DNA from: Oribacterium sp. P6A1
GTDB lineage: Bacteria > Bacillota > Clostridia > Lachnospirales > Lachnospiraceae
Assembly (NCBI RefSeq): GCF_000702885.1
Contig: NZ_JNKO01000005.1
Coordinates: forward strand, 62,001-126,000
Reading direction: 5' to 3'
DNA length: 64,000 bases
The position numbers and the translations under genes are program-made. The notes beneath the pieces were generated by a model that saw only the letters and a list, made by a program, of their open reading frames with translations, was not told the DNA's origin and made no database searches. Positions 1 through 64,000 of the stretch are shown here, in pieces. Position 1 is the first letter of the stretch, and each line of letters opens with the position of its first letter.

Positions 1-85
1 CTGCCACAGGAACAGAAGTGGTTTCACATGCAGTGAGACCAAGGGGCAGAGCCAATGCCAATAACAGTGAAACTAATTTTTTCAT
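1..85 (-). CDS. Lipoprotein N-terminus (partial, runs off left edge)
   Basis: Only the first 28 codons are present. They read as a type II signal peptide: MKK, a hydrophobic stretch LVSLLLALALPLG, then the lipobox LTAC, so Cys20 would be lipidated and the protein anchored outside the cytoplasmic membrane. The ATG at 85 is preceded by a strong GGAGGATT ribosome site (91-100). A copy of the recurring TTTTGATACTCACA motif lies about 35 bases further upstream on the same strand. The mature domain is outside the window, so no function can be given; solute-binding proteins are one common possibility. Confidence 0.8.
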   Translation of the reverse strand, partial: MKKLVSLLLALALPLGLTACETTSVPVA

Positions 86-120
86 ATTGTTTAATCCTCC
101 ATATACACTGACACAAATAA

Positions 121-140
121 TGTGAGTATCAAAACCGATA
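121..140 (-). promoter_or_regulatory. Copy 1 of recurring TTTTGAYACTCAC motif
   Basis: On the minus strand this reads TATCGGTTTTGATACTCACA and lies about 35 bases upstream of the lipoprotein start at 85. It matches motif copies near 2356, 12270, 23881, 30617 and 35990. The role is inferred to be promoter-linked. Confidence 0.5.
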
Positions 141-240
141 AAGTACGCATAGCGTTAAACTTATATCGAACTACGGGTTACTAATAAAGATTCGACACCC
201 ACTCTGATAAATATAAGCTACATTTTACAATCAATCAGAG

Positions 241-291
241 AAAAAAATAAGTGCAACTGACAGTGGAAATTAATCCCTGTCAATTACACTT
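241..291 (-). terminator. Intrinsic terminator of the speE-like gene
   Basis: A stem pairs AAGTG and TGACAG (249-263) with CTGTCA and CACTT (277-291), with small internal mismatches. On the minus strand it is followed by ATTTTTTTT. It lies 26 bases after the stop of the spermidine-synthase-like gene and closes the cluster. Confidence 0.8.
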
Positions 292-316
292 TTAACTGTA
301 TCTGAAGTATCCCGGA

Positions 317-1822
317 TCAGCTCCACATCTCCTCAGCTTTATTGTAATACTCCATAAGAACGGGTTTTGTGAGATGATTCACTTCAACATCTGTGTCAAC
401 CTCATCCTTGCCGAATTTGAAAAGGGCGATAACATTGTCATCGGTAATATATTTTGTCTCAACATCAAAAGATATTTCTTCGGAAAGCTCACCTTTGCCT
501 GCCATGTTGAAGCCCCAGTCGCCGAAGGCGGGAACCTCCATGTGATAGGGTTTAACATTGAAACCTTCACTTTCAATGGTCTTGTTGATGCACCAGAAAG
601 CCTTTGTTGCATAGTAAGGGCTTGTGGACTGGACCACCAGTACGCCGGAATCCGAAAGACATCCGGAGCACATTCTGTAAAATATATTTGAATAAAGCTT
701 ATTTAACACTTCTGTGTTAGGATCCGGAAGATCAACGATTATCACATCATACCGTTCTTTACAGTCTTCAAGATACTCATATGCGTCCATGTTAAAGATA
801 TTGAGCTTATCCGAAAGAAGACTGTTTTCGTTTATATCCGTGATATTTTTGTTTGTACTGCATATCCTGATCATCTCCGAGTCAAGATCCACCAGATCTA
901 TCTTCTTTACTTCGGGATATTTCAAGACCTCCCGGACTGCCAGACCGTCACCTCCGCCAAGGATCAGTATATTCTCCCGTTTACTCACCTCATTCATGGG
1001 AACATGGACCAATGCTTCATGATAGCGGTATTCGTCGGACGTCGAGAACTGGCAGTTTCCGTCGATGTACAGCCTTACGTCGTCCCTGTGCTTTGTCATA
1101 ACTATCTTCTGGTACTGAGTCTGCTCAATCAGCACAACTTTATCTCTGTAAAGACCGCTCTCGATGGATTCGGAGATATTGTCAGCCATGACCATGCCTT
1201 CCAGCATAGCAAAAGAAAGAAGGAAAGCCAGTGTGCGAAACACCCTGATATGATCTACTCTTTTCCCGAATCTCCACATGATTAGGAGAGCTGCAAGTAT
1301 ATTCAGAAATCCGCACAAAAAAGAAGTGGCAAAATACCCAAGCTTCGGAAGAAGGATAAGGGGAAATGCAATTGACCCTATGAGTCCGCCAATGTAGTCA
1401 AAACTGAAAATGGATGAAAGCGTCACCTTCAGGTTGTTTTCATCCTGCTCGATGATTCTTGTCATGACCGGAATCTCAGCACCGGCAAAAGCTCCTATTA
1501 TGATTATTTCAAGGTACATGACCAGCGCATAATTGGATATATAGATATTGGCAAGAAAAAGTACCAGTGAGCTGATACCTCCGATAACACCTATTCCGAG
1601 CTCGATGGATACAAAAATGTTGAAAAGATTATTTGAAAAATATTTGGAAACATAAGATCCCAGTCCCAGTGATGCCATGTAAAGTCCGATGGTCACCGAG
1701 TACTGTAGTGTGCTGTTTCCCAAAAGATAAGAACTTACTGCGCTGATGATAAGCTCGTAGCACATGGAACATCCTGAGATTATCAGGGTGGTCAGCATCA
1801 GAAGTCTGTACTTTTTACTCAT
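317..1822 (-). CDS. Membrane-embedded spermidine-synthase-like aminopropyltransferase
   Basis: The 501-residue protein has two parts. Residues 1-212 form about seven hydrophobic segments, starting with a short cytoplasmic MSKKYR. Residues 225-480 are a spermidine/spermine synthase fold with the SAM-type loop GGGDG at 289-293 (LILGGGDGLAVRE) and the acidic motif VDLPDP at 363-368 that carries the catalytic Asp in this family. Soluble SpeE proteins have no membrane domain and are nearer 280-300 residues, so this is the fused, membrane-anchored type. It should transfer an aminopropyl group from decarboxylated SAM to an amine; the acceptor cannot be read from sequence. It is the last gene of a cluster with SpeD, which would supply the decarboxylated SAM, and follows the DUF350 gene by 46 bases. 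A ribosome site AGGAAGG precedes the ATG. Confidence 0.88.
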   Translation of the reverse strand: MSKKYRLLMLTTLIISGCSMCYELIISAVSSYLLGNSTLQYSVTIGLYMASLGLGSYVSKYFSNNLFNIFVSIELGIGVIGGISSLVLFLANIYISNYALVMYLEIIIIGAFAGAEIPVMTRIIEQDENNLKVTLSSIFSFDYIGGLIGSIAFPLILLPKLGYFATSFLCGFLNILAALLIMWRFGKRVDHIRVFRTLAFLLSFAMLEGMVMADNISESIESGLYRDKVVLIEQTQYQKIVMTKHRDDVRLYIDGNCQFSTSDEYRYHEALVHVPMNEVSKRENILILGGGDGLAVREVLKYPEVKKIDLVDLDSEMIRICSTNKNITDINENSLLSDKLNIFNMDAYEYLEDCKERYDVIIVDLPDPNTEVLNKLYSNIFYRMCSGCLSDSGVLVVQSTSPYYATKAFWCINKTIESEGFNVKPYHMEVPAFGDWGFNMAGKGELSEEISFDVETKYITDDNVIALFKFGKDEVDTDVEVNHLTKPVLMEYYNKAEEMWS

Positions 1823-1868
1823 TAAAAAACGCCTTCCTAAAGGACTATAAGTCCATGTATTTGTTAAA

Positions 1869-2285
1869 TTACTGTATTACTCCGCTCACTATGAAAGCCA
1901 CTCCCATGAATATACCAAAAATCATGATGCCGGCAGCTTCATTCTTCCTGCTGAGCTCCACTCCGAAATTGAATTTTCTGTTTACGATATCAACGATAAA
2001 ATAGCCTATCATCAGAGCGACTACACCGATTCCCGCAAATTCCACCGTACTGATAACGCCCTGAAGAAGATCATGTACCTCTGATACTTCAAATGAAATA
2101 ATGGCGGAACGGATGATGAATCCGAGAGCTGAATATATTCCGGCCGAGACCCAGCCTACTGCCTTGTTTCCTTCCTGTATTTCCTTGGGAAAATCCACAG
2201 GAATAAGAAGATCTATGATGAAGTAAGCGATCATCATAACTAAAAGTCCGACTGCAAGATATGCTAAAGTTTCAAGTGCTACCAT
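1869..2285 (-). CDS. DUF350 family membrane protein
   Basis: This small (138-residue) integral membrane protein is built from two similar halves. Each has a TM segment, a short polar loop rich in basic and acidic residues (FPKEIQEGNKAVGW; NFGVELSRKNEAAG) and a second TM segment. That internal duplication is characteristic of DUF350 (YjfL/YshE) proteins, whose biochemical role is unknown but which commonly neighbour DUF4178 and polyamine-synthesis genes. The start has a good GGGAGGA ribosome site. The 153-base gap before it contains a copy of the recurring TTTTTGATACTTAC motif, so DUF350 and the downstream speE-like gene may have their own promoter as well as readthrough from the DUF4178 gene. 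Confidence 0.88.
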   Translation of the reverse strand: MVALETLAYLAVGLLVMMIAYFIIDLLIPVDFPKEIQEGNKAVGWVSAGIYSALGFIIRSAIISFEVSEVHDLLQGVISTVEFAGIGVVALMIGYFIVDIVNRKFNFGVELSRKNEAAGIMIFGIFMGVAFIVSGVIQ

Positions 2286-2355
2286 TTTTATTTCCTCCCA
2301 TAAATAAAATGTTTTGTGTCACCCTCCAAATGAGTCAAACAGACGAGTGAGAGTG

Positions 2356-2373
2356 TGAAGTAAGTATCAAAAA
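2356..2373 (-). promoter_or_regulatory. Copy 2 of recurring motif, upstream of DUF350 gene
   Basis: The minus strand reads TTTTTGATACTTACTTCA. It lies about 70 bases upstream of the DUF350 start in an otherwise featureless 153-base gap inside the polyamine cluster. Confidence 0.45.
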
Positions 2374-2438
2374 CTATATTTAATGTTTGTCAACAGTTGC
2401 TTTCCGGCACCTTTTAACCGGGCTATACGGGGTCTCCC

Positions 2439-3524
2439 TTACTTTCCGCCGCCAAGTCCGCCGCCGGATGAATTTCTGGAATTTATGCTGCTCTGCCTTA
2501 CTGATGACGAATAACTGTCGAAATATCCGTTACCTATATTATGTATGGTGTCCCCGCTGTAGCTTTGATATGCGGATGGTGTCTTGCTGAAAGAAGAAGA
2601 ATCCTTCGTGTAACTGGAGCTGTAATAATGGCTCCTGTACCAGTGTGTGGTTGTACCAGAACTCCTGTAAGGCGAATTATCCGAAGAATAGTTGTACTTT
2701 CTGTTTGAAACCTGTACGTATATCTTTTCAGGTTCGTCTTCAGGATGGTATATGAGACAGTATTCTTTTTTGGTGACTATGGCAATGTCTCCATCCTTGA
2801 CATCATCCTTCTGTGTAACGGATTCCGTGTTACCCTCGACCCCATCTATGATGTCCCTTGCTGTATCATCGGTAGTAGCATACGTTACCAGATTTTCATA
2901 AACATCCGCCTTCTGATTTTCATTTCCGGTGATGGATGTAACATATCCGAAACGCTGATCTTTTTTAAGATAATCGCTGATCAACTTATTGCCGCCAGAG
3001 GGCATAACAAGAATGGCAATGGCACATATAAAGGTTAATACCACAGATACAAAACATATTGCGGCCCCGACCATTCCTACGGAACTGCTTTTTGAAGGCT
3101 CCTCATAGCCCACCACCTTTATTTCATCAAGATCCAGGTATTCACCCATTGAATACTCCGTTCCGTCATCCCATATCTCGGTGGAAAGTATTTTTTCTTC
3201 TTCAGCATCTTCAAATTCAACGAAGTCTGCAGCATCACCGTTTTCCACATCCACGTCTCCGCTGCAGGCCACAACCACCTGATGGCCCTTGTCCACTTCG
3301 TGCCACTCGGGTCCGATATTTCCTCGGACATTATTGGCAGCCCATGAAATCGAGTATTCCTTGTAGACATCATCTACAGAAAGCCATCGCTCCCCCTTAT
3401 TTGTTTTCAATCTGTATTCCACCCAGGTCTTATTACCGTCCTGAGTGTTTTTATACCTGACCCATCCGATAACATGGGCATCCAGTCCCTTTATCTTCAG
3501 GATCGATCCTGTTTTTATATCCAT
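2439..3524 (-). CDS. DUF4178 membrane-anchored protein
   Basis: The 361-residue protein opens with a DUF4178-like beta-rich module (residues 3-70: GSILKIKGLDAHVIGWVRYK, then WVEYRLKTNKGERWLSVD), then a second beta-rich stretch. One hydrophobic segment sits near residues 150-175 (AAICFVSVVLTFICAIAILVM). An exported or luminal part follows, and a low-complexity Ser/Tyr/Gly tail ends in GGGLGGGK. DUF4178 proteins have no proven activity. Their genes recur next to SpeD, DUF350 and membrane SpeE-type genes, as here. A good AGGGGTAGGA ribosome site precedes the ATG, 30 bases after the SpeD stop, so the genes are probably co-transcribed. The Ser-rich tail resembles exposed or glycosylatable linkers, but that is only an impression. 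Confidence 0.82.
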   Translation of the reverse strand: MDIKTGSILKIKGLDAHVIGWVRYKNTQDGNKTWVEYRLKTNKGERWLSVDDVYKEYSISWAANNVRGNIGPEWHEVDKGHQVVVACSGDVDVENGDAADFVEFEDAEEEKILSTEIWDDGTEYSMGEYLDLDEIKVVGYEEPSKSSSVGMVGAAICFVSVVLTFICAIAILVMPSGGNKLISDYLKKDQRFGYVTSITGNENQKADVYENLVTYATTDDTARDIIDGVEGNTESVTQKDDVKDGDIAIVTKKEYCLIYHPEDEPEKIYVQVSNRKYNYSSDNSPYRSSGTTTHWYRSHYYSSSYTKDSSSFSKTPSAYQSYSGDTIHNIGNGYFDSYSSSVRQSSINSRNSSGGGLGGGK

Positions 3525-3554
3525 TTCCTACCCCTGCATAAACAATCAGGAAAA

Positions 3555-3926
3555 TCACATTGACTTAAAGCCACTCAGGCTTTCCTGATTTCCTGTGCTT
3601 ATGTCCCTTTCAATGACTTTGATCTTTACTTCCTTTGCCTGAAAAAGCTCCCTTAGCTTTTCAGCGATTCCATCCACCACCGTATCGGTACATGAAAAAA
3701 TATCTATGGCCGCATAACCGTATTCAGGCCATGTGTGTACCGAAAAATGAGAGGTGGTTATAACAGCAAAGTAAGTAACCCCAATGGGCTCGAATTCGTG
3801 TATACACTCTTCCACTATATCTGCCCCTACATACTTTATAGCACTATGTGCAGCCTCTTTGATTCCCTCAGGATCATCGATGATCTCGCCGCAGCCATAA
3901 AGATCCGCCACAAGCTGCTTCGCCAT
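3555..3926 (-). CDS. speH: S-adenosylmethionine decarboxylase proenzyme (class 1B)
   Basis: This 123-residue proenzyme should self-cleave to make a pyruvoyl cofactor and decarboxylate SAM to give the aminopropyl donor for spermidine-type synthesis. The signature SHFSVHTWPEYGYAAIDIFSC is present. By spacing to the Thermotoga enzyme, Ser59 is the cleavage/pyruvoyl residue, His64 the processing base and Cys79 the catalytic acid. The residue before Ser59 is Thr rather than the usual Glu. The chosen ATG at 3926 has a GAGGAGAGTA ribosome site; an upstream in-frame extension overlaps the zinc-ribbon gene and has no such site. It lies 13 bases after the zinc-ribbon stop and 30 before the DUF4178 gene. 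The symbol speD is also used for this family. Confidence 0.93.
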   Translation of the reverse strand: MAKQLVADLYGCGEIIDDPEGIKEAAHSAIKYVGADIVEECIHEFEPIGVTYFAVITTSHFSVHTWPEYGYAAIDIFSCTDTVVDGIAEKLRELFQAKEVKIKVIERDISTGNQESLSGFKSM

Positions 3927-3939
3927 TTTATACTCTCCT

Positions 3940-4284
3940 CTATTCTTTATTATTATGAAGTGTTCCGTAGTCATCTTCAGCATGGGACCTCGGAGCACCG
4001 CATTTTTTACAGAATGATGCATCTGACCGGTTATATGAATCACAGTACTTACAGAGCCAGTCAGGTCTGTCGGTTGTCTTCTTTGCCTGTTCCTCTGTTA
4101 ATACCGATGATGCCCTTTCCTTAGGCATATAGAAGATCGTATCGATCCCTCTGGATTTCCCGCAATTTGGACAAGTGTCAAACCTGGCCCTGATTTCCTT
4201 TGAACCGCAAAACACACAGTCCCAAAGTCCTTCAATCCTTTTTTCTTCCATACCATCAAAATTCGACATTGAACCGTTCCGCAC
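3940..4284 (-). CDS. Small double zinc-ribbon protein
   Basis: This 114-residue (or shorter) protein has two four-cysteine zinc ribbons: CVFCGSKEIRARFDTCPNCG and CKYCDSYNRSDASFCKKCG. They resemble RanBP2-type ribbons (W-x-C-x2-C ... C-x2-C; LWDCVFC, DWLCKYC), which bind RNA or proteins. The function is unknown. Its position directly ahead of speD suggests a regulatory or scaffold role in the cluster. The start is uncertain. The frame opens at GTG 4284, with ATG alternatives at 4269 and 4251, none with a clear ribosome site. The only strong site (AAAGGAGGGG, about 4315-4325) precedes an in-frame ATG at 4311 that is cut by TGA after five codons. Confidence 0.8.
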   Translation of the reverse strand: MRNGSMSNFDGMEEKRIEGLWDCVFCGSKEIRARFDTCPNCGKSRGIDTIFYMPKERASSVLTEEQAKKTTDRPDWLCKYCDSYNRSDASFCKKCGAPRSHAEDDYGTLHNNKE

Positions 4285-4293
4285 AGATAGCTT

Positions 4294-4311
4294 TCACGAT
4301 TTACATGTCAT
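4294..4311 (-). other. Five-codon in-frame minicistron ahead of zinc-ribbon gene
   Basis: ATG ACA TGT AAA TCG TGA starts four bases after a near-perfect Shine-Dalgarno (AAAGGAGGGG) and is in the same frame as the zinc-ribbon gene. It is either a tiny leader ORF that feeds reinitiation at GTG 4284 or a nonsense change in the native N-terminus. Confidence 0.5.
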
Positions 4312-4342
4312 ATTTCCCCTCCTTTATAATTGATACACCAAA

Positions 4343-4368
4343 GAGCCCCGGATTGTCTTCCGGGGCTC
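4343..4368 (-). terminator. Hairpin between marR-type gene and zinc-ribbon gene
   Basis: A perfect 9-bp GC-rich stem GAGCCCCGG / CCGGGGCTC with an 8-base loop lies just after the MarR stop. On the minus strand only CTTT follows, so termination may be partial. It could act as an attenuator between the regulator and the polyamine genes. Confidence 0.55.
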
Positions 4369-4372
4369 CGTA

Positions 4373-4840
4373 TCAGTCTTTCATCTGTGCCATGCTGTCT
4401 CCCATTCCTTTAAGGATATCGGAAAAAGCACGTATATACTCCGCAGGAATTAAATCGGCTTTTTTGAACATCTCTTTGAACCAGAATTCGTAAATAAAGT
4501 GCGAATACTGCTCATAAACCTTTTCTCCCTCGGAAGTTACGACAGGATAAATATTCTTTTTATTATCGCCTCTGCGCTCCTTAGTCAAAAAACCCTTTGC
4601 TACTAGTTTGTTGACAATGTTTGAAAATGCGCCTCGTGTCACACCTAAACGATTTGCCACCGAAACCATATTGCCGGAGGTATCCTCAAGCAGATACTCT
4701 ATCACCTGAGCTTCCCTGGCTGTAATCTTATACTCTGTTCCGTAATGGAAGGGTGTAACAAAACCTGTACTGGAACTATTACAAAGATAAATGATGCTTT
4801 CCACCATTTCTCTGTATTTTCCCATCCATTCAGTCTTCAT
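4373..4840 (-). CDS. MarR family transcriptional regulator
   Basis: The protein has about 155 residues with the winged-helix core ITAREAQVIEYLLEDTSGNMVSVANRLGVTRGAFSNIVNKLVAKGFLTKERRGDNKKNIYPVVTSEG, which matches the MarR recognition helix and wing. MarR proteins bind palindromes as dimers and are usually released by small ligands. The start at 4840 is preferred because AGAGAGGT sits six bases upstream; an ATG two codons earlier lies almost on the ribosome site. The gene heads the polyamine cluster (separated from the zinc-ribbon gene by a hairpin). A perfect AT-rich palindrome lies in the gap upstream at 5018-5044, so self-regulation is likely. The ligand is unknown; a polyamine would be an attractive guess. 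Confidence 0.9.
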   Translation of the reverse strand: MKTEWMGKYREMVESIIYLCNSSSTGFVTPFHYGTEYKITAREAQVIEYLLEDTSGNMVSVANRLGVTRGAFSNIVNKLVAKGFLTKERRGDNKKNIYPVVTSEGEKVYEQYSHFIYEFWFKEMFKKADLIPAEYIRAFSDILKGMGDSMAQMKD

Positions 4841-5017
4841 ATCCATACCTCTCTAATAAAACTAAAATCAAAAGAGGATAATGCCCCCTAATAGCTAAAG
4901 TTTATATAAAAAATGTTAAAAAACACAGATATGAATATGTTACTTAATTATTTTTCAGATGTAAAGTCACTTATTTTCACTGCAAGTCCTACGAGGTTGA
5001 AGAATTCCTTTACTTGA

Positions 5018-5044
5018 TTTATTGTATTACATTAATACAATAAA
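5018..5044. promoter_or_regulatory. 27-base perfect palindrome, likely MarR operator
   Basis: TTTATTGTATTA-CAT-TAATACAATAAA has 12-bp perfect arms and a 3-base centre. A second half-site TAATACAATAAT lies at 5078-5089. The length, AT richness and position between the divergent marR-type gene and DUF975 gene fit a MarR dimer site. There is no T-tract, so it is not a typical terminator. Confidence 0.6.
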
Positions 5045-5089
5045 ATATAAACTTTGCTCAATGATAATGCAATATGGTAATACAATAAT

Positions 5090-5244
5090 GTGAATATTTC
5101 ACAATACAAAGATCAAAAAGTTGTCGATAAGCACAACTGACAATTTTGTGACAAAATAAGCGGATACTGTTCATGTATGTTATACTGATTTACATGAATG
5201 TAACATTTGAAAACTGTTGACTGTACGTTTGAAAGGAGAACATC
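5090..5244 (+). promoter_or_regulatory. Upstream region of DUF975 gene
   Basis: This AT-rich stretch holds a TATACT -10-like box near 5180 without a convincing -35, and repeated ACATGAATGT/ATGTATGTTA elements. A strong GAAAGGAG ribosome site precedes the ATG at 5245. No gene or structured RNA is recognised. Confidence 0.35.
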
Positions 5245-5952
5245 ATGTGGGACAGAGTCTATGTTAAATCACAGGGAAAGGCCAGTTTTAAAAGAAACTA
5301 CCTGAATTCGGTTCTTGTAGCGTTGATCTATTCACTGTTTATTATGGCATCAGGTTCATTATCAAGAGGTAAGACCGGAAGTATTAATAAGGAAACACTT
5401 AACGATCCGGATTTCATCAGGATATTTTTGATTGTTCTGGCTGTCGTTGGTGTTCTCATTCTGGTAGCTTCTATATTTAAAATATTTGTATTCAATCCGC
5501 TGGAAGTAGGATGCACCAGATTTTTCCTTGTGAATCAATATGAGAATGCAAACATCGGTGAAGTGGGATTCAGCTATAAGAATAACTATATGAATGCGGT
5601 AGTCGGTATCTTCCTTCGTGATCTTTTGACTGCACTGGGATACTGCCTTCTTATCATTCCCGGCATTATTTTAGGTTACTCCTACAGACTGGTTCCTTAT
5701 ATCCTGGCTGACGATCCTCAAATTAAAGGCGCAGATGCCCTGAGGATGTCCAGAAATATGATGAAGGGACATAAATTTGCAGCATTTATCTACGATCTGT
5801 CATTTATAGGCTGGTACCTTTTGGGAATAATCACCTGCGGAATAGCCATCGCCTTTTATGTGCGTCCATACAAGCTTAATGCAGACGCATCCCTTTACCT
5901 TGCTATTAAAGCATATAACGGCTCTGCACAGGAACAGACGACATACTATTAA
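5245..5952 (+). CDS. DUF975 family integral membrane protein
   Basis: This 235-residue protein has about five hydrophobic segments (near 20-37, 58-84, 115-145, 170-190, 193-210). It has the DUF975 features: an N-terminal amphipathic KSQGKASFKRNYLNSV region, a central ...NPLEVGCTRFFLVNQ motif and a late YRLVPYILADDP...ALRMSRNMMKGHKFAAF motif. The family is common in Firmicutes and has no known activity. Monocistronic: its own promoter region lies upstream and strong hairpins follow at 6012 and 6048. It is divergent from the marR-type gene and shares the palindrome-bearing gap, so it may be a MarR target. Confidence 0.85.
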   Translation: MWDRVYVKSQGKASFKRNYLNSVLVALIYSLFIMASGSLSRGKTGSINKETLNDPDFIRIFLIVLAVVGVLILVASIFKIFVFNPLEVGCTRFFLVNQYENANIGEVGFSYKNNYMNAVVGIFLRDLLTALGYCLLIIPGIILGYSYRLVPYILADDPQIKGADALRMSRNMMKGHKFAAFIYDLSFIGWYLLGIITCGIAIAFYVRPYKLNADASLYLAIKAYNGSAQEQTTYY

Positions 5953-6011
5953 CAGCAGTCCGGATTCCTTCGGAATCTGCTCCGGAACAGGACACACCTT
6001 ATCGCCTTATC

Positions 6012-6033
6012 CCAATCTCCCGTTGGAGATTGG
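6012..6033. other. Perfect 9-bp hairpin after DUF975 gene
   Basis: CCAATCTCC-CGTT-GGAGATTGG, without a T-tract, lies just before the intrinsic terminator. It could protect the transcript's 3' end. Confidence 0.4.
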
Positions 6034-6047
6034 CTTATAGTAAAGTG

Positions 6048-6081
6048 AAAGACCTCTGTCATTACCGACAGAGGTCTTTTA
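6048..6081. terminator. Bidirectional terminator
   Basis: The stem AAAGACCTCTGTC / GACAGAGGTCTTT (13 bp, 6-base loop) has T-runs on both strands. It lies between the convergent DUF975 gene and the gene at 6084. Confidence 0.9.
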
Positions 6082-6083
6082 TT

Positions 6084-6413
6084 CTACACTTCCATGAACT
6101 CAGTGTTTGGTTTTTTCCTGATATGATGATCAAGTGATATGGCAAAGCCTGTTGGTGAAATCATCAAAGCCGATATGGAAGATCCGGTATCGGTAATCTT
6201 GTCTCCCTGGGAATTTTTAAATCCCCGGGATTTCAGAAACTCATAGGCTTCTTCAAAATCATCCATATTCAATTGTTCACGATGTAATACAAAAAAATCT
6301 CTTACACGAAAAATGCATTTCTGATATAATCCTGCACTGCTAAGAAAATATTTGAAGATTTCATGGTAACATTGGAAACGCACATCCTGTTTATATGATG
6401 GTGAAAGTGTCAA
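6084..6413 (-). CDS. Hypothetical protein of about 60-109 residues
   Basis: I do not recognise this protein. The C-terminal half (MDDFEEAYEFLKSRGFKNSQGDKITDTGSS...) looks like a real folded sequence with an alternating helix/turn pattern and no membrane segment. The start is uncertain: the open frame begins at TTG 6413, but that stretch coincides with a copy of the recurring motif (ACCTTTGACACTTTCACC), which elsewhere lies before genes. Translation may therefore begin at GTG 6383 or at the internal ATG near 6266. No strong ribosome site is visible at any of them. The gene ends right at the bidirectional terminator. Confidence 0.45.
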   Translation of the reverse strand: MTLSPSYKQDVRFQCYHEIFKYFLSSAGLYQKCIFRVRDFFVLHREQLNMDDFEEAYEFLKSRGFKNSQGDKITDTGSSISALMISPTGFAISLDHHIRKKPNTEFMEV

Positions 6414-6416
6414 AGG
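6396..6416 (-). promoter_or_regulatory. Copy 3 of recurring motif
   Basis: The minus strand reads CCTTTGACACTTTCACCATCA. It overlaps the first codons of the open frame of the hypothetical gene, which argues for a later start codon there. Confidence 0.4.
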
Positions 6417-6506
6417 TATCTGCCACTTACATATGCCCCTTATATAATACGATGATAACGAACAACACTGATATCTTCCCGTTTTATGAAAGAGAGGAAA
6501 TCAAAC

Positions 6507-6980
6507 ATGTTACCACAGAATAAATTTCAGGATGTAGTTTTCACCTGCCTTATGGCTTTTGTCATGGTTTATGCCATGATCTGCTACAACATTTCTCTTA
6601 ATGTCGGCGGACTGCAGAATTTCGTATTCCTTGCAGCTTTTTCCGAGATAATCATTATGTGGCCTATTGCAGTTATACTTGAGCTTCTGTTCGTAGGCAA
6701 GCTGGCTCAGATCCTTGCATTCAGATTTGTTACTCCGGGAAAAGATCCTATGATTATGATGATACTTGCCATTTCATCCATGTCAGTTTGTCTTATGTGC
6801 CCGCTTATGAGTCTTGCAGCCACTATTCTATTTAAGAATGCAGGCTCCCAGTTCCTTTCTGTATGGCTTCAGACTACCGCTTTTAATTTCCCTATGGCTT
6901 TCTGCTGGCAGATCTTTTTTGCAGGTCCTCTTGTAAGAAATGTTTTCGGAATGCTTGTTAAGGTATTCGGAAAGCGATAA
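6507..6980 (+). CDS. DUF2798-like small membrane protein
   Basis: This 157-residue protein has four hydrophobic segments in two similar halves (FQDVVFTCLMAFVMVYAMICYN ... IIIMWPIAVILELLFVGKLA; PMIMMILAISSMSVCLMCPLMSL ... FPMAFCWQIFFAGPLVRNVFG), the duplicated pattern of DUF2798 proteins. The function is unknown. The ATG at 6507 is chosen because AGAGAGG lies nine bases upstream; an ATG seven codons earlier has no site. It converges with the permease genes, leaving only four bases between the stop codons. Confidence 0.75.
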   Translation: MLPQNKFQDVVFTCLMAFVMVYAMICYNISLNVGGLQNFVFLAAFSEIIIMWPIAVILELLFVGKLAQILAFRFVTPGKDPMIMMILAISSMSVCLMCPLMSLAATILFKNAGSQFLSVWLQTTAFNFPMAFCWQIFFAGPLVRNVFGMLVKVFGKR

Positions 6981-6984
6981 TATA

Positions 6985-7851
6985 TCAGCTCTTTATAGCA
7001 CCATCCACAAGACCTCCCATGATCTGCTTCTGGGCAAAGAGGAAAAGAATGATCATAGGTATGATGGCAAGAAATGCCGCTGTAAGAATGAGATCCCACT
7101 GCTTAACGTATGAACCCACAAAGGCCTGTACAGCAACGGGCAATGTTTTTACCTTTCCGTTATGCCCGAGCATAAGAGACGGAAGCAGGTAGTCGTTCCA
7201 TATCCACATACCGTTAAGGATGGTGACAGTAACAACAGGTGGCTTAAGAAGAGGTAAAATAATCTCGAAATATGTTCTCTCGGGAGAACATCCGTCTATG
7301 GCTGCCGCCTCTTCAAGTTCATAGGGAACTGTCTTAATGAAACCTGTAAGTATGAAAACCGTCATGGCACCGCCAAATCCCAGATAGGCAAAAATGATGC
7401 CGGAAAATGACTGAAGCATGCTGATACCCAAAAACTTTCCCACATCTCTGAAGGTAGAAATAAGCGGGAGCATAACTACCTGGAAGGGAATGATCATTGA
7501 AGCGATGAATACCATGTAAATAAACAATGACCACTTTGTTTTGTTCCTGCAGATGACCCAGGCTGCCATTCCTCCGAAAAGTGCCAAAAGTACTATAGAG
7601 AAAAATGTTATAACCGCAGATGTACCGAAGGCAGACCAAAAACTGAAATTACTGTTGTTAATGACCGAGCTGAAGTTTTTTGTCAGTTTAGACAGTGACA
7701 TTCCTGCAACGCTTATAGGATTTGACACGATATCATTGGTGGTTCTGAAAACATTGATAACCACAAGAAAGAATGGAAACAAAACATAAAGTGCCAGCAG
7801 AAAGAATACAAGTCTGATGACTATACCTGAAAAAGTAAGTTTCTTTACCAT
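6985..7851 (-). CDS. ABC sugar transporter permease (MalG type)
   Basis: This 288-residue inner-membrane permease has six hydrophobic segments and the EAA loop EELEEAAAIDGCSPERTYFEIILPLL that docks on the ATPase. It is a carbohydrate-uptake-1 family MalG homologue. It pairs with the MalF-type protein encoded just upstream: the stop TAA of that gene and the ATG here overlap as TAATG, implying translational coupling. No ATPase gene is present nearby, so a shared MsmX-type ATPase encoded elsewhere probably powers the transporter. The neighbours (binding protein, two GH13 alpha-glucosidases, LacI regulator) point to malto- or isomalto-oligosaccharides. Confidence 0.92.
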   Translation of the reverse strand: MVKKLTFSGIVIRLVFFLLALYVLFPFFLVVINVFRTTNDIVSNPISVAGMSLSKLTKNFSSVINNSNFSFWSAFGTSAVITFFSIVLLALFGGMAAWVICRNKTKWSLFIYMVFIASMIIPFQVVMLPLISTFRDVGKFLGISMLQSFSGIIFAYLGFGGAMTVFILTGFIKTVPYELEEAAAIDGCSPERTYFEIILPLLKPPVVTVTILNGMWIWNDYLLPSLMLGHNGKVKTLPVAVQAFVGSYVKQWDLILTAAFLAIIPMIILFLFAQKQIMGGLVDGAIKS

Positions 7852-8915
7852 TACATCTCCACCTCCTTCTTATTTGATACTCGAACCTGTATTATGGAAA
7901 CCACAGAAAGAATAAGGAAGAACAATACTGCCTTTGCCTGTCCCATGGAATAATTATTTTTGGTGATGGCGGTGTTATAGATATTCAGTGCCAGCATCTG
8001 GGTTCCGTTTGAAAGATATTTCCCCATGAATGTTACGGAGCCTGTACCGTTGGTAAGGGCCATATTAACGTCAAACTGTTTGAATGCAGACTGAAGTGTA
8101 AGGAATGTACAAACAGTTATTGTAGAAGCTATCATGGGAAGTTTTATGCCGAAGAAGGTCTGAATAGCTGTAGCTCCATCTATGGCGGATGCCTCGATAA
8201 CATCCGACGGAACAGCTGTGAGGCCGGTAATATAGATCATCATGATGTATCCGGCGTACTGCCAGATATAAACGATAATGATAGCCATGAATCCGGTATT
8301 GTACTTTGAGAGCATAGAACTGTTATAACCGAAGGTCTCAAAGGTCCATTTCAGTACAACATTGTTGAAGATGAACTGCCAGATGTATCCAAGTACGATA
8401 CCTCCGATGAGATTAGGGATAAAGAATGATGCTCTGAAAAAGCTTACCGCCTTCCATTTTGTTGTGCAGAGAACCGCAAGAGCAAGGCCGATGACATTGA
8501 CCAAAACCATATTCACGATAACAAACATTACCGTAAGAAGAAGTGACCATAGGAATCCTTCTTCACTGAACATGGCAGAATAGTTATCGATTCCGACGAA
8601 CTTAGTCATCCTGATGCCGTTCCAGTCTGTTGTGGAATAGAAAAGTCCCAGTCCGAAGGGAATGATTACTGTTATAACAAAACAGAACAACAGAGGAAAA
8701 AGGAAAATGATGTTTATGATGGTCCTATGATGTTTTTTTGTCGGGAACAGATACAATCCCATAAAAAACAGGATGATTCCTGTCAGCAGAAGTCCGCCCC
8801 TGAATGAGAATTTACTCCCTGTAAAATCAAGTACGAGAGCCGTGATGGTACCTATGACACCCGCCAAAAGAAACGTGATGGAAACAGCTCTGTCCGCTCC
8901 ACTTGTTTTCTCCAT
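7851..8915 (-). CDS. ABC sugar transporter permease (MalF type)
   Basis: This 354-residue permease has about eight hydrophobic segments. The first two (residues 12-58) form an N-terminal extension before the usual six. The EAA loop is EASAIDGATAIQTFFGIKLPMI. It forms the heterodimeric channel with the MalG-type protein. It is separated from the binding-protein gene by a 214-base gap containing a hairpin with a T-rich flank, a usual way to make much more binding protein than permease. The ATG is preceded by GGAGGTC. Confidence 0.92.
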   Translation of the reverse strand: MEKTSGADRAVSITFLLAGVIGTITALVLDFTGSKFSFRGGLLLTGIILFFMGLYLFPTKKHHRTIINIIFLFPLLFCFVITVIIPFGLGLFYSTTDWNGIRMTKFVGIDNYSAMFSEEGFLWSLLLTVMFVIVNMVLVNVIGLALAVLCTTKWKAVSFFRASFFIPNLIGGIVLGYIWQFIFNNVVLKWTFETFGYNSSMLSKYNTGFMAIIIVYIWQYAGYIMMIYITGLTAVPSDVIEASAIDGATAIQTFFGIKLPMIASTITVCTFLTLQSAFKQFDVNMALTNGTGSVTFMGKYLSNGTQMLALNIYNTAITKNNYSMGQAKAVLFFLILSVVSIIQVRVSNKKEVEM

Positions 8916-9000
8916 GTTATGACCTCCAAGCTTTCGGTTCCGTCCAACAGCGATTCTTATGAACTTAACCGGTTTCTTACATCGTATCTATATAATCTAA

Positions 9001-9049
9001 AAATATTTTAAAACGCCGGTCCATGGGAGCTTTACGCCCTTATGGGCCG
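9001..9049 (-). terminator. Attenuating hairpin between binding-protein and permease genes
   Basis: CGGTCCAT (9017-9024) pairs with ATGGGCCG (9042-9049), with an inner GGG/CCC. On the minus strand it is followed by CGTTTTAAAATATTTTT. Placed after the binding-protein stop and before malF, it should stop part of the transcription. Confidence 0.65.
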
Positions 9050-9129
9050 ACGTCATATGTCAGATTATCAAGAAAATCCGACATCTTTGTTTATAGAATA
9101 CCTTATCCTTCAGGAAATATCACAACCTG

Positions 9130-10464
9130 TCAGCCTGCATATGCTGACTCTGTTACCTGCTTGAATGTTGAGATAAATGTATCCTTATCCATAGAACCTG
9201 CTGCGAAATCTGCAAATACCTGACCTGTGTAGTTCTGTGCATAACCATCCTTCATGCTGAGCCAGTGCCATGCTGATGTCTTTCCTGCTGATGTGTAATC
9301 TGAAATGGTCTGTGCAAAAGGATCTGATGCTACAAACTTGCATGACTTGAATGGGCTGATAAAACCTGCTTCGTTGACAAGAACCTCCTGTGCAGGATCT
9401 GTTGTGAGCCACTGTAAAAATGCTTCTGCATCTTCAACATCGCCATCCTTATATACAGCCCACCATGAAGGTGAATTTGTAAGGATTGTGTCGATGCCTT
9501 CCTGGAAAGCATAAGGAATCATTCCGCACTTGAAGTTTCCGGCTGCGTTGTAGGCATCAGCATCATCTCCTGTTATGGTTGCACCGATCCATGATCCCTG
9601 GGTTACAAATGCATACTTTCCCGATGCAAAGTTAAGGATCTGCTGATCATAGGTTCCTGATACAAGAAGAGCCTGATCAGAATATTTATTGAAGAGTTCT
9701 ACCATGGAAGCAAAGTCGGAAAATCTTGCATCATCGATCTTTCCGCCATCGCTGAGCATATCGATATAAGTTGTGTCGTCACGTGAAAGTCCGGCGTCAA
9801 TATAGTTGGCGAATAAATGGTTTCCTGTTGACCAGTAAAGATTTACAGGCTCTGCAAAGTATCCGATAACAGCTGTAAGTCCAAGTTCATCCTTCTTTGA
9901 ATCGATGGTCTCAAATGCCTTCTTCATGGACTCGGGTCCTGTGATGGATTTAGGATCAACCCCTGCTTTTTCCAGGATGTCAGCATTATAAGCAAGACCT
10001 ACGGCCTCTGTTGTGTATGGGAATCCGATAACCTCTGTTCCCTCCTTGTAAGCAGCCTCAGTATCACTCACCCATGCCTGATCGCTCATATCCTGAAGGA
10101 GTCCTGTCCAGTTCTTGAAATCTGTAGCTCCGCCGCATACGAAGATATCCGGCATATTATCCGACTGATAGTAGGCCTTCAGTTCTCCCTGGATATCGAT
10201 TCCGCCGCCCATGGACTCAATCTCAACATGGACTCCGGTTTCCTTCTCGTACATCTCTGCAAGCTTCTTTAACTGTGAATCTACTTCGATCTTTCCGTTT
10301 ACGAGACGGATGGTCTTACCTGATGCTGATGCTCCGCCTGATGCCTCTGTGGCTTTTGTTTCACCTGATCCTCCGGCATTACCCGCATCACCTGAACCGC
10401 CGCAGGCAACAAGGCTTGCAGCCATAAAACCCGCTAAAACTGCTGATAACCATCTTTTTTTCAT
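9130..10464 (-). CDS. Sugar ABC transporter substrate-binding lipoprotein
   Basis: This 444-residue family-1 extracellular solute-binding protein has a lipoprotein signal MKKRWLSAVLAGFMAASLVAC, so Cys21 is lipidated. A Gly/Ser/Ala linker follows, then an alpha/beta two-lobe fold (KLAEMYEKETGVHVEIESMGG; MPDIFVCGGATDF; FASGKYAFVTQGSWIG). It delivers oligosaccharide to the MalFG-type permeases encoded downstream. Context with GH13 glucosidases suggests alpha-glucosides such as isomaltose or maltose; the ligand itself is not readable. A hairpin in the leader (10494-10519) and one after the gene fit high expression. The ribosome site is GGAGAGAT. Confidence 0.93.
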   Translation of the reverse strand: MKKRWLSAVLAGFMAASLVACGGSGDAGNAGGSGETKATEASGGASASGKTIRLVNGKIEVDSQLKKLAEMYEKETGVHVEIESMGGGIDIQGELKAYYQSDNMPDIFVCGGATDFKNWTGLLQDMSDQAWVSDTEAAYKEGTEVIGFPYTTEAVGLAYNADILEKAGVDPKSITGPESMKKAFETIDSKKDELGLTAVIGYFAEPVNLYWSTGNHLFANYIDAGLSRDDTTYIDMLSDGGKIDDARFSDFASMVELFNKYSDQALLVSGTYDQQILNFASGKYAFVTQGSWIGATITGDDADAYNAAGNFKCGMIPYAFQEGIDTILTNSPSWWAVYKDGDVEDAEAFLQWLTTDPAQEVLVNEAGFISPFKSCKFVASDPFAQTISDYTSAGKTSAWHWLSMKDGYAQNYTGQVFADFAAGSMDKDTFISTFKQVTESAYAG

Positions 10465-10493
10465 AATACATCTCTCCTTCTTTATTATATTTT

Positions 10494-10519
10494 CGGAAAG
10501 CCATAGCTCTTGCTTTCCG
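10494..10519 (-). other. Leader hairpin of binding-protein gene
   Basis: CGGAAAGC / GCTTTCCG is a perfect 8-bp stem with a 10-base loop. On the minus strand it is followed by A-rich sequence, not a T-run, so it is not a terminator. It may be a 5' stabilising or processing stem between the glucosidase and binding-protein cistrons. Confidence 0.5.
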
Positions 10520-10563
10520 TTGTTTCATAATTTTTAAAATGATTCTTAAATAATATTTATTCT

Positions 10564-12231
10564 TCAAATCTCCCATACGGCAGAGAACCAGGGTTTCAGA
10601 TTCATATCTTCCGTAAGGGCAGCATCTTTGTAGTTTGATATAAGAAGTTCTTTGCTGCTTAAATACTTACTGTCACACTTATAGTTTATGTCTCTATCTG
10701 TCATATTGCAAAGCACTAAGAGTCGTCTTCCATTCAGTTCCCTGATATATGAAAAAACATGGCTACTTTCTTCATCGAGAAGTTTGTAATCACCATAAAC
10801 AATAAGCTCCGACCACTTGCTGTTTCTTCTTAGTGAAATAAGTTTCTTATAATAGTTAAATACCGAATCCTCATTCTTTAACTCGTCTTCAGCATTGATT
10901 TCTTTGTAATTCGGATTCACCATGATCCATGGCTTTCCTGTAGTAAAACCTGCATTGTCAGTAGAATCCCACTGCATGGGTGTTCTTGCGTTATCTCTGC
11001 CCTTTGCCTCTATACCGGCCATCATATCCTCGGGACTCATCTTTCCGCTTCCCACAAGATCCTTATATGCATTTATCTCTTCGATATCCCTGCAGTTTTC
11101 GATTCTACCGAAGCTGCAGTTCGTCATACCCAGTTCTTCACCCTGATATACATAGGGAGTACCCTTCATAAAATGGAGAACCGTTGCTATGCTTTTTGCA
11201 GAAAGTGGTGAATTATCGCCGAGTCTTGAAACGATTCTTGGCTGATCATGATTATCCCAGAAAAGCGAGTTCCAGGCTTTACCTTCCAGCTCATACTGCC
11301 ATTTGCTGAGATTGTTTTTCAGTTCCCTAAGATCAAATCTTTTCGTGGTCCACTTTCCGTTTTCATCATAATCAAGTCCCACATGTTCAAACTGAAAAAC
11401 CATATTAAGTTCTTTTCCGTCAAGAGAAGCATACTTCTTTGCTTCTTCGATGGTTACTCCTGCGCACTCCCCAACAGTCATAAGATCATACTTTGATAGA
11501 ACTTTTTTATTCATTTCCTGAAGGTATTCATGTACATGGGGACCGTTTGTAGTATTCTCAAGTCCTCCATATTTAGAATTATCAGGAACCTTTCCGTCCG
11601 GAAGCCCGGGCACCTTTGAGATCATGGATATAACATCCATCCGGAATCCGTCAATGCCTCTGTCGCACCACCATCTCATCATCCTGAAGACTTCGTCTCT
11701 TACTTTTGGATTATCCCAGTTCAGATCCGGCTGCTTCTTTGAAAAGCAGTGAAGATAATACATATCGGTTTTTTCATCGTATTCCCATGCCGGGCCTGAA
11801 AAGCAGCTTCCCCAGTTGTTTGGCGGATTACCGTTCCTGCCTTCACGCCAGATATAAAAATCTCTCTTGTCATTATCCTTTGATGATCTGCTTTCCACGA
11901 ACCAGGGATGCTCGTCTGAGGTATGATTTACCACAAGATCCATAACTATCTTTATTCCATGTTCATGTGCGCTTTTTAAAAGATCATCAAAATCCTGAAG
12001 AGTTCCGAACTCATCCATGATGTCCTGATAATCTGAAATATCATATCCGTTATCATCATTGGGAGATTTATATACGGGGCTCAGCCATATGACATTTATG
12101 CCAAGCTCCTTAAGATAATCAAGCTTTCCTGCGATTCCACGGAGATCTCCTATTCCATCCCCATTGGAATCACAAAATGATCTGGGATAAATCTGATAAA
12201 CTACACTTTCCTTCCACCAGTTCCTGTCCAT
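10564..12231 (-). CDS. GH13 oligo-1,6-glucosidase / alpha-glucosidase
   Basis: This 555-residue cytoplasmic (beta/alpha)8 hydrolase has all catalytic residues at canonical positions: nucleophile Asp199 (GFRMDV), acid/base Glu255 (TVGEC) and Asp329 (NHDQPR). The residue after the nucleophile is Val200. In GH13_31 enzymes Val here goes with alpha-1,6 activity, whereas Thr goes with alpha-1,4, so isomaltose-type substrates are favoured. The calcium-loop sequence DSNGDGIGD lies at 21-29. The ATG at 12231 follows a GTGGAGG ribosome site; the longer open frame upstream has none. It is the first gene of the uptake operon, behind a promoter flanked by two LacI-type operators. Confidence 0.92.
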   Translation of the reverse strand: MDRNWWKESVVYQIYPRSFCDSNGDGIGDLRGIAGKLDYLKELGINVIWLSPVYKSPNDDNGYDISDYQDIMDEFGTLQDFDDLLKSAHEHGIKIVMDLVVNHTSDEHPWFVESRSSKDNDKRDFYIWREGRNGNPPNNWGSCFSGPAWEYDEKTDMYYLHCFSKKQPDLNWDNPKVRDEVFRMMRWWCDRGIDGFRMDVISMISKVPGLPDGKVPDNSKYGGLENTTNGPHVHEYLQEMNKKVLSKYDLMTVGECAGVTIEEAKKYASLDGKELNMVFQFEHVGLDYDENGKWTTKRFDLRELKNNLSKWQYELEGKAWNSLFWDNHDQPRIVSRLGDNSPLSAKSIATVLHFMKGTPYVYQGEELGMTNCSFGRIENCRDIEEINAYKDLVGSGKMSPEDMMAGIEAKGRDNARTPMQWDSTDNAGFTTGKPWIMVNPNYKEINAEDELKNEDSVFNYYKKLISLRRNSKWSELIVYGDYKLLDEESSHVFSYIRELNGRRLLVLCNMTDRDINYKCDSKYLSSKELLISNYKDAALTEDMNLKPWFSAVWEI

Positions 12232-12269
12232 GTGGCCTCCACAAATTAAAAATGAAGTGAATATCAATA

Positions 12270-12290
12270 TATGAGTGTCCAAAATCGATA
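12270..12290 (-). promoter_or_regulatory. Copy 4 of recurring motif
   Basis: The minus strand reads TATCGATTTTGGACACTCATA, about 40 bases upstream of the glucosidase start. It lies downstream of the predicted promoter, so in this copy the motif would be part of the mRNA leader. Confidence 0.45.
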
Positions 12291-12312
12291 TCGAATGGTT
12301 CTGCATATTGCG

Positions 12313-12326
12313 GTTAAACGAGTAAC
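12313..12326. promoter_or_regulatory. LacI-type operator O1
   Basis: GTTAAACGAGTAAC has arms GTTA and TAAC separated by six bases. It lies right after the predicted transcription start of the glucosidase-ABC operon, so bound repressor would block initiation or clearance. Confidence 0.6.
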
Positions 12327-12337
12327 TCTATGAAACT

Positions 12338-12366
12338 AAACTATATCAGATCATCTGTTATGTCAA
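12338..12366 (-). promoter_or_regulatory. Promoter of the glucosidase-ABC operon
   Basis: On the minus strand TTGACA (12366-12361) is followed by 17 bases and TAGTTT (12343-12338); TATAGT at 15-base spacing overlaps it. Operators O1 and O2 sit immediately on either side. Confidence 0.6.
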
Positions 12367-12368
12367 AG

Positions 12369-12382
12369 GTTATGCACATAAC
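12369..12382. promoter_or_regulatory. LacI-type operator O2
   Basis: GTTATGCACATAAC has perfect 6-bp arms around CA and lies two bases upstream of the -35 box of the operon promoter. Confidence 0.65.
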
Positions 12383-12509
12383 TATCATATTTTTTTATCA
12401 TTATCCCCGTTACATTGTAGATATTATACAACATTTAACCTTTTCCTGGGACTTTTTCTTTTGTGAAACCGTACTCAAATTAAAGTATGCTTTTATAGTA
12501 TATACACAG

Positions 12510-12524
12510 GTTATGCCGCATAAC
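12510..12524. promoter_or_regulatory. LacI-type operator O3
   Basis: GTTATGC-C-GCATAAC has perfect 7-bp arms with a single-base centre. It lies two bases after the lacI-type gene and about 140 bases upstream of the operon promoter, where it could help DNA looping. Confidence 0.6.
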
Positions 12525-12526
12525 TC

Positions 12527-13540
12527 CTACTTACAGTATTCTCTGCATGATTTTCTCACCACAAGTTCCACCGGCAGCTTGACATTATGCTTTACAGACT
12601 TTCCTGCTATCATCCTCATCATACTGTTCACGGCAGTAACCGCCTTTTCTTCCACGTTCTGACGAATGGTAGTAAGCTCCGGAATCGAGAAACGTGAATA
12701 TGCTATATCATCATATCCTGAAACAGAAATATCTTCCGGTACCCTGATACCGTTCTGAGACAGATGATTGATTATCTGAAGGGCATAATTATCGGAAACG
12801 CAGAAAATCGCTGAATAATTTTTGATATTCGGAAAGATTCTGTCCAGACCATCCCTGAATTTCTCTTTGTTGATATCTATTATGTAGTGGCAGTCTTCTC
12901 CCAGAACCACGCCCCTCTCCATGTAGGCCTGTCTGAATCCCCTCCATCTGTGGCGATTCACTTCCAGATCACTGTCATCAACCATGGCAACATTTTTATG
13001 CCCGAGACTCAGGAAGTACTGTCCCATAAGATATCCGCCGTTAAAGTCATCAATGAATATCTGAACCAGCTTGTCATATTCATAAACATACGAAGCATCT
13101 ATGGTTACAATGGGGTTCAGGAACTGGCTGCTTATCTCTATCATCATGTCCTTCATCTGATTACAGAGTATCAGGCCGTCAAGATTCCAGCGCCTTGCAT
13201 CCCTTATGATGACATCAACCGACTGATCCAGAATCACGAGAATGTACTTATCCTTCTTTCGAAACTCCTTTTCCAGATACGAAAACAGAACCCCGAAATA
13301 CGGATCTGCCATAATGTTTTTATTTTCACCATGGTTCATGACCGCTATACCTATGAGTCCGGAACTTTTGCTGACAAGTGAAAGCGCAGACTGATTGGAA
13401 ATATAACCTGATTCTGCTATGGCAGTCTCTATGCGTTCCCTCACCTCTTTTGAAACCTTGCCCTGTCTTCCATGGATAACATAGGAAACCGTCGCGGTAC
13501 TGACTCCGCATTTTTCAGCAATATCCTTAATTCTGACCAT
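12527..13540 (-). CDS. LacI family regulator of alpha-glucoside genes
   Basis: This 337-residue protein has the LacI helix-turn-helix and hinge at the N-terminus (MVRIKDIAEKCGVSTATVSYVIHGRQGKVSKEVRERIETAIAESGY) and a periplasmic-binding-protein-like effector domain with the usual FCVSDNYALQIIN and VSGYDDI motifs. It sits between the two GH13 glucosidase genes. Four GTTA-N6/7-TAAC palindromes surround it: around the operon promoter, just beyond its own stop, and over its own -10 box. That makes it the likely repressor of both glucosidase genes, the ABC transporter and itself. The inducer is probably an alpha-glucoside. Confidence 0.92.
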   Translation of the reverse strand: MVRIKDIAEKCGVSTATVSYVIHGRQGKVSKEVRERIETAIAESGYISNQSALSLVSKSSGLIGIAVMNHGENKNIMADPYFGVLFSYLEKEFRKKDKYILVILDQSVDVIIRDARRWNLDGLILCNQMKDMMIEISSQFLNPIVTIDASYVYEYDKLVQIFIDDFNGGYLMGQYFLSLGHKNVAMVDDSDLEVNRHRWRGFRQAYMERGVVLGEDCHYIIDINKEKFRDGLDRIFPNIKNYSAIFCVSDNYALQIINHLSQNGIRVPEDISVSGYDDIAYSRFSIPELTTIRQNVEEKAVTAVNSMMRMIAGKSVKHNVKLPVELVVRKSCREYCK

Positions 13541-13618
13541 AAGAAACTCCTGATTATTATTAATGCATAAGTCCTGCGCATTGCTTCGCTTACGCTATCA
13601 TAATGCTTATACAATATG

Positions 13619-13632
13619 GTTATACGCGTAAC
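13619..13632. promoter_or_regulatory. LacI-type operator O4
   Basis: GTTATACGCGTAAC lies between the divergent lacI-type gene and second glucosidase gene. It covers the -10 box of the regulator promoter, predicting autorepression and coordinated control of the divergent gene. Confidence 0.6.
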
Positions 13633-13647
13633 CTATTTACCTGTCAA
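13619..13647 (-). promoter_or_regulatory. Promoter of the lacI-type gene
   Basis: On the minus strand TTGACA (13647-13642), 17 bases, then TATAAC (13624-13619). This is a near-consensus sigma-A promoter overlapping operator O4. A plus-strand TATAAT at 13648-13653 may serve the divergent glucosidase. Confidence 0.65.
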
Positions 13648-13739
13648 TATAATCATGCTAAGTTTTTGTCGAACAGCTGATGAAGCTAAAATCTTTCGCG
13701 AAGATGTATGACTTGATTTTGAGTTTCCAGGAGGAAATT

Positions 13740-15419
13740 ATGGAAAAGAAATGGTGGCACAGAAAAATCGTTTATCAGATTTATCCAAAAAGCTTTAAAG
13801 ATTCAAACAGTGATGGAATAGGTGATATAAGAGGAATAATAGAAAAGCTGGACTACCTTCAGGATCTCGGGATAGATCTGCTGTGGCTTTCTCCTATTTA
13901 CCGGTCTCCCCTTGCAGATCAGGGCTATGACATATCCGATTACTACAACATTGACCCAAGATTCGGAAGCCTTGAAGATCTTCAGGAACTTATAGAGGAA
14001 GGCAAGAAGCGAAACATCGGTATAGTCATGGATCTGGTGGTAAATCACTGTTCCGATGAGCACGAGTGGTTCAAAAAAGCATGTGAAGATCCTGAGGGCC
14101 CTTACGGGAAATTCTTCTATATCGAAGACCATAAAAAGGGTGAAAAGCTTCCCTGCAACTGGAGAAGCTATTTCGGAGGCTCCTGCTGGGATTATCTGCC
14201 GGGACATGATGACAAAATTTATCTTCACGTATTTCACAAAAAGCAGCCGGATCTTAACTGGGAAAATCCCCTTTTGAGAAAAGAAATTTATAAGATGATC
14301 AACTGGTGGCTGGATAAGGGCATAGCCGGTTTTCGCATAGATGCTATCATAAACATCAAGAAAAAGCTCCCTTTTCAAGACTATCCTGCAGATAGATGCG
14401 ATGGTCTCTCATCCATCGAAAACATGCTTAAGGAAGCAACAGGCATCGGTGAATTTCTGAATGAAATGGCGGATGAATGTTTCAGAAAGCATGATTCCTT
14501 TACAGTTGGTGAAGTATTCAATGAAAAGGACTCAGAACTTCCTCTGTTCATAGGCGAAAACGGCTATTTTTCCACTATGTTCGACTTCTCCACAACCTTT
14601 ATCGATGAAACTCCCGTATCTACTGTGGAGCCTTTAAAGGATCTTGCGGAAAAGTACAAGAAAGCAGCATTTGCATCACACAAGCGTGTGGAAGGCATAG
14701 GTCTGCTGTCAAACATCATAGAAAACCATGATGAACCGAGAGGTGTTTCCAGATATATAAAGCCTGAGGATCTCTGCGACAACAGCAAAAAGATGCTGGC
14801 CGGAATATACTTTATGATGCCCGGAATCCCTTTTATATATCAGGGACAGGAAATCGGAATGGAAAATCTTCCGGAAGTAAAGAGTATGGAGGAACTTGAT
14901 GACTGCGCAAATCCACACCTTTATCAGAGGGCTATCGAAGACGGTCTCTCAGAAAAAGATGCTCTGAAGATCCTTAGTTTAAAGTCCAGGGATAATGCAA
15001 GAACACCTTTTCAGTGGTCCGAAGATAAGTACACCGGTTTCAGTGATACAGAACCATGGCTTAAGGTCAATCCTAAATATAAGGATATAAATCTTGAAAA
15101 GCAGAAGGATGATGCAGGATCCGTTTTTAATTTCTATAAAGAGCTTATAAAACTGAGAAAAAATCCGGACTACCTTGATACCATGGTCTACGGTGAATTT
15201 TCCCCTTATCACGAGGAACAGAAAAATTTACTGAGCTTTAAGAGAAAAGCTGATAAGACCATTCTTGTAGTGGCGAATTATCAGAATGAACCCCAGAGTC
15301 TGGTGCTTGACAGACCTGTAAAGTCCATACTCATGTCAAATCGTAAGGATATATGCTTCGATAACGGAGCCATCAGCCTTCAGGGCTATGATTTCATAAT
15401 CGCAGAGCTGGAAAACTAA
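13740..15419 (+). CDS. GH13 alpha-glucosidase (second paralogue)
   Basis: This 559-residue GH13 hydrolase has the same overall architecture as the one at 10564 but is clearly diverged. The catalytic set is Asp201 (GFRIDA), Glu258 (TVGEV) and Asp331 (ENHDEPRG). Ala202 follows the nucleophile where the first paralogue has Val, so linkage preference probably differs and the two enzymes may split alpha-1,4/alpha-1,6 or chain-length ranges. The loop DSNSDGIGD at 21-29 is conserved. The ATG at 13740 has AGGAGG eight bases upstream; the open frame begins 20 codons earlier without a site. It is transcribed divergently from the regulator gene across operator O4 and ends at a strong terminator. Confidence 0.9.
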   Translation: MEKKWWHRKIVYQIYPKSFKDSNSDGIGDIRGIIEKLDYLQDLGIDLLWLSPIYRSPLADQGYDISDYYNIDPRFGSLEDLQELIEEGKKRNIGIVMDLVVNHCSDEHEWFKKACEDPEGPYGKFFYIEDHKKGEKLPCNWRSYFGGSCWDYLPGHDDKIYLHVFHKKQPDLNWENPLLRKEIYKMINWWLDKGIAGFRIDAIINIKKKLPFQDYPADRCDGLSSIENMLKEATGIGEFLNEMADECFRKHDSFTVGEVFNEKDSELPLFIGENGYFSTMFDFSTTFIDETPVSTVEPLKDLAEKYKKAAFASHKRVEGIGLLSNIIENHDEPRGVSRYIKPEDLCDNSKKMLAGIYFMMPGIPFIYQGQEIGMENLPEVKSMEELDDCANPHLYQRAIEDGLSEKDALKILSLKSRDNARTPFQWSEDKYTGFSDTEPWLKVNPKYKDINLEKQKDDAGSVFNFYKELIKLRKNPDYLDTMVYGEFSPYHEEQKNLLSFKRKADKTILVVANYQNEPQSLVLDRPVKSILMSNRKDICFDNGAISLQGYDFIIAELEN

Positions 15420-15427
15420 AACAAACA

Positions 15428-15470
15428 AAGTGCAGATGACAGAGTTAATTAATCTCTGACATCTGCACTT
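15428..15470 (+). terminator. Terminator after second glucosidase
   Basis: AAGTGCAGATG / CATCTGCACTT is a perfect 11-bp stem, extended inward by ACAGAG/CTCTGA and followed by TTTAT. Its sequence resembles the terminator at 249-291. Confidence 0.85.
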
Positions 15471-15584
15471 TTATGGTATTAAAAAACAGACCCTCAGTTG
15501 GTATGACCTCCCAGCGTTAGATTTTTTAAGTCTGACTTTTGAGTGTCGGTACATTTGAGAATCTGCTTTTATGGTCATATCTTT

Positions 15585-16631
15585 TTATACGTGTCTTCTC
15601 GGGTCAAGTTTATCCATGACAGTTCCTGCGATTTCATCGATCTCTCTCAGTTCTTCCTCAGTGAAAACAGTATTCTCAACTGCACTTATATTCTCGATGA
15701 TCTGAGATGGCTTTGAGGCTCCGATCAGAACTGATGTGATCTCAGGATCCTTCAGATCCCAGGCAAGTGCCATCTGGGGCAATGTCTGCCCCCTTCTCTT
15801 TGCGATGTCAGAAAGCTTCTGAATAGCCTCAAGCTTTTCAGGGCTAATGTCTGATGCATGGAGAAATCTTCCATCCCTTGCAACTCTGGAATCTTCAGGG
15901 ATTCCATGAAGATACTTCTCAGAAAGCATTCCCTGGGCAAGAGGTGAGAAACAGATGATTCCCATACCTGACTCACCGGCATACTTCTTGAGGCCGTTTC
16001 CTTCTATGGTCCTGTCCAGAATAGAATATCTGTTCTGATTGATGATCAAAGGCAGATGTATCTCTTTCGCAATCTTCATCGCCTCTGCGGCACGCTCCCC
16101 GTTGTAATTTGAAATGCCGACATAAAGTGCTTTACCGGAGCGGACTATCTGATCCAGTGCCATAATGGTCTCTTCAACAGGAGTCTCCGGATCCATACGG
16201 TGATGATAGAAAATGTCTACATAGTCGAGTCCCATCCTCATAAGTGACTGATCAAGAGAAGCAATAAGGTACTTTCTTGAACCCCAGTCTCCGTAGGGTC
16301 CTTTCCACATGTAGTATCCGGCCTTCGTGGAAATGATCATTTCATCCCTGTAAGCTCTCATATTATTTGCAAAAATATGACCGAAATTCTCTTCTGCGGT
16401 ACCGTTGTCGGGGCCGTAATTGTTTGCCAGATCAAAATGAGTGATACCATGATCAAATGCAGTGAAAAGCAGTTCTTTCATGTTATCTGTATCATCCTTG
16501 GAACCAAAATTGTGCCAGAGCCCCAAGGATACCTTAGGAAGCTTTAAGCCTGAACGTCCAACCCGCTTGTAAAAGCCGGCTTCATTGTCATATCTTCCTT
16601 CTGCTGCCTTATATTCATCGGTAATATACAT
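15585..16631 (-). CDS. Aldo/keto reductase (YghZ-like)
   Basis: This 348-residue NADPH-dependent (beta/alpha)8 reductase is of the YghZ/Kv-beta-like group. Tetrad residues are visible: Asp and Tyr in THFDLANNYGP, Lys in ISTKAGY, His in IFYHHRMDP. The C-terminal cofactor motif is VLIGASKPSQIIENISAV. The proteins nearest this pattern reduce small aldehydes such as glyceraldehyde 3-phosphate or methylglyoxal. It lies behind a terminator that ends the nitroreductase gene only about 40 bases upstream, so it probably has its own short promoter. Confidence 0.88.
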   Translation of the reverse strand: MYITDEYKAAEGRYDNEAGFYKRVGRSGLKLPKVSLGLWHNFGSKDDTDNMKELLFTAFDHGITHFDLANNYGPDNGTAEENFGHIFANNMRAYRDEMIISTKAGYYMWKGPYGDWGSRKYLIASLDQSLMRMGLDYVDIFYHHRMDPETPVEETIMALDQIVRSGKALYVGISNYNGERAAEAMKIAKEIHLPLIINQNRYSILDRTIEGNGLKKYAGESGMGIICFSPLAQGMLSEKYLHGIPEDSRVARDGRFLHASDISPEKLEAIQKLSDIAKRRGQTLPQMALAWDLKDPEITSVLIGASKPSQIIENISAVENTVFTEEELREIDEIAGTVMDKLDPRRHV

Positions 16632-16672
16632 TTATACTATCTCCTTCGTTTTTTACACATATAGATAATTCA

Positions 16673-16704
16673 ACGCCCGAATTCTCCATTCTTTTGAATC
16701 CGGG
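16673..16704 (-). terminator. Terminator after nitroreductase gene
   Basis: CGCCCGGATTC / GAATTCGGGCG is nearly perfectly paired with a 10-base loop and is followed on the minus strand by TTGAATT. It lies 41 bases before the aldo/keto reductase start. Confidence 0.65.
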
Positions 16705-16736
16705 CGAAAATCATCCTTCAGATACTTGGATAAATA

Positions 16737-17261
16737 TCAGATGCAGTATACGTAATTCTCTTTTCTTGGTGCCGCTTCCTTTGAAGGTGCCGCAGCATAA
16801 CCGAGAGCACAATGCCCTATACCTTCATAGTCTCCCTGGATTCCAAGTTTATTGAGAATCTCCTTTCCGAAATCAGACTCAAATTCTTCCTTTGCTCTGT
16901 GAATCCAAACGCTGGAAACGCCGAGACTCTCTGCCGCATTCATAAGATTTCCCATTACAAGTGCACCGTCATAAACATGAGTCGGTACACTCTTATCTGA
17001 AAGAACAATAAGGATGACAGGTGCGCCATAGAAAGGATCGAAGCCTTCATTCCAACCGCCGATCTTTCTGTTCTCCTCAGAAATCTTATCTCTGAGCTCT
17101 TTGTCAGTAACCGCGATGATGATTGGACTCTGCTTTCCCATTCCTGTTGCAGCATAAGTTCCTGCCTTGAGTATAGCTTCGAGCTCTTCCTTCTTTACCA
17201 TATCAGGCTTGAAATTTCTGCAGCTTCTTCTTGTTTCCAGTACTTTTAATGTCTCGTTCAT
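16737..17261 (-). CDS. Nitroreductase family FMN protein
   Basis: This 174-residue NAD(P)H:FMN oxidoreductase opens with the FMN-phosphate-binding RRSCRNFKPDMV and has the central GALVMGNLMNAAESLGVSSVWIHRA and late GIGHCALGYAAAPSKEAAPRK segments typical of the family. It works as a dimer and reduces nitro compounds, quinones or flavin; the natural substrate is unknown. It is monocistronic, with a 240-base upstream gap and a terminator. Confidence 0.9.
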   Translation of the reverse strand: MNETLKVLETRRSCRNFKPDMVKKEELEAILKAGTYAATGMGKQSPIIIAVTDKELRDKISEENRKIGGWNEGFDPFYGAPVILIVLSDKSVPTHVYDGALVMGNLMNAAESLGVSSVWIHRAKEEFESDFGKEILNKLGIQGDYEGIGHCALGYAAAPSKEAAPRKENYVYCI

Positions 17262-17503
17262 GTTTACCCCTTTCTTTTAAACATAAGTATATTTATCATT
17301 TAAACCATACAGTGCTATATTAACTGTTTCCAATCTACTATATCACAACTATGTATTTAAAGCTATTATATTGTGCGCAATACATCTTATTTTTTCCGGG
17401 CTCATTATATTTTCATACAATGATCTCTATCTTATCCGGCGGAATGCTCGGATCTCCATTCCTCATAAACGAGTCATCTGAATAAACTAATACCGTTTAT
17501 TTA

Positions 17504-18325
17504 TCACACTTCACACCCTTCTTTGAAGCGTCTCATCATTTCATTTGTCAAACTCAGATTGTTTGGCTGAAGAACTATATCTTCACGCTTAACCCATTCA
17601 GCATACTTAAGTTCACTTTCGTCCATCCTGATCTCCGAGTCCGGTTCCGCATCGCAGTAATAGCCCACCAGTATGTCCTGGGCCATGCCCCAGGGCTGTG
17701 ACTTATAGTACCTGATGTTCTTCACCTTCACACCGGTCTCTTCCATAACCTCTCTTGCGACGGTTTCTTCAAAGGTCTCACCTATCTCAGTGAAACCGGC
17801 CACAAGGGCGTTGTGGCTGTATCCCGCCCTGTATCGTGTGATAAGAATGGAATCACCCTTTATAACCCCTACTATGACAGCAGGATTGATTCGTGGATAG
17901 ATAATGTTTCCGCATTTCGGACATCTGAGAGCCCTTTCCTTATCATCAAGTTCAAGTATGTCACCACACTTGCCGCAGAAGACATTGTCAGAGTACCACT
18001 TCCATAGGTGATATGCTGTAAATACCGCATACACTTCCTTACCGGAAAAATGATCACGGACCTCACGAATGGAATAAAACAAGAATCCCTCCTTTTCGAA
18101 GGTATCCTCATGAAGAGAAAGGAAAAAACGTTTTTCATCCAGAGAAAAAAGATATACGAAACCTGCAGCCTTTATTTCACTGCACTTTGGAAAAAGTATA
18201 TCTGTTCCACTTTTCCCGAGACATATCCTGCCCTCACTGTTAAAAATAATGAGGAGGTCTTCATCAACCGGAGAAAGATTCTTAAAACTGTTATCAAGTC
18301 TGCTTGGAAAAATATCCTGTATCAT
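17504..18325 (-). CDS. nudC: NAD(+) diphosphatase NudC
   Basis: This 273-residue Nudix hydrolase should split NAD(H) into NMN(H) and AMP and may remove NAD caps from RNA. A four-cysteine zinc ribbon (CGKCG ... CPKCG, about residues 118-137) is followed by the Nudix box GFTEIGETFEETVAREVMEETGV and the NudC-diagnostic SQPW. The stretch after SQPW (GMAQDILVGYY) departs from the E. coli version (PFP), a difference seen in Firmicute relatives, so substrate range could differ. An AAAGGAG site lies about 11 bases before the ATG. Confidence 0.88.
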   Translation of the reverse strand: MIQDIFPSRLDNSFKNLSPVDEDLLIIFNSEGRICLGKSGTDILFPKCSEIKAAGFVYLFSLDEKRFFLSLHEDTFEKEGFLFYSIREVRDHFSGKEVYAVFTAYHLWKWYSDNVFCGKCGDILELDDKERALRCPKCGNIIYPRINPAVIVGVIKGDSILITRYRAGYSHNALVAGFTEIGETFEETVAREVMEETGVKVKNIRYYKSQPWGMAQDILVGYYCDAEPDSEIRMDESELKYAEWVKREDIVLQPNNLSLTNEMMRRFKEGCEV

Positions 18326-18415
18326 AAGTTCATAGCTCCTTTATTTAAATCCGGGTGTCATATCTACCCACATGTACCTGCACAAAAGTATAAGATAAAC
18401 TTCACTGCACCAGGA

Positions 18416-19846
18416 TTATGTCATTTTAATTACCTGTATAAATCCGGGCTTACATGGCTTCCATCCCTTAAGAGCTGCCCTGCCCTCCGGCGTTACCGGC
18501 TTTATCCACTTACCGCGATAAAGATGTACCTGCATGAGCACATATCTAATGGGCTCATCCAGATAGCAGCAGGCAAACACCAGAAGTGTTGGCAGCTTCA
18601 ATACCATACCTGTGAGCCATACAATCGGTATGAGCATCAGCCACATAAAAACGATCTCAAGTATGGTACCATAGGAAGCATCCCCTGCAGCTCTGAATGT
18701 ATCGTTCTGGGTCCAGTTGCCCATTCTGATAAATGCCGCAACTGCATATATGCACAGAAAACCAAAGGCTATCCTGAAGCTCTCTCCTTTCATCCCCATA
18801 ACAGTCAGTATAGGCACATGCAGTAATACAAGAGAAAATACCACCAGACCTATAACCAGCTGACAAAGATATACAAGCCTCCATGCTCTCCTGTAAGCAG
18901 TATCCAGATTTCCGGTACCCACCTCTTTCCCGACAAGGATGGAAGCGGCATTGGAAAAGCCTGCAAAGAATCCTATGACCAGACCCTCCAGAGTTCTGAA
19001 TACAGCCACTGCAGCGATGGCTTCTTCCGGCTGTCTGCCCAGGACAACATTGATCACCATATTTCCAAGTCCTATGAAAAACTCATTGGCTATGATAGGT
19101 GAACACTTTCTGAAAAAATCAGACATAAAGGCTCTAGTAAATCTAAAGTGCCTGTTCACAGCAAAAAAATAGACATGTCTGTTCCTGAAGGCGAAAAGTG
19201 TTATGATGCCAATGCTTACAGCCTGTGCAATAACCGTAGCCAGCGCAGCTCCCCTTACACCCATGGGGCGAAATCCCAGGTTGCCGAAAATCAGCACCCA
19301 GTTAAGAAATATGTTTGTTGCCACAGCTACCAAAGAACCGTACAGAGGAATACGAACTCTTTCAGTACATCTTAAAAGCACAGACATGGCCACGGATATC
19401 ACCATAAGGGGATATGAAAATCCTGCTATCCTGAGATACTCTATGCCTATTCTCTGTATGGTTTCCTTATCTGTATAAAGACTCATTACGAGCCCTGGAA
19501 AGCATATAGCCATTATGCAGAAAATTAAAGCTACAGTCAAAAGACAGGAAAGGGTGATTCCATAAGATCTGTTTATGCCGTCATCATCCTTGACGCCCCA
19601 GTATTGGGAAAGAAACAGCATTCCACCGCCAACAAATCCCCAATAACAGCTGAACATCAGTGACGAAAACTGGGCGCAAAGACCTACTGCACCAACCTCG
19701 ATTCTGCCTATAGATGCGATCATCATGGTATCTACCATGGAGCCTGTTGTGGTAAGGAGATTCTGCAAAGCCACCGGAATCGCAATAACAGCAACTCTTT
19801 TAAGAAAATCTCTCCAATCAAATTTTTCTTTATCCAAAAAACTCAT
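18416..19846 (-). CDS. MATE family efflux transporter
   Basis: This 476-residue protein has about twelve hydrophobic segments in two similar halves (VALQNLLTTTGSMVDTMMIASIGRIEVGAVGL; the second half begins near SPIIANEFFIGLGNMVINVVLG), the MATE multidrug/metabolite exporter pattern, driven by Na+ or H+. The ATG at 19846 is preferred: CGGAG sits seven bases upstream, whereas ATG two codons earlier is on top of it. Substrate unknown. It precedes nudC by 90 bases on the same strand. Confidence 0.9.
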   Translation of the reverse strand: MSFLDKEKFDWRDFLKRVAVIAIPVALQNLLTTTGSMVDTMMIASIGRIEVGAVGLCAQFSSLMFSCYWGFVGGGMLFLSQYWGVKDDDGINRSYGITLSCLLTVALIFCIMAICFPGLVMSLYTDKETIQRIGIEYLRIAGFSYPLMVISVAMSVLLRCTERVRIPLYGSLVAVATNIFLNWVLIFGNLGFRPMGVRGAALATVIAQAVSIGIITLFAFRNRHVYFFAVNRHFRFTRAFMSDFFRKCSPIIANEFFIGLGNMVINVVLGRQPEEAIAAVAVFRTLEGLVIGFFAGFSNAASILVGKEVGTGNLDTAYRRAWRLVYLCQLVIGLVVFSLVLLHVPILTVMGMKGESFRIAFGFLCIYAVAAFIRMGNWTQNDTFRAAGDASYGTILEIVFMWLMLIPIVWLTGMVLKLPTLLVFACCYLDEPIRYVLMQVHLYRGKWIKPVTPEGRAALKGWKPCKPGFIQVIKMT

Positions 19847-19988
19847 ATTCATTCTCCGGAATATCTGTTTCAATCTTTTTAATATACCATAAAAATAATA
19901 ACACAGATGTCGATGTATCATTTCAACCAATTCTGTAACATTTTATGTGTGCAGTATGCCTATTTTGAAAATATTTTTCGTTATTTCA

Positions 19989-20018
19989 TTGACAATATTC
20001 ACCATTATTAAGTATCAT
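19989..20018 (+). promoter_or_regulatory. Promoter of alcohol dehydrogenase gene
   Basis: TTGACA (19989-19994), 18 bases, then TATCAT (20013-20018). It is followed by about 90 bases of leader and an AAGAAGGAG ribosome site. Confidence 0.5.
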
Positions 20019-20106
20019 TATTCAAGAGTTATTGATAATCTTTTAACATTGTTTCGTGAATTAGCCCGACCGGGTTATAAAAAATACACAAAGAAGGAGT
20101 AATTAT

Positions 20107-21174
20107 ATGAAAGGTTTTGCGATGCTTAAGATCGGTGAGGTTGGCTGGATTGAGAAGGAGCGTCCTGTATGTGGGCCAATGGATGCTATATGTAAGCCAC
20201 TTGCCATCGCTATCTGTACTTCAGACGTACACACTGTTTGGGAAGGTGCTGTAGGTGATCGTCACAACATGATCCTCGGACATGAGGGATGTGCTGAAGT
20301 CGTTGAAGTTGGTTCCATGGTTAAGGATTTTAAACCGGGCGATAAGGTTCTGGTTCCTGCCATCACACCTGACTGGAACTCACTCGAAGCACAGAGCGGC
20401 TACTCGATGCACTCAAACGGAATGCTTGCAGGCTGGAAGTTCTCAAACTTCAAGGATGGTCTTGATTCCGAGTTTTTCCATGTTAATGATGCCGACGGAA
20501 ACCTTGCACACATGCCTGAGGGAATGAGCCTCGAGGATGCATGTATGCTTTCAGACATGGTTCCCACAGGTTTCCATGGTGTAGAGCTCGCAGATGTTCA
20601 GTTCGGTGATACAGTTCTGGTAATAGGTATCGGACCTGTTGGTCTTATGTCAGTAGCAGGTACACATATGCGTGGAGCTTCCCGCATTATCGCAGTAGGA
20701 ACACGTCCTAAGTGCGTAGAGGCCGCCAAGTTCTATGGCGCTGACGAGTTCATCAGCTACAAGGACGGAACCATCGAAGATCAGGTTATGAAGCTTACAA
20801 ACGGCAAGGGTGTTGACCGCGTAGTTATCGCAGGCGGAAGCGTTAAGACCTTTGAATCAGCCGTTAAGTCTCTTAAGCCGGGTGGAAAGATCGGTAATGT
20901 AAACTATCTCGGAAGCGGTGATTTCATCACTATCCCACGTGTAGAATGGGGCGTAGGTATGGGTCACAAGCAGATCAACGGCGGTCTCATGCCGGGCGGA
21001 CGTCTCCGCATGGAGAAGCTCGGTGCTCTCGTATCATCAGGTAAGCTGGATGTAAGCAAGCTTTCAACTCATGTATTCCATGGCTGGGAGCACATTCCTG
21101 AGGCACTTCAGCTCATGAAGGATAAGCCTGCAGAGCTCATCAAGCCGGTTGTTATCCTTGACAACAACCCATAA
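20107..21174 (+). CDS. NADP-dependent secondary alcohol dehydrogenase (zinc)
   Basis: This 355-residue enzyme closely follows the Thermoanaerobacter brockii / Clostridium beijerinckii secondary alcohol dehydrogenases. Catalytic zinc ligands are Cys37, His59, Glu60 and Asp150. The coenzyme loop GIGPVGL and the stretch GTRPKCVEAAKFYGA have the Arg200 that binds the NADP 2'-phosphate. It interconverts secondary alcohols and ketones (and some aldehydes), recycling NADPH during fermentation. Codon use is strongly biased (for example, many CTC, GGC and AAG codons), suggesting high expression. It is monocistronic, with its own promoter and a clear terminator. Confidence 0.93.
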   Translation: MKGFAMLKIGEVGWIEKERPVCGPMDAICKPLAIAICTSDVHTVWEGAVGDRHNMILGHEGCAEVVEVGSMVKDFKPGDKVLVPAITPDWNSLEAQSGYSMHSNGMLAGWKFSNFKDGLDSEFFHVNDADGNLAHMPEGMSLEDACMLSDMVPTGFHGVELADVQFGDTVLVIGIGPVGLMSVAGTHMRGASRIIAVGTRPKCVEAAKFYGADEFISYKDGTIEDQVMKLTNGKGVDRVVIAGGSVKTFESAVKSLKPGGKIGNVNYLGSGDFITIPRVEWGVGMGHKQINGGLMPGGRLRMEKLGALVSSGKLDVSKLSTHVFHGWEHIPEALQLMKDKPAELIKPVVILDNNP

Positions 21175-21253
21175 AAGACTTCGTACACCGGTCGATGAAA
21201 TAAGATTTGTCAGGTGTATGACATCCTATTAAACATACATTAAATAATATTCC

Positions 21254-21274
21254 GGAGCGGTCTTTGACCGCTCC
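21254..21274 (+). terminator. Terminator after alcohol dehydrogenase gene
   Basis: GGAGCGGTC-TTT-GACCGCTCC is a perfect 9-bp stem with a tight loop, followed by TTCTGTTG. Confidence 0.8.
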
Positions 21275-21414
21275 TTCTGTTGAAGTAAGGACTTGCTGCT
21301 CTAGAAGAACACCCCAAACCTTTACTCTTCCATCGCAGTAAGTTATCTCATGTGATATCATAGCTTCCGGTTTCAGTATGATTTGATACCTTCAACAGCA
21401 GAAAGGATTCTATT

Positions 21415-22392
21415 ATGAAGATTCTTATCGTATCCGGTTTTTTAGGTGCCGGTAAAACCACTTTTATTAAAGAACTCATACGTCGTACAGGCACCGCCCC
21501 GGTTATTCTGGAAAATGAATACGGAAACAACAGTATCGATGCAGGAGAACTTCGAAATGCCGATACCGGCGATAAAAAGCTGGAGGTTCTGGAATTTATG
21601 GAAGGCTGCGTTTGCTGCACCATGAAAGACAGCTTCGTAAATTCGGTATTTACTGTATTTTCCGGTTTGTCTCCTGAGTATCTCATTATAGAACCAACCG
21701 GTGTAGGAAGGCTCAGCAATATCCTCTCCAACTTAAAGCCTCTTCTTCACGATCCTGTAACGCTGCTTAATCCTATAGTTGTTATAGCTCCACGCAGCTA
21801 CAACCAGAACATGATGGAATTTGAGGCTCTTTACAAAGATCAGATAGCACATGCGAAAACTGTAGTCTTTTCAAAATGTGAAAATGAAGATGCTGAAGTT
21901 CTCGCAGCCACAGAAAAAGCTGTCAAAGAGATAAATCCGGAAGCGGAAATCATTTGCAGACATTATTCAAAGCAGGATGATGACTGGTGGCGTTCTGTCA
22001 TGGCTCTTCCTTCCGATAACATAGATGTGGAAGAAACGGAAACAGCGAAGGACGATTTCTCACAGATAACCATGAACCATGCTTCTATGGAGAATCCATT
22101 CCAGCTCATTCAGCTTTTAGAGGATTGCCTGAGAGGACAGTTTGGACATATCGTCCGAGCCAAAGGCACCATCCCTGTCGGCAGTGAAACTCTCCGCTTT
22201 GATCTTGCGGATGGTCTATACTCAATTTCAGATTCACCGGAAGCAGCAAATCAGTGTGTATTTATAGGAAAGGATATCGACAGAATCGGACTGGGCATAC
22301 GGACCGGAAGCCTGTTTGACGGACGAAATCTTTCCATGAATAAAAAGATCATCAACAGGAATATGGGATCAAAAATTGCCATGAGGGCATGA
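21415..22392 (+). CDS. CobW/G3E-family GTPase (metallochaperone-like)
   Basis: This 325-residue G3E GTPase has a P-loop GFLGAGKTT at 8-16, the metal-binding GCVCC at 64-68 and the switch region IIEPTGVG. Its C-terminal domain resembles CobW_C but is short. Family members deliver zinc, cobalt or other metals to client enzymes, with GTP hydrolysis gating release. The zinc-dependent alcohol dehydrogenase encoded just upstream is a possible client, but the two genes are separated by a terminator. No obvious metal-regulator box is visible in front. The ribosome site is AAAGGA. Confidence 0.88.
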   Translation: MKILIVSGFLGAGKTTFIKELIRRTGTAPVILENEYGNNSIDAGELRNADTGDKKLEVLEFMEGCVCCTMKDSFVNSVFTVFSGLSPEYLIIEPTGVGRLSNILSNLKPLLHDPVTLLNPIVVIAPRSYNQNMMEFEALYKDQIAHAKTVVFSKCENEDAEVLAATEKAVKEINPEAEIICRHYSKQDDDWWRSVMALPSDNIDVEETETAKDDFSQITMNHASMENPFQLIQLLEDCLRGQFGHIVRAKGTIPVGSETLRFDLADGLYSISDSPEAANQCVFIGKDIDRIGLGIRTGSLFDGRNLSMNKKIINRNMGSKIAMRA

Positions 22393-22440
22393 TCTCATCC
22401 ATATCAATCACATATTTTATGACTTGAGTTTACAAGAATA

Positions 22441-22482
22441 AATCTCCCGGTTCTGCACGGTACCGCGCAGAACCGGGAGATT
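22441..22482. terminator. Bidirectional terminator between convergent genes
   Basis: AATCTCCCGGTTCTGC / GCAGAACCGGGAGATT is a perfect 16-bp stem with a 10-base loop. T-rich or A-rich flanks lie on both sides between the CobW gene and the ion-transporter gene. Confidence 0.9.
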
Positions 22483-22497
22483 AAATTATATTTCTCT

Positions 22498-23778
22498 TCA
22501 TCTCCAGAATGCCCAAATGAACATATAGCCTGTGCCGGCGGCTACAAGGGTAAAAGGCAAACCTATCTTCATAAAATCAGAAAATGAAACATCATATCCT
22601 TCTTTCTTCAGTATGCCCACGGCAGTTATGTTTGCACTTGCACCGATGGGAGTGATATTCCCCCCGAGAGTGGCTCCGGAAAGAAGGCCTAAATAAAGAA
22701 GATAGGGTTCCATTCCGAGAATTGCGGTTATACTTGTGATGATGGGAAGCATAGTGGCAACATAAGGGATGTTATCGATAAATGCAGAGAACAGAACAGA
22801 TCCCCACACAATTATTGTGTAGAGAAGAAAGACATTATCCCCTCCCGCATCTACTATTATTTTTGCAGCATCATCAATGAGCCCCACATCCGTAATGCCC
22901 TGTATGACTATAAAAAGTCCGCAGAGCACAAGCAGGGTTTCCATATCAACCGAAGAAAATGCATTCTTTATATTAAGCTTATCTTTATTCTTTATATAAT
23001 CGTAAATCACACTTATTGCCGCTATGACCATACATATGACACCGTTTGTCACCGAGGGGGTATCCGGAATAAAGGAAGCGATGATGAGACATACTACTAT
23101 TCCGCACAGAGTAAAAGTCGGCACCATATCTGTTACCGGAGTCTTTTCCTTTGCTTCAACTGACTGTGTGAATTTTTTAAACAGGAACATCATAACCGGA
23201 ACTGTAAACAATGCCCCCAGTTCAACTGCAAAAAAGATACCGGGTCTTCCCTTCATCCAAAAGAATTGAATGAAATTCATATCAGCGTAGTTTCCAAGCA
23301 TGATGGATGTTGTATCCCCCACCAGGGTCGCTGCTCCCTGAAGGTTTGATGAAACCGAAATAGAAAGAATCATGGGAACCGGGGAAATATCCAACTTTTT
23401 ACATATGGCAAGTCCTACAGGTGCTATCATAAGCACTGTGGCAACATTATCAATGAATGCAGAAACGGCCCCCGAAAAAAGAGACATCAGAATGATGACC
23501 CACATCACGTTCTTACACTTATCAAGAATTATATCAGCAAGAAGGTTAGGCATCTTTGATTCAATGAAATAGTACACCACTATCATGGTGCCGCCTATCA
23601 TCATAAGCACATTCCAGTTCACTGCCGACAGTATGTAAAACAGATTTCTCTCCACAATGCCGAGAACAGTAAATAAAACCGCAACAAACCATATGGCGTA
23701 CAGTTTCCAGTCGGATTTTGCTATCATGACAACATACATCAATATAAAAAGAATCAATGCTACTGTTTTAAGTTCCAA
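22498..23778 (-). CDS. ArsB/NhaD/SLC13-like ion transporter
   Basis: This 426-residue protein has about eleven hydrophobic segments and two family repeats with the pattern FIDNVATVLMIAPVGLAI and FIDNIPYVATMLPI, each followed by a conserved GATLVGDTTS or GATLGGNITPIGASAN stretch. These are the ion-binding loops of the ArsB/NhaD-type superfamily (Na+/H+ antiport, arsenite or dicarboxylate transport). The substrate is not resolved. Translation appears to begin at TTG 23778, eight bases after GGGAG. A copy of the recurring TTTTGACACTCATGTCAT motif lies about 105 bases upstream. Confidence 0.82.
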   Translation of the reverse strand: MELKTVALILFILMYVVMIAKSDWKLYAIWFVAVLFTVLGIVERNLFYILSAVNWNVLMMIGGTMIVVYYFIESKMPNLLADIILDKCKNVMWVIILMSLFSGAVSAFIDNVATVLMIAPVGLAICKKLDISPVPMILSISVSSNLQGAATLVGDTTSIMLGNYADMNFIQFFWMKGRPGIFFAVELGALFTVPVMMFLFKKFTQSVEAKEKTPVTDMVPTFTLCGIVVCLIIASFIPDTPSVTNGVICMVIAAISVIYDYIKNKDKLNIKNAFSSVDMETLLVLCGLFIVIQGITDVGLIDDAAKIIVDAGGDNVFLLYTIIVWGSVLFSAFIDNIPYVATMLPIITSITAILGMEPYLLYLGLLSGATLGGNITPIGASANITAVGILKKEGYDVSFSDFMKIGLPFTLVAAGTGYMFIWAFWR

Positions 23779-23880
23779 GATTGGCTCCCTTCCGAAATGA
23801 TCATAGCGCTCTTTGATTCATTGTATCACGAAACAGATCCGGATATAGTAATCAGGATTTAATAATCCTTTACATATTCA

Positions 23881-23904
23881 ATGACATGAGTGTCAAAAGT
23901 CGAC
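23881..23904 (-). promoter_or_regulatory. Copy 5 of recurring motif
   Basis: On the minus strand GTCGACTTTTGACACTCATG is followed by TCAT, a near-consensus copy upstream of the ion-transporter gene. The rest of this 310-base gap holds a GC-rich stretch near 23930 and the terminator at 23984. Confidence 0.55.
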
Positions 23905-23983
23905 ACGAATCATTCCGCACTCCGGCGCCGCAAAAGCGTCCTTACCTCATGACACTTATGTCAATTCATTATCTACAGCAAAA

Positions 23984-24022
23984 CTCCCCGGATATGTATT
24001 ATTCCGACACATATCCGGGGAG
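23984..24022 (-). terminator. Terminator of first PTS locus
   Basis: CTCCCCGGATATGT / ACATATCCGGGGAG is a perfect 14-bp stem with an 11-base loop, followed on the minus strand by TTTTG. It lies about 65 bases beyond the IIBC stop. Confidence 0.85.
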
Positions 24023-24088
24023 TTCATTTGGTTTTGTTATTATAGCTTTGTTTTGAAAGTAATATGCTTAAATAAGCATACCGGCATA

Positions 24089-25441
24089 TCATTCATCAAA
24101 TCCTACAAACCAGGTGATTACAAATCCAAGGACTGTAGCGATAACTGCTGCAGCACAGGCAAATACGAAGTTCTGCATGGTTCCGCCAAGGAAGATAGGA
24201 AGAGTAAGGAATGAGCAGGATGCTGTTGCATAAGCCCGAACATCGAACATACCTACAAATATTCCGGTGATGGCTGCTGCAGCGATTGCTGAGATAAGAG
24301 GCTTTCTGAGACGAATGAGACATCCGTAAAGTGCAGGCTCAGTTACTGAAAGAAGCGCTGTGATACCTGTCGAGATACCTGTCTGCTTGTTCTCTGCCTT
24401 CTTAGCCTTAACACCAACCGCAAGAGCTGCACCTGCGATAGCAAGGTTAGCTGCAAGAGCCTTTGTAAAAAGAAGTGATGAACCGTAGGTTGTGATCTCG
24501 TTTACGATAAGCGGAGTGATGATTGTATGCATACCAACCATTACAAGAAGAGGATGTAATGCTGAAAGCACTGCCATGCTGATTCCGCCGAAGCTTGTGA
24601 GCCATACGCAGAAGTTAGCGAGAGCTGTTCCGATGATGGTTCCGATAGGTCCAAGGATAAGAAGTGTAAGTACGAACATCACAAGGCCGAGAATAAACGG
24701 TCTGAGAATTGACTTAACAGCATCAGGAAGAACCTTCATAATCTGTCGGTCAAGAACTGCCATGACAGGAACCATAAGAAGTGCAGGTACGATATTTGAT
24801 GTGTAGCTGACCTTTGTAAGAGCGATACCGAAAAGATCAAGCTCCTCAACACCTGAGATGGAGCCTGAGCAAAGGGCAAGCATCACAAATGCCGCAACAT
24901 ATTCATTGGTCTTGAGACGACGTGCACCTGCGAAGGCAACCATAACAGGAAGATAACTGTATGCTGCCTGTGCCAATGCATTAACCAGTATATAAGTGTT
25001 TGTCTCTGTAGCTGCCGGATTCATGAACTTCACGATGGCAAGCAGTGCGGATATAAGACCTGAACCGATAAGTACAGGAAGTGTAGGTGTGATACAGCCT
25101 GAGATAAATGCAAATACCTTGCTAACTGTATTCTCCTTAACCTCTCCGTCAAGGTTCTCATTAACAGGTGCCTCTGCTCCTGTTGCAGGAAGCAGTGGAA
25201 GCATCTCATTGTAAAGCTGCTCAACGGAAGGTCCGATAACAATCTGATACTGACCGGCCTGGTCTACAACACCCTTAACTCCGTCGATTGCCTTAAGTTC
25301 CGCTTCATTAGCCTTCTTCTTATCAACAAGAACAAGTCTTAATCTTGTCATACAGTGTGTATGTGTGCTGATGTTTTCAGCGCCGCCCACTGCTGCGATT
25401 ATAGCAGGCGCCATGGTTTTGAAATCAAGTTCTTTCTTCAT
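24089..25441 (-). CDS. PTS beta-glucoside transporter subunit IIBC (no IIA)
   Basis: This 450-residue membrane component of the Glc/beta-glucoside PTS superfamily has a IIB domain at 1-80 with the phosphorylated Cys30 in THTHCMTRLRLVL. A IIC channel with about ten hydrophobic segments runs from 110 to the end. The C-terminal IIA domain seen in full BglP-type proteins (about 620-640 residues) is missing: the frame ends cleanly after the last TM segment (FVGFDE). It must take phosphate from a separate IIA, for example the one at 39137. It is co-directional with the GH1 gene upstream (166-base gap with weak hairpins), which would cleave the phosphorylated product. Confidence 0.92.
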   Translation of the reverse strand: MKKELDFKTMAPAIIAAVGGAENISTHTHCMTRLRLVLVDKKKANEAELKAIDGVKGVVDQAGQYQIVIGPSVEQLYNEMLPLLPATGAEAPVNENLDGEVKENTVSKVFAFISGCITPTLPVLIGSGLISALLAIVKFMNPAATETNTYILVNALAQAAYSYLPVMVAFAGARRLKTNEYVAAFVMLALCSGSISGVEELDLFGIALTKVSYTSNIVPALLMVPVMAVLDRQIMKVLPDAVKSILRPFILGLVMFVLTLLILGPIGTIIGTALANFCVWLTSFGGISMAVLSALHPLLVMVGMHTIITPLIVNEITTYGSSLLFTKALAANLAIAGAALAVGVKAKKAENKQTGISTGITALLSVTEPALYGCLIRLRKPLISAIAAAAITGIFVGMFDVRAYATASCSFLTLPIFLGGTMQNFVFACAAAVIATVLGFVITWFVGFDE

Positions 25442-25607
25442 TGCTTTAGCTCTCCTTACTGTTTAATGTCAACCTTCATTTTCAGGCCACATTCTTCATT
25501 AACGAATCCCCTTCAGATTCGAATTGTTTTAATGATTTCCACTCTTCTAAATCAAAGATACTCTATACCGGGATTTATCACATAAAATAAGAAAATCCCT
25601 TTAAGTA

Positions 25608-27071
<1,464 letters not shown>

Positions 27072-27100
27072 TTATTTTGATGTATTCAGAATAAACTCTT

Positions 27101-27161
27101 AAAAAAAATAAATCCATTCCATAAATTGCAAAGTTTCAATGCAATAAATGGAATGGATTTA
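27101..27161 (-). terminator. Strong terminator in the leader of the GH1 gene
   Basis: TAAATCCATTCCAT / ATGGAATGGATTTA is a perfect 14-bp stem with an inner ATTGCA/TGCAAT stem, followed on the minus strand by eight Ts. It ends the regulator gene yet sits about 40 bases before the GH1 start, so it also acts as a potential attenuator. Confidence 0.85.
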
Positions 27162-27176
27162 TAGAATGCCCCCTGA

Positions 27177-29126
27177 TTATAAAGAGAGTCTCAGTTCATC
27201 TATCTTTCCCGGCTTTAAAATCTCACTTATCAGGTTGTAGAAACTTATCATCTCATTTGTTTCCGTGTAGTAGTCTGATATCACCACTGACCTTATGTTT
27301 GTTCCGCGATATAATACAGGTTTTTCAAGATAAATGATCTGTATGCTGTTTTCATCCCCGGGATGGGCTTTTCTCATATGTACTCTCGGCACCAGAAAAG
27401 AATCTGTATCAAGAACAAATTCATATATTTCAGAAGATAAAGAAAGCGCCTCATCTCCATAGTCCATTTTCACTGGTTCAACCGGCTTTAAATCCGGTGA
27501 ACTATGATTTCCTTCAACACTACCACTAAAATCATCTTCCTTATCCGGACCGGGGTTTACTGAATCGGAACATAACCCATTTATCAGTTCCGGCAAATCT
27601 TTGAACTCTTCAGCTTCCAGGGCTGTCACGTTTTTGAACCTTACATATCTTTCTACATATTCCTCAAATTCTCTGTCTCTCTGACGCTTTTTTATCTCCT
27701 TTATCCTTTTGCTTATAAGCTCGTACTCATTATCAAGAGCAAAAAGCTTTACAAGTACCGCCTCCGGACAGGAAAGTGCCATAGAAGCGCTGGCTGTAAG
27801 AATCAGAGCCTCATCCTGTTCCGGCACATACTTACTCCTGAGTTCCTTATTGAGCCAAAGATAATGTTCGACCACCATAACCCGGCCTGTTTCATTGGGA
27901 AAATGCTCCTCTATCCACTGCTTCATAGGCCAGACAAGACTGGGATTCTTCGAGGTGACTATGATGCACGGAACAGGCTTCTCCTTGAATCTTATAGCCA
28001 TGGCAACGTAAAGGGCAATGAACGTCACTTCCGTTTCATGGGCCTTGAATCCAAAAGCCTTTTCAAAACAGCTTAAAACTATCTGTGTCGCAAGGACATA
28101 GGTTCTGTTTATCTCCCTCTTATAGTAATTACTGATATGGTGTCCGTAGTCTGCCCGTTGATGCAGCTTATATACATGAAGAAGGAATCTCTGTTTCTCA
28201 TCTTCCTTCATGGAAAACTCCAGGCCGAAAGTATCTCTGACACACTGGATGAAACGACGGTATTTAGGTTCCCATTCAGCAATCCACGCCCTTCTTGTTT
28301 CGGGAATCTCAATGAGAAATGCAGGAAGCTCATTTAACTTTGCCTGCAGATCCTGCTTCTCCGACTCAGAAAAGGACATTCCCGTTACAGAATGAATGAT
28401 ATCCATAAGCTCATTCATCAGGGATGATATGGCAAGTCCGTGATCCATCTGTTCCAGTGTATATCCCAGACTGCTTCTGATAAGGGACAGTATCATGTAT
28501 CGCCGGAAACTTCTCAGGGCTTCTCCAGAAACATGATACTGATGGGAAACAAAAAGCTTCGCCATATAGGTTCTCATTATTCCATCCAGACCTTTATATT
28601 TCGCAGAAACATTTGGTGCATAGATTTCCGCTGATTCCCTGTCAAAGACCTTGCTCAGATACTGCCTTTTCTGAAATTCAGGAAGGTCTACCATCAGTCC
28701 CTTTGTCCTGTTCACAGTCACAAGCTTTTTTAAGACACTTGAATTCTCTATAGTTCTGAAAACAGTACCCTTTGAAAGAAAAAGCTTTCCTGCCAGGGCT
28801 TCCATGCTTATATAGTCCTTCTCAAAAAGCAGTGCCGACAGAATATCATTCACTCTTTGCTCCGGCATCAGCATGGTCTGACGGTCATCAGCCTGGGCAA
28901 GTATAGTCTCCCTGGCTTTTTCACTGAAATTTCTTACCGCATAACCATGCTTTCCAACATTGATAATTGCGGCCCCGTCCTGAAGGCTTTTGTTAATGTC
29001 TCTGATTTCAGTCTGAAGGGTACGAAAAGAAATCCCTGCCTTCGAAGCCAGGTGATCCGCATTCATCCCCTCCGGATTATTCAAAAGATATGAAATGATG
29101 TAGATTTGTCTGTTGGTTAATTCCAT
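27177..29126 (-). CDS. PRD-containing transcriptional activator (BglG/MtlR type)
   Basis: This 649-residue PTS-controlled regulator has two N-terminal winged-helix modules (MELTNRQIYIISYLL...; a second near 90-140), two PTS regulation domains (about 175-285 and 290-395, with the phosphorylatable His pattern in HETEVTFIALYVAMAIRF). A IIB-like region follows (about 400-490), then a C-terminal region that could be a degenerate IIA-like module. The HTH modules mark it as a DNA-binding activator rather than an RNA antiterminator. It lies upstream of the GH1 and IIBC genes on the same strand and presumably switches them in response to PTS flux. A strong terminator separates it from GH1. Confidence 0.85.
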   Translation of the reverse strand: MELTNRQIYIISYLLNNPEGMNADHLASKAGISFRTLQTEIRDINKSLQDGAAIINVGKHGYAVRNFSEKARETILAQADDRQTMLMPEQRVNDILSALLFEKDYISMEALAGKLFLSKGTVFRTIENSSVLKKLVTVNRTKGLMVDLPEFQKRQYLSKVFDRESAEIYAPNVSAKYKGLDGIMRTYMAKLFVSHQYHVSGEALRSFRRYMILSLIRSSLGYTLEQMDHGLAISSLMNELMDIIHSVTGMSFSESEKQDLQAKLNELPAFLIEIPETRRAWIAEWEPKYRRFIQCVRDTFGLEFSMKEDEKQRFLLHVYKLHQRADYGHHISNYYKREINRTYVLATQIVLSCFEKAFGFKAHETEVTFIALYVAMAIRFKEKPVPCIIVTSKNPSLVWPMKQWIEEHFPNETGRVMVVEHYLWLNKELRSKYVPEQDEALILTASASMALSCPEAVLVKLFALDNEYELISKRIKEIKKRQRDREFEEYVERYVRFKNVTALEAEEFKDLPELINGLCSDSVNPGPDKEDDFSGSVEGNHSSPDLKPVEPVKMDYGDEALSLSSEIYEFVLDTDSFLVPRVHMRKAHPGDENSIQIIYLEKPVLYRGTNIRSVVISDYYTETNEMISFYNLISEILKPGKIDELRLSL

Positions 29127-29396
29127 GTTTGTGATCCGCTCCCTCAGGAAGGAAATAGCTTTAAATACACTTATTCACGTTCCTTAAGCTATACTATATT
29201 TTTTACTTTTCACCTGCAAGCTCCTTTACAATAAAGATAAAATATTCCGGAAAGCTGATAGAAGCATGGTGTTATATGGCGATAACATCTCCATATCTTA
29301 CGAATTTTGGTATAATAAAACCGGTATGATTTAATTTACCAATGCTTTTATAGTAAAATAAAAGAGTGAAAGTTTTTTGAACCGGAGTTTTATATA

Positions 29397-30545
29397 ATGC
29401 CGAATGAATATGCAATTCTTTACTTTGAGATAAATCTCTTTTCTCTCATACTTATAGGAATCATCCTCTTCAAGACCAGAGGACTTTCAAAGATGGTTGC
29501 GCAAACGCATTTTGCCATATCCATAATTGCGGAAATGCTGTTTTTTGCTTCCGACACACTGTTCATATTGATATATAAGGGGGTACTTCCGGGTGGCAAA
29601 ATACTGCTTATGACATGTAAGGAGCTCTACTTTCTGTCAACCGAGCTTATGTGTTTTTTCTGGTTCCTTTATTTTGAGTATCTAAGAGAAACCAGCTTCG
29701 TAAAGAATAGAAAACATGTCATGTATTCCACTTTACTGCTGTGGATACTGGTGATACTTCTTTTGATTAATCCCTTCGGGAAGATTCTCTTCTATGTTGA
29801 TGAAAGCGGAGTATATCACAGAGGACCGCTTTTTATTCTTACATATGTCCTCTCATATAGTTATGTAGTGATAGCTTTCATCAGAGCCGTGATAAACATT
29901 TTTAAAGAAACCGATGAACAGAATAAAGCTTTTCTCATAAGGCTTTGTCTTTTCCCCATCGGTCCGGGATTATCAGGAATCCTGCAGTTTGTATATCCAA
30001 AATTTCCGGTTGCATGCGTAGCGATTTCCCTTTCGACATTTTTCCTGTATCTCACATGGATCGATCAGTTGATATCACTTGATCCGCTGACAGGACTTAA
30101 CAACCGGAAACAGCTTAATCACTCCTTTGACAGCCTGTCAAAGAACTCAGGCGAGCTTGATAACATTTGGCTTTATCTTATAGATGTCAATCATTTTAAG
30201 CAGATAAATGATACTTACGGTCATCTCCAGGGGGATAAGGCACTTAAGATCATCGCAGAAACATTAAAATCTGCCTGCAAGGGAATGGACAAGGGTACCG
30301 TAATCTCCAGATTTGGCGGGGATGAATTTGTTATTCTCGCCCCGGGAAACAGTGAAGACGAGACCGGGGAACTGAAGAACATCATAAGAGAAAAGCTTAA
30401 AGAACTGTCAGCTAAAAAAAATATTCCCTTTGAGCTTACAGTCAGCATCGGAGTAGCAAAATCAGAAACCGGGGAAAGTCTTAAGGATCTGCTGTCACGT
30501 GCCGACAGTGCCATGTATAAGGAAAAGAAAGCCGAAAAGAAATAA
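29397..30545 (+). CDS. Membrane GGDEF diguanylate cyclase
   Basis: This 382-residue protein has about seven hydrophobic segments in residues 1-225 (a 7TM-type sensor) and a C-terminal GGDEF domain. DPLTGLNNRKQL opens the domain and the active site SRFGGDEFVIL is intact, so c-di-GMP synthesis is expected. The product-inhibition I-site is absent: the place expected for RxxD reads KGMD and lies three residues too far from GGDEF, so the enzyme may lack feedback control. It is divergent from the PRD activator gene across a 270-base gap. The ligand sensed by the membrane part is unknown. Confidence 0.9.
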   Translation: MPNEYAILYFEINLFSLILIGIILFKTRGLSKMVAQTHFAISIIAEMLFFASDTLFILIYKGVLPGGKILLMTCKELYFLSTELMCFFWFLYFEYLRETSFVKNRKHVMYSTLLLWILVILLLINPFGKILFYVDESGVYHRGPLFILTYVLSYSYVVIAFIRAVINIFKETDEQNKAFLIRLCLFPIGPGLSGILQFVYPKFPVACVAISLSTFFLYLTWIDQLISLDPLTGLNNRKQLNHSFDSLSKNSGELDNIWLYLIDVNHFKQINDTYGHLQGDKALKIIAETLKSACKGMDKGTVISRFGGDEFVILAPGNSEDETGELKNIIREKLKELSAKKNIPFELTVSIGVAKSETGESLKDLLSRADSAMYKEKKAEKK

Positions 30546-30616
30546 ACATTAACAATAAAATGAACAGCACACTGCACACGGATGTGTGCTTTGGCGCTAA
30601 ACAGGGAGTGGCAAAT

Positions 30617-30642
30617 GCTTTTGACACTCACGACATATAATG
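30617..30642 (+). promoter_or_regulatory. Copy 6 of recurring motif
   Basis: GCTTTTGACACTCACGACAT is followed by ATAATG, about 15-30 bases upstream of the zinc-ribbon gene start. TTGACA and TATAAT are present but only nine bases apart, too close for a standard sigma-A promoter. Confidence 0.55.
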
Positions 30643-30656
30643 AAAGAGGGGTGTAT

Positions 30657-31952
30657 ATGGGTAATGTAATTAACTTTAAGTGTCCATGCTGTGGTGCAAA
30701 ACTGGTCTACAGCGGACAGGTCCAGGAAATGGCATGTGAGTATTGCGGCTCACAGTTCAGCATGGATCAGGTAAAGGCTGCGGAGGAATCTCTGAAAGAA
30801 AACGCCGGTGGCAATAATCTTGTATGGGATACTCCAAATCAGCAGATTATCAGTGATGAAAACGGAAAGGTCCAAGGGTACAGGTGTCAGTCCTGCGGAG
30901 CCGAAATGGTTGCTGACGAACATACCGCAGCAACGGAATGTCCGTATTGCGGTAATCCGTCCATTATTCCGCAGTCTTTTGAAGGTTTGTACCGTCCGAA
31001 TTTAGTGATTCCTTTTGCCATAGGCAAAAAACAGGCATGCGAGAAACTTAAGGAATTCACCAAAGGAAAGAAACTCCTGCCGGATTCTTTTACTGCGGGA
31101 AATCGTATTGATAAGATCACAGGTATCTATGTACCCTTCTGGCTGTACAGTTGTCACGCAGGAGGTTCCGTTTCCTTTGAGGGCGTAAAGGCAAAGACCT
31201 GGGAGGATGCCAAGTACACCTATGAAAGAAAGGATTATTACCGTATCACAAGATCCGGTGAAATGGACTTCAACAGAATCCCGGTAGATGCTTCATCACA
31301 GATGGATGATGCCACTATGGACTCATTGGAACCCTTTGATTTCGGAAAAGCAACTGACTATGATGCTGCCTACTTCTCAGGATACCTTGCTGATCGCTAT
31401 GATGTACCGGAAAATGACGCGCAGCCAAGAGCCAATGAAAGAGTCCAGAATACTTTCCGGAACAAAATGCGGGAAGCGGTAACCGGCTATACGGAGGTCT
31501 CCCAGAAAAGCGAAAGTATAAAGCTTTCCGATGCCAAAGCCGAATACGCCATGCTGCCTGTATGGATGATGACCACAAAGTATGAGGGAAACTCATATAC
31601 CTTCGGAATAAACGGTCAAACCGGCAAAATGGTTGGAAGTCTTCCCATAGATAAAGGTAAATACTATAAATATATGACTATGACCTTCCTGATAGCATTT
31701 ATCATACTCTCAGCCTTGTCGTTCCTCTTCTTATCCGGAGGCATCACCCTTAAGGGAGAACTGATATGTGCAGGCATCGGGCTTCTTATCGGATGGATAT
31801 ATGCAACCAGTCTTAAGAGTGCCATGAATACCATCGCCATAAAGAAAAACGCCGCGGGTTACATGAAAGACAGCTCTTTAAAATTTGGATCCAAACTTGA
31901 CCTCTTCCTTTATTACAAAACAGAAAAGAAAGAAAAAGCACCAAAGAAATAG
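30657..31952 (+). CDS. TFIIB-type zinc-ribbon membrane protein
   Basis: The 431-residue protein starts with two zinc ribbons: CPCCGAKLVYS...CEYCG at about 9-33 and CQSCGAEMVAD...CPYCG at about 80-103. A central globular region follows, then two hydrophobic segments near residues 345-385 and a basic tail (KKEKAPKK). The pattern matches hypothetical TFIIB-type zinc-ribbon proteins of Firmicutes; function unknown. The ATG at 30657 follows AGAGGGG; the open frame extends 25 codons upstream through a recurring-motif copy and is unlikely to be translated. It is monocistronic, ending at a bidirectional terminator. Confidence 0.85.
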   Translation: MGNVINFKCPCCGAKLVYSGQVQEMACEYCGSQFSMDQVKAAEESLKENAGGNNLVWDTPNQQIISDENGKVQGYRCQSCGAEMVADEHTAATECPYCGNPSIIPQSFEGLYRPNLVIPFAIGKKQACEKLKEFTKGKKLLPDSFTAGNRIDKITGIYVPFWLYSCHAGGSVSFEGVKAKTWEDAKYTYERKDYYRITRSGEMDFNRIPVDASSQMDDATMDSLEPFDFGKATDYDAAYFSGYLADRYDVPENDAQPRANERVQNTFRNKMREAVTGYTEVSQKSESIKLSDAKAEYAMLPVWMMTTKYEGNSYTFGINGQTGKMVGSLPIDKGKYYKYMTMTFLIAFIILSALSFLFLSGGITLKGELICAGIGLLIGWIYATSLKSAMNTIAIKKNAAGYMKDSSLKFGSKLDLFLYYKTEKKEKAPKK

Positions 31953-31971
31953 CATCAGATTTTGGTCAGAT

Positions 31972-32009
31972 AAACACGGAAGGTTCTATAAAAAGAACCC
32001 TCCGTGTTT
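31972..32009. terminator. Bidirectional terminator
   Basis: AAACACGGA/TCCGTGTTT plus an inner GGTTCT/AGAACC stem lies between the convergent zinc-ribbon and fumarase genes. A second small stem CAGGTGG/CCACCTG follows at about 32037-32053. Confidence 0.85.
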
Positions 32010-32063
32010 TAGCTTATCCGTTTACTCAAAAAAAGCAGGTGGAAATCCACCTGCTCGAAGTAA

Positions 32064-33428
32064 TCAAACCATCTTTTCCGGCCTGACAGTCTCGTCGTAT
32101 TGCTCTCCTGAAAGAAAACCAAGAGAAAGAACGGCTTCACGTAATGTTGTATTTTCTTCAAATGCCTTATGAGCGCATTTTGCTGCATTTTCATAGCCGA
32201 TTACAGGACTAAGGCAGGTAACCAGCATAAGTGAATTTCTGAGGTTTTCTTCCATCTTGTCCTTCTTGGCTTTTATTCCTGACGCACAGTTTTTATCGAA
32301 GGAAACAACGGCATCAGAAAGTAACCTGATGGACTGCATCATGTTATAGGCAAGCACCGGCATGAAGACATTAAGCTCGAAATTTCCCTGGGATGCTCCG
32401 ATACCTATGGTTGTATCATTACCCATAACCTGAATCGCAACCATTGTCATAGCCTCACACTGAGTGGGATTAACCTTACCCGGCATGATAGAGCTTCCCG
32501 GCTCATTTTCAGGTATGCTTATCTCACCGAGGCCACAGCGTGGGCCGTTGGCAAGCCATCTTACATCATTGGCTATCTTCATAAGGTTTGCAGCAAGTCC
32601 CTTTAATGCGCCGCTTACATAAACATATCCGTCTTTAGACGTAAGAGCATGGAATTTATTCTCACTTGCTTTAAACTCCTGCCCGGTTATCGTCGAAATC
32701 TCTTCACAACAAATCCTGTCAAAGCCCTCAGGACAGTTAAGACCTGTACCCACAGCAGTTCCGCCTATGGCCAGCTTTCTCAAGTGGGCTGAAGCTTCTA
32801 TGATCTGAGCCTTTGATTCCTCCAGCATACCTCTCCAGCCTGAGATTTCCTGGCTGAACCTTAAAGGTACCGCGTCCTGAAGATGTGTGCGTCCGATCTT
32901 AATGATGTCTGCATTTTCTTTCTCAAGGCGCTTCATGGTTTCAATAAGGGTGTCCACTGCAGGAATCAGATTCTCTTGTATGGCGATCACTGCAGCCATG
33001 TTCATGGCTGTCGGGAAAGTGTCATTTGAAGACTGAGACATATTTACATGGTCATTGGGATGAATGCTCACCTCCGGATGGTCATGTACCGCAACGTGAG
33101 CTATGACCTCATTCATATTCATGTTGGACTGTGTGCCTGAACCTGTCTGCCATACCTTAAGAGGAAACTCCTCCGGATATTTGTTATTTATTATATCCTT
33201 GCAGGCTCCCATGATGGCATCTGCTCTGTCCTTCGAAAGCTTTCCCAGCTTAAGATTCGCAGCCGCTGCCGCAGACTTCAGAACTGCAAATGCATGTATA
33301 ACCTCTCCTGGTATTGTTTCGGTTCCTATACGGAAGTTCTCCAGAGAACGCTCAGTCTGAGCTCCCCAGAAATGATCCGCCGGTACTTTTACTTCTCCCA
33401 TTGTGTCATGCTCGATCCTAAATTCCAT
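32064..33428 (-). CDS. fumC: Class II fumarate hydratase
   Basis: This 454-residue tetrameric lyase interconverts fumarate and malate without an iron-sulfur cluster. The superfamily signature GSSIMPGKVNPTQCEA has the TQCEA ending typical of FumC rather than aspartase. Other family motifs are GSGTQSNMNMNEVIA, HPNDHVNMSQSSNDTFPTAMN and GRTHLQDAVPLRFSQE. Together with the aspartase at 57863 it would connect aspartate, fumarate and malate. The GAGGAG ribosome site and ATG are clear. A recurring-motif copy lies about 100 bases upstream. Confidence 0.93.
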   Translation of the reverse strand: MEFRIEHDTMGEVKVPADHFWGAQTERSLENFRIGTETIPGEVIHAFAVLKSAAAAANLKLGKLSKDRADAIMGACKDIINNKYPEEFPLKVWQTGSGTQSNMNMNEVIAHVAVHDHPEVSIHPNDHVNMSQSSNDTFPTAMNMAAVIAIQENLIPAVDTLIETMKRLEKENADIIKIGRTHLQDAVPLRFSQEISGWRGMLEESKAQIIEASAHLRKLAIGGTAVGTGLNCPEGFDRICCEEISTITGQEFKASENKFHALTSKDGYVYVSGALKGLAANLMKIANDVRWLANGPRCGLGEISIPENEPGSSIMPGKVNPTQCEAMTMVAIQVMGNDTTIGIGASQGNFELNVFMPVLAYNMMQSIRLLSDAVVSFDKNCASGIKAKKDKMEENLRNSLMLVTCLSPVIGYENAAKCAHKAFEENTTLREAVLSLGFLSGEQYDETVRPEKMV

Positions 33429-33522
33429 GTTTTCTCCTCATTTTTTCACTTCCACACATAATTCGAAATCCACTCAGGTGTACCAACCTGCAGATTTCGT
33501 ACAGCAACATTCACATCATATC

Positions 33523-33545
33523 ATGACGAGAGTGTGAAAGTCGAC
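33523..33545 (-). promoter_or_regulatory. Copy 7 of recurring motif
   Basis: The minus strand reads GTCGACTTTCACACTCTCGT then CAT, a diverged copy upstream of fumC in a 153-base gap. Confidence 0.45.
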
Positions 33546-33581
33546 CTTGAATCCTTCCGCAGCCGGTTTCGATAATAAGTA

Positions 33582-34721
33582 TCATCCTCGTTCTTTAAGC
33601 CTCTTTTCAAATTCCTGTTCGAATTCAAGTTCCTGCAGAGAACCAAATACCGGTATATCAATCATCCTTTTCTCCCAGGAAGATAAATAGATGGCATTTG
33701 ATATCATGAGGCTCTTACGTCCTTCACTTCCATGGGCTATACTTGTGCCTGAACCGTTACATTCATCAGAAAAACTCTGAAGTACTTTTTCATACGGAGC
33801 CGGCTCCTTTTCAAAACAAAGTTCACTCCAGCTACCGTTTATCTTTCTGAAATAATCAGTTGATTCCACACGGTATTCCGGTTCCTTCTGCTGCATTTCC
33901 GGAAATGTTTCACCTATTCTGAGTCTCCCGTTCTCACATATAATGGTGGCTTCCTCCAGGGATATCTCCAGCCTGTTGGAACCCGGAGCTTCCCCTGTTG
34001 AAGTAATAAATACTCCGGTTGCACCATTTTTCCACTCAAGGTAAGCTGTAACATCATCCTCAACCTCTATGTTATGAAAGTGTCCCTCTTTACAAAAGCC
34101 CTGCACCTTTACCGGCATACCGAAAAGCCACTGAATCATATCAAGATTGTGAGGTGCCTGATTCAGTAAAACTCCTCCTCCGTCTTTTTTCCAGGTAGCG
34201 TGCCAGGAACTTGAAGTATAATACTTTTCAGGTCTGTACCAATCCGTCACGATCCAGTTCACACGCTTTAGTTCACCATATTTTCCGCTTTCCAGAATTT
34301 CTTTAAGCTTTATATATACCGGTGAAGTTCTCTGATTAAAAACGATGGAAAACACCTTTCCGGACCGCTCAGCTGCCTCCTCCATATTCCTTGCCTGCCT
34401 GCTGTATACCCCTGAAGGCTTATCTGTCAGTACATTTAAACCATGTTCAAATGCCTTAAGGGCGATATCCTCATGGGAAATGTGAGGTGTGGCAATAACC
34501 ACTGCATCAAGCTTTAAAACACCCTTTTCCGCTTCATTAAAAATATCATCTGCCGAATCAAAAACCGGCACACCTGAATCCACAGCAGCGTTAAGCATCC
34601 CGCTGTATGGCGGACGCATTCTGGTAAGTGCTGCAAGTTCCATCCCCTTTATCTTTCCATCAAATATCATGGAAGCATATTTGCTCCCCATATTACCTAC
34701 TCCTATCACAGCTGTCTTCAT
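33582..34721 (-). CDS. Gfo/Idh/MocA family oxidoreductase
   Basis: This 379-residue protein has an N-terminal Rossmann fold (AVIGVGNMGSKYASMI), the family motif LTDKPSGVY (EKP-like) and the later GGGVLLNQAPHNLDMIQWLFG, which carries the catalytic Asn/His pair. It is a likely NAD(P)-dependent sugar or inositol dehydrogenase/isomerase; substrate unknown. It follows the HTH-Uma2 gene by 27 bases on the same strand and may be co-transcribed, although no functional link is evident. Confidence 0.87.
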   Translation of the reverse strand: MKTAVIGVGNMGSKYASMIFDGKIKGMELAALTRMRPPYSGMLNAAVDSGVPVFDSADDIFNEAEKGVLKLDAVVIATPHISHEDIALKAFEHGLNVLTDKPSGVYSRQARNMEEAAERSGKVFSIVFNQRTSPVYIKLKEILESGKYGELKRVNWIVTDWYRPEKYYTSSSWHATWKKDGGGVLLNQAPHNLDMIQWLFGMPVKVQGFCKEGHFHNIEVEDDVTAYLEWKNGATGVFITSTGEAPGSNRLEISLEEATIICENGRLRIGETFPEMQQKEPEYRVESTDYFRKINGSWSELCFEKEPAPYEKVLQSFSDECNGSGTSIAHGSEGRKSLMISNAIYLSSWEKRMIDIPVFGSLQELEFEQEFEKRLKERG

Positions 34722-34748
34722 ATCATCACCGCTATTCCTATATTTATA

Positions 34749-35537
34749 TCATGCCCTCACCTTTGAAAAGTCGATGCTGCATTTTCCTCCGGATATACCC
34801 ACAGGTATCTCGGCATCAAAGTCATACTGCTTCGGGGCATAGTCTTCATCCATAAACTCATGAACATAAACTGTTCTATGTTTGGAATCTATGATCCAGT
34901 ACTCCTTAACTCCGGCATTCTGGTATTTATATAGTTTAAGTACCATATCCTTGCTTCTGGAGGAAGGTGATAATATCTCAACCACCAGTTCCGGCGCACC
35001 CTCGTATCGTATTCCCTTTTCGTCATATTCTCCGCAGATCACCAGAAGATCCGGCTGCACCATGGTGTAATTGTCTTTATCAAGTCTTACATCACAGGGA
35101 GAAAGATAGACCTCGCATGGCATGTTATGCTTTGCAGCACATTCTCTGAATAAAACAAAAATATCACCCAGTATCCTCTGATGAGTCAGAGACGGGGCTC
35201 CCATATCATAAATAACCCCATCTATAAGCTCAACCCTCCGGTCATCGGGTATGGCATAGTAATCATCTATGGTATATCTCTTTTTCCCCCCCTCTGCCGA
35301 ATATGCCACTGCTGTTTCAGATACCACACCACTTTCTGTATGTGTCACTTTTGTATAGTCAACCGGTCCATCACCAAGAACTTTTGAAAGCGCATCTATG
35401 GTAAGTTTTCTGGGAGCTGTGGTTTCTCCGCTCATTATCTTCTGAACAGTTCCCAGGGGGACACCTGAAAGCTTTGACAGCATCTCATTGGTATAACCTT
35501 TTTCGGTTTTTTTCTTTTTCATCTCCTCAATAGTCAT
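34749..35537 (-). CDS. HTH-Uma2 fusion (DUF820 nuclease-like protein)
   Basis: This 262-residue protein joins an N-terminal XRE-type helix-turn-helix (MTIEEMKKKKTEKGYTNEMLSKLSGVPLGTVQKIMSGETTAPRKLTIDALSKVLGDG) to a Uma2/DUF820 domain (about 85-260). The latter shows the PD-(D/E)XK-like pattern QPDLLVI...ELVVEILSPSSRSKD...KLYKYQNAGVKEYWIID. Stand-alone Uma2 proteins lack the HTH, so this looks like a self-regulating or DNA-targeted version. The role is unknown; the family is widespread and not demonstrated as a restriction enzyme. The ATG at 35537 follows GGGAGG. A multi-arm palindrome at 35650-35697 lies about 110 bases upstream and could be its operator. Confidence 0.85.
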   Translation of the reverse strand: MTIEEMKKKKTEKGYTNEMLSKLSGVPLGTVQKIMSGETTAPRKLTIDALSKVLGDGPVDYTKVTHTESGVVSETAVAYSAEGGKKRYTIDDYYAIPDDRRVELIDGVIYDMGAPSLTHQRILGDIFVLFRECAAKHNMPCEVYLSPCDVRLDKDNYTMVQPDLLVICGEYDEKGIRYEGAPELVVEILSPSSRSKDMVLKLYKYQNAGVKEYWIIDSKHRTVYVHEFMDEDYAPKQYDFDAEIPVGISGGKCSIDFSKVRA

Positions 35538-35649
35538 AATCGTACCTCCCAAGCGAATTCATAAATCCTGCTTTTAAATCTGACATGAAGATGTCATCCG
35601 GATTGGCTGATATGTACTTTCAATTATAACCTGTTTATTTTTATCAATC

Positions 35650-35697
35650 AACCATATTTGGATATTAAATGGATATTAAAATATCCACATAATATCC
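35650..35697. promoter_or_regulatory. Compound palindrome with four GGATATT arms
   Basis: Two direct copies of TGGATATTA (TTTGGATATTA, ATGGATATTA) are followed by two inverted copies (AATATCCA, TAATATCCAAA). The outer arms TTTGGATATTA/TAATATCCAAA pair perfectly. No T-run follows. Two stacked dimer sites for the adjacent HTH-Uma2 protein are a reasonable reading. Confidence 0.45.
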
Positions 35698-35702
35698 AAA
35701 TG

Positions 35703-35989
35703 GCGTTTTTGATACTTAGGCTGCCTATGTTTAAAACGTGTTTTTCATCGAAGCCTTTATGTGAAACTGTCACAAATCCATTAAAGCAAGGCTATCAAAA
35801 AAGATATATATCTTATATCGAAAAATATAATTGTGAGTGCGATAAACAAAAGATATGTCTGCCATTCCCAACCCGGAATCTCAAAAAGTAAAGGAATTAT
35901 CAGAAAGTATATATAACTTTCAGAAATCCTTCGGGATATAATGATTCTATTACATACGTGTAAGAGCGCTGCTCCCGGAACGATTCGAT
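35703..35989. other. Intergenic stretch without recognised gene
   Basis: This is AT-rich sequence with a short palindrome AGATATATATCT near 35800. I see no convincing coding frame or RNA structure. The right end leads into recurring-motif copy 8 and the small-membrane-protein operon. Confidence 0.4.
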
Positions 35990-36017
35990 GTCGGCTTTTG
36001 ACACTCACGTCATAGGA
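35990..36017 (+). promoter_or_regulatory. Copy 8 of recurring motif
   Basis: GTCGGCTTTTGACACTCACG is followed by TCATAGGA. It lies about 25-45 bases upstream of the first gene of the three-gene operon and is the copy nearest the consensus. Confidence 0.55.
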
Positions 36018-36038
36018 TCAGTGCCCATGGAGGTAAAA

Positions 36039-36257
36039 ATGAACTCTTTTTATATGTGGTTTGCGCCATTTTTTCTTTTTTTCATCTTTTCACTTGGTTT
36101 ATTTATATGGGATGGCGTAAAAGCCAAAGAAGCGGGAAGGAAAAGAAAGACCTGGATTATGGTTTTAGCCGTCATAAGTTTCGGATTGATGGCAACAGTG
36201 ATCATTTTATCCGTGCTTTTGCTGCTTCTTACCATAGCGATAGTTCAAAACATGTAA
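36039..36257 (+). CDS. Small two-TM membrane protein
   Basis: This 72-residue protein has two hydrophobic segments (MWFAPFFLFFIFSLGLFIW and IMVLAVISFGLMATVIILSVLLLLLTI) joined by a short basic loop DGVKAKEAGRKRKT. The ATG at 36039 is preceded by GGAGGTAAAA; the open frame extends upstream through the recurring motif and is not expected to be translated. It is the first gene of a tight operon with another small TM protein and a phosphate-binding-like protein. The family is not recognised. Confidence 0.7.
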   Translation: MNSFYMWFAPFFLFFIFSLGLFIWDGVKAKEAGRKRKTWIMVLAVISFGLMATVIILSVLLLLLTIAIVQNM

Positions 36258-36277
36258 TCAGGAAAGAAGATACAGAT

Positions 36278-36421
36278 ATGAGCGACAAAGTGTTTATACG
36301 AATCCTTGTTTCCATAGTCGCAGCAGGAGTCATCATCACGGCTTTACATGCTGCCTATATTTATTATGCCTATGAGCATTCTTCAATCATATACTTTATT
36401 TCAAAGGAGCTGTGGCCATGA
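36278..36421 (+). CDS. 47-residue single-TM protein
   Basis: This short protein, MSDKVFIRILVSIVAAGVII..., has one strong hydrophobic helix (8-30) and a Tyr-rich tail. It begins 20 bases after the preceding stop with a purine-rich GGAAAGAAG site, and its stop overlaps the next start (ATGA), suggesting translational coupling. The family is not recognised. It is too short for routine gene calling but its position in the operon supports it. Confidence 0.6.
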   Translation: MSDKVFIRILVSIVAAGVIITALHAAYIYYAYEHSSIIYFISKELWP

Positions 36422-37407
36422 AAAAAACAGCTGTCATAGCGGCTTCCGTCCTTTTCTTTGTATTTGTCAATGTCTTTTTATACACATCCGTCACCCGCCG
36501 TCTCGGTAATAATTACAGCGGTATATCACAGACAAAAATGGTGGATGTGGCAAGATATCTTCCTTTTGAAGATACTTCGGATCTTGCAAGGACAGGTTCC
36601 TCCATGCATTTTTCAAAGGAGGATGACCTTCCTGTACTTGATGGTGCTGCGGCACTGGTTCCTGTATATGCCTCAGTCATAGATTCAGTTTATCCGGAAG
36701 GGTCTGTCACCTATGAGGGTGGCTCTTTTTCAGATGATAATCAGTACGGAGAAAATTTCGCAGAAGACAGTGTTATGCAGTATCAGAACACTATCCGCGG
36801 GTTCGATGCTCTTCTCGATGGTTCTGTAGATCTGTTCTTTACTGCACATCCTTCGGAAAAGCAGATGGAAACAGCAAAAGAAAAAGGCATAGATATCGAA
36901 CTGGTTCCCATAGGACTTGAAGCATTTGTATTCTTCGTAAATAAAAACAACCCTGTAGACAGCCTTACCGTTGATGAGATAAGGGGAATCTACAGGGGAA
37001 AGATCACAAACTGGAAGGAAGTGGGCGGTGCCGACAGAAGCATTAACCCGCTTCTCAGGATCAAAAATTCCGGAAGCCAGACTATGATGGAAAAATTCAT
37101 GGAAAATGACATGCTGAAAAGTCGCAGCATATTCGCGATATTCGGAGCCTCCATCGGGTATTCTTTCCGGTACTATCTTTCGGGAATGGTGGCAAATGAT
37201 AATGTCCGTATGCTTTCCGTAAACGGCATTTATCCCGATGCAGAAAACATCAGAAACAGCCGGTATCCCTTAACCGCCGCCTTCTATGCTGCCTGCCGAA
37301 AAGATAATACAAATCCCAATGTTCCAAAACTCGTTGACTGGCTACTGTCAAAAGAAGGTCAGAAACTGATAGAAGAATGCGGTTATGTGGCGATAAATCC
37401 CATCTGA
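36418..37407 (+). CDS. Membrane-anchored PstS-like substrate-binding protein
   Basis: This 329-residue protein has an N-terminal signal/anchor (residues 3-24, no lipobox Cys) and an exported two-lobe PBP domain like phosphate-binding PstS. It includes the hallmark KNSGSQTMMEKFM, YRGKITNWKEVGGAD and VPIGLEAFVFFVNKNNPVDSLT. There is no Pst permease nearby, so it is more likely a sensor or scavenger than part of a complete ABC importer. The ATG at 36418 follows AAAGGAGCTG and overlaps the upstream stop. The two small TM proteins encoded before it may be its membrane partners. Confidence 0.82.
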   Translation: MKKTAVIAASVLFFVFVNVFLYTSVTRRLGNNYSGISQTKMVDVARYLPFEDTSDLARTGSSMHFSKEDDLPVLDGAAALVPVYASVIDSVYPEGSVTYEGGSFSDDNQYGENFAEDSVMQYQNTIRGFDALLDGSVDLFFTAHPSEKQMETAKEKGIDIELVPIGLEAFVFFVNKNNPVDSLTVDEIRGIYRGKITNWKEVGGADRSINPLLRIKNSGSQTMMEKFMENDMLKSRSIFAIFGASIGYSFRYYLSGMVANDNVRMLSVNGIYPDAENIRNSRYPLTAAFYAACRKDNTNPNVPKLVDWLLSKEGQKLIEECGYVAINPI

Positions 37408-37415
37408 TCCAACAG

Positions 37416-37493
37416 CTATATCTCCTTTTCATAAGCTTCTGCAATCTCCTTAAGCCGCTTTTGAAGATCCTCTTTCAGGGCTTTACTAATCAT
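37416..37493 (-). CDS. Possible 25-residue ORF after GH1 gene
   Basis: Nine bases after the GH1 stop, an ATG opens MISKALKEDLQKRLKEIAEA..., a strongly amphipathic helical peptide ending in TAG. Only a weak AGCGG site precedes it. It may be a real small protein, a gene remnant or chance. Confidence 0.25.
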   Translation of the reverse strand: MISKALKEDLQKRLKEIAEAYEKEI

Positions 37494-37502
37494 TCTACCG
37501 CT

Positions 37503-38981
<1,479 letters not shown>

Positions 38982-39015
38982 CTATAGGTTAATGTAGTAT
39001 TTCATGATGCCAAGG

Positions 39016-39030
39016 ATACAATACTTGTAT
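39016..39030. promoter_or_regulatory. Short palindrome between IIBCA and GH1 genes
   Basis: ATACAA-TAC-TTGTAT has perfect 6-bp arms. Either an operator or part of an internal promoter; no regulator is assigned. Confidence 0.25.
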
Positions 39031-39136
39031 ACATAATCAAAATCCTTTACTGTATGAACAAAAACTTGGATTGATTCCATATACCTTGATCAAACTGCAC
39101 CGTCAGCATCATGATATCATAATATAAAATCTGTTA

Positions 39137-41056
39137 TCAAACCACTGTCAGAAGGCATTCGCCGTTCTTTACTGTAGCACAATCTGATGCCTTTACAGAA
39201 ACATAATCTTCTGAATTGGTTACAATAACAGGTGTGATGATCTTCTTTCCGGCATTTTCAATAGCCTTAAGATCTGCAGTCATGAGAAGGTCACCCTTCT
39301 TGACATGTGCACCTTCTTTTATCTTGTATTCAAATGGTGCCCCCTGAAGCTCAACTGTATCGATTCCCACGTGGATAAGAAGCTCAAGACCTTCATCTGT
39401 AGCCAATCCGATGGCATGCTTTGTATCCATCATAGAGGTAACAACACCATCTGCAGGAGCGTAAACATTACCATCTTGAGGAATGATAGCAACACCTTCT
39501 CCAAGTGCTCCGGAAGAGAAACCTTCATCAGGAATTTCTGACATAGGTACAACCTTACCTGTTAAAGGTGCGGCGATCTCAATCTTTTTTACCATTGGCT
39601 TGTTGACTTCAGCATTTTCAGCAGCAGTTTCTGTCTCTGTTACAGTTGTCTCTTCTTCTGCTTCCTCTTTGTAAAGAATCATTGTAAGCACAAACGGAAC
39701 TGCAATTGCGATAACAGCACCGATGATACCGAAGTAAACACCGCTCATAGGATTTTCACCACCAATGAAAGTTATGATGGAGAACAGTGAAGGTGAACCA
39801 CCCATGGTATAGCCCTTAACACCTGTGATACCTGTGAAAAGACCTGCAATACCTGCACCTATAACCGCTGCGATCATTGGCTTAACCTTTGCAAGGTTGA
39901 TACCGTACATGGCAGGCTCTGTGATACCTGCAACTACTGCAGAGATACCACTGGCGATACCTTCTGACTTTGTATCTGTGTTCTTTGACTTAAATGCAAC
40001 ACCAAAAGCTGCGCCGCCCTGGGCAAGATTTGAACAGAACATGGTAACCATTACGATAACGTCAAAACCCAGTGTTGCAAGGTTATTCATGCAGAGAGGT
40101 ATAAGGGCATAATGCATACCTGTCATAACGATAAACGGCATTGCAGCTGAAAGGATACCTACTGTGAGCCATGGAACTGTGTTGTACATTGCAGAGAATA
40201 CTCCGGCAAGAACATTACCGATGACATTACCGATAGGTCCCAATACACAGAGTGCTACAGGAGTACAGATAAGGAGGAAAAGCATCGGCTTAAGGAAAGC
40301 CTTTACTACGTTAGGTGATACACGGTCGGCAAAATTCTCAACAGCCTTCATAACCGGAGCCATAAGAAGGATAGGCAGTACGGATGAAGTATAGGTGGCT
40401 GTTATTACCGGAAGACCGAAAAGTGATGTGGAAGGCATTCCCATGAAGGTTCCGAGAGGAAGGTCCGCGTTAGAACCTGCCATGAGATTTACGATGTCAG
40501 GATATACCATCATGGTTGCTATAACCATATAAAGGGCAGGTGAACCGTTAAGCTTCTTTGCGATCTGGTAAGCCAGGAAAACCGGAAGGAAATAGAAGAA
40601 AGAATCTGCCATTCCATAAAGGATCACATAGCCTGAGCTTGCTTTGTCCATCATACCGAAGGTTACAAGAAGAGTAAGGAGAACCTTTACCATACCTGTT
40701 CCAAGCATGGCAGGAAGAAGCGGAGTCATACAGCCGGCAACAAATCCGAAGAGTCTCTGAACTGCATTTCCTGTGGGTTTTGCAGCCGCAGCGCTTCCTT
40801 CAGTGAAATTTCCAAGCTTTGCAAACTCCTTGAAAAGATTTGATACTTCATTTCCGATAACGATCTGATACTGACCGCCCTGCTTTACGATGGATTTTAC
40901 TCCTTTGATGCTCTTTACTTTTGCATCGTCAGCCTTTGCCGCATCCTTAAGTGTAAGACGAAGACGTGTCATACAGTTGGTTGCACTTGTAATGTTCTCA
41001 ACTCCGCCTACGGCAGCGAGAATCTTTTTCGAAGTCTCCTGATAATCGAGTGCCAT
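39137..41056 (-). CDS. PTS beta-glucoside transporter subunit IIBCA
   Basis: This 639-residue BglP-type permease has a IIB domain at 1-80 with phospho-Cys28 (TSATNCMTRLRLTL), a IIC channel at about 105-455, and an acidic/Thr linker (EEAEEETTVTETETAAENAE). The IIA domain (about 495-639) has active-site His562 in LELLIHVGIDTVELQG and partner His547. It phosphorylates beta-glucosides during uptake. It lies directly downstream of the LicT gene and its RAT-controlled terminator, so expression depends on antitermination. Its IIA could also serve the IIA-less permease at 24089. Confidence 0.94.
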   Translation of the reverse strand: MALDYQETSKKILAAVGGVENITSATNCMTRLRLTLKDAAKADDAKVKSIKGVKSIVKQGGQYQIVIGNEVSNLFKEFAKLGNFTEGSAAAAKPTGNAVQRLFGFVAGCMTPLLPAMLGTGMVKVLLTLLVTFGMMDKASSGYVILYGMADSFFYFLPVFLAYQIAKKLNGSPALYMVIATMMVYPDIVNLMAGSNADLPLGTFMGMPSTSLFGLPVITATYTSSVLPILLMAPVMKAVENFADRVSPNVVKAFLKPMLFLLICTPVALCVLGPIGNVIGNVLAGVFSAMYNTVPWLTVGILSAAMPFIVMTGMHYALIPLCMNNLATLGFDVIVMVTMFCSNLAQGGAAFGVAFKSKNTDTKSEGIASGISAVVAGITEPAMYGINLAKVKPMIAAVIGAGIAGLFTGITGVKGYTMGGSPSLFSIITFIGGENPMSGVYFGIIGAVIAIAVPFVLTMILYKEEAEEETTVTETETAAENAEVNKPMVKKIEIAAPLTGKVVPMSEIPDEGFSSGALGEGVAIIPQDGNVYAPADGVVTSMMDTKHAIGLATDEGLELLIHVGIDTVELQGAPFEYKIKEGAHVKKGDLLMTADLKAIENAGKKIITPVIVTNSEDYVSVKASDCATVKNGECLLTVV

Positions 41057-41143
41057 TGTTTTACTCCTTTTATTGAATAATGTGTTAAATGATGTTTTAT
41101 TTCCAGACAGTGCGCATCTGTCTTAGATACTTAGGTATAAATG

Positions 41144-41326
41144 AAAAACGGGCAAGACCGGAAACATCTTAAAAGCGAAATATCAAAGCACTGAAAATGG
41201 GAGTATAACCAAAAAATCCATGTGGACTATTAATCCGGCTTTCAGGTGAATGTTTTTCATGGACATTCACACATAAAATTACTCAGTGAATATATTTTCG
41301 TTTTTAATGAATCCAGGTCTTGCCCG
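41144..41326 (-). terminator. RAT-exclusive terminator with long loop
   Basis: The 5' arm CGGGCAAGACC (41326-41316) lies inside the RAT. The 3' arm GGTCTTGCCCG (41159-41149) pairs with it perfectly and is followed by TTTTT (41148-41144). The arms are about 155 bases apart, with an inner hairpin GTGAATGT/ACATTCAC at 41246-41270. Forming the RAT would sequester the 5' arm. Confidence 0.7.
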
Positions 41327-41342
41327 CTTAAGGTCACAATCC
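41315..41342 (-). promoter_or_regulatory. LicT-type ribonucleic antiterminator (RAT)
   Basis: The minus strand begins GGATTGTGACC, then TTAA, then GCGGGCAAGACCT. The spacing and conserved bases match the known LicT/SacY RAT (GGATTGTTAC...GCAGGCAAAACCT). It lies between the licT stop and the IIBCA start, as expected. Confidence 0.85.
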
Positions 41343-41401
41343 TGTTTATGAAAGTGTGATCACCGAATGCGAACTTCTGGTCAGCATACGGTAACCTTTA
41401 T

Positions 41402-42250
41402 TTATTTAGATCTGATCCTTCGCGTCACGCGCTCTATATGGATCAACAGGTAAAGGCGTTCATCCGAACTTATGTCATAGTGATATTCAATCAGAATATA
41501 ATCCGCTATCCTGTCAACACAGTTTTTTACATGGACGAAACGTCCGGATAACTCTGTGAATATGTCATCATCTTCTGTATTTTCATAGCATTCCCTGGAA
41601 AGGATACGCTTTGCAAAAAACTTAAGATGTGTGAGGAATCTCTGATAATTCCACTCCTCTTCATCAAGCTGTGACTGGAAAGACTGCTGTACGATATCCA
41701 CAACACTTCCTATGAGTTTTGAAACCTCATCCGGGGAAACAGTGGATCTTTGGGCAAGTTCTGCATTAACAAAATGATATGCAATAAATGCAGCCTCGTC
41801 CTGAGCCATATCCGCTCCGAAACGTTCTTTCAAAACCTTCAGTGCATACTTTCCTATCCTGAATTCTGCAGGATATATTCGTTTGATATCCCAAAGCATG
41901 GGATTATCCAGTGAAACATTTTCACGGCTTCTCTCAATGCTTCCGGCCATATGATCACAAAGAGGAAGTATGATTCTGTCAGAAACAAGGACATGACACT
42001 CTTTCCTCGCATACTCGAGTACATCCTCTGCAATTTCCCAGTATTCATCGGGAATCTCTGTGAAGAGTTCCTGAAAATGGCGGCTTTCCGAAGCATTCTC
42101 CGGGATAAAACGTCGTTCAATCCTGTCTTCTTCAAGACTGTCACCGGTTTTTTTCTGAAATCCGATGCCCTTTCCCTGACAGATCGACTCATTCCCATCC
42201 TTGTCACGGACCAGCACCATATTATTGTTAAGTGCTTTTACAACTTTCAC
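41402..42250 (-). CDS. licT: LicT/BglG-type RNA-binding antiterminator
   Basis: This 282-residue protein has an N-terminal CAT RNA-binding domain (MKVVKALNNNMVLVRDKDGNESICQGKGIGFQKKTGD) and two PTS regulation domains (PRD1 about 70-170, PRD2 about 175-280) with conserved His residues such as in PLCDHMAGSIERS and FIAYHFVNAE. It binds the RAT downstream of its own gene when beta-glucosides relieve PTS inhibition. The start is placed at GTG 42250: GGAGG sits six bases upstream and gives the usual family N-terminus. The ATG five codons earlier contains that ribosome site itself. Confidence 0.93.
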   Translation of the reverse strand: MKVVKALNNNMVLVRDKDGNESICQGKGIGFQKKTGDSLEEDRIERRFIPENASESRHFQELFTEIPDEYWEIAEDVLEYARKECHVLVSDRIILPLCDHMAGSIERSRENVSLDNPMLWDIKRIYPAEFRIGKYALKVLKERFGADMAQDEAAFIAYHFVNAELAQRSTVSPDEVSKLIGSVVDIVQQSFQSQLDEEEWNYQRFLTHLKFFAKRILSRECYENTEDDDIFTELSGRFVHVKNCVDRIADYILIEYHYDISSDERLYLLIHIERVTRRIRSK

Positions 42251-42468
42251 AAAAGACCTCCGCATAAACCAAGAATCATAGGGACAAAAAAAGACAGGGC
42301 TATACGCATAAAAAACACTGAATCATCTACAGTCAGTATAATCTGCGTGAGCCTTGCCTGCATTACCAGTCACAAATCACGAAGATTACTATAACAAATA
42401 GGATTCGATTTGTAAATTTGTACTGTTTTACAATTTTCTATATGTTTTTTTAGTTAAATATTACAAGG

Positions 42469-43590
42469 TCACATGGTTATCAACTCATATTCACGTGTCC
42501 CAAGACCGATCTTTTCTGCATGTTCCAGGGTCTCTTTCCATCTGATATTGGGATTGGAATCAAAGAAATGGTCGTGATGATGATGCCAGCCCGGTTTATT
42601 TAAATTATCCGAAAGCTGGCTGTTGGGCATAGGAGCCGACCTGAGACATGCATCCACACATGCCTGATCAAGAGCAACCGGGTCAAATGATGCAAAAAAT
42701 CCCACATCCGGCAGAATAGGAGCATCATTCTCTCCGTGACAGTCACAGTTAGGTGAAATATCCCGTACCAGACTTATATGGAAGCATGGTCTGTCAGCAC
42801 ACACAGCAGCGCTGTACTCCGCTATCTTGCGTCCCAGTATCTCATTTGCATCCCAGTTCATGTTTTCTATTGCATCAAATGCGCAGGCACCTATACATCG
42901 GCCACAGCCTTTGCAGAGGTTCTGGTCAATATGAGCCTTTTTATTTTCATAGTATATGGCATTCGAGCCGCATTCCTTCGCACAGCGGCCGCATCCACGG
43001 CACATGTCCTCGTGAACTGAAGGATGTCCGCTGTTGTGCTGCTGCATTTTGCCTGCGCGGCTTCCGCATCCCATACCTATATTTTTTAAAGCGCCTCCAA
43101 AGCCGGTAGACTCATGTCCTTTAAAGTGGGTAAGAGAAATAAAGATATCTGCATCCATCACAGCTCTTCCTATATAAGCAGTCTTACAATACTCGCCGTT
43201 AGGTACCGGAATCTCTATATCATCTGTACCTCTTAAACCATCTCCGATGATTATCTGACATCCGGTAGTAATGGTATTGAAGCCGTTGATATTGGCACAG
43301 TCCATGTGCTCAAGGGCATTCTTGCGTGACCCCGGATAAAGGGTATTGCAGTCAGTTAAAAAGGGTATGCCTCCCTGTTCTTTGACCACGTCAGCAACAG
43401 CCTTGGCATAATTCGGTCTAAGATATGACAGATTGCCAAGTTCTCCAAAGTGCATTTTGATTGCAACAAACTTACCGTCCATATCGATGCTGCCTATACC
43501 TGCCTTACGTATCAGCTTCTGCATCTTGACAGTCAGTGACGTTCCCACAGTTGTTCTGAAATCTGTAAAATATACCTTTGATCCGGCCAT
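42469..43590 (-). CDS. DUF362 protein with two [4Fe-4S] motifs
   Basis: This 373-residue cytoplasmic protein has an N-terminal DUF362 domain (AIKMHFGELGNLSYLRPNYAKAVADVVKEQGG ... TDCNTLYPGSR) followed by a ferredoxin insert with two clusters, CRGCGRCAKECGSNAI and CKGCGRCIGACAFDAI, about residues 195-245. The physiological substrate is unknown; members are predicted electron-transfer or Fe-S-dependent enzymes. The ATG at 43590 follows AGGAGGAGAA. That ribosome site directly abuts the seven-T run of the terminator that ends the esterase gene, so any transcript through here must escape termination or start inside the stem. Confidence 0.87.
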   Translation of the reverse strand: MAGSKVYFTDFRTTVGTSLTVKMQKLIRKAGIGSIDMDGKFVAIKMHFGELGNLSYLRPNYAKAVADVVKEQGGIPFLTDCNTLYPGSRKNALEHMDCANINGFNTITTGCQIIIGDGLRGTDDIEIPVPNGEYCKTAYIGRAVMDADIFISLTHFKGHESTGFGGALKNIGMGCGSRAGKMQQHNSGHPSVHEDMCRGCGRCAKECGSNAIYYENKKAHIDQNLCKGCGRCIGACAFDAIENMNWDANEILGRKIAEYSAAVCADRPCFHISLVRDISPNCDCHGENDAPILPDVGFFASFDPVALDQACVDACLRSAPMPNSQLSDNLNKPGWHHHHDHFFDSNPNIRWKETLEHAEKIGLGTREYELITM

Positions 43591-43600
43591 TTCTCCTCCT

Positions 43601-43647
43601 AAAAAAATAATCATCCTGAAACACAAAACTATGTTTCAGGATGATTA
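43601..43647 (-). terminator. Terminator abutting DUF362 ribosome site
   Basis: TAATCATCCTGAAACA / TGTTTCAGGATGATTA is a perfect 16-bp stem with an 8-base loop and is followed on the minus strand by seven Ts and then AGGAGGAG. It closes the esterase gene. Confidence 0.9.
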
Positions 43648-43681
43648 TACCTTATTTACTAGAGCAGGTGTCTCAATTTTT

Positions 43682-44605
43682 TCAGTACTTCCACTTCTTA
43701 GGGTTTTTCACTTCCTCAACCATATCGAAGTAAAGTTTTTCGGCTTCTCCGAAGATTCCCACACGACGGGTCAAAAAACCGTGCCTTGTTCCCAGAAGTC
43801 GTTTGCAGGTAACGGATACTCCTGCCTGAATAAGCATTCCCGCAAACTTTTCTCCTTCAGGTCCCAAACTATCGGTTCCGCCGGTACAGATAAGGAACGG
43901 ATTCAGTCCCTCAAGCTGTTCTCTTTCTGCATATACAGGTGACACTCTCCAGTCAGTTTTATTCTCACCGCCTGCATACCATTCATTATAGAGAAGTCCT
44001 CTCTTTTGAAGCTCGATGGACTCAGGTGTAGCATCCGGTCCAAGCTTTGATACAGGATCTGCTGCAAGGTCAAGCGGGGGATATGCAAGACAGGTGCGGC
44101 AGATCTTGAAATCAGGCTTTTCACCCCTTCGCTCCTTTTCATGATTCATAAGCGTTATAACGGTTGCCATGTTTGCACCTGCACTGGCACCGCTCAGGAT
44201 GATACGTTCAGGGTCAATGTCAAACTCCTCAGCATGCTCATAAACATACTTTACCACTGCATAGCCTTCATTGATCGCATAAGGATATGCCTTCTCCGGA
44301 GCCGGTTTATAGTCAATGTCTATCATTAGACATTTTGTATTGAAAGCCACCACATGGGAATAGTTCACATCCTGTCCGCGATAAGGCTTAACAAATCCGC
44401 CTCCATGAAGCCTTATGATAACAGGCCCCCTTGTTTCCATGCCTTCCGGCTCATATATGTAAACCTTCACAGCCTCCTCACCTTCACGTAGTATCATCTT
44501 TTCATAGCTCCTCTTTAAAGGAAACTCCTTCAGAAGCTCCTGATCCGGTTCTATACCATGAGCACCATCTCTTACATTGCTCAATGCTTCATTATTTTCA
44601 TTCAT
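43682..44605 (-). CDS. HSL-type alpha/beta-hydrolase esterase
   Basis: This 307-residue protein is of the hormone-sensitive-lipase/acetyl-esterase group: oxyanion motif RLHGGGFVKP, nucleophile Ser in LSGASAGANMA (GxSxG), and late acid/His residues (CTGGTDSLGPEGE; GTRHGFL). There is no signal peptide, so it is cytoplasmic. It may deacetylate sugars released from plant polysaccharides, but this is only contextual. The ribosome site is GGAGAAG. Confidence 0.87.
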   Translation of the reverse strand: MNENNEALSNVRDGAHGIEPDQELLKEFPLKRSYEKMILREGEEAVKVYIYEPEGMETRGPVIIRLHGGGFVKPYRGQDVNYSHVVAFNTKCLMIDIDYKPAPEKAYPYAINEGYAVVKYVYEHAEEFDIDPERIILSGASAGANMATVITLMNHEKERRGEKPDFKICRTCLAYPPLDLAADPVSKLGPDATPESIELQKRGLLYNEWYAGGENKTDWRVSPVYAEREQLEGLNPFLICTGGTDSLGPEGEKFAGMLIQAGVSVTCKRLLGTRHGFLTRRVGIFGEAEKLYFDMVEEVKNPKKWKY

Positions 44606-44773
44606 TGTCTTCTCCGTCCTGTAGTTCTTCCGGTACTGATGCTTCCCCTATATGGAAGCATATATAATACCTGTAATTCTTTATATTTAAATTCAATCTA
44701 TACTCATACAAAACTGTTTTCGCCCATTATTCCGATATACCGGCGCATCCTCACCGGGGCAACACTAATTTTC

Positions 44774-46063
44774 TCAGATAACGGGAAATACTGTCATGGT
44801 CCAGAACACTGATATGATGCATCCAAGAACTGCGAACAGTGCGCCATGCTTCATCATATACGGAATGTCATATCCACCGAGTCCCATGATATATGGGGTT
44901 GCTGATGTAGACATCGGAGTCATAAATGCTGTCAGGCATGCTGCCTGAATAAGTATCATAAGTCCTACCGGATTTCCGCCCATGGCTGCGCAGGTTGCGA
45001 TGGCAATCGGGTGGAATATAAGCATTGTACCTCTGTTTGACATGAACTGTGTAAGCACAAAGGGAAGGACAAAAAAGATAAATCCTAAAAGGTAATTGCT
45101 GTTTCCGAGGCTTCCTACAAATCCTGAAATGACGCTTCCGATAAACTCACCTGCACCTGTTGCTGAAAGAGCTCCAGCGATGGCATTTGAACCGACTATA
45201 AGGAAAAGGATACCAAGAGGAAGTGACTTTCCTGCCTCCTTAGGATTAAGAACATTTGTGAGAATCATAAGGAGCGCACCGATTACCGTGATGGCCCAGC
45301 TGTCGAGACCAAGCTGATCGCTGAACATAAGTGCAAGGGCATCTCCAAAGAAAATGATGATGGATGCATACTCCTGGAACGTTGTAAGTGTGGACTCACT
45401 CATCTTCTTTAATGCCATGTCCTGAACCTTCACAGGAGACTCTGAAGGAAGTCCCTTAATGCAGAATATTCCAAAATATACGATGGAAAGAATAAGCATC
45501 GGAAGTCTTGCCTTCATTGGATCCGCAAGACCCACTGCGAAATCTGTGTATCCGTAAGACTCAAGATAACCGTTTAATTCTGCTGCAACTGTTGCTCCGG
45601 CACCTACAGGAAGGATACAGCAGGTAGAAATGATGGCTATACCTACCGGGAAAAGTACCTTTGTTGTGGGAATCCCCATCTCGGTTGCTGTTGCCATAAG
45701 CATAGGCGCTACGATGGAAAATACAACCACCGGACTCTGGATGAACTGGGAAAGGATAACACCGATAATGACATATCCAAGCACCATTTTGGTAACGCTT
45801 CCCTTTGAAAGATTTGAAATGCTCTTTGCCAGATTGATACAAAACTGTGTTTTGTTGAAACCCGCAGCTACAACGCACATACCGCCAACCATGATTACAT
45901 TGGAATTGGCGAAGTATGAAAGTGCTTTTTTTGCCTCCAGACATCCTGTCAGTGTCATAAGCATCATGGATGTCAATGCTATGACTGCGAGGCTGTACTT
46001 ACCACTGCAGTAGCCGATGATGGTAAGCACAAAGATAATGAAACAGATCGTTAACAGACTCAT
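44774..46063 (-). CDS. SLC13/DASS-type anion transporter
   Basis: This 429-residue protein has about eleven hydrophobic segments. SLC13-like motifs are FIQSPVVVFSIVAPMLMA ... ILPVGAGATVAAELNG in the first half and FVLTQFMSNRGTMLIFHPIA ... AFMTPMSTSATPYIMGLGGY in the second. Members move di- or tricarboxylates or sulfate with Na+ or H+. The gene is divergent from the LysR gene at 46288, and an inverted repeat lies between them, so the LysR protein probably senses the transported anion. The ribosome site is AGGAGGG. Confidence 0.87.
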   Translation of the reverse strand: MSLLTICFIIFVLTIIGYCSGKYSLAVIALTSMMLMTLTGCLEAKKALSYFANSNVIMVGGMCVVAAGFNKTQFCINLAKSISNLSKGSVTKMVLGYVIIGVILSQFIQSPVVVFSIVAPMLMATATEMGIPTTKVLFPVGIAIISTCCILPVGAGATVAAELNGYLESYGYTDFAVGLADPMKARLPMLILSIVYFGIFCIKGLPSESPVKVQDMALKKMSESTLTTFQEYASIIIFFGDALALMFSDQLGLDSWAITVIGALLMILTNVLNPKEAGKSLPLGILFLIVGSNAIAGALSATGAGEFIGSVISGFVGSLGNSNYLLGFIFFVLPFVLTQFMSNRGTMLIFHPIAIATCAAMGGNPVGLMILIQAACLTAFMTPMSTSATPYIMGLGGYDIPYMMKHGALFAVLGCIISVFWTMTVFPVI

Positions 46064-46126
46064 ATAGTCCCTCCTTCGTTTGATACGTCAGCCATCAAAA
46101 TCAGGTAACCCTATGAGCCGACGCCC

Positions 46127-46157
46127 TATGACAAAATTTTTTGTAAACCTTGTCATA
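46127..46157. promoter_or_regulatory. Inverted repeat, likely LysR binding site
   Basis: TATGACAA-N15-TTGTCATA has perfect 8-bp arms; an inner ACAAAA/TTTTGT repeat overlaps it. It lies in the 224-base gap between the divergent transporter and LysR genes, where LTTR sites are normally found. Confidence 0.55.
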
Positions 46158-46287
46158 AACATTGTTTTTTTATCATCTTTTGCTTACTATAATGGAGTTC
46201 CAAGTATTACACAAACGCATATATTTCATGTATACATTCCATAATGTAATTTAAAACAAGCGAAATAATGACAGAGCGGAGATCATC

Positions 46288-47193
46288 ATGAATGTCAGAG
46301 ACTATGAATACATAATCAAGATTGCAGAGAATCAGAGCATAACAAAGGCTGCTTCAGCTCTCTATATCACGCAGTCAGCCTTAACCAAATATCTTCAAAG
46401 AATTGAGGAGGAAATCGGACTGCCTCTTTTTTTGCGTTCCGGTCATAAATTTTTGCTTACAGATGCCGGCAGAGAATATGTGGAAACAGGTCGTGTGATT
46501 CTTAAACTTGATCAGGACCTGATGCAGAAATTAAATCAGAGTTCTGACTTAAGACAGAAAGAAGTGCGTTTTGGATTTGGAATGGGACGTGAACATTTTC
46601 TGTATACAAAAGTATTCCCGAAGTTCCTGAAAGAACATCCGGGAATAACATTGAAAAATCATGCTGATGCCAGCAGGCACCTGAAAATGTATCTTGATAA
46701 CGGTCTTCTGGATCTTGCCCTCGTCACTAACCTCGATCCTGCACCGGGATATAAATACATACCTGTAAAACAGTGCTATCTCTCACTTTTGGTACCCGCA
46801 GATTCACATCTCACAGAATCAGCATCAACTATAGAGGGATATCCTTATCCTGTGGTCTCTCTTTCGGATTGCGCTGCAGAAACATTTGTATCCACGGATC
46901 CTACAACTCATTCCGGTTCTTTTTCTGATAAACTTTTGAAGCAATTTCTTCCCGATGCCTATGTCTCAATGGAGGTAAGCGACATAAGAAGTCTTTTCAA
47001 TGCAGTAAGAGCCGGATTTGGCATTGCCATAACATTATCCTACGACTTCGTAGGAAAGGATCTCAAATATCTTTCAATCAGGGAAGCAAAGCCCATAGAG
47101 GAAAACATCCAGCTGGTTTACCGTTCAGACATGGCAATGTCCAAATCCATGAAGGACCTTATAGATATAATCCTGGAGGCAGCGAGGGACTGA
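46288..47193 (+). CDS. LysR family regulator
   Basis: This 301-residue protein has the N-terminal winged helix (MNVRDYEYIIKIAENQSITKAASALYITQSALTKYLQRIEEEIGLPLFLRSG) followed by the two-subdomain effector fold. It is divergent from the SLC13-like transporter gene across a perfect inverted repeat and probably activates it. The effector may be the carboxylate transported. The gene ends 11 bases from the convergent stop of the PPDK-N-like gene. Confidence 0.92.
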   Translation: MNVRDYEYIIKIAENQSITKAASALYITQSALTKYLQRIEEEIGLPLFLRSGHKFLLTDAGREYVETGRVILKLDQDLMQKLNQSSDLRQKEVRFGFGMGREHFLYTKVFPKFLKEHPGITLKNHADASRHLKMYLDNGLLDLALVTNLDPAPGYKYIPVKQCYLSLLVPADSHLTESASTIEGYPYPVVSLSDCAAETFVSTDPTTHSGSFSDKLLKQFLPDAYVSMEVSDIRSLFNAVRAGFGIAITLSYDFVGKDLKYLSIREAKPIEENIQLVYRSDMAMSKSMKDLIDIILEAARD

Positions 47194-47204
47194 TAAATCC
47201 TGAA

Positions 47205-49778
47205 TCAACAGCAGGTTATGAGCAAATGTTCCCCCGCCACATCATTGTAAACCTTACAGTTACTTTTCGACATATCATAAACGTGGACGATGTCCCTGAG
47301 CTTTTCATTTTCCTCAAACTCCTTTACAAGATCCTTATTCTTTTCAAGTTTTTCCGGAGCAAAATGGAGGGTCTTATCATTCTGGAACACTGCGGTATAA
47401 AGAATTTCAGCTTCTACAAGATCCTGGAAGATATGGCTTCCGTAGGAAAGCTCCGGATTGTAGCCTGCTTTTGATTCCTCTGTTTCGCATATTATCTCAT
47501 AGGCGCTTATATCGGAAAATGCCGTTGGAACTCCCAGTTCAGGCGAGGAGGTCCCCACTCTTCCCGGAACTATAAGCATCATATGCTTATTCTTATCACG
47601 GAAATACCAGTTTATCTTCCTGATAAGATTTGCAACAAGATGCTTGTCGTTGTATGGCATGGTGTAGTATCTGACAGGATCGACATATACTATCAGGTCA
47701 AGTTCGGCTGTCTTACACATGCCCATGGAAGAGCCTTTACTTTCAAGCAGTATGTTCTCTTCCTGAATTCCCGGCGGTATGATGGTTCCTGCTTCACTCT
47801 TCTGCACCTGAAGTGGTCTGCACTGAAGGAGGTCGATAGAATATTCACCGTTTTCCGACATGTTAATAGTGAATTCCGTGTCCACAGGATAATCATATTC
47901 TTCCTGGATACAGCACAACATCCTCTTCATCTGCTCCATCAGAGTTTCATTTTGAACAAGGCCCTTACAGGATATAAATTCGACATCCTGGTCTTTTCCT
48001 ATCTCCCTGAGTCTAAGTTCCGCGTCATAATCATGTTCCAGAAGGATCTTCCCGAGATACTTCGGAATATACGGCAGCAGCTCATAAAGAGTCAGTTTTT
48101 TTAATGTTTTATCCGCCATGTCTATGACTTCTGCTTTACCCTGTGAAAACTTATGTTTATCTGCTGATGAAGAATAGTTTGATTTTTCCGGCATATCAAG
48201 ATTCACTATTCGTGGATAAGAGCCTTCTGTCCTGTCAACTGCTGAGGTTCCCAGTCCCATAACAAGCCTGAGCATTCCGGCTGAAGGATCTGAATCCTTC
48301 ATGATGCGATAAGGGCTGAAGGAATAGCCCACACCTGCGGCGCAGGGCATGTAGAAGGATCCGTAATATGACCCCGATACTCTTTGAATGAGAAGTGCCA
48401 TCTGTTCATCCCGCTTTTCAAGCCCCCGGCGTTTGCGGTAATCCAGTGCCGAAAGCTTCATGGAGCTTGCATACACCACTTTTATGGCATGTTCGAATTC
48501 ATTAAGACGCTCCTCCAGAGTGCCTCTGTTCACGCAGAATACTGATTCGTATTTCCCGGCAAAAGCATTACCAAACCCATCCTCAAGTATACTGCTGGAC
48601 CTGACGATATAAGGATCCTGACCATAGTACTCTATGATTCCTTTAAATCTTTCACCCATGGCTTCAGAGAAGCTGCCCTTCATTATCTTTTCAGCAAATT
48701 CCGGTGCAAGCTCGAAATAGCCCTCTTCAGTGCGCTGGTTTACTCTCAGGTCCCAGAGATTGTTATCAACTATGTAGGTATAGTACAAATCGGATCCCAC
48801 ATAGAAGGAGTCATGGGGTTCCAGAACATCATTTATATCCGGCTCCTTATTTCTGATAATGGCTCTGGCCAGAAGCATTCCGCAGGCTTTTCCTCCTATC
48901 ATGCCGGTACCGATCATATGGTCTCGTACCGCAAAATAGTCATCGGGCGTGAAATGTTTCTTAACCATAAGCCTCATTTTCTCATCACGGGTCATCATGA
49001 TGTTGCACATCCTGGAGCACTCCTCCGTGATTTCCTCACCGCTTTCCTTTTTCATCTTAACGAGATCAAAAAATCTCTCCCAGGAATCCGAGTACTGTTC
49101 CTCTGCAGAACGCTGGGCCTGCCCAAGGGCATGATAGAAACGGCTGGATTTTACACCGTCAAGTATGGGGCGGAATTCTCCTCCCTCAGGGTCATAGATG
49201 TGGGGCAGAAACATTGTCTCCGAATTCCTGTTCCAGACCTTTTGGGGACGTACATAAATGTTTTTATTGTCTGAATATACATCAAAGAAAAGCTGGGTGG
49301 TATTGAGGATCTTATTGATGGCATACATAGAATGCTTTCCTCTTATGATAGGGAAGAACGCTACCGTATCAAGTATAAAGAGGAATGGGCAGGTTACCCT
49401 GAAAAAATTCCCCATCATGAGATCCGTGGCCCAGGCAGTCTGAAGCTCAGAAAGACAGTCAAAAACATAGAAGGCATCCTTTCCTTCCTGCTTTATAAAA
49501 TTATGAACATCCACAGTGAAGGTTTCAAATCTGTGGGAAAGAGGCACCGGTATGGTTTTTATCTCCGGTATGTCGGGAAGAAGGGGTTTGTGACTTGCAA
49601 ATCTGAAATAGATGATGTTGCGCCTGTCCTCTATGGCCTGCTTTATAAAGGGCTCCATAAACAGTTTGAACTGGGACAATTCAGTAACACGCCATACAAC
49701 ATTATCACCCAATCGGATATTATCAAGGGCATGATCCATCTCCGGGATTCCGCTTTTTACTCTGTCAAAAGAAGACAT
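47205..49778 (-). CDS. PEP/pyruvate-binding (PPDK-N-like) protein without His domain
   Basis: This 857-residue cytoplasmic protein has three regions. Residues 1-240 resemble a KaiC/RecA-like fold (RVKSGIPEMDHALDNIRLGDNVVWRV) but lack a clear Walker A lysine. Residues about 295-690 match the ATP-grasp/PEP-synthase N-terminal domain (GTGMIGGKACGMLLARAII; PYIVRSSSILEDGFGNAFAGKYESVF; VDTEFTIN...YSIDLLQCRPLQ). The last 150 residues are unassigned. The swivelling phosphohistidine domain and C-terminal TIM barrel of pyruvate-phosphate dikinase are absent, so it cannot be a complete PEP synthase. Its real substrate is unknown. A terminator-like hairpin lies about 20 bases upstream. Confidence 0.78.
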   Translation of the reverse strand: MSSFDRVKSGIPEMDHALDNIRLGDNVVWRVTELSQFKLFMEPFIKQAIEDRRNIIYFRFASHKPLLPDIPEIKTIPVPLSHRFETFTVDVHNFIKQEGKDAFYVFDCLSELQTAWATDLMMGNFFRVTCPFLFILDTVAFFPIIRGKHSMYAINKILNTTQLFFDVYSDNKNIYVRPQKVWNRNSETMFLPHIYDPEGGEFRPILDGVKSSRFYHALGQAQRSAEEQYSDSWERFFDLVKMKKESGEEITEECSRMCNIMMTRDEKMRLMVKKHFTPDDYFAVRDHMIGTGMIGGKACGMLLARAIIRNKEPDINDVLEPHDSFYVGSDLYYTYIVDNNLWDLRVNQRTEEGYFELAPEFAEKIMKGSFSEAMGERFKGIIEYYGQDPYIVRSSSILEDGFGNAFAGKYESVFCVNRGTLEERLNEFEHAIKVVYASSMKLSALDYRKRRGLEKRDEQMALLIQRVSGSYYGSFYMPCAAGVGYSFSPYRIMKDSDPSAGMLRLVMGLGTSAVDRTEGSYPRIVNLDMPEKSNYSSSADKHKFSQGKAEVIDMADKTLKKLTLYELLPYIPKYLGKILLEHDYDAELRLREIGKDQDVEFISCKGLVQNETLMEQMKRMLCCIQEEYDYPVDTEFTINMSENGEYSIDLLQCRPLQVQKSEAGTIIPPGIQEENILLESKGSSMGMCKTAELDLIVYVDPVRYYTMPYNDKHLVANLIRKINWYFRDKNKHMMLIVPGRVGTSSPELGVPTAFSDISAYEIICETEESKAGYNPELSYGSHIFQDLVEAEILYTAVFQNDKTLHFAPEKLEKNKDLVKEFEENEKLRDIVHVYDMSKSNCKVYNDVAGEHLLITCC

Positions 49779-49800
49779 GGTTACCTCCCTTTAAAATACA

Positions 49801-49835
49801 AAAGACGCCTCATCCTGATAGGATGAAACGTCTTT
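49801..49835 (-). terminator. Hairpin in leader of PPDK-N-like gene
   Basis: AAAGACG/CGTCTTT and CATCCT/AGGATG stems with an internal 3-base bulge pair, followed by TGTATTTT on the minus strand. A possible promoter (TTGCGA-N17-TAAGAT) lies upstream, which would put this hairpin in the mRNA leader as an attenuator. Confidence 0.6.
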
Positions 49836-49974
49836 GTTTCCTCTGCTTATTTATGTTTCAATCTTAACATTTCAGACAGGCTATCGCAATGTTGACAGTG
49901 TAGTTTCTAATTATTTCAGATTCATTTATTCCGGAAGATTTCCATCATCAGGTATATAATATCCTTCTTTCATC

Positions 49975-51426
49975 TTATCCTATATCTGTTTCTTTCCCGA
50001 TACTTTCCGGCATAGGACCATCCTTTACATCTGTGTACCAGTAATCATAGGACACCGGAAGAAAATCCACATTTGAAGTACGGACATCCTCCCAGTCCAT
50101 GCCCCATGGCCGGAGATAAATATAGTACCTGAAGCTTCCATGTTCATCCTCGTATCTGCAATTTACTTCTATCATATGATCATAGTCACTTACGTCAGAA
50201 GCACCGGGATCCACAATCCAGTCCGCATGCTGAACATTTTCACCATCCAGCAGGAAATATCCCTTCTCACTCTTCATGCAGCCCGCACTTGTTGTGCCGG
50301 GACCGAAGCTTACCTCCACCTCACAGATAAGTGATTTCGCAGAACCCTGGTCATCCCAAAGGACGATTCGACCGGCATTATCACTTTCTACAAATATCGA
50401 TCCGCAAACATCATGTATGCTGTCTTCCAGATCCTCGTAATCACCGTGACATGATTCTATCACATACCAGCCGAACCAGTCCCGATCCCAGTAGTCAGTA
50501 TAAATAGAAGCTGCAGCCTTACCATGTTCTCCCAAGACCGCCTTGGCTTCAGAACTTACTTTTTTGACTGTTGTTTCAGATTTGGCATCACCGCTTTCCT
50601 TTGTTTCTCCGGTTTTTGCTTCTGATGCTTCTTCTGTTACAGATTCGGTTTCAGATTCTGATTCCTTTTTGATTTCGGCAGTTACCTTATTTTCTGAGGG
50701 ATCCTTAGGACAAAAGAAGGTGTAATACTCACCGTCTTTCACATAATCCGCCTTAAGTCCTTCATCCTCTACGTTCCAGGTAAGTTTTATATCTTCAGAA
50801 TCAACGGAACCGTAATCCTTGAGATTGGACCACTTCAGGTTTTTAAATTCTTTACCTTCAATCACAGCATCCATGGTGTGATCTCCACGAAAACTCATCT
50901 TAAGGGCATCCGGTGCAATCTCATCAGCAGGGTCTCCCAGTATATCCGTCACCGAAACAGACTGCCAGTCCTGCAGCATAAACTTCTCGGATTCCGGTAG
51001 ATACTGTGCCGGATCTGCGGCAGGGGTACCTTCTTTTGCAAAGGTAAAATCCATCCCCAGGCCAAGCATGTCTTTTACAGCAAAACAATCCTCGCCACGT
51101 TCACCCGTGATCTCTTCTCCATCTACCGTAATGGTTATGGTAGTGTCATCACTGGTCCATTTGACATCGTGCGTTTCCCCGTTTACCGTCATGACGGCCT
51201 TACCCCCGCTCTGCAGTTCGAATCCAAAACCCTTAAGGTCATCACCGGTCAGGGCCATACCCATCATCTCTCCCACCACAGGGATATAGTTACCTGCCAA
51301 CGGATCATCATCCTTTGTTTTTGCCGAAGTCCCTCCGCCGCAGCCTGTAAGACACAGTCCAAAACAAAGAATCACAGCCAGCATAAGGGCTGTAAGCTTA
51401 CCTGTTACTCTTTCGCCTCTTTTCAT
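49975..51426 (-). CDS. Large lipoprotein of unknown function
   Basis: This 483-residue protein has the signal MKRGERVTGKLTALMLAVIL..., with the lipobox LTGC followed by GGG. The exported part has two similar beta-rich modules (residues about 45-130 and 150-250: GDDLKGFGFELQSGGKAVMTVNG; ALKMSFRGDHTMDAVIEG) of the kind seen in Firmicute lipoproteins with lipocalin-like repeats. A Glu/Ser/Thr-rich linker (KKESESETESVTEEASEAKTGE) follows, then a C-terminal beta domain. No enzyme motif is recognised. The ATG at 51426 follows GGGAGG; a GTG one codon earlier is also open. Confidence 0.75.
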   Translation of the reverse strand: MKRGERVTGKLTALMLAVILCFGLCLTGCGGGTSAKTKDDDPLAGNYIPVVGEMMGMALTGDDLKGFGFELQSGGKAVMTVNGETHDVKWTSDDTTITITVDGEEITGERGEDCFAVKDMLGLGMDFTFAKEGTPAADPAQYLPESEKFMLQDWQSVSVTDILGDPADEIAPDALKMSFRGDHTMDAVIEGKEFKNLKWSNLKDYGSVDSEDIKLTWNVEDEGLKADYVKDGEYYTFFCPKDPSENKVTAEIKKESESETESVTEEASEAKTGETKESGDAKSETTVKKVSSEAKAVLGEHGKAAASIYTDYWDRDWFGWYVIESCHGDYEDLEDSIHDVCGSIFVESDNAGRIVLWDDQGSAKSLICEVEVSFGPGTTSAGCMKSEKGYFLLDGENVQHADWIVDPGASDVSDYDHMIEVNCRYEDEHGSFRYYIYLRPWGMDWEDVRTSNVDFLPVSYDYWYTDVKDGPMPESIGKETDIG

Positions 51427-51572
51427 CACGAATCCTCCCTAAAGCTTTCCAACTATTAATTCATCCGGGTAACAATTCTTGTTATTAACTTGTCAATTAT
51501 TATCTTAATTTTACTCGAGGAACTACGAAAATATATGTATCGAAATAGCATTTTATAATTATTTTAGAAATC

Positions 51573-51611
51573 AAAAAACACTGACAGGCATTAAACCCAT
51601 CAGTGTTTTTT
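51573..51611. terminator. Bidirectional terminator
   Basis: AAAAAACACTGA / TCAGTGTTTTTT is a perfect 12-bp stem with a 15-base loop and T-runs on both strands. It lies directly after the minus-strand gene remnant at 51617. Confidence 0.85.
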
Positions 51612-51616
51612 GTTTT

Positions 51617-51725
51617 ACCAGTCTTTTACGGAACCATCGAAATATCTGAAAGCATCGTTGCTTCCACGGCTCTTTGCCGGATACAGCTCTTCTGCATTAT
51701 CAGGTCTCATCGACCAAAGCAGGAC
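51617..51725 (-). pseudogene. C-terminal remnant of an unidentified gene
   Basis: An open minus-strand frame reading LLWSMRPDNAEELYPAKS... and ending ...FDGSVKDW before TAA is followed five bases later by a terminator, as a true gene end would be. The frame is broken by TGA about 35 codons upstream and overlaps the LysR-like remnant on the other strand. The parent family is not recognised. Confidence 0.5.
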
Positions 51726-51727
51726 TC

Positions 51728-51943
51728 ACCTGCTGCGCCTACACAGGTGCCTGCATGGTAACACTGGATCAGATGGTGCTTGCAAACCATTTTGAACATA
51801 ATCTGAGGATTTTTTCAATCGGTGACAAACGGGTTCAGGTTGGACTGTCTCTGCTATATCACCGGGGATCCATGCTTACGGAAGAAATAAACACCCTGTT
51901 CCGGATCACGAAAGATGAACTGACTAAGGGCGGAGTTCATTGA
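51728..51943 (+). pseudogene. C-terminal remnant of a LysR-type regulator
   Basis: The plus-strand frame LDQMVLANHFEHNLRIFSIG...VQVGLSLLYHRGSMLTEEINTLFRITKDEL looks like the end of a LysR effector domain: a flexible loop, then a beta strand and the last amphipathic helix. The DNA-binding part and most of the effector domain are missing and no ribosome site precedes any ATG. The junction with the opposing remnant near 51700-51730 marks a deletion. Confidence 0.5.
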
Positions 51944-51948
51944 ATGCA

Positions 51949-52338
51949 TCATAGTCCCATGACCTCTCCATAAATCAGTACTGCGTTTCTGACACACTCA
52001 TCACAGGGGCATAGCGGTTTCCCATCTGTTATGGCTTTCAGATCCCTGCATTTTAAGGCTCCGCATCTTCTTCGGAACTCTTCCTGTATCTTCTTTGTCG
52101 CCATCACTGCACCTTTGCCTTCAGTTTTAAGGCCTACTATCATGGCTGCACCGATCATGGCACCGCATGTCGCTTCCATATTTCCCATTCCTGCAGCAAA
52201 ACCCGATGAGATCTTCAGGAGCTGTTCTTCCGTAAGTGAAGTCTCATCAGATAGTGCCTTTGTCACTGCCTGAGTGCAGTTACATGCTCCTGAACTCTTT
52301 AATTCTGCCGCCATTTCGGCTCTCTCATTTAATGTCAT
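51949..52338 (-). CDS. C_GCAxxG_C_C family redox protein
   Basis: This 129-residue protein carries the family cysteines: CNCTQAV near the start, then ATCGAMIGAA, RRCGALKCRDL and CPCDECV. These conserved Cys positions suggest metal or flavin/Fe-S-linked redox function; the activity is unknown. The start overlaps the end of the NapH-like gene by 14 bases, so the two are co-translated. It is the last gene of the ferredoxin/NapH-like cluster divergent from HxlR. Confidence 0.88.
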   Translation of the reverse strand: MTLNERAEMAAELKSSGACNCTQAVTKALSDETSLTEEQLLKISSGFAAGMGNMEATCGAMIGAAMIVGLKTEGKGAVMATKKIQEEFRRRCGALKCRDLKAITDGKPLCPCDECVRNAVLIYGEVMGL

Positions 52339-52933
52339 TCTCTTTCATGCCTTTCTTTGCTTTTATCTTACATATTCCCTGAGTCATGGTTCCCATAGGG
52401 CAGAAGGAACACCAGGTTCTCTCTTTGTATAATACCATAACTATAAGTCCAATGAGCGTGGATGTGAGCATCAGACTGTAGAATCCAAAGCCAAACTGAG
52501 CCACCCAGTCCGGGAATACGCTGCCATTATAAGCCCATTGCCATGGAACTCTGAAGGTCCAGAACAACTTTATGGCTTTTCTTAATGTTCCTGCTCCGGA
52601 GAACACCAGATATGTCTGGAATACCATAGTTCCGAACATTGTGAGGAAAAATATCAAAAATCCATACCGGAAACCTTTGGAAGATAGCCACTTAGGTGCA
52701 GGTTTTCTTCTTGAACATTTAAGATTCCTTCCAAGTACCCAGAACAGCTGTCCTCTTCCGCACATATGGTTACAGAACCATTTATTGCCGCCGACTGTGG
52801 CGAATATAAGCGGCAGGATGAAATCTATCATGCCAAGCCAAGCGAATAAAATATTGAAAAAACCAAGTGCAAAATAAACTATCGACCATATCCAGAGGTA
52901 ATCATACCAGTGCTTTTTCTTATTTACTGACAT
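52325..52933 (-). CDS. NapH-like membrane ferredoxin-type protein
   Basis: This 202-residue integral membrane protein has about five hydrophobic segments. The cysteine motifs FCNHMCGRGQLFWVLG and CSFCPMGTMTQGIC resemble NapH/YccM/NosR-C proteins that pass electrons from quinol or ferredoxin. The ATG at 52933 follows GGAGGTGG and lies inside the end of the ferredoxin gene (14-base overlap), indicating coupling. With the adjacent 2[4Fe-4S] ferredoxin and C_GCAxxG_C_C protein it looks like a small membrane electron-transfer unit. Confidence 0.85.
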   Translation of the reverse strand: MSVNKKKHWYDYLWIWSIVYFALGFFNILFAWLGMIDFILPLIFATVGGNKWFCNHMCGRGQLFWVLGRNLKCSRRKPAPKWLSSKGFRYGFLIFFLTMFGTMVFQTYLVFSGAGTLRKAIKLFWTFRVPWQWAYNGSVFPDWVAQFGFGFYSLMLTSTLIGLIVMVLYKERTWCSFCPMGTMTQGICKIKAKKGMKENDIK

Positions 52934-53120
52934 TTCCCACCTCCGAAACATTTATGGAACCTGCAGGGCAGGCCTTTTCACATAAACCGCATCCTACGCA
53001 TTTACTGAAATCTACCTTCGCATAACATCCTTTATAAATCGATATAGCTTCTCTTGGACACTGCCGGGCACATACTCCGCAGGCAACGCATCTGTCTATA
53101 TCATTAACAGCCTTTTTCAT
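52920..53120 (-). CDS. 2[4Fe-4S] ferredoxin
   Basis: This 66-residue ferredoxin has two complete cluster motifs, CVACGVCARQCPREAI and CVGCGLCEKACPAGSI. It is the first gene of the redox operon and overlaps the NapH-like gene, to which it probably transfers electrons. The ribosome site is AGAGGTTATAGG. Divergent from HxlR, with a promoter and short palindrome in between. Confidence 0.92.
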   Translation of the reverse strand: MKKAVNDIDRCVACGVCARQCPREAISIYKGCYAKVDFSKCVGCGLCEKACPAGSINVSEVGNVSK

Positions 53121-53175
53121 TTCCTATAACCTCTTTCTGCATTACATACACTTGCATTTGAAATCTGATAGCGTT

Positions 53176-53204
53176 ATTATACATGGTATAGTTTTTATAT
53201 CAAG
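53176..53204 (-). promoter_or_regulatory. Promoter of redox operon with overlapping palindrome
   Basis: On the minus strand TTGATA (about 53203-53198), 16 bases, then TATAAT (53181-53176). The palindrome TATAC-ATG-GTATA (53178-53190) overlaps the -10, a likely site for the divergently encoded HxlR regulator. Confidence 0.55.
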
Positions 53205-53242
53205 TACGCAGTTTTAATTTACCAGGTAAGGAAAAGTATACC

Positions 53243-53587
53243 ATGAAAAAAACAGAAAAGCATGAACCATTATGTGAAGATATCGCAGGAAGAGACTGTG
53301 GATTAAAGAGAATCATTGATAAAATCGGTGGAAAATGGAAGATCATGATACTTTGCGTCATAGATAAAAATGATATCGTGAGATACGGAGAATTGCGACG
53401 CTCCATTCACGGAATTACCAATACTATGCTTGCCAATTCTCTTAAAGAGTTGGAAACAGACGGACTTGTTGAAAGAAAACAGTACGATGAAATGCCTGTC
53501 AGAGTCGAATACAATCTCACTGAAAAAACAAAAAGCCTCATCCCCATACTTCTTGATCTCAAGAAATGGGGTGAGGACAATCTGTGA
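53243..53587 (+). CDS. HxlR family regulator
   Basis: This 114-residue winged-helix protein has the HxlR pattern: CGLKRIIDKIGGKWKIMILCVI near the start, then RYGELRRSIHGITNTMLANSLKELETDGLVERKQYDEMPVRVEYNLTEKTKSLIPIL. Several HxlR proteins sense redox or electrophiles through an N-terminal cysteine; Cys12 and Cys19 are candidates here. It is divergent from the ferredoxin/NapH/C_GCAxxG operon and is its likely regulator. Confidence 0.92.
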   Translation: MKKTEKHEPLCEDIAGRDCGLKRIIDKIGGKWKIMILCVIDKNDIVRYGELRRSIHGITNTMLANSLKELETDGLVERKQYDEMPVRVEYNLTEKTKSLIPILLDLKKWGEDNL

Positions 53588-53721
53588 GTTTTTTACTTAA
53601 GCTTACATCAACAGGCGTTGATGAAATAACCGGTTTTGAGTTCTCTATTCCATATATGTATGTGAAAATAATCATTATGTATGACCTCGTGAATTCTATC
53701 AGTTTCTTATAATCAAAGTGG

Positions 53722-53892
53722 TCAGCTATGCACTGCCGGATTTGCATACTCGCAGCCGTCTCTATCGCATATCTCACAGGCAGTCAACGGATATCTGTCA
53801 GAAGAACGGTGTCTCTCTATACATTCATCACATTTCCTGTAAAGGTCGCAATCAATATTTAAACAGGGACAATTCTCTGAATCATATAACAT
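53722..53892 (-). CDS. Small Cys-rich protein (DUF6485-like)
   Basis: This 56-residue protein has eight or more cysteines in the pattern CPCLNIDC...KCDECIERH...ACEICDRDGC. It resembles the small CPC...CCEC-H...-C proteins (DUF6485) of anaerobic Firmicutes, probably metal binding. The ATG at 53892 has AAGGAAAGGA upstream; the frame extends 13 codons further without a site. Function unknown. Confidence 0.65.
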   Translation of the reverse strand: MLYDSENCPCLNIDCDLYRKCDECIERHRSSDRYPLTACEICDRDGCEYANPAVHS

Positions 53893-53923
53893 ATTGTTTA
53901 TATCCTTTCCTTTTTTTCGGTCC

Positions 53924-53950
53924 GATATCAACTTTTGACGCTCATATCAG
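53924..53950 (+). promoter_or_regulatory. Copy 9 of recurring motif (atypical orientation)
   Basis: GATATCAACTTTTGACGCTC is followed by ATATCAG. This copy lies between two minus-strand genes but reads on the plus strand, so it is the exception to the rule that the motif points at the next gene. Confidence 0.35.
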
Positions 53951-53955
53951 CTTCC

Positions 53956-54552
53956 TTAGTTACCGTTTTTATAAATTGCCGCTGCCACAGAGTTTCTGAG
54001 TGCAGGAACGACTTCATCCTGAAACCATGGATTATTTTTTTGCCATCGAAAATTCAGCGGGCTTGGATGCACGATAGGAAAATATTTCGGAAGATAGTCC
54101 CTATATGCTTTTACTGTTTCCGTAAGATTTTGTTTCATGGAATCCTTGAGATAATATTTCATGGCGTACTGCCCGATGAGTATCGTCATATTTATTTCCG
54201 GCATCATTTCCAGAATCTTTTGATGATATTCCTCTGCAATAAATCTCCTTGGAGGCAGATCTCCGGTTTTTCCCTTTCCCGGATAGTAAAAATCCATGGG
54301 CACTATGGCTATCTCATCCGAGTAAAATATTTCCCGGCTGACACCCATCCATTCCATGAGTTTTTCTCCGGATTTGTCATTAAAGGGAATCAAAGTTTCC
54401 TCAACCTTTTTCCCCGGAGCCTGACCGATAATCAATATTTTAGCCCTTTTATTGATCTGATAGACCGGTGGTATATTTCGTTCCGTATATCCTGCATTTC
54501 GTGGATCTTTCTCAAGTTCTTTTGTTAATTCTTCTACCGTCATAGCTGTCAC
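53956..54552 (-). CDS. Uracil-DNA glycosylase superfamily protein
   Basis: This 198-residue protein has the UDG-fold motifs LIIGQAPGKKVEET (motif I) and VHPSPLNFRWQ (motif II). The uracil-contacting Asn and family-4 Fe-S cysteines are not evident, so it is closer to uncharacterised UDG-like proteins annotated as family members. It may excise uracil or another lesion; activity is not certain. Start at GTG 54552 or ATG 54543 (GGAT upstream of both). A strong terminator lies about 25 bases upstream. Confidence 0.78.
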   Translation of the reverse strand: MTAMTVEELTKELEKDPRNAGYTERNIPPVYQINKRAKILIIGQAPGKKVEETLIPFNDKSGEKLMEWMGVSREIFYSDEIAIVPMDFYYPGKGKTGDLPPRRFIAEEYHQKILEMMPEINMTILIGQYAMKYYLKDSMKQNLTETVKAYRDYLPKYFPIVHPSPLNFRWQKNNPWFQDEVVPALRNSVAAAIYKNGN

Positions 54553-54575
54553 TTTATCCTAAACATATTTTCAAC

Positions 54576-54624
54576 AAAAAAAATGGGGATACAAGGATTT
54601 CTACTCATGATACCCTGTCTCCCC
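54576..54624 (-). terminator. Terminator after alpha/beta-hydrolase gene
   Basis: GGGGAtACAaGG pairs with CCcTGTcTCCCC across an 18-base loop, followed by eight Ts on the minus strand. It lies 24 bases before the UDG-like start. Confidence 0.75.
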
Positions 54625-54686
54625 GTCTTCTTAAATCATACATCAACGATTCCGGAAAACTGTCGCCTGCGCAACAAATCAATATT

Positions 54687-55415
54687 TTAACTAACGTCAC
54701 TACATTCCTTGTTAAGAAAGTCAATCAGCATTTCTCCCATTATCTCACTGCCTGCTATATAACTTCCATGATCCTGTCCCTCGAGAATAACCATGGTGGA
54801 ATTTGGCAGGTTTTTTGCTATGAGTTCAGTTTCCGACCGTAGAATAAGATCGTTTTCACCGGCTGTTACCAAAACCGGAATCGTTATATTTTTCAGGCTG
54901 TCAGGATTAATGTGAGGTTCTGTCAGCATAAGTGTCACCAGTGGATCCGGCTCTTCCTGATTCTTTGCAGTGAACTCTTCTATGAATGATGGTTCCAGTC
55001 CTTCGGGGGACAGATTTGTCCCGCTTATCGCCAATGCTCCAAGGGTTCCCGGATGACTGATTTCCAGCATAAGTCCAATGATTCCACCATCACTGTGTCC
55101 GTAAAGCACAGGCTTGTCTAAACCAAGTGTTTCTATGAAGCTGAACATATCCTCTGCCATATCACTATAGTGATACTCCGAAAGAGGTTCATTTGCTCCA
55201 TGTCCTCTGGAATCCGGAGCATAAACCTTATATCCGGCATCCACCAGTTGCCGGATCTCAGTATCAAACAAATGGTGATCCTCGCCATTTCCGTGAACCA
55301 TTACTATAGGCTTGCCTTCTCCTGCAACAGCATAATAAAGAGTAATGTTGTTGACAGTCACTTTCTTAAGTTCTCCATCATAGTCTTTATCCGGCTGCAT
55401 ATCGCACCTCAACAT
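54687..55415 (-). CDS. Alpha/beta-hydrolase
   Basis: This 242-residue protein has the fold motif MVHGNGEDHHLF, nucleophile Ser in YGHSDGGIIGL and a late His in GQDHGSY. An Asp is available near VTAGENDLIL. Small cytoplasmic esterase or similar; substrate unknown. ATG at 55415 (AAGGAAAA) and ATG at 55400 (GAGGTG) are both possible. It follows the second hydrolase gene by 28 bases, probably as an operon. Confidence 0.85.
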   Translation of the reverse strand: MLRCDMQPDKDYDGELKKVTVNNITLYYAVAGEGKPIVMVHGNGEDHHLFDTEIRQLVDAGYKVYAPDSRGHGANEPLSEYHYSDMAEDMFSFIETLGLDKPVLYGHSDGGIIGLMLEISHPGTLGALAISGTNLSPEGLEPSFIEEFTAKNQEEPDPLVTLMLTEPHINPDSLKNITIPVLVTAGENDLILRSETELIAKNLPNSTMVILEGQDHGSYIAGSEIMGEMLIDFLNKECSDVS

Positions 55416-55443
55416 TTTTCCTTAATCAGGCATTTATATTTAC

Positions 55444-56379
55444 TTACTCCGGAAGGTTTGCATCCATAAAGTCGATGATACCCTCTTCCACATCATATTT
55501 TATATCACTGTAATTGTGGATCTCATGGCGATATCCCGGATATAACTCTGTAAATACATCAGTTACACCGGCATCTATAAGCCAGTTGGAAACCTGAAGA
55601 ACACCTGTACCATACTGACCTACCGGGTCCTGATCACCGGCTATATTATAAACAGGCAGCTCTTTGGGAACCTTTTCCGCCCATTCCGGTCCTGTGATGT
55701 AATCCATCATTTGCGTAAAATACAGATAAGCCTGATTAGTACAGGGTTTTGTAAATGCATCAAACGGGTCCTCGGCATGATCACGCTGTACTTCCGGATC
55801 TTCACATATCCACTCGTTGCCACGGGTTACACCTTCAGAACAGCGGCCGAACATCCATCCCAAAAGTTTCTGCGGAATTTCAGGATCTGCATCTTTAGCT
55901 TTACCACTGTTGACAATTGTTTCGACATAATCATGAGCAGATTTCAGATCCGGCCATATTCCCATGGTTCCGCATAATGTTACACCATCCAGTTCCTCAC
56001 CATACTTGGACATATAGTCTCTTGCAATAAATGATCCCATGCTGTGACCATAAATAAAATATGGAAGATCAGGATATTTCTCAACTGTAATATCATGGAG
56101 CTTATGCTCATCCTCCATCATGGTATGGAATCCCTTATCACCCCAGTCTCCCCAGCTGTTATTCTCAATCGCTGTTTTTCCATGTCCGACATGGTCATCT
56201 GCACTCACTATATAACCGGCTTCTACAAATGCTGCGATCATATGGAGATACCTGCGGGAGTGTTCACCAAAACCATGGATCAACTGTACGATTCCCTTAG
56301 GCTTTGCAGCGGGAACATAAATCCATCCATATACGGTATCACGCTCATTAAAGGATAGAAAAGTAACTTCATGTAACAT
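55444..56379 (-). CDS. Alpha/beta-hydrolase (monoacylglycerol-lipase-like)
   Basis: This 311-residue protein is of the serine aminopeptidase/Hydrolase_4 family: LIHGFGEHSRRYLHM oxyanion loop, nucleophile Ser in YGHSMGSFIAR, Asp in IAGDQDPVG and His in GYRHEIHN. No signal peptide. It is likely a lysophospholipase or monoacylglycerol lipase. Strong AGGAGG ribosome site; probably the first gene of a pair with that at 54687. Confidence 0.87.
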   Translation of the reverse strand: MLHEVTFLSFNERDTVYGWIYVPAAKPKGIVQLIHGFGEHSRRYLHMIAAFVEAGYIVSADDHVGHGKTAIENNSWGDWGDKGFHTMMEDEHKLHDITVEKYPDLPYFIYGHSMGSFIARDYMSKYGEELDGVTLCGTMGIWPDLKSAHDYVETIVNSGKAKDADPEIPQKLLGWMFGRCSEGVTRGNEWICEDPEVQRDHAEDPFDAFTKPCTNQAYLYFTQMMDYITGPEWAEKVPKELPVYNIAGDQDPVGQYGTGVLQVSNWLIDAGVTDVFTELYPGYRHEIHNYSDIKYDVEEGIIDFMDANLPE

Positions 56380-56495
56380 AAATTCGCCTCCTACTATTCA
56401 TTTTTATGATTTACAAAATCATTTTTCCACGTACAAATCTGATAAAAACATTATAAGTCATTTTGTAAAAAATATCATTATAGTAGGATATTTAA

Positions 56496-57272
56496 TTAAC
56501 CGTTCACATCAGTAAATGAAATCTCTTCTGTTTTCACCCTCAGATCTTCACTGACGACTACCCTGTATTTTATATCAAAATTTTCCGCTATCGGTGAGCG
56601 TGCCTCTATAAGCATATATGTTTCACCCGGTTTTTTACCTGTAAATGTGAACACCTCATCATATCCGGCACCTGTCATCATGTCATGATCTTCTTTGGCA
56701 TATTTTCTTACAACAGAATAAGATACAATGCTTTCATCTTCTATGATCACATTAAATTCCGGTCCGCCTCCGTCAAATGATTCAAAGCTCAGAGTTGCAT
56801 CATTACCGGTCACTTCAGTACTTTCTGCGGATGTTTCCTCTTTTACTTCACTTTTCTCAATATCACCGGTCCAGTCTATAATGCCTCCGAATTCGTAGAC
56901 ATTACTATATCCCATGTCAGCAAGTTTCTGTGAAGCTTCCTTGCTTCTCCGTCCACTACGGCAGTAAACAAGAATAATCTGATTACTATCAGGCAACTCT
57001 TCCGGCGGATCGTTTTCTATAGTTTCATTTGGGATAAGTATAGCTCCCGGGATATGTCCTTCGTCATACTCGTCCTGTCTTCTGACATCAACGATCACAT
57101 GGCCGTCATCCTGTTCCATCATGCGTTTTGCTTCATCCTGGGTTATATTTGTATACGAAAATGTCTGAAACATACCATCACCATCCATTATCTGATCCCT
57201 TGTTTCACATCCTGAAAGAAGCATTAAAACAATAGCGGCAACTGTCATCAAATATTGTCTGTACTTTCTCAT
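56496..57272 (-). CDS. Rhodanese-domain lipoprotein
   Basis: This 258-residue exported lipoprotein has signal MRKYRQYLMTVAAIVLMLLSGC, so Cys22 is the lipidated residue. A rhodanese domain follows (about 40-135: DVRRQDEYDEGHIPGAILIP; catalytic loop VYCRSGRRSKEA with the active-site Cys) and then a C-terminal beta domain (about 155-258). It could handle sulfur or persulfide outside the membrane. The ribosome site is GGAGAGG. A gap of about 590 bases to aspartase follows upstream. Confidence 0.87.
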   Translation of the reverse strand: MRKYRQYLMTVAAIVLMLLSGCETRDQIMDGDGMFQTFSYTNITQDEAKRMMEQDDGHVIVDVRRQDEYDEGHIPGAILIPNETIENDPPEELPDSNQIILVYCRSGRRSKEASQKLADMGYSNVYEFGGIIDWTGDIEKSEVKEETSAESTEVTGNDATLSFESFDGGGPEFNVIIEDESIVSYSVVRKYAKEDHDMMTGAGYDEVFTFTGKKPGETYMLIEARSPIAENFDIKYRVVVSEDLRVKTEEISFTDVNG

Positions 57273-57450
57273 ACCAACCTCTCCAACAAATCATAGACAT
57301 ATATGTTAATACTAACATAATTACCATGAGCACGCATCTTATGCTTTAATTCTTAAATCCTGCATGGCATCATCTCATCATTAAGTTCCATATTCTTGTA
57401 AGCGCTAATTACATTACGGAAGAAACTTCTGACAAATGAATCTGCCTATC
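57273..57450. other. Intergenic stretch upstream of rhodanese gene
   Basis: AT-rich leader with no recognisable gene or RNA. It separates the rhodanese gene from the TetR remnant. Together with 57691-57862, which holds a weak AAAACG/CGTTTT hairpin and presumably the aspartase promoter, it makes up most of the 590-base gap. Confidence 0.4.
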
Positions 57451-57690
57451 CTAAACCTTATATCTTTTTTCATATGCTCCTATGATTTTATTAAGCCTAT
57501 CGTGCAGTTCATCTCTGTCTGCACCGCCATCATAAAGCTGTATCATCAGAAACAAAGGCGCATATATTTCCATGGCTAGATTTCTTGCACCAAGTGCCTT
57601 TGCTTCATCTATATAGCGCTGACATAGCTTCCTTATAATGATATAGCTTGCAGAATTGAGACCAAAGAGGAATTTTATATAGCTTGGAAA
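57451..57690 (-). pseudogene. C-terminal remnant of a TetR-type regulator
   Basis: An open minus-strand frame (80 codons) reads SYIKFLFGLNSASYIIIRKLC..., continues with MEIYAPLFLMIQLYDGG and ends ...NKIIGAYEKRYKV before TAG. This helix-rich sequence, with the final LHDRLNKIIGAYEKRY helix, is typical of the ligand-binding domain of TetR regulators. The DNA-binding part is gone and TAG precedes the frame, so it cannot be functional. Confidence 0.6.
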
Positions 57691-57862
57691 CTATATCAAA
57701 GATAGATTATTATGTAATAGACTATGCTCACACTCCGCAATATACTTCAATCAGAAGCACAGAAAACGAGTTGAAGAAAGCCTGTATCGATAAAACGCAA
57801 GCCTCAAAAACCGTTTTGTGCCTTAACTACACAAAAGTATTTAATCCCAGAGGAGAAAGAAT

Positions 57863-59365
57863 ATGGCTGCAGAAATCATGGGAAGCACAGTGGGAAAACG
57901 TGCCGGAAAGAATGTTTTAAAAACAGTAACAAGCAAGGATCACCAGTATAGAATCGAGCATGATTCAATAGGAGACAAAGAGGTTCCTATCGATGCTTAC
58001 TATGGAGTCCAGACACTAAGAGCAGCGGAGAACTTCAGGATCACAGGACTCACCATGCATCCCGAGATCGTAAACAGTCTTGCGTATATAAAAAAGGCTG
58101 CAGCTATCACAAACTGTGAAGTTGGTCTTTTAGACCGTAAGATCACCGGAGCTATAGTCAATGCCTGTGACGAGATTCTTGAGGGAAAATTCAGAAAGGA
58201 TTTTATCGTTGATCCCATCCAGGGTGGCGCAGGTACTTCTCTTAACATGAATGCCAATGAAGTCATCGCAAACCGTGCCATCGAACTTATGGGAGGGCAG
58301 AAAGGTGACTACAGCATGGTTCATCCGAATGACCACGTGAACCTGGGTCAATCTACTAACGATGTCATCCCCACTGCCGGAAAGATGACCACCATACGCC
58401 TGCTAAAAAATCTGAGGAAACAGCTTTTGAGACTGCATGAAGCTCTTTCACTTAAAGCCAAAGACTTTAATCATGTCATCAAAATGGGTCGCACCCAGAT
58501 GCAGGACGCTGTCCCCATACGTCTCGGTCAGGAATTTAAGGCCTACGCAGATGCTGTAATGAGAGACATTAACCGTATGGATAAGGCTCTTGACGAGATG
58601 CGTGCTTTAAATATGGGTGGTACCGCTGTAGGTACCGGAATCAATGCTGATGAATCATATCTTAGAAGAATCATTCCTGTACTTAATGAAGTATCTGACC
58701 TTGATTTTATACAAGCCTTTGACCTTATAGATGCCACGCAGAACCTTGACCCTTTTGTTGCTGTTTCGGGATCCGTAAAAGCATGTGCTGTTACACTTTC
58801 CAAAATTGCAAATGATTTCCGCCTTATGTCTTCAGGTCCTCGGGCAGGCTTTGGCGAGATTAATCTGCCGGCAAAGCAAAACGGCTCTTCTATCATGCCG
58901 GGAAAGGTGAATCCTGTTATTCCTGAAGTTGTAAATCAGGTAGCCTTCAACGTCATCGGAAACGACATGACCATCACCATGGCAGCCGAAGCAGGTCAGC
59001 TGGAGCTTAATGCATTTGAACCTATCATCTTCTATAACCTTTTTCAATCTATAGATACTCTCGGTTTTGCTGTAGAAACCTTCGTCGACAACTGTGTTTC
59101 AGGCATAACAGCCAATGAGGAACGTTGCAGATTTTTGGTTGAAAACAGTGTTGGTATCATCACAGCTTTGAGCCCTCATCTTGGTTATCAGAAGTCAGCT
59201 GATATAGCAAAAAAGGCCCTCAAGCTTAACAAATCTGTACGAGAGATTATCCTTGAGGAAAAGATCCTTACAGAAAATGATATAGCAGAAATACTTGATC
59301 CTGTTCATATGACAGAACCGGGAATCTCAGGAAAGAAACTCATGGAAAAGCTGCATGAGAAGTAA
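57863..59365 (+). CDS. aspA: Aspartate ammonia-lyase
   Basis: This 500-residue lyase releases ammonia from aspartate to give fumarate. The signature GSSIMPGKVNPVIPEVVNQ is the aspartase form, compared with TQCEA in the fumarase at 32064. Other motifs: GGAGTSLNMNANEVIANRA, HPNDHVNLGQSTNDVIPTA, GRTQMQDAVPIRLGQEF. About 28 residues of extra N-terminus (MAAEIMGSTVGKRAGKN...) precede the usual YRIEHDSIGDKEVP start. The ATG at 57863 follows AGAGGAG. A bidirectional terminator follows. Confidence 0.93.
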   Translation: MAAEIMGSTVGKRAGKNVLKTVTSKDHQYRIEHDSIGDKEVPIDAYYGVQTLRAAENFRITGLTMHPEIVNSLAYIKKAAAITNCEVGLLDRKITGAIVNACDEILEGKFRKDFIVDPIQGGAGTSLNMNANEVIANRAIELMGGQKGDYSMVHPNDHVNLGQSTNDVIPTAGKMTTIRLLKNLRKQLLRLHEALSLKAKDFNHVIKMGRTQMQDAVPIRLGQEFKAYADAVMRDINRMDKALDEMRALNMGGTAVGTGINADESYLRRIIPVLNEVSDLDFIQAFDLIDATQNLDPFVAVSGSVKACAVTLSKIANDFRLMSSGPRAGFGEINLPAKQNGSSIMPGKVNPVIPEVVNQVAFNVIGNDMTITMAAEAGQLELNAFEPIIFYNLFQSIDTLGFAVETFVDNCVSGITANEERCRFLVENSVGIITALSPHLGYQKSADIAKKALKLNKSVREIILEEKILTENDIAEILDPVHMTEPGISGKKLMEKLHEK

Positions 59366-59378
59366 TAAGCTTTATGTT

Positions 59379-59413
59379 AAAACGGATCAGGGGCGTTATC
59401 TCTGATCCGTTTT
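59379..59413. terminator. Bidirectional terminator after aspA
   Basis: AAAACGGATCAG / CTGATCCGTTTT is a perfect 12-bp stem with an 11-base loop, between the convergent aspA and LysR genes. Confidence 0.9.
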
Positions 59414-59436
59414 GTATAAATCTCATATCAAAATAT

Positions 59437-60375
59437 TCACAACCCTTTTAGGAACTCTTCCATTGCCCGGCTTTTGTAGCGTCCTGATTTCCAATAGAAC
59501 GAAAGATTTCTTCGGACGTTTTTCCCGGAAAGCTTATAATAGACAACCTTTTCATGAAATGGCACTCTCCTTATCAACGTATCACTGATGAATGATATAG
59601 CCATACCTGAAATAGTGATATTGTAGGAGGTCATCTGTTGGTCAAGTTCAAAAATAACTTCAGGAGTAAAACGATTCTCCCGGCAGATAGCTCTGGCTCT
59701 TTCTCCAGTATCATTCCCCTGCTTAAGCAGAACAAAGGGTACATTTGCAAATTCTTTTAAAGATACCGAGGGAATATCAGCGGAAAGAAATTTCCCTTCT
59801 TCAATCATATCATGTGAAAGCTGGAAACCTTTCAGGCGTTCATTCACATCAAATCCCGCCGGTACAGCAAGAAGCAGAAATTCCTCCATGTAAACCTGAT
59901 GTTCATAAATAGCTGAATCAAGTTTTGAGTTATCGAGCAGCAGATCGATCCGCCCACTCTGAAGCATATGTTCAAGTTCATGTGAAGTTTCTTCCACAAG
60001 TTCTATTTCAACATTCGGATATTTTAAAGAAAAATCAGATAACAGTTCCGGAAGAATCCATGAAGCAAATAGATTTGTTCCACCTATAGAAAGAGAACCG
60101 GCCCTGAGACCTTCCATATCAGACAAATAAACTTCAAAATGCTGGTTTACAGACATAATCTGCTCTGCCGCTCGAATATACTCCTTCCCACATTCTGTAA
60201 GACTTAAAGGTTTTGTACTACGGTCAAAGATAGGATAACCAATATTATCCTCCTCCCGTTTTATATTAGCAGAAAGAGATGGCTGCGAAATAAAAAGTGA
60301 CTCAGCAGCCTTTGAAAAACTACCTTCCTTGTAAACTGCATATACATACTTCATACCGTTAAACATATGTACCAT
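59437..60375 (-). CDS. LysR family regulator
   Basis: This 312-residue protein has the LysR DNA-binding domain (MKYVYAVYKEGSFSKAAESLFISQPSLSANIKREEDNIGYPIFDRSTKPLSLTECG) and an effector domain. ATG 60375 and ATG 60366 are both possible; GAGGAGA sits one base before the first and about ten before the second, so the second is slightly preferred. It is convergent with aspA and lies downstream of a FabG-like gene; target unknown. Confidence 0.9.
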   Translation of the reverse strand: MVHMFNGMKYVYAVYKEGSFSKAAESLFISQPSLSANIKREEDNIGYPIFDRSTKPLSLTECGKEYIRAAEQIMSVNQHFEVYLSDMEGLRAGSLSIGGTNLFASWILPELLSDFSLKYPNVEIELVEETSHELEHMLQSGRIDLLLDNSKLDSAIYEHQVYMEEFLLLAVPAGFDVNERLKGFQLSHDMIEEGKFLSADIPSVSLKEFANVPFVLLKQGNDTGERARAICRENRFTPEVIFELDQQMTSYNITISGMAISFISDTLIRRVPFHEKVVYYKLSGKNVRRNLSFYWKSGRYKSRAMEEFLKGL

Positions 60376-60481
60376 TCTCCTCGCCTCTTGAAGCCGCCGC
60401 TATAACTCTAAAGCTATTGAATCCTAAACAAGTATGTATTTGACCCTTGCATCATAAAATATCGGAAGCTTTATCAAAAAT

Positions 60482-60511
60482 CAGGGAGATTTCTTCCAAG
60501 AAACCTCCCTG
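60482..60511 (-). terminator. Terminator after FabG-like gene
   Basis: CAGGGAG/CTCCCTG and TTTCTT/AAGAAA stems with one mismatch and a CC loop, followed on the minus strand by ATTTTTG. Confidence 0.8.
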
Positions 60512-60543
60512 TTATATTTCCGTGAATCCGGAACATCTGAAAT

Positions 60544-61299
60544 TTACTGAAGAACAAATCCACCGTTAGGCGAGATAACCTGTCCTGTGAGGTAAGGAGC
60601 CTTAAGGATATACTCAAGGGCACCTGCGATATCTGATACATCACCGATATATCCCTCAGGAATTGTTCCGGCAAGAGCATTGAGCTCGTCCTGGTTGACG
60701 CCGCGAAGCATATCTGTCATGATCATGCCCGGAGCGATGGCATTGGCACGAACGCCTCTTCCGGCAAACTCAAGTGCAAGGGCTCTGGTGAGACCGATAA
60801 CACCGGACTTGGCTGCGCAATAATCTGCCTGGTTGATGACACCGGTAAGTCCACCTACAGATGAGATGTTTACGATCATTGCCTGATGCTCCTTGTCGGA
60901 GTGGTTGATCATGTGTGGAAGAACCAGATGAGTCATATGTAAAAGACTCATGAGATTTGTTGCGATAACCTTCTCATACTGCTCGTGGGTAATGTCTATC
61001 CAGTTGCAGTTGTTGGTGATACCTGCGTTATTTACAAGAACATCAATGTTCTCACCAAACTTATCAACCGCTGCCTTAACGAGAGCTTCGCAGTCCTCAT
61101 ACTTGCTGACATCTGCTCTTACAACCAGAGAGTCAACACCGTAATCCTTCTTTAACTGCTCTGCGATCTCTTCTGATTTTGCCTTTGAAGATTCACTTAC
61201 GTAGTTAATGACTACATCATAGCCAAGCTCTCCAAGCTTAAGAGCCATTGCCTTTCCAATACCACGTGAACCGCCGGTAATAATTGCTGTTTTTGCCAT
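60544..61299 (-). CDS. Short-chain dehydrogenase (FabG-like)
   Basis: This 251-residue SDR has the NAD(P) loop TGGSRGIGKA, NNAG, and the catalytic Ser-Tyr-Lys set (ISSVGG ... YCAAKSG). It looks like 3-oxoacyl-ACP reductase but sits outside any fatty-acid operon, so another ketone substrate is equally possible. Clear AAGGAGG ribosome site. Monocistronic, with a strong terminator. Confidence 0.88.
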   Translation of the reverse strand: MAKTAIITGGSRGIGKAMALKLGELGYDVVINYVSESSKAKSEEIAEQLKKDYGVDSLVVRADVSKYEDCEALVKAAVDKFGENIDVLVNNAGITNNCNWIDITHEQYEKVIATNLMSLLHMTHLVLPHMINHSDKEHQAMIVNISSVGGLTGVINQADYCAAKSGVIGLTRALALEFAGRGVRANAIAPGMIMTDMLRGVNQDELNALAGTIPEGYIGDVSDIAGALEYILKAPYLTGQVISPNGGFVLQ

Positions 61300-61404
61300 T
61301 TAGAACCTCCTTACGATCTTTACGATTTTTTATTCAATTACGATATATTATACACCGTTTTATTCATATAAATAATAGTATTTATCATAATGGCTCACGC
61401 CTAT

Positions 61405-63297
61405 TTATGTTTCCTGTCCTGCAAACTGAGTCATATACAGGTCATGATACCTGCCCTTCTTAGCCAGCAGTTCCTCATGATTTCCACTTTCAACGATCTC
61501 ACCATGGTCCATAACAATGATCTCGTCCGCATCCTGTATGGTAGAGAGACGGTGGGCGATAATAAGGCTGGTACGCTGTTTCATAAGTTCCGTCATGGCA
61601 TCCTGAATGCACATTTCAGTTCTTGTATCCACAGATGAGGTAGCCTCGTCCAGAATCAGGATACTGGGTTTTGATAGAAAGGCACGACATATAGTAAGGA
61701 GCTGCCTTTGTCCCTGACTAAGATTACTACCGGAGGATTCCAGTACCGTGTCATAACCATTTGTGAGGTTTGCAATCAAATCGTCGCAGTGGCTGGAAAC
61801 TGCTGCTTCATCCAGTTCTTCCTGAGTGATATCTCGTGATGCGTAACAAAGGTTATTACGGATCGTGTCGGTAAAAAGCACCGTATCCTGCAAAACTATG
61901 CCTACAGCATCTCTGAGTTCGTCGGTGGAGATATCGTAAATGCTCTTTCCGTCCAAAAGTATCTCGCCGGAATCAACGTGGTAAAAACGCATCAGCAGGT
62001 TTATGATGGTTGTCTTGCCACTTCCGGTGGAGCCTACCAGAGCAATCTTCTTACCGGAGGATACCTTGAGAGAGAAATTCCTGATGACAGGTTTTCCCAA
62101 TACATAGGAGAAATTTACATTTCTAAACTCGATGACGCCCTTTACAGGCTGTACGATCGATCCTCCGCTCTTATCCTCTTCTTTTTCATCCAGTATCTCG
62201 AAAATGCGCTCTCCACCGGCAAGAGCCGTTTGAATCTGACCGTAAAGCTGGGCGAGTTCGTTAATAGGCCTGGAGAACTGCTTTGCATAGATGATAAATG
62301 CGGAAATAACACCGATGGAAATGTCTCCCCTCAGGGCAAATCGTGCACCGAATACCGCTACCACCACGAAGGAGACATTGCTGAGCATATTCATGACAGG
62401 GCCCATGGAACCGCCGATGATCTCTGCTATGATACCGGTTTTCGTCAATTCGTCTGCTGTTTCGGAAAAGCCCCGGACTTCCGCCTCCTGACGGTTATAG
62501 GCTGTGACAGTACGGGTATTTGTGACCATCTCCTCCACGGTGCCGTTGAGCTTACCAAGGAGCTTTTGCCGCCTGACGAAATATTTCCGCATGTACCCGG
62601 TGATATTCGTAGTAAACAGCACCGTCAGCATAACCGTAGAGCAGCTGAGCATCGTTAAAATAGGACTGTAGGATAGCATCATTGCGATAGTGCCGACAAG
62701 CATAAGCATTCCCGAAAGCAGGCTGCTTAAAGATGAAGAAACGATGGATGCTATGTTTTCTGCGTCATTGGTCATACGGCTCATGATGTCTCCATGGGAG
62801 TGGTTATCAATATAGGAGATAGGCAGATTTGTGATCTTGCAAAACAAATCGCCCCGGAGCCTGAATATGACCCGCTGACTTAGTTTCGCACTTATAAAGC
62901 CCTGCAAAAGTGTGCTCAATCCATAAATCACATATGCAGTAAGCATTAAGATCAGTACCCTCTTGAGAGATCCGGGTTCTGAATTTTTTATGCGGTCAAT
63001 AGCCTCTGCCTGAAAGCGGGGAGCCATCACACCCATGGTTACTCCAAGGATGATGGTAACACAAAGCAGCGATACGTATCTCCACTCATTCCTGAAATAT
63101 TTCCATAAGCGCTTAAGGGTACCTTTTCTATCCTTAGCTTTCTCGATAGGAGCTCCCATGTTGCCTCTCATGCCCCGACGCCCAAGGGAAGGCTGGGGTG
63201 CGGATGACAAAGATTTCCAGTTTTGGGAGCCGCTCTGATTTGAACTCATGGAAAGAATCCCTACGGATTCAGCTCTTATATTCAGTTGTTGACTCAT
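61405..63297 (-). CDS. ABC exporter half-transporter
   Basis: This 630-residue type I ABC exporter has an N-terminal basic region, six TM segments (about 65-360), then the ATPase: Walker A GSTGSGKTT, signature LSQGQRQLL and Walker B ILILDEATS with the catalytic Glu. The ATG at 63297 follows GGGAGGTC; an upstream 17-codon extension lies inside the neighbouring gene. It overlaps the partner gene by 29 bases, so it forms a heterodimer with that protein. Likely exports lipids, peptides or drugs. Confidence 0.9.
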   Translation of the reverse strand: MSQQLNIRAESVGILSMSSNQSGSQNWKSLSSAPQPSLGRRGMRGNMGAPIEKAKDRKGTLKRLWKYFRNEWRYVSLLCVTIILGVTMGVMAPRFQAEAIDRIKNSEPGSLKRVLILMLTAYVIYGLSTLLQGFISAKLSQRVIFRLRGDLFCKITNLPISYIDNHSHGDIMSRMTNDAENIASIVSSSLSSLLSGMLMLVGTIAMMLSYSPILTMLSCSTVMLTVLFTTNITGYMRKYFVRRQKLLGKLNGTVEEMVTNTRTVTAYNRQEAEVRGFSETADELTKTGIIAEIIGGSMGPVMNMLSNVSFVVVAVFGARFALRGDISIGVISAFIIYAKQFSRPINELAQLYGQIQTALAGGERIFEILDEKEEDKSGGSIVQPVKGVIEFRNVNFSYVLGKPVIRNFSLKVSSGKKIALVGSTGSGKTTIINLLMRFYHVDSGEILLDGKSIYDISTDELRDAVGIVLQDTVLFTDTIRNNLCYASRDITQEELDEAAVSSHCDDLIANLTNGYDTVLESSGSNLSQGQRQLLTICRAFLSKPSILILDEATSSVDTRTEMCIQDAMTELMKQRTSLIIAHRLSTIQDADEIIVMDHGEIVESGNHEELLAKKGRYHDLYMTQFAGQET

Positions 63298-64000
63298 ACT
63301 TTCGACCTCCCTTCCTGAGCTGTGAATCATAGATTTCACGATAAACATCGCAGCTGTTCATCAGCTCTTTATGGGTGCCCATGCCAACGATTCTACCCTT
63401 ATCCATGACTGCGATACGGTCTGCCCTCATGACGGTGGCAATCCGCTGGGCGATTATGATTTTGGTCATCTTCTCATAATCCCCTCTTAAGGCTTTGAAC
63501 AGTCTCGATTCAGTACCAAGATCCAAAGCACTGGTGGAATCATCCAATATAAGAATTTCGGCAGGTCTAAGAAGTGCACGGGAAATTGCGATACGCTGCT
63601 TCTGTCCCCCGGAAAGGCTCATGCCGGCCTCTGCCACCGGGGTATCATAGCTATCAGGCTGACGTAAAATGAATTCATGGGTCTGGGCCACCCTGGCAGC
63701 TGAAATCATTTCATCTTCTGTTGCCTCAGGGTTACCTATCATTATGTTATGCGCTATAGAGCCGGAAAACATTTCACTTTTTTGCAAGACCAAAGAAATG
63801 CGATCTCTTAATTCATGAAGCGTAAAGTTCTTAACATCTTCTCCGTCCACCAGCACCCTTCCTTCAGTGACATCGTAAAACCTCGGTATGAGTGAAACAA
63901 GTGTGCTCTTTCCACTGCCGGTGGCTCCGATTATAGCCAGAGTCTGACCCGGTGCCACAGTGAAACTTATATCCTTCAGTACCTCATGATGGTGACCGGG
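63269..64000 (-). CDS. ABC exporter partner, ATPase domain (partial, off right edge)
   Basis: Only the C-terminal ATPase is in the window: Walker A GATGSGKST, signature LSGGQKQR and Walker B ILILDDSTSALD. The residue after Walker B is Asp instead of the catalytic Glu, the usual mark of the degenerate site in a heterodimeric exporter. The frame is open to the edge, so the membrane domain lies beyond it. Confidence 0.9.
   Translation of the reverse strand, partial: PGHHHEVLKDISFTVAPGQTLAIIGATGSGKSTLVSLIPRFYDVTEGRVLVDGEDVKNFTLHELRDRISLVLQKSEMFSGSIAHNIMIGNPEATEDEMISAARVAQTHEFILRQPDSYDTPVAEAGMSLSGGQKQRIAISRALLRPAEILILDDSTSALDLGTESRLFKALRGDYEKMTKIIIAQRIATVMRADRIAVMDKGRIVGMGTHKELMNSCDVYREIYDSQLRKGGRKYESTTEYKS

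What the first reader, a model, noticed from the sequence alone, without database searches (positions are those of the whole stretch)
317..4840. Polyamine-linked membrane cluster with MarR and zinc-ribbon proteins
A MarR regulator, a double zinc-ribbon protein, AdoMet decarboxylase, DUF4178, DUF350 and a spermidine synthase fused to seven TM segments run in one direction with short spacings. DUF350/DUF4178/SpeD/membrane-SpeE associations are known from comparative genomics, but the product is undefined. The membrane fusion suggests aminopropylation of a lipid, cell-envelope molecule or exported substrate rather than free spermidine synthesis. The zinc-ribbon and MarR additions and the lack of an ATP-grasp ligase here look like a distinct variant.
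Basis: partly seen in the sequence, partly recalled or inferred. Interest (0 to 1): 0.75.

Follow-up and report, generated by a model that had tools for sequence, protein, structure and literature searches.

The report
Lysine-tailed partners of membrane aminopropyltransferase
A bacterial gene cluster with a membrane-bound relative of spermidine synthase nearly always also encodes a membrane-anchored protein whose last residue is lysine, which suggests that the enzyme adds a polyamine arm to that protein tail rather than making free spermidine.

Summary
The six genes are real and at the stated coordinates, minus strand, in a Butyrivibrio-like genome. The core SpeD / DUF4178 / DUF350 / 7TM-SpeE (SpeEm) set is known but unexplained. 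MarR looks unrelated: no hit in 80 related loci, and a strong hairpin separates it. The zinc ribbon was found in 3 of those 80, close relatives. New here: the DUF4178 protein ends in ...SVRQSSINSRNSSGGGLGGGK. Across phyla, SpeEm clusters encode an anchored protein (DUF4178 extension, DUF4247 lipoprotein, small one-TM protein, other lipoproteins) ending in lysine, mostly GK or HK: 64 of 65 assessable cluster loci, 0 of 9 SpeEm loci without DUF350/DUF4178. In two SpeEm-lacking genomes the same DUF4247 lipoprotein ends RRR or RGRR. Beside an ATP-grasp peptide-spermidine ligase, tails end in Gly or Ser. SpeEm is modelled as half an MFS transporter plus TM7 and a SpeE domain with its catalytic residues, which topology places outside. 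Best explanation: SpeEm transfers aminopropyl from decarboxylated AdoMet to the tail's C-terminal lysine, building a spermidine-like side chain on an exposed tail. Topology and modification are inferred, not shown. Confidence 0.45.

The parts
317..1822 (-). SpeEm: half-MFS membrane domain (residues 1-188), TM7 (about 192-212) and SpeE-type aminopropyltransferase domain (about 222-501)
1869..2285 (-). DUF350 (YjfL-like) integral membrane protein
   Evidence: Pfam 88 bits; recurrent neighbour
2439..3524 (-). DUF4178 protein: DUF4178 domain (residues 5-131), one TM segment (about 154-173), Ser/Tyr-rich region, lysine tail
2442..2504 (-). C-terminal tail SVRQSSINSRNSSGGGLGGGK of the DUF4178 protein, proposed aminopropyl acceptor (Lys361)
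   Evidence: 119 of 120 listed homologues end in GK
3555..3926 (-). SpeD, class 1b S-adenosylmethionine decarboxylase; only SpeD hit in this genome
3940..4251 (-). double zinc-ribbon protein (longest ORF starts at 4284; ATG 4251 favoured by relatives); accessory, found only in close relatives
4331..4375 (-). strong RNA hairpin between MarR and the operon (short T run)
4373..4846 (-). MarR-family regulator; adjacent but not a conserved component

Best explanation
SpeD makes decarboxylated AdoMet (dcAdoMet). SpeEm, whose SpeE-type domain lies outside the cytoplasmic membrane behind a half-MFS domain, transfers the aminopropyl group to the side-chain amine of the C-terminal lysine of a membrane-anchored Gly/Ser-rich tail. 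Here that tail is the end of the DUF4178 protein; elsewhere it is a DUF4247 protein, another lipoprotein or a small one-TM protein. The product, N-epsilon-(3-aminopropyl)lysine, carries -(CH2)4-NH-(CH2)3-NH2, the atoms of spermidine, so the tail acquires a fixed polyamine cap at the outer membrane face. It would be the counterpart of the spermidine that YgiC/YjfC-type ATP-grasp ligases are reported to join to peptides, where the partner tails end in Gly or Ser. Shown here: gene linkage, near-invariant C-terminal lysine, its covariation with SpeEm, kept catalytic residues, predicted half-MFS fold. Inferred: outside location of the catalytic domain, export of dcAdoMet by the half-MFS domain (perhaps as a dimer) or DUF350, the modification itself, and a role in envelope stress or cation balance.
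Against: No biochemical evidence; no complex could be modelled (single chains only). L062 has DUF350 and SpeEm but no tail found. L174/L175 have SpeEm with a GG tail and ATP-grasp. Two genomes have SpeEm and a lysine tail but no SpeD hit although listed 94-99% complete: G300 and L061/G388, evidently the same organism as G039; L071, L080 and L103 also lack a SpeD hit. The SpeEm-specific R266, which could bind a C-terminal carboxylate, is absent in several tail-bearing homologues (L177-L179 and type-2 forms). Charges flanking the TM of the DUF4178 proteins do not decide topology. Low cysteine in the catalytic domain outside Clostridia is confounded by lineage. If any K end counts, the opposite strand scores 21 of 74, so the test rests on [GH]K. 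I know of no bacterial enzyme using AdoMet or dcAdoMet outside the membrane (recall).
Confidence: 0.45

Rival explanations
1. SpeEm makes a free small aminopropylated polyamine (for example aminopropylagmatine or spermidine) that its MFS half exports; the lysine tail is only a structural or docking tag.
For: SpeE fold with kept catalytic residues, best match Thermus triamine/agmatine aminopropyltransferase; MFS half; 17 of 18 bacterial spermidine synthases aminopropylate agmatine (PMC11107197, abstract passage).
Against: Does not explain a C-terminal lysine that is absent without SpeEm and replaced by Gly or Ser beside an ATP-grasp ligase; bacterial fusions reported uninvolved in spermidine or spermine synthesis (PMC12803844, passage; Li 2019 itself not seen); this genome has a separate spermidine-type operon.
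Confidence: 0.2
2. SpeEm aminopropylates a lipid or cell-wall amine; the tail recruits DUF350, PspA or SpeEm to the membrane.
For: Membrane fusion and PspA linkage in many clusters; exposed basic tail could bind anionic lipid.
Against: I saw no lipid gene recurring in the neighbourhoods that I read (not tested systematically); a docking tag would not need C-terminal lysine to the near exclusion of arginine ([GH]R ends in 2 of 65 loci against [GH]K in 56 of 65, same TM threshold).
Confidence: 0.18
3. SpeEm does modify the tail, but at another atom (C-terminal carboxylate, serine) or on the cytoplasmic side before the tail is exported.
For: Ser-rich tails; SpeD is cytoplasmic, so dcAdoMet is made inside; topology is predicted only.
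Against: The C-terminal lysine is the one residue common to the tail types seen; seven TM segments and charge bias place the catalytic domain outside.
Confidence: 0.12

Closest known systems
SpeD / MFS-spermidine-synthase fusion / DUF350 clusters (Li et al. 2019, Biochem J 476:2579; paper not held, recalled) and the second PspA-CesT/Tir operon group of PMC11237479 (passages)
   Same: Same core: 7TM-SpeE fusion, DUF350, DUF4178, SpeD
   Different: No PspA or CesT/Tir seen next to it here; tail fused to DUF4178; the lysine tail is not mentioned in the passages I saw
E. coli YgiB-YgiC and YjfM-YjfC (DUF1190 with ATP-grasp peptide-spermidine ligase)
   Same: DUF350/PspA context (yjf), anchored Gly/Ser-rich tail protein, polyamine attached to peptide (published title, seen as a citation)
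   Different: Ligase joins ready-made spermidine, tails end in Gly; here no ATP-grasp seen, tail ends in Lys, enzyme is SpeEm with SpeD
Soluble spermidine synthase SpeE
   Same: Fold and catalytic residues
   Different: No N-terminal tetramerisation domain, half-MFS domain instead, acceptor-side residues differ
Hypusine/deoxyhypusine modification of eIF5A (recalled)
   Same: Polyamine-derived arm on a protein lysine
   Different: Proposed arm is aminopropyl from dcAdoMet, on a C-terminal lysine outside the membrane

Membership tests
SpeD / MFS-SpeE fusion / DUF350 / DUF4178 cluster | N-terminal membrane domain fused to SpeE-like domain | tested here: met
SpeD / MFS-SpeE fusion / DUF350 / DUF4178 cluster | Linked SpeD, DUF350 and DUF4178 | tested here: met
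PspA-CesT/Tir operon group (PMC11237479) | PspA and CesT/Tir genes in the operon | tested here: not met
   By eye: no PspA-like ORF among the ORFs listed around the cluster (no profile search was run on them); PspA is present in several relatives of the phylum
Soluble spermidine synthase SpeE | SpeE fold and catalytic aspartates | tested here: met
Soluble spermidine synthase SpeE | Spermine_synt_N tetramerisation domain | tested here: not met
   PF17284 in the soluble SpeE of L130, no hit in the fusion
Soluble spermidine synthase SpeE | Makes spermidine from putrescine | not testable with these tools
   A paper passage says the bacterial fusions do not
YgiC/YjfC peptide-spermidine ligase systems | ATP-grasp GSP_synth ligase in the cluster | tested here: not met
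   None of the six cluster proteins nor, by eye, the neighbours; the rest of the genome was not searched for GSP_synth
YgiC/YjfC peptide-spermidine ligase systems | Partner tail ends in Gly | tested here: not met
   Window tail ends GGGK
Class 1b AdoMet decarboxylase SpeD | Processing and catalytic Ser63, His68, Cys83 (T. maritima numbering) | tested here: met
   [21 protein letters not shown], spacing as in the PMC10407285 passage; TIGR03330 over cut-off
Class 1b AdoMet decarboxylase SpeD | Decarboxylates AdoMet, not ornithine or arginine | not testable with these tools
   Neofunctionalised SpeD exist

The most novel reading that the evidence does not exclude
Bacteria of more than ten phyla (by record titles and the phylum searches) carry an extracytoplasmic aminopropyltransferase, fed by a half-MFS domain that exports decarboxylated AdoMet, which builds a spermidine-like side chain on the C-terminal lysine of anchored tail proteins: a hypusine-like modification outside the membrane, chemically convergent with ATP-grasp peptide spermidinylation.
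Probability: 0.35. Interest if true: 0.93.

Novelty: new variant of a known kind. Interest (0 to 1): 0.77.

Why it matters
The acceptor of the widespread SpeD/MFS-SpeE/DUF350 clusters has been open since it was reported that the fusion does not make spermidine. A near-invariant C-terminal lysine on a co-encoded anchored protein turns that question into one mass-spectrometry experiment. If right, it adds a post-translational modification, a case of dcAdoMet chemistry outside the cytoplasm, and a single logic for two unrelated enzyme systems (SpeEm and ATP-grasp ligases) that cap an envelope tail with polyamine.

Tried and rejected
MarR as a component: rejected (no hit in 80 loci; hairpin). Zinc ribbon as a defining part: narrow (3 of 80 loci, and L131). 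'No separate spermidine synthase in the genome': first read at E 1e-30, then corrected; a soluble SpeE lies at G000:C36. R266 as a marker of tail-bearing enzymes: rejected. Cysteine depletion as proof of outside location: only suggestive (mean 1.0 in 48 SpeEm from many phyla against 2.8 in 18 soluble SpeE; 5 of the 18 also have none). Flank charges of the DUF4178 TM: undecided. Viral contigs: no relatives. Neofunctionalised SpeD (arginine or ornithine decarboxylase): not excluded, judged unlikely beside SpeEm. Pfam and NCBIfam give no family over cut-off for the small one-TM carriers (L064, L073, L097, L109, L234) and type-2 lipoproteins (L238-L241) tested (L240 had only a sub-threshold EAGR_box). 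Foldseek alone gave no match below E 0.001 for the membrane domain; the MFS assignment rests on the second-look alignment. In the DUF1190 survey 7 of 25 picked frames look like wrong frames or unrelated tails; none of the 25 ends in K. The profile named DUF4178 in my scripts drifted after and also picks up DUF4247 proteins, so 'DUF4178' labels in scripts are not all that domain.
Full report
Observation. The minus strand of window 317-4846 encodes, in order of transcription, a MarR regulator, a zinc-ribbon protein, SpeD, a DUF4178 protein, a DUF350 protein and a membrane-fused SpeE, here called SpeEm. The window is G000:C5:62001-126000 of a 3.7-Mb genome; the named close homologues of SpeEm are from Butyrivibrio and other Lachnospiraceae and a 96%-identical copy is in Oribacterium sp. 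C9. The genes that follow and precede the cluster look unrelated (by eye).

What belongs together. I fetched 80 loci (the best 80 of 580 confirmed relatives) with up to 8 kb on each side. SpeD, DUF4178 and DUF350 recur around SpeEm in many phyla; the zinc ribbon was found in 3 of 80 (L033, L034, L035) and MarR in 0 of 80, some loci ending close to the cluster. The 83%-identical cluster L131 has the zinc ribbon and no MarR in its ORF list. A hairpin of -28 kcal/mol (z -4.95) lies between MarR and the rest. In 299 genomes of the same phylum full-length SpeEm is in 10 and DUF4178 in 15, with 9 shared (Fisher p 1e-12). In 80 genomes of the same family SpeEm is in 4 and any SpeD in 12, so the cluster is patchy.

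The tail. The DUF4178 protein of the window has one TM segment and ends in SVRQSSINSRNSSGGGLGGGK. Of the 120 listed homologues (of 428 found) 119 end in GK; the exception, P0201, has a different extension. All 144 tail-bearing proteins of that kind examined have exactly one TM segment. In other phyla the same kind of end sits on other proteins: a DUF4247 protein, often with a lipobox (L118-L121; L212, L213, L215), a 45-100-residue protein with one TM segment upstream of DUF350 or SpeEm ending in YHK, GGK and the like, or unclassified lipoproteins. What they share is the C-terminal lysine, nearly always after Gly or His.

Counts. Of the 80 loci I set aside 6 cut off by contig ends (L041, L043, L055, L066, L082, L108). 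Of the remaining 74, 65 have DUF4178 and/or DUF350 within 4.5 kb on the same strand and 9 have neither. A uniform scan for an ORF with a hydrophobic segment and a [GH]K end within 2.6 kb upstream or 1.6 kb downstream finds 56 of 65 (threshold 1.5) or 62 of 65 (1.0), against 0 of 9 loci without DUF4178/DUF350, and 1 of 74 or 2 of 74 in the same interval on the other strand; the same scan for [GH]R gives 2 of 65 or 3 of 65. If any K end is allowed the opposite strand gives 21 of 74 or 33 of 74, so the contrast rests on [GH]K. L076 and L109 have the tail with a weaker hydrophobic score, hence 64 of 65; L062 is a true exception. Among TM-bearing ORFs on the minus strand and far from the cluster, [GH]K ends occur in 6 of 1502 and 1 of 405.

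Later sets. Bacteroidota (phylum of G401): 12 of 198 genomes have SpeEm, one already in the first set; of 11 new, 9 have the K tail and 2 (L174, L175) have a tail ending GG beside an ATP-grasp ligase and SpeD. Pseudomonadota (phylum of G396): 28 of 249, one already known; of 27 new, 23 have the K tail, two of these as GRIK, and 4 (L182, L192, L201, L202) have no DUF350/DUF4178 found and no tail. Actinomycetota (phylum of G857): 16 of 246 genomes, one already known, 17 matches in all; of 16 new matches 9 have the K tail, three as GGTK, and 7 have neither DUF350/DUF4178 nor tail found. Together 41 of 54 new matches have the lysine tail. In these sets I picked [GH]K frames without a TM threshold and read the rest by eye; in the flanks of L169-L208 such frames occur in 27 of 40 loci on the same strand and 4 of 40 on the other. 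Eight carriers that showed no anchor in the first flanks were fetched again: 7 begin with a lipobox and 1 with a TM segment, and DUF350 is adjacent in 7 of 8. I did not test formally whether any of these genomes, apart from the centres, is also in the first 80.

Natural controls. In four same-phylum genomes of one family (f29, unnamed) PspA, DUF350 and DUF4178 stand together without SpeEm; in the two that also have the DUF4247 lipoprotein it ends RRR and RGRR. Over the 299 genomes DUF4247 ends GK in 9 of 9 with SpeEm and in 0 of 2 without (p 0.018). In E. coli K-12, YgiC and YjfC are annotated as peptide-spermidine ligases and their neighbours YgiB and YjfM end SRSMGG and GHWGG. In 25 DUF1190 matches from 22 of 200 Pseudomonadota genomes none of the picked frames ends in K; of 17 that I judged sensible and that have ATP-grasp next door 13 end in G and 4 in S. 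L240 shows the exchange directly: PspA, DUF2170, SpeEm, DUF350, a lipoprotein ending RFGGK, and SpeD. The tail end thus follows the enzyme: Gly or Ser with the ATP-grasp ligase, Lys with SpeEm.

SpeD. Of 34 genomes tested (33 loci without a same-strand SpeD within 4.5 kb, and L084, which has one) 30 have a SpeD hit somewhere in the genome, one of them a 56-residue fragment; all 7 Clostridia among them (L035, L039, L040, L042, L044, L048, L049) have one. Four have none: L061, L071, L080, L103. L061 is evidently the organism of G039, listed as 99% complete, and one family-set genome, G300 (94%), has SpeEm and a lysine tail but no SpeD hit; these are against a strict need for SpeD, unless a distant decarboxylase was missed. 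The window genome has one SpeD, that of the cluster, and a separate operon of a basic amino acid decarboxylase (weak hits), soluble SpeE, carboxynorspermidine synthase-like gene (403 bits, cut-off 800), nspC, aguA and aguB, which can make spermidine by the carboxy route without SpeD (pathway knowledge).

Mechanism. The side chain of lysine is an aminobutyl group, the kind of acceptor that most spermine synthases tested prefer (PMC11107197, passages). Aminopropylation would give -(CH2)4-NH-(CH2)3-NH2, the atoms of spermidine, at the end of an exposed tail. An ATP-grasp enzyme that joins spermidine to a C-terminal glycine would give nearly the same end group. I therefore propose that SpeEm and YgiC/YjfC-type ligases are two routes to a polyamine-capped envelope tail. 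The biological role is open; PspA linkage points to membrane stress.

Literature. DUF4178 or DUF350 is in 35 papers, 30 listed, of which I judged one relevant (PMC11237479, passages read). Li et al. 2019 is not held; I rely on recall of its abstract and on a passage of PMC12803844. Pederick 2023 was seen only as a reference in PMC12568646. No paper holds the five 'aminopropyllysine' terms searched, and the listings showed no title or abstract on such a lysine tail; subscription papers are mostly outside this library.

Noticed in passing
L130:4141-11193 (G000:C36): Operon with a basic amino acid decarboxylase-like gene, soluble SpeE, carboxynorspermidine synthase-like, nspC, aguA, aguB; a SpeE with no SpeD beside it; similar gene sets in L135 and L136, and a decarboxylase-SpeE pair in L134.
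   Followed up: partly
L227:5535-9226 and L228:5123-8843: Bacteroidota-set loci with both SpeEm and a divergent SpeD / ATP-grasp ligase / GG-tailed membrane protein set.
   Followed up: partly
L200-L208, L238-L241, L284-L286: A second, 575-620-residue type of SpeEm in Pseudomonadota, with lipoproteins ending RFGGK, RRGK, SRGK and the like; PspA and DUF2170 beside it in L240.
   Followed up: partly
L062:3304-5268: Only assessable cluster locus of the first set (DUF350 plus SpeEm, Synergistaceae) without a recognisable lysine tail.
   Followed up: no
L152, L153, L155, L157: PspA / DUF350 / DUF4178 (sometimes DUF4247) clusters without SpeEm in one unnamed family (f29); their function is also unknown.
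   Followed up: partly
L271-L277: Actinomycetota membrane SpeE relatives without DUF350/DUF4178 or tail found, matching only residues 8 to about 430-450; probably a different function.
   Followed up: no
window 6084-6413 (-) and L002:1900-2280 (-): Two similar small VOC-like proteins flank the cluster about 14 kb apart.
   Followed up: no
L002:10793-12085 (-): Next gene downstream of the cluster: lipoprotein signal (LTAC) on a HAD-phosphatase-like protein (by eye).
   Followed up: no
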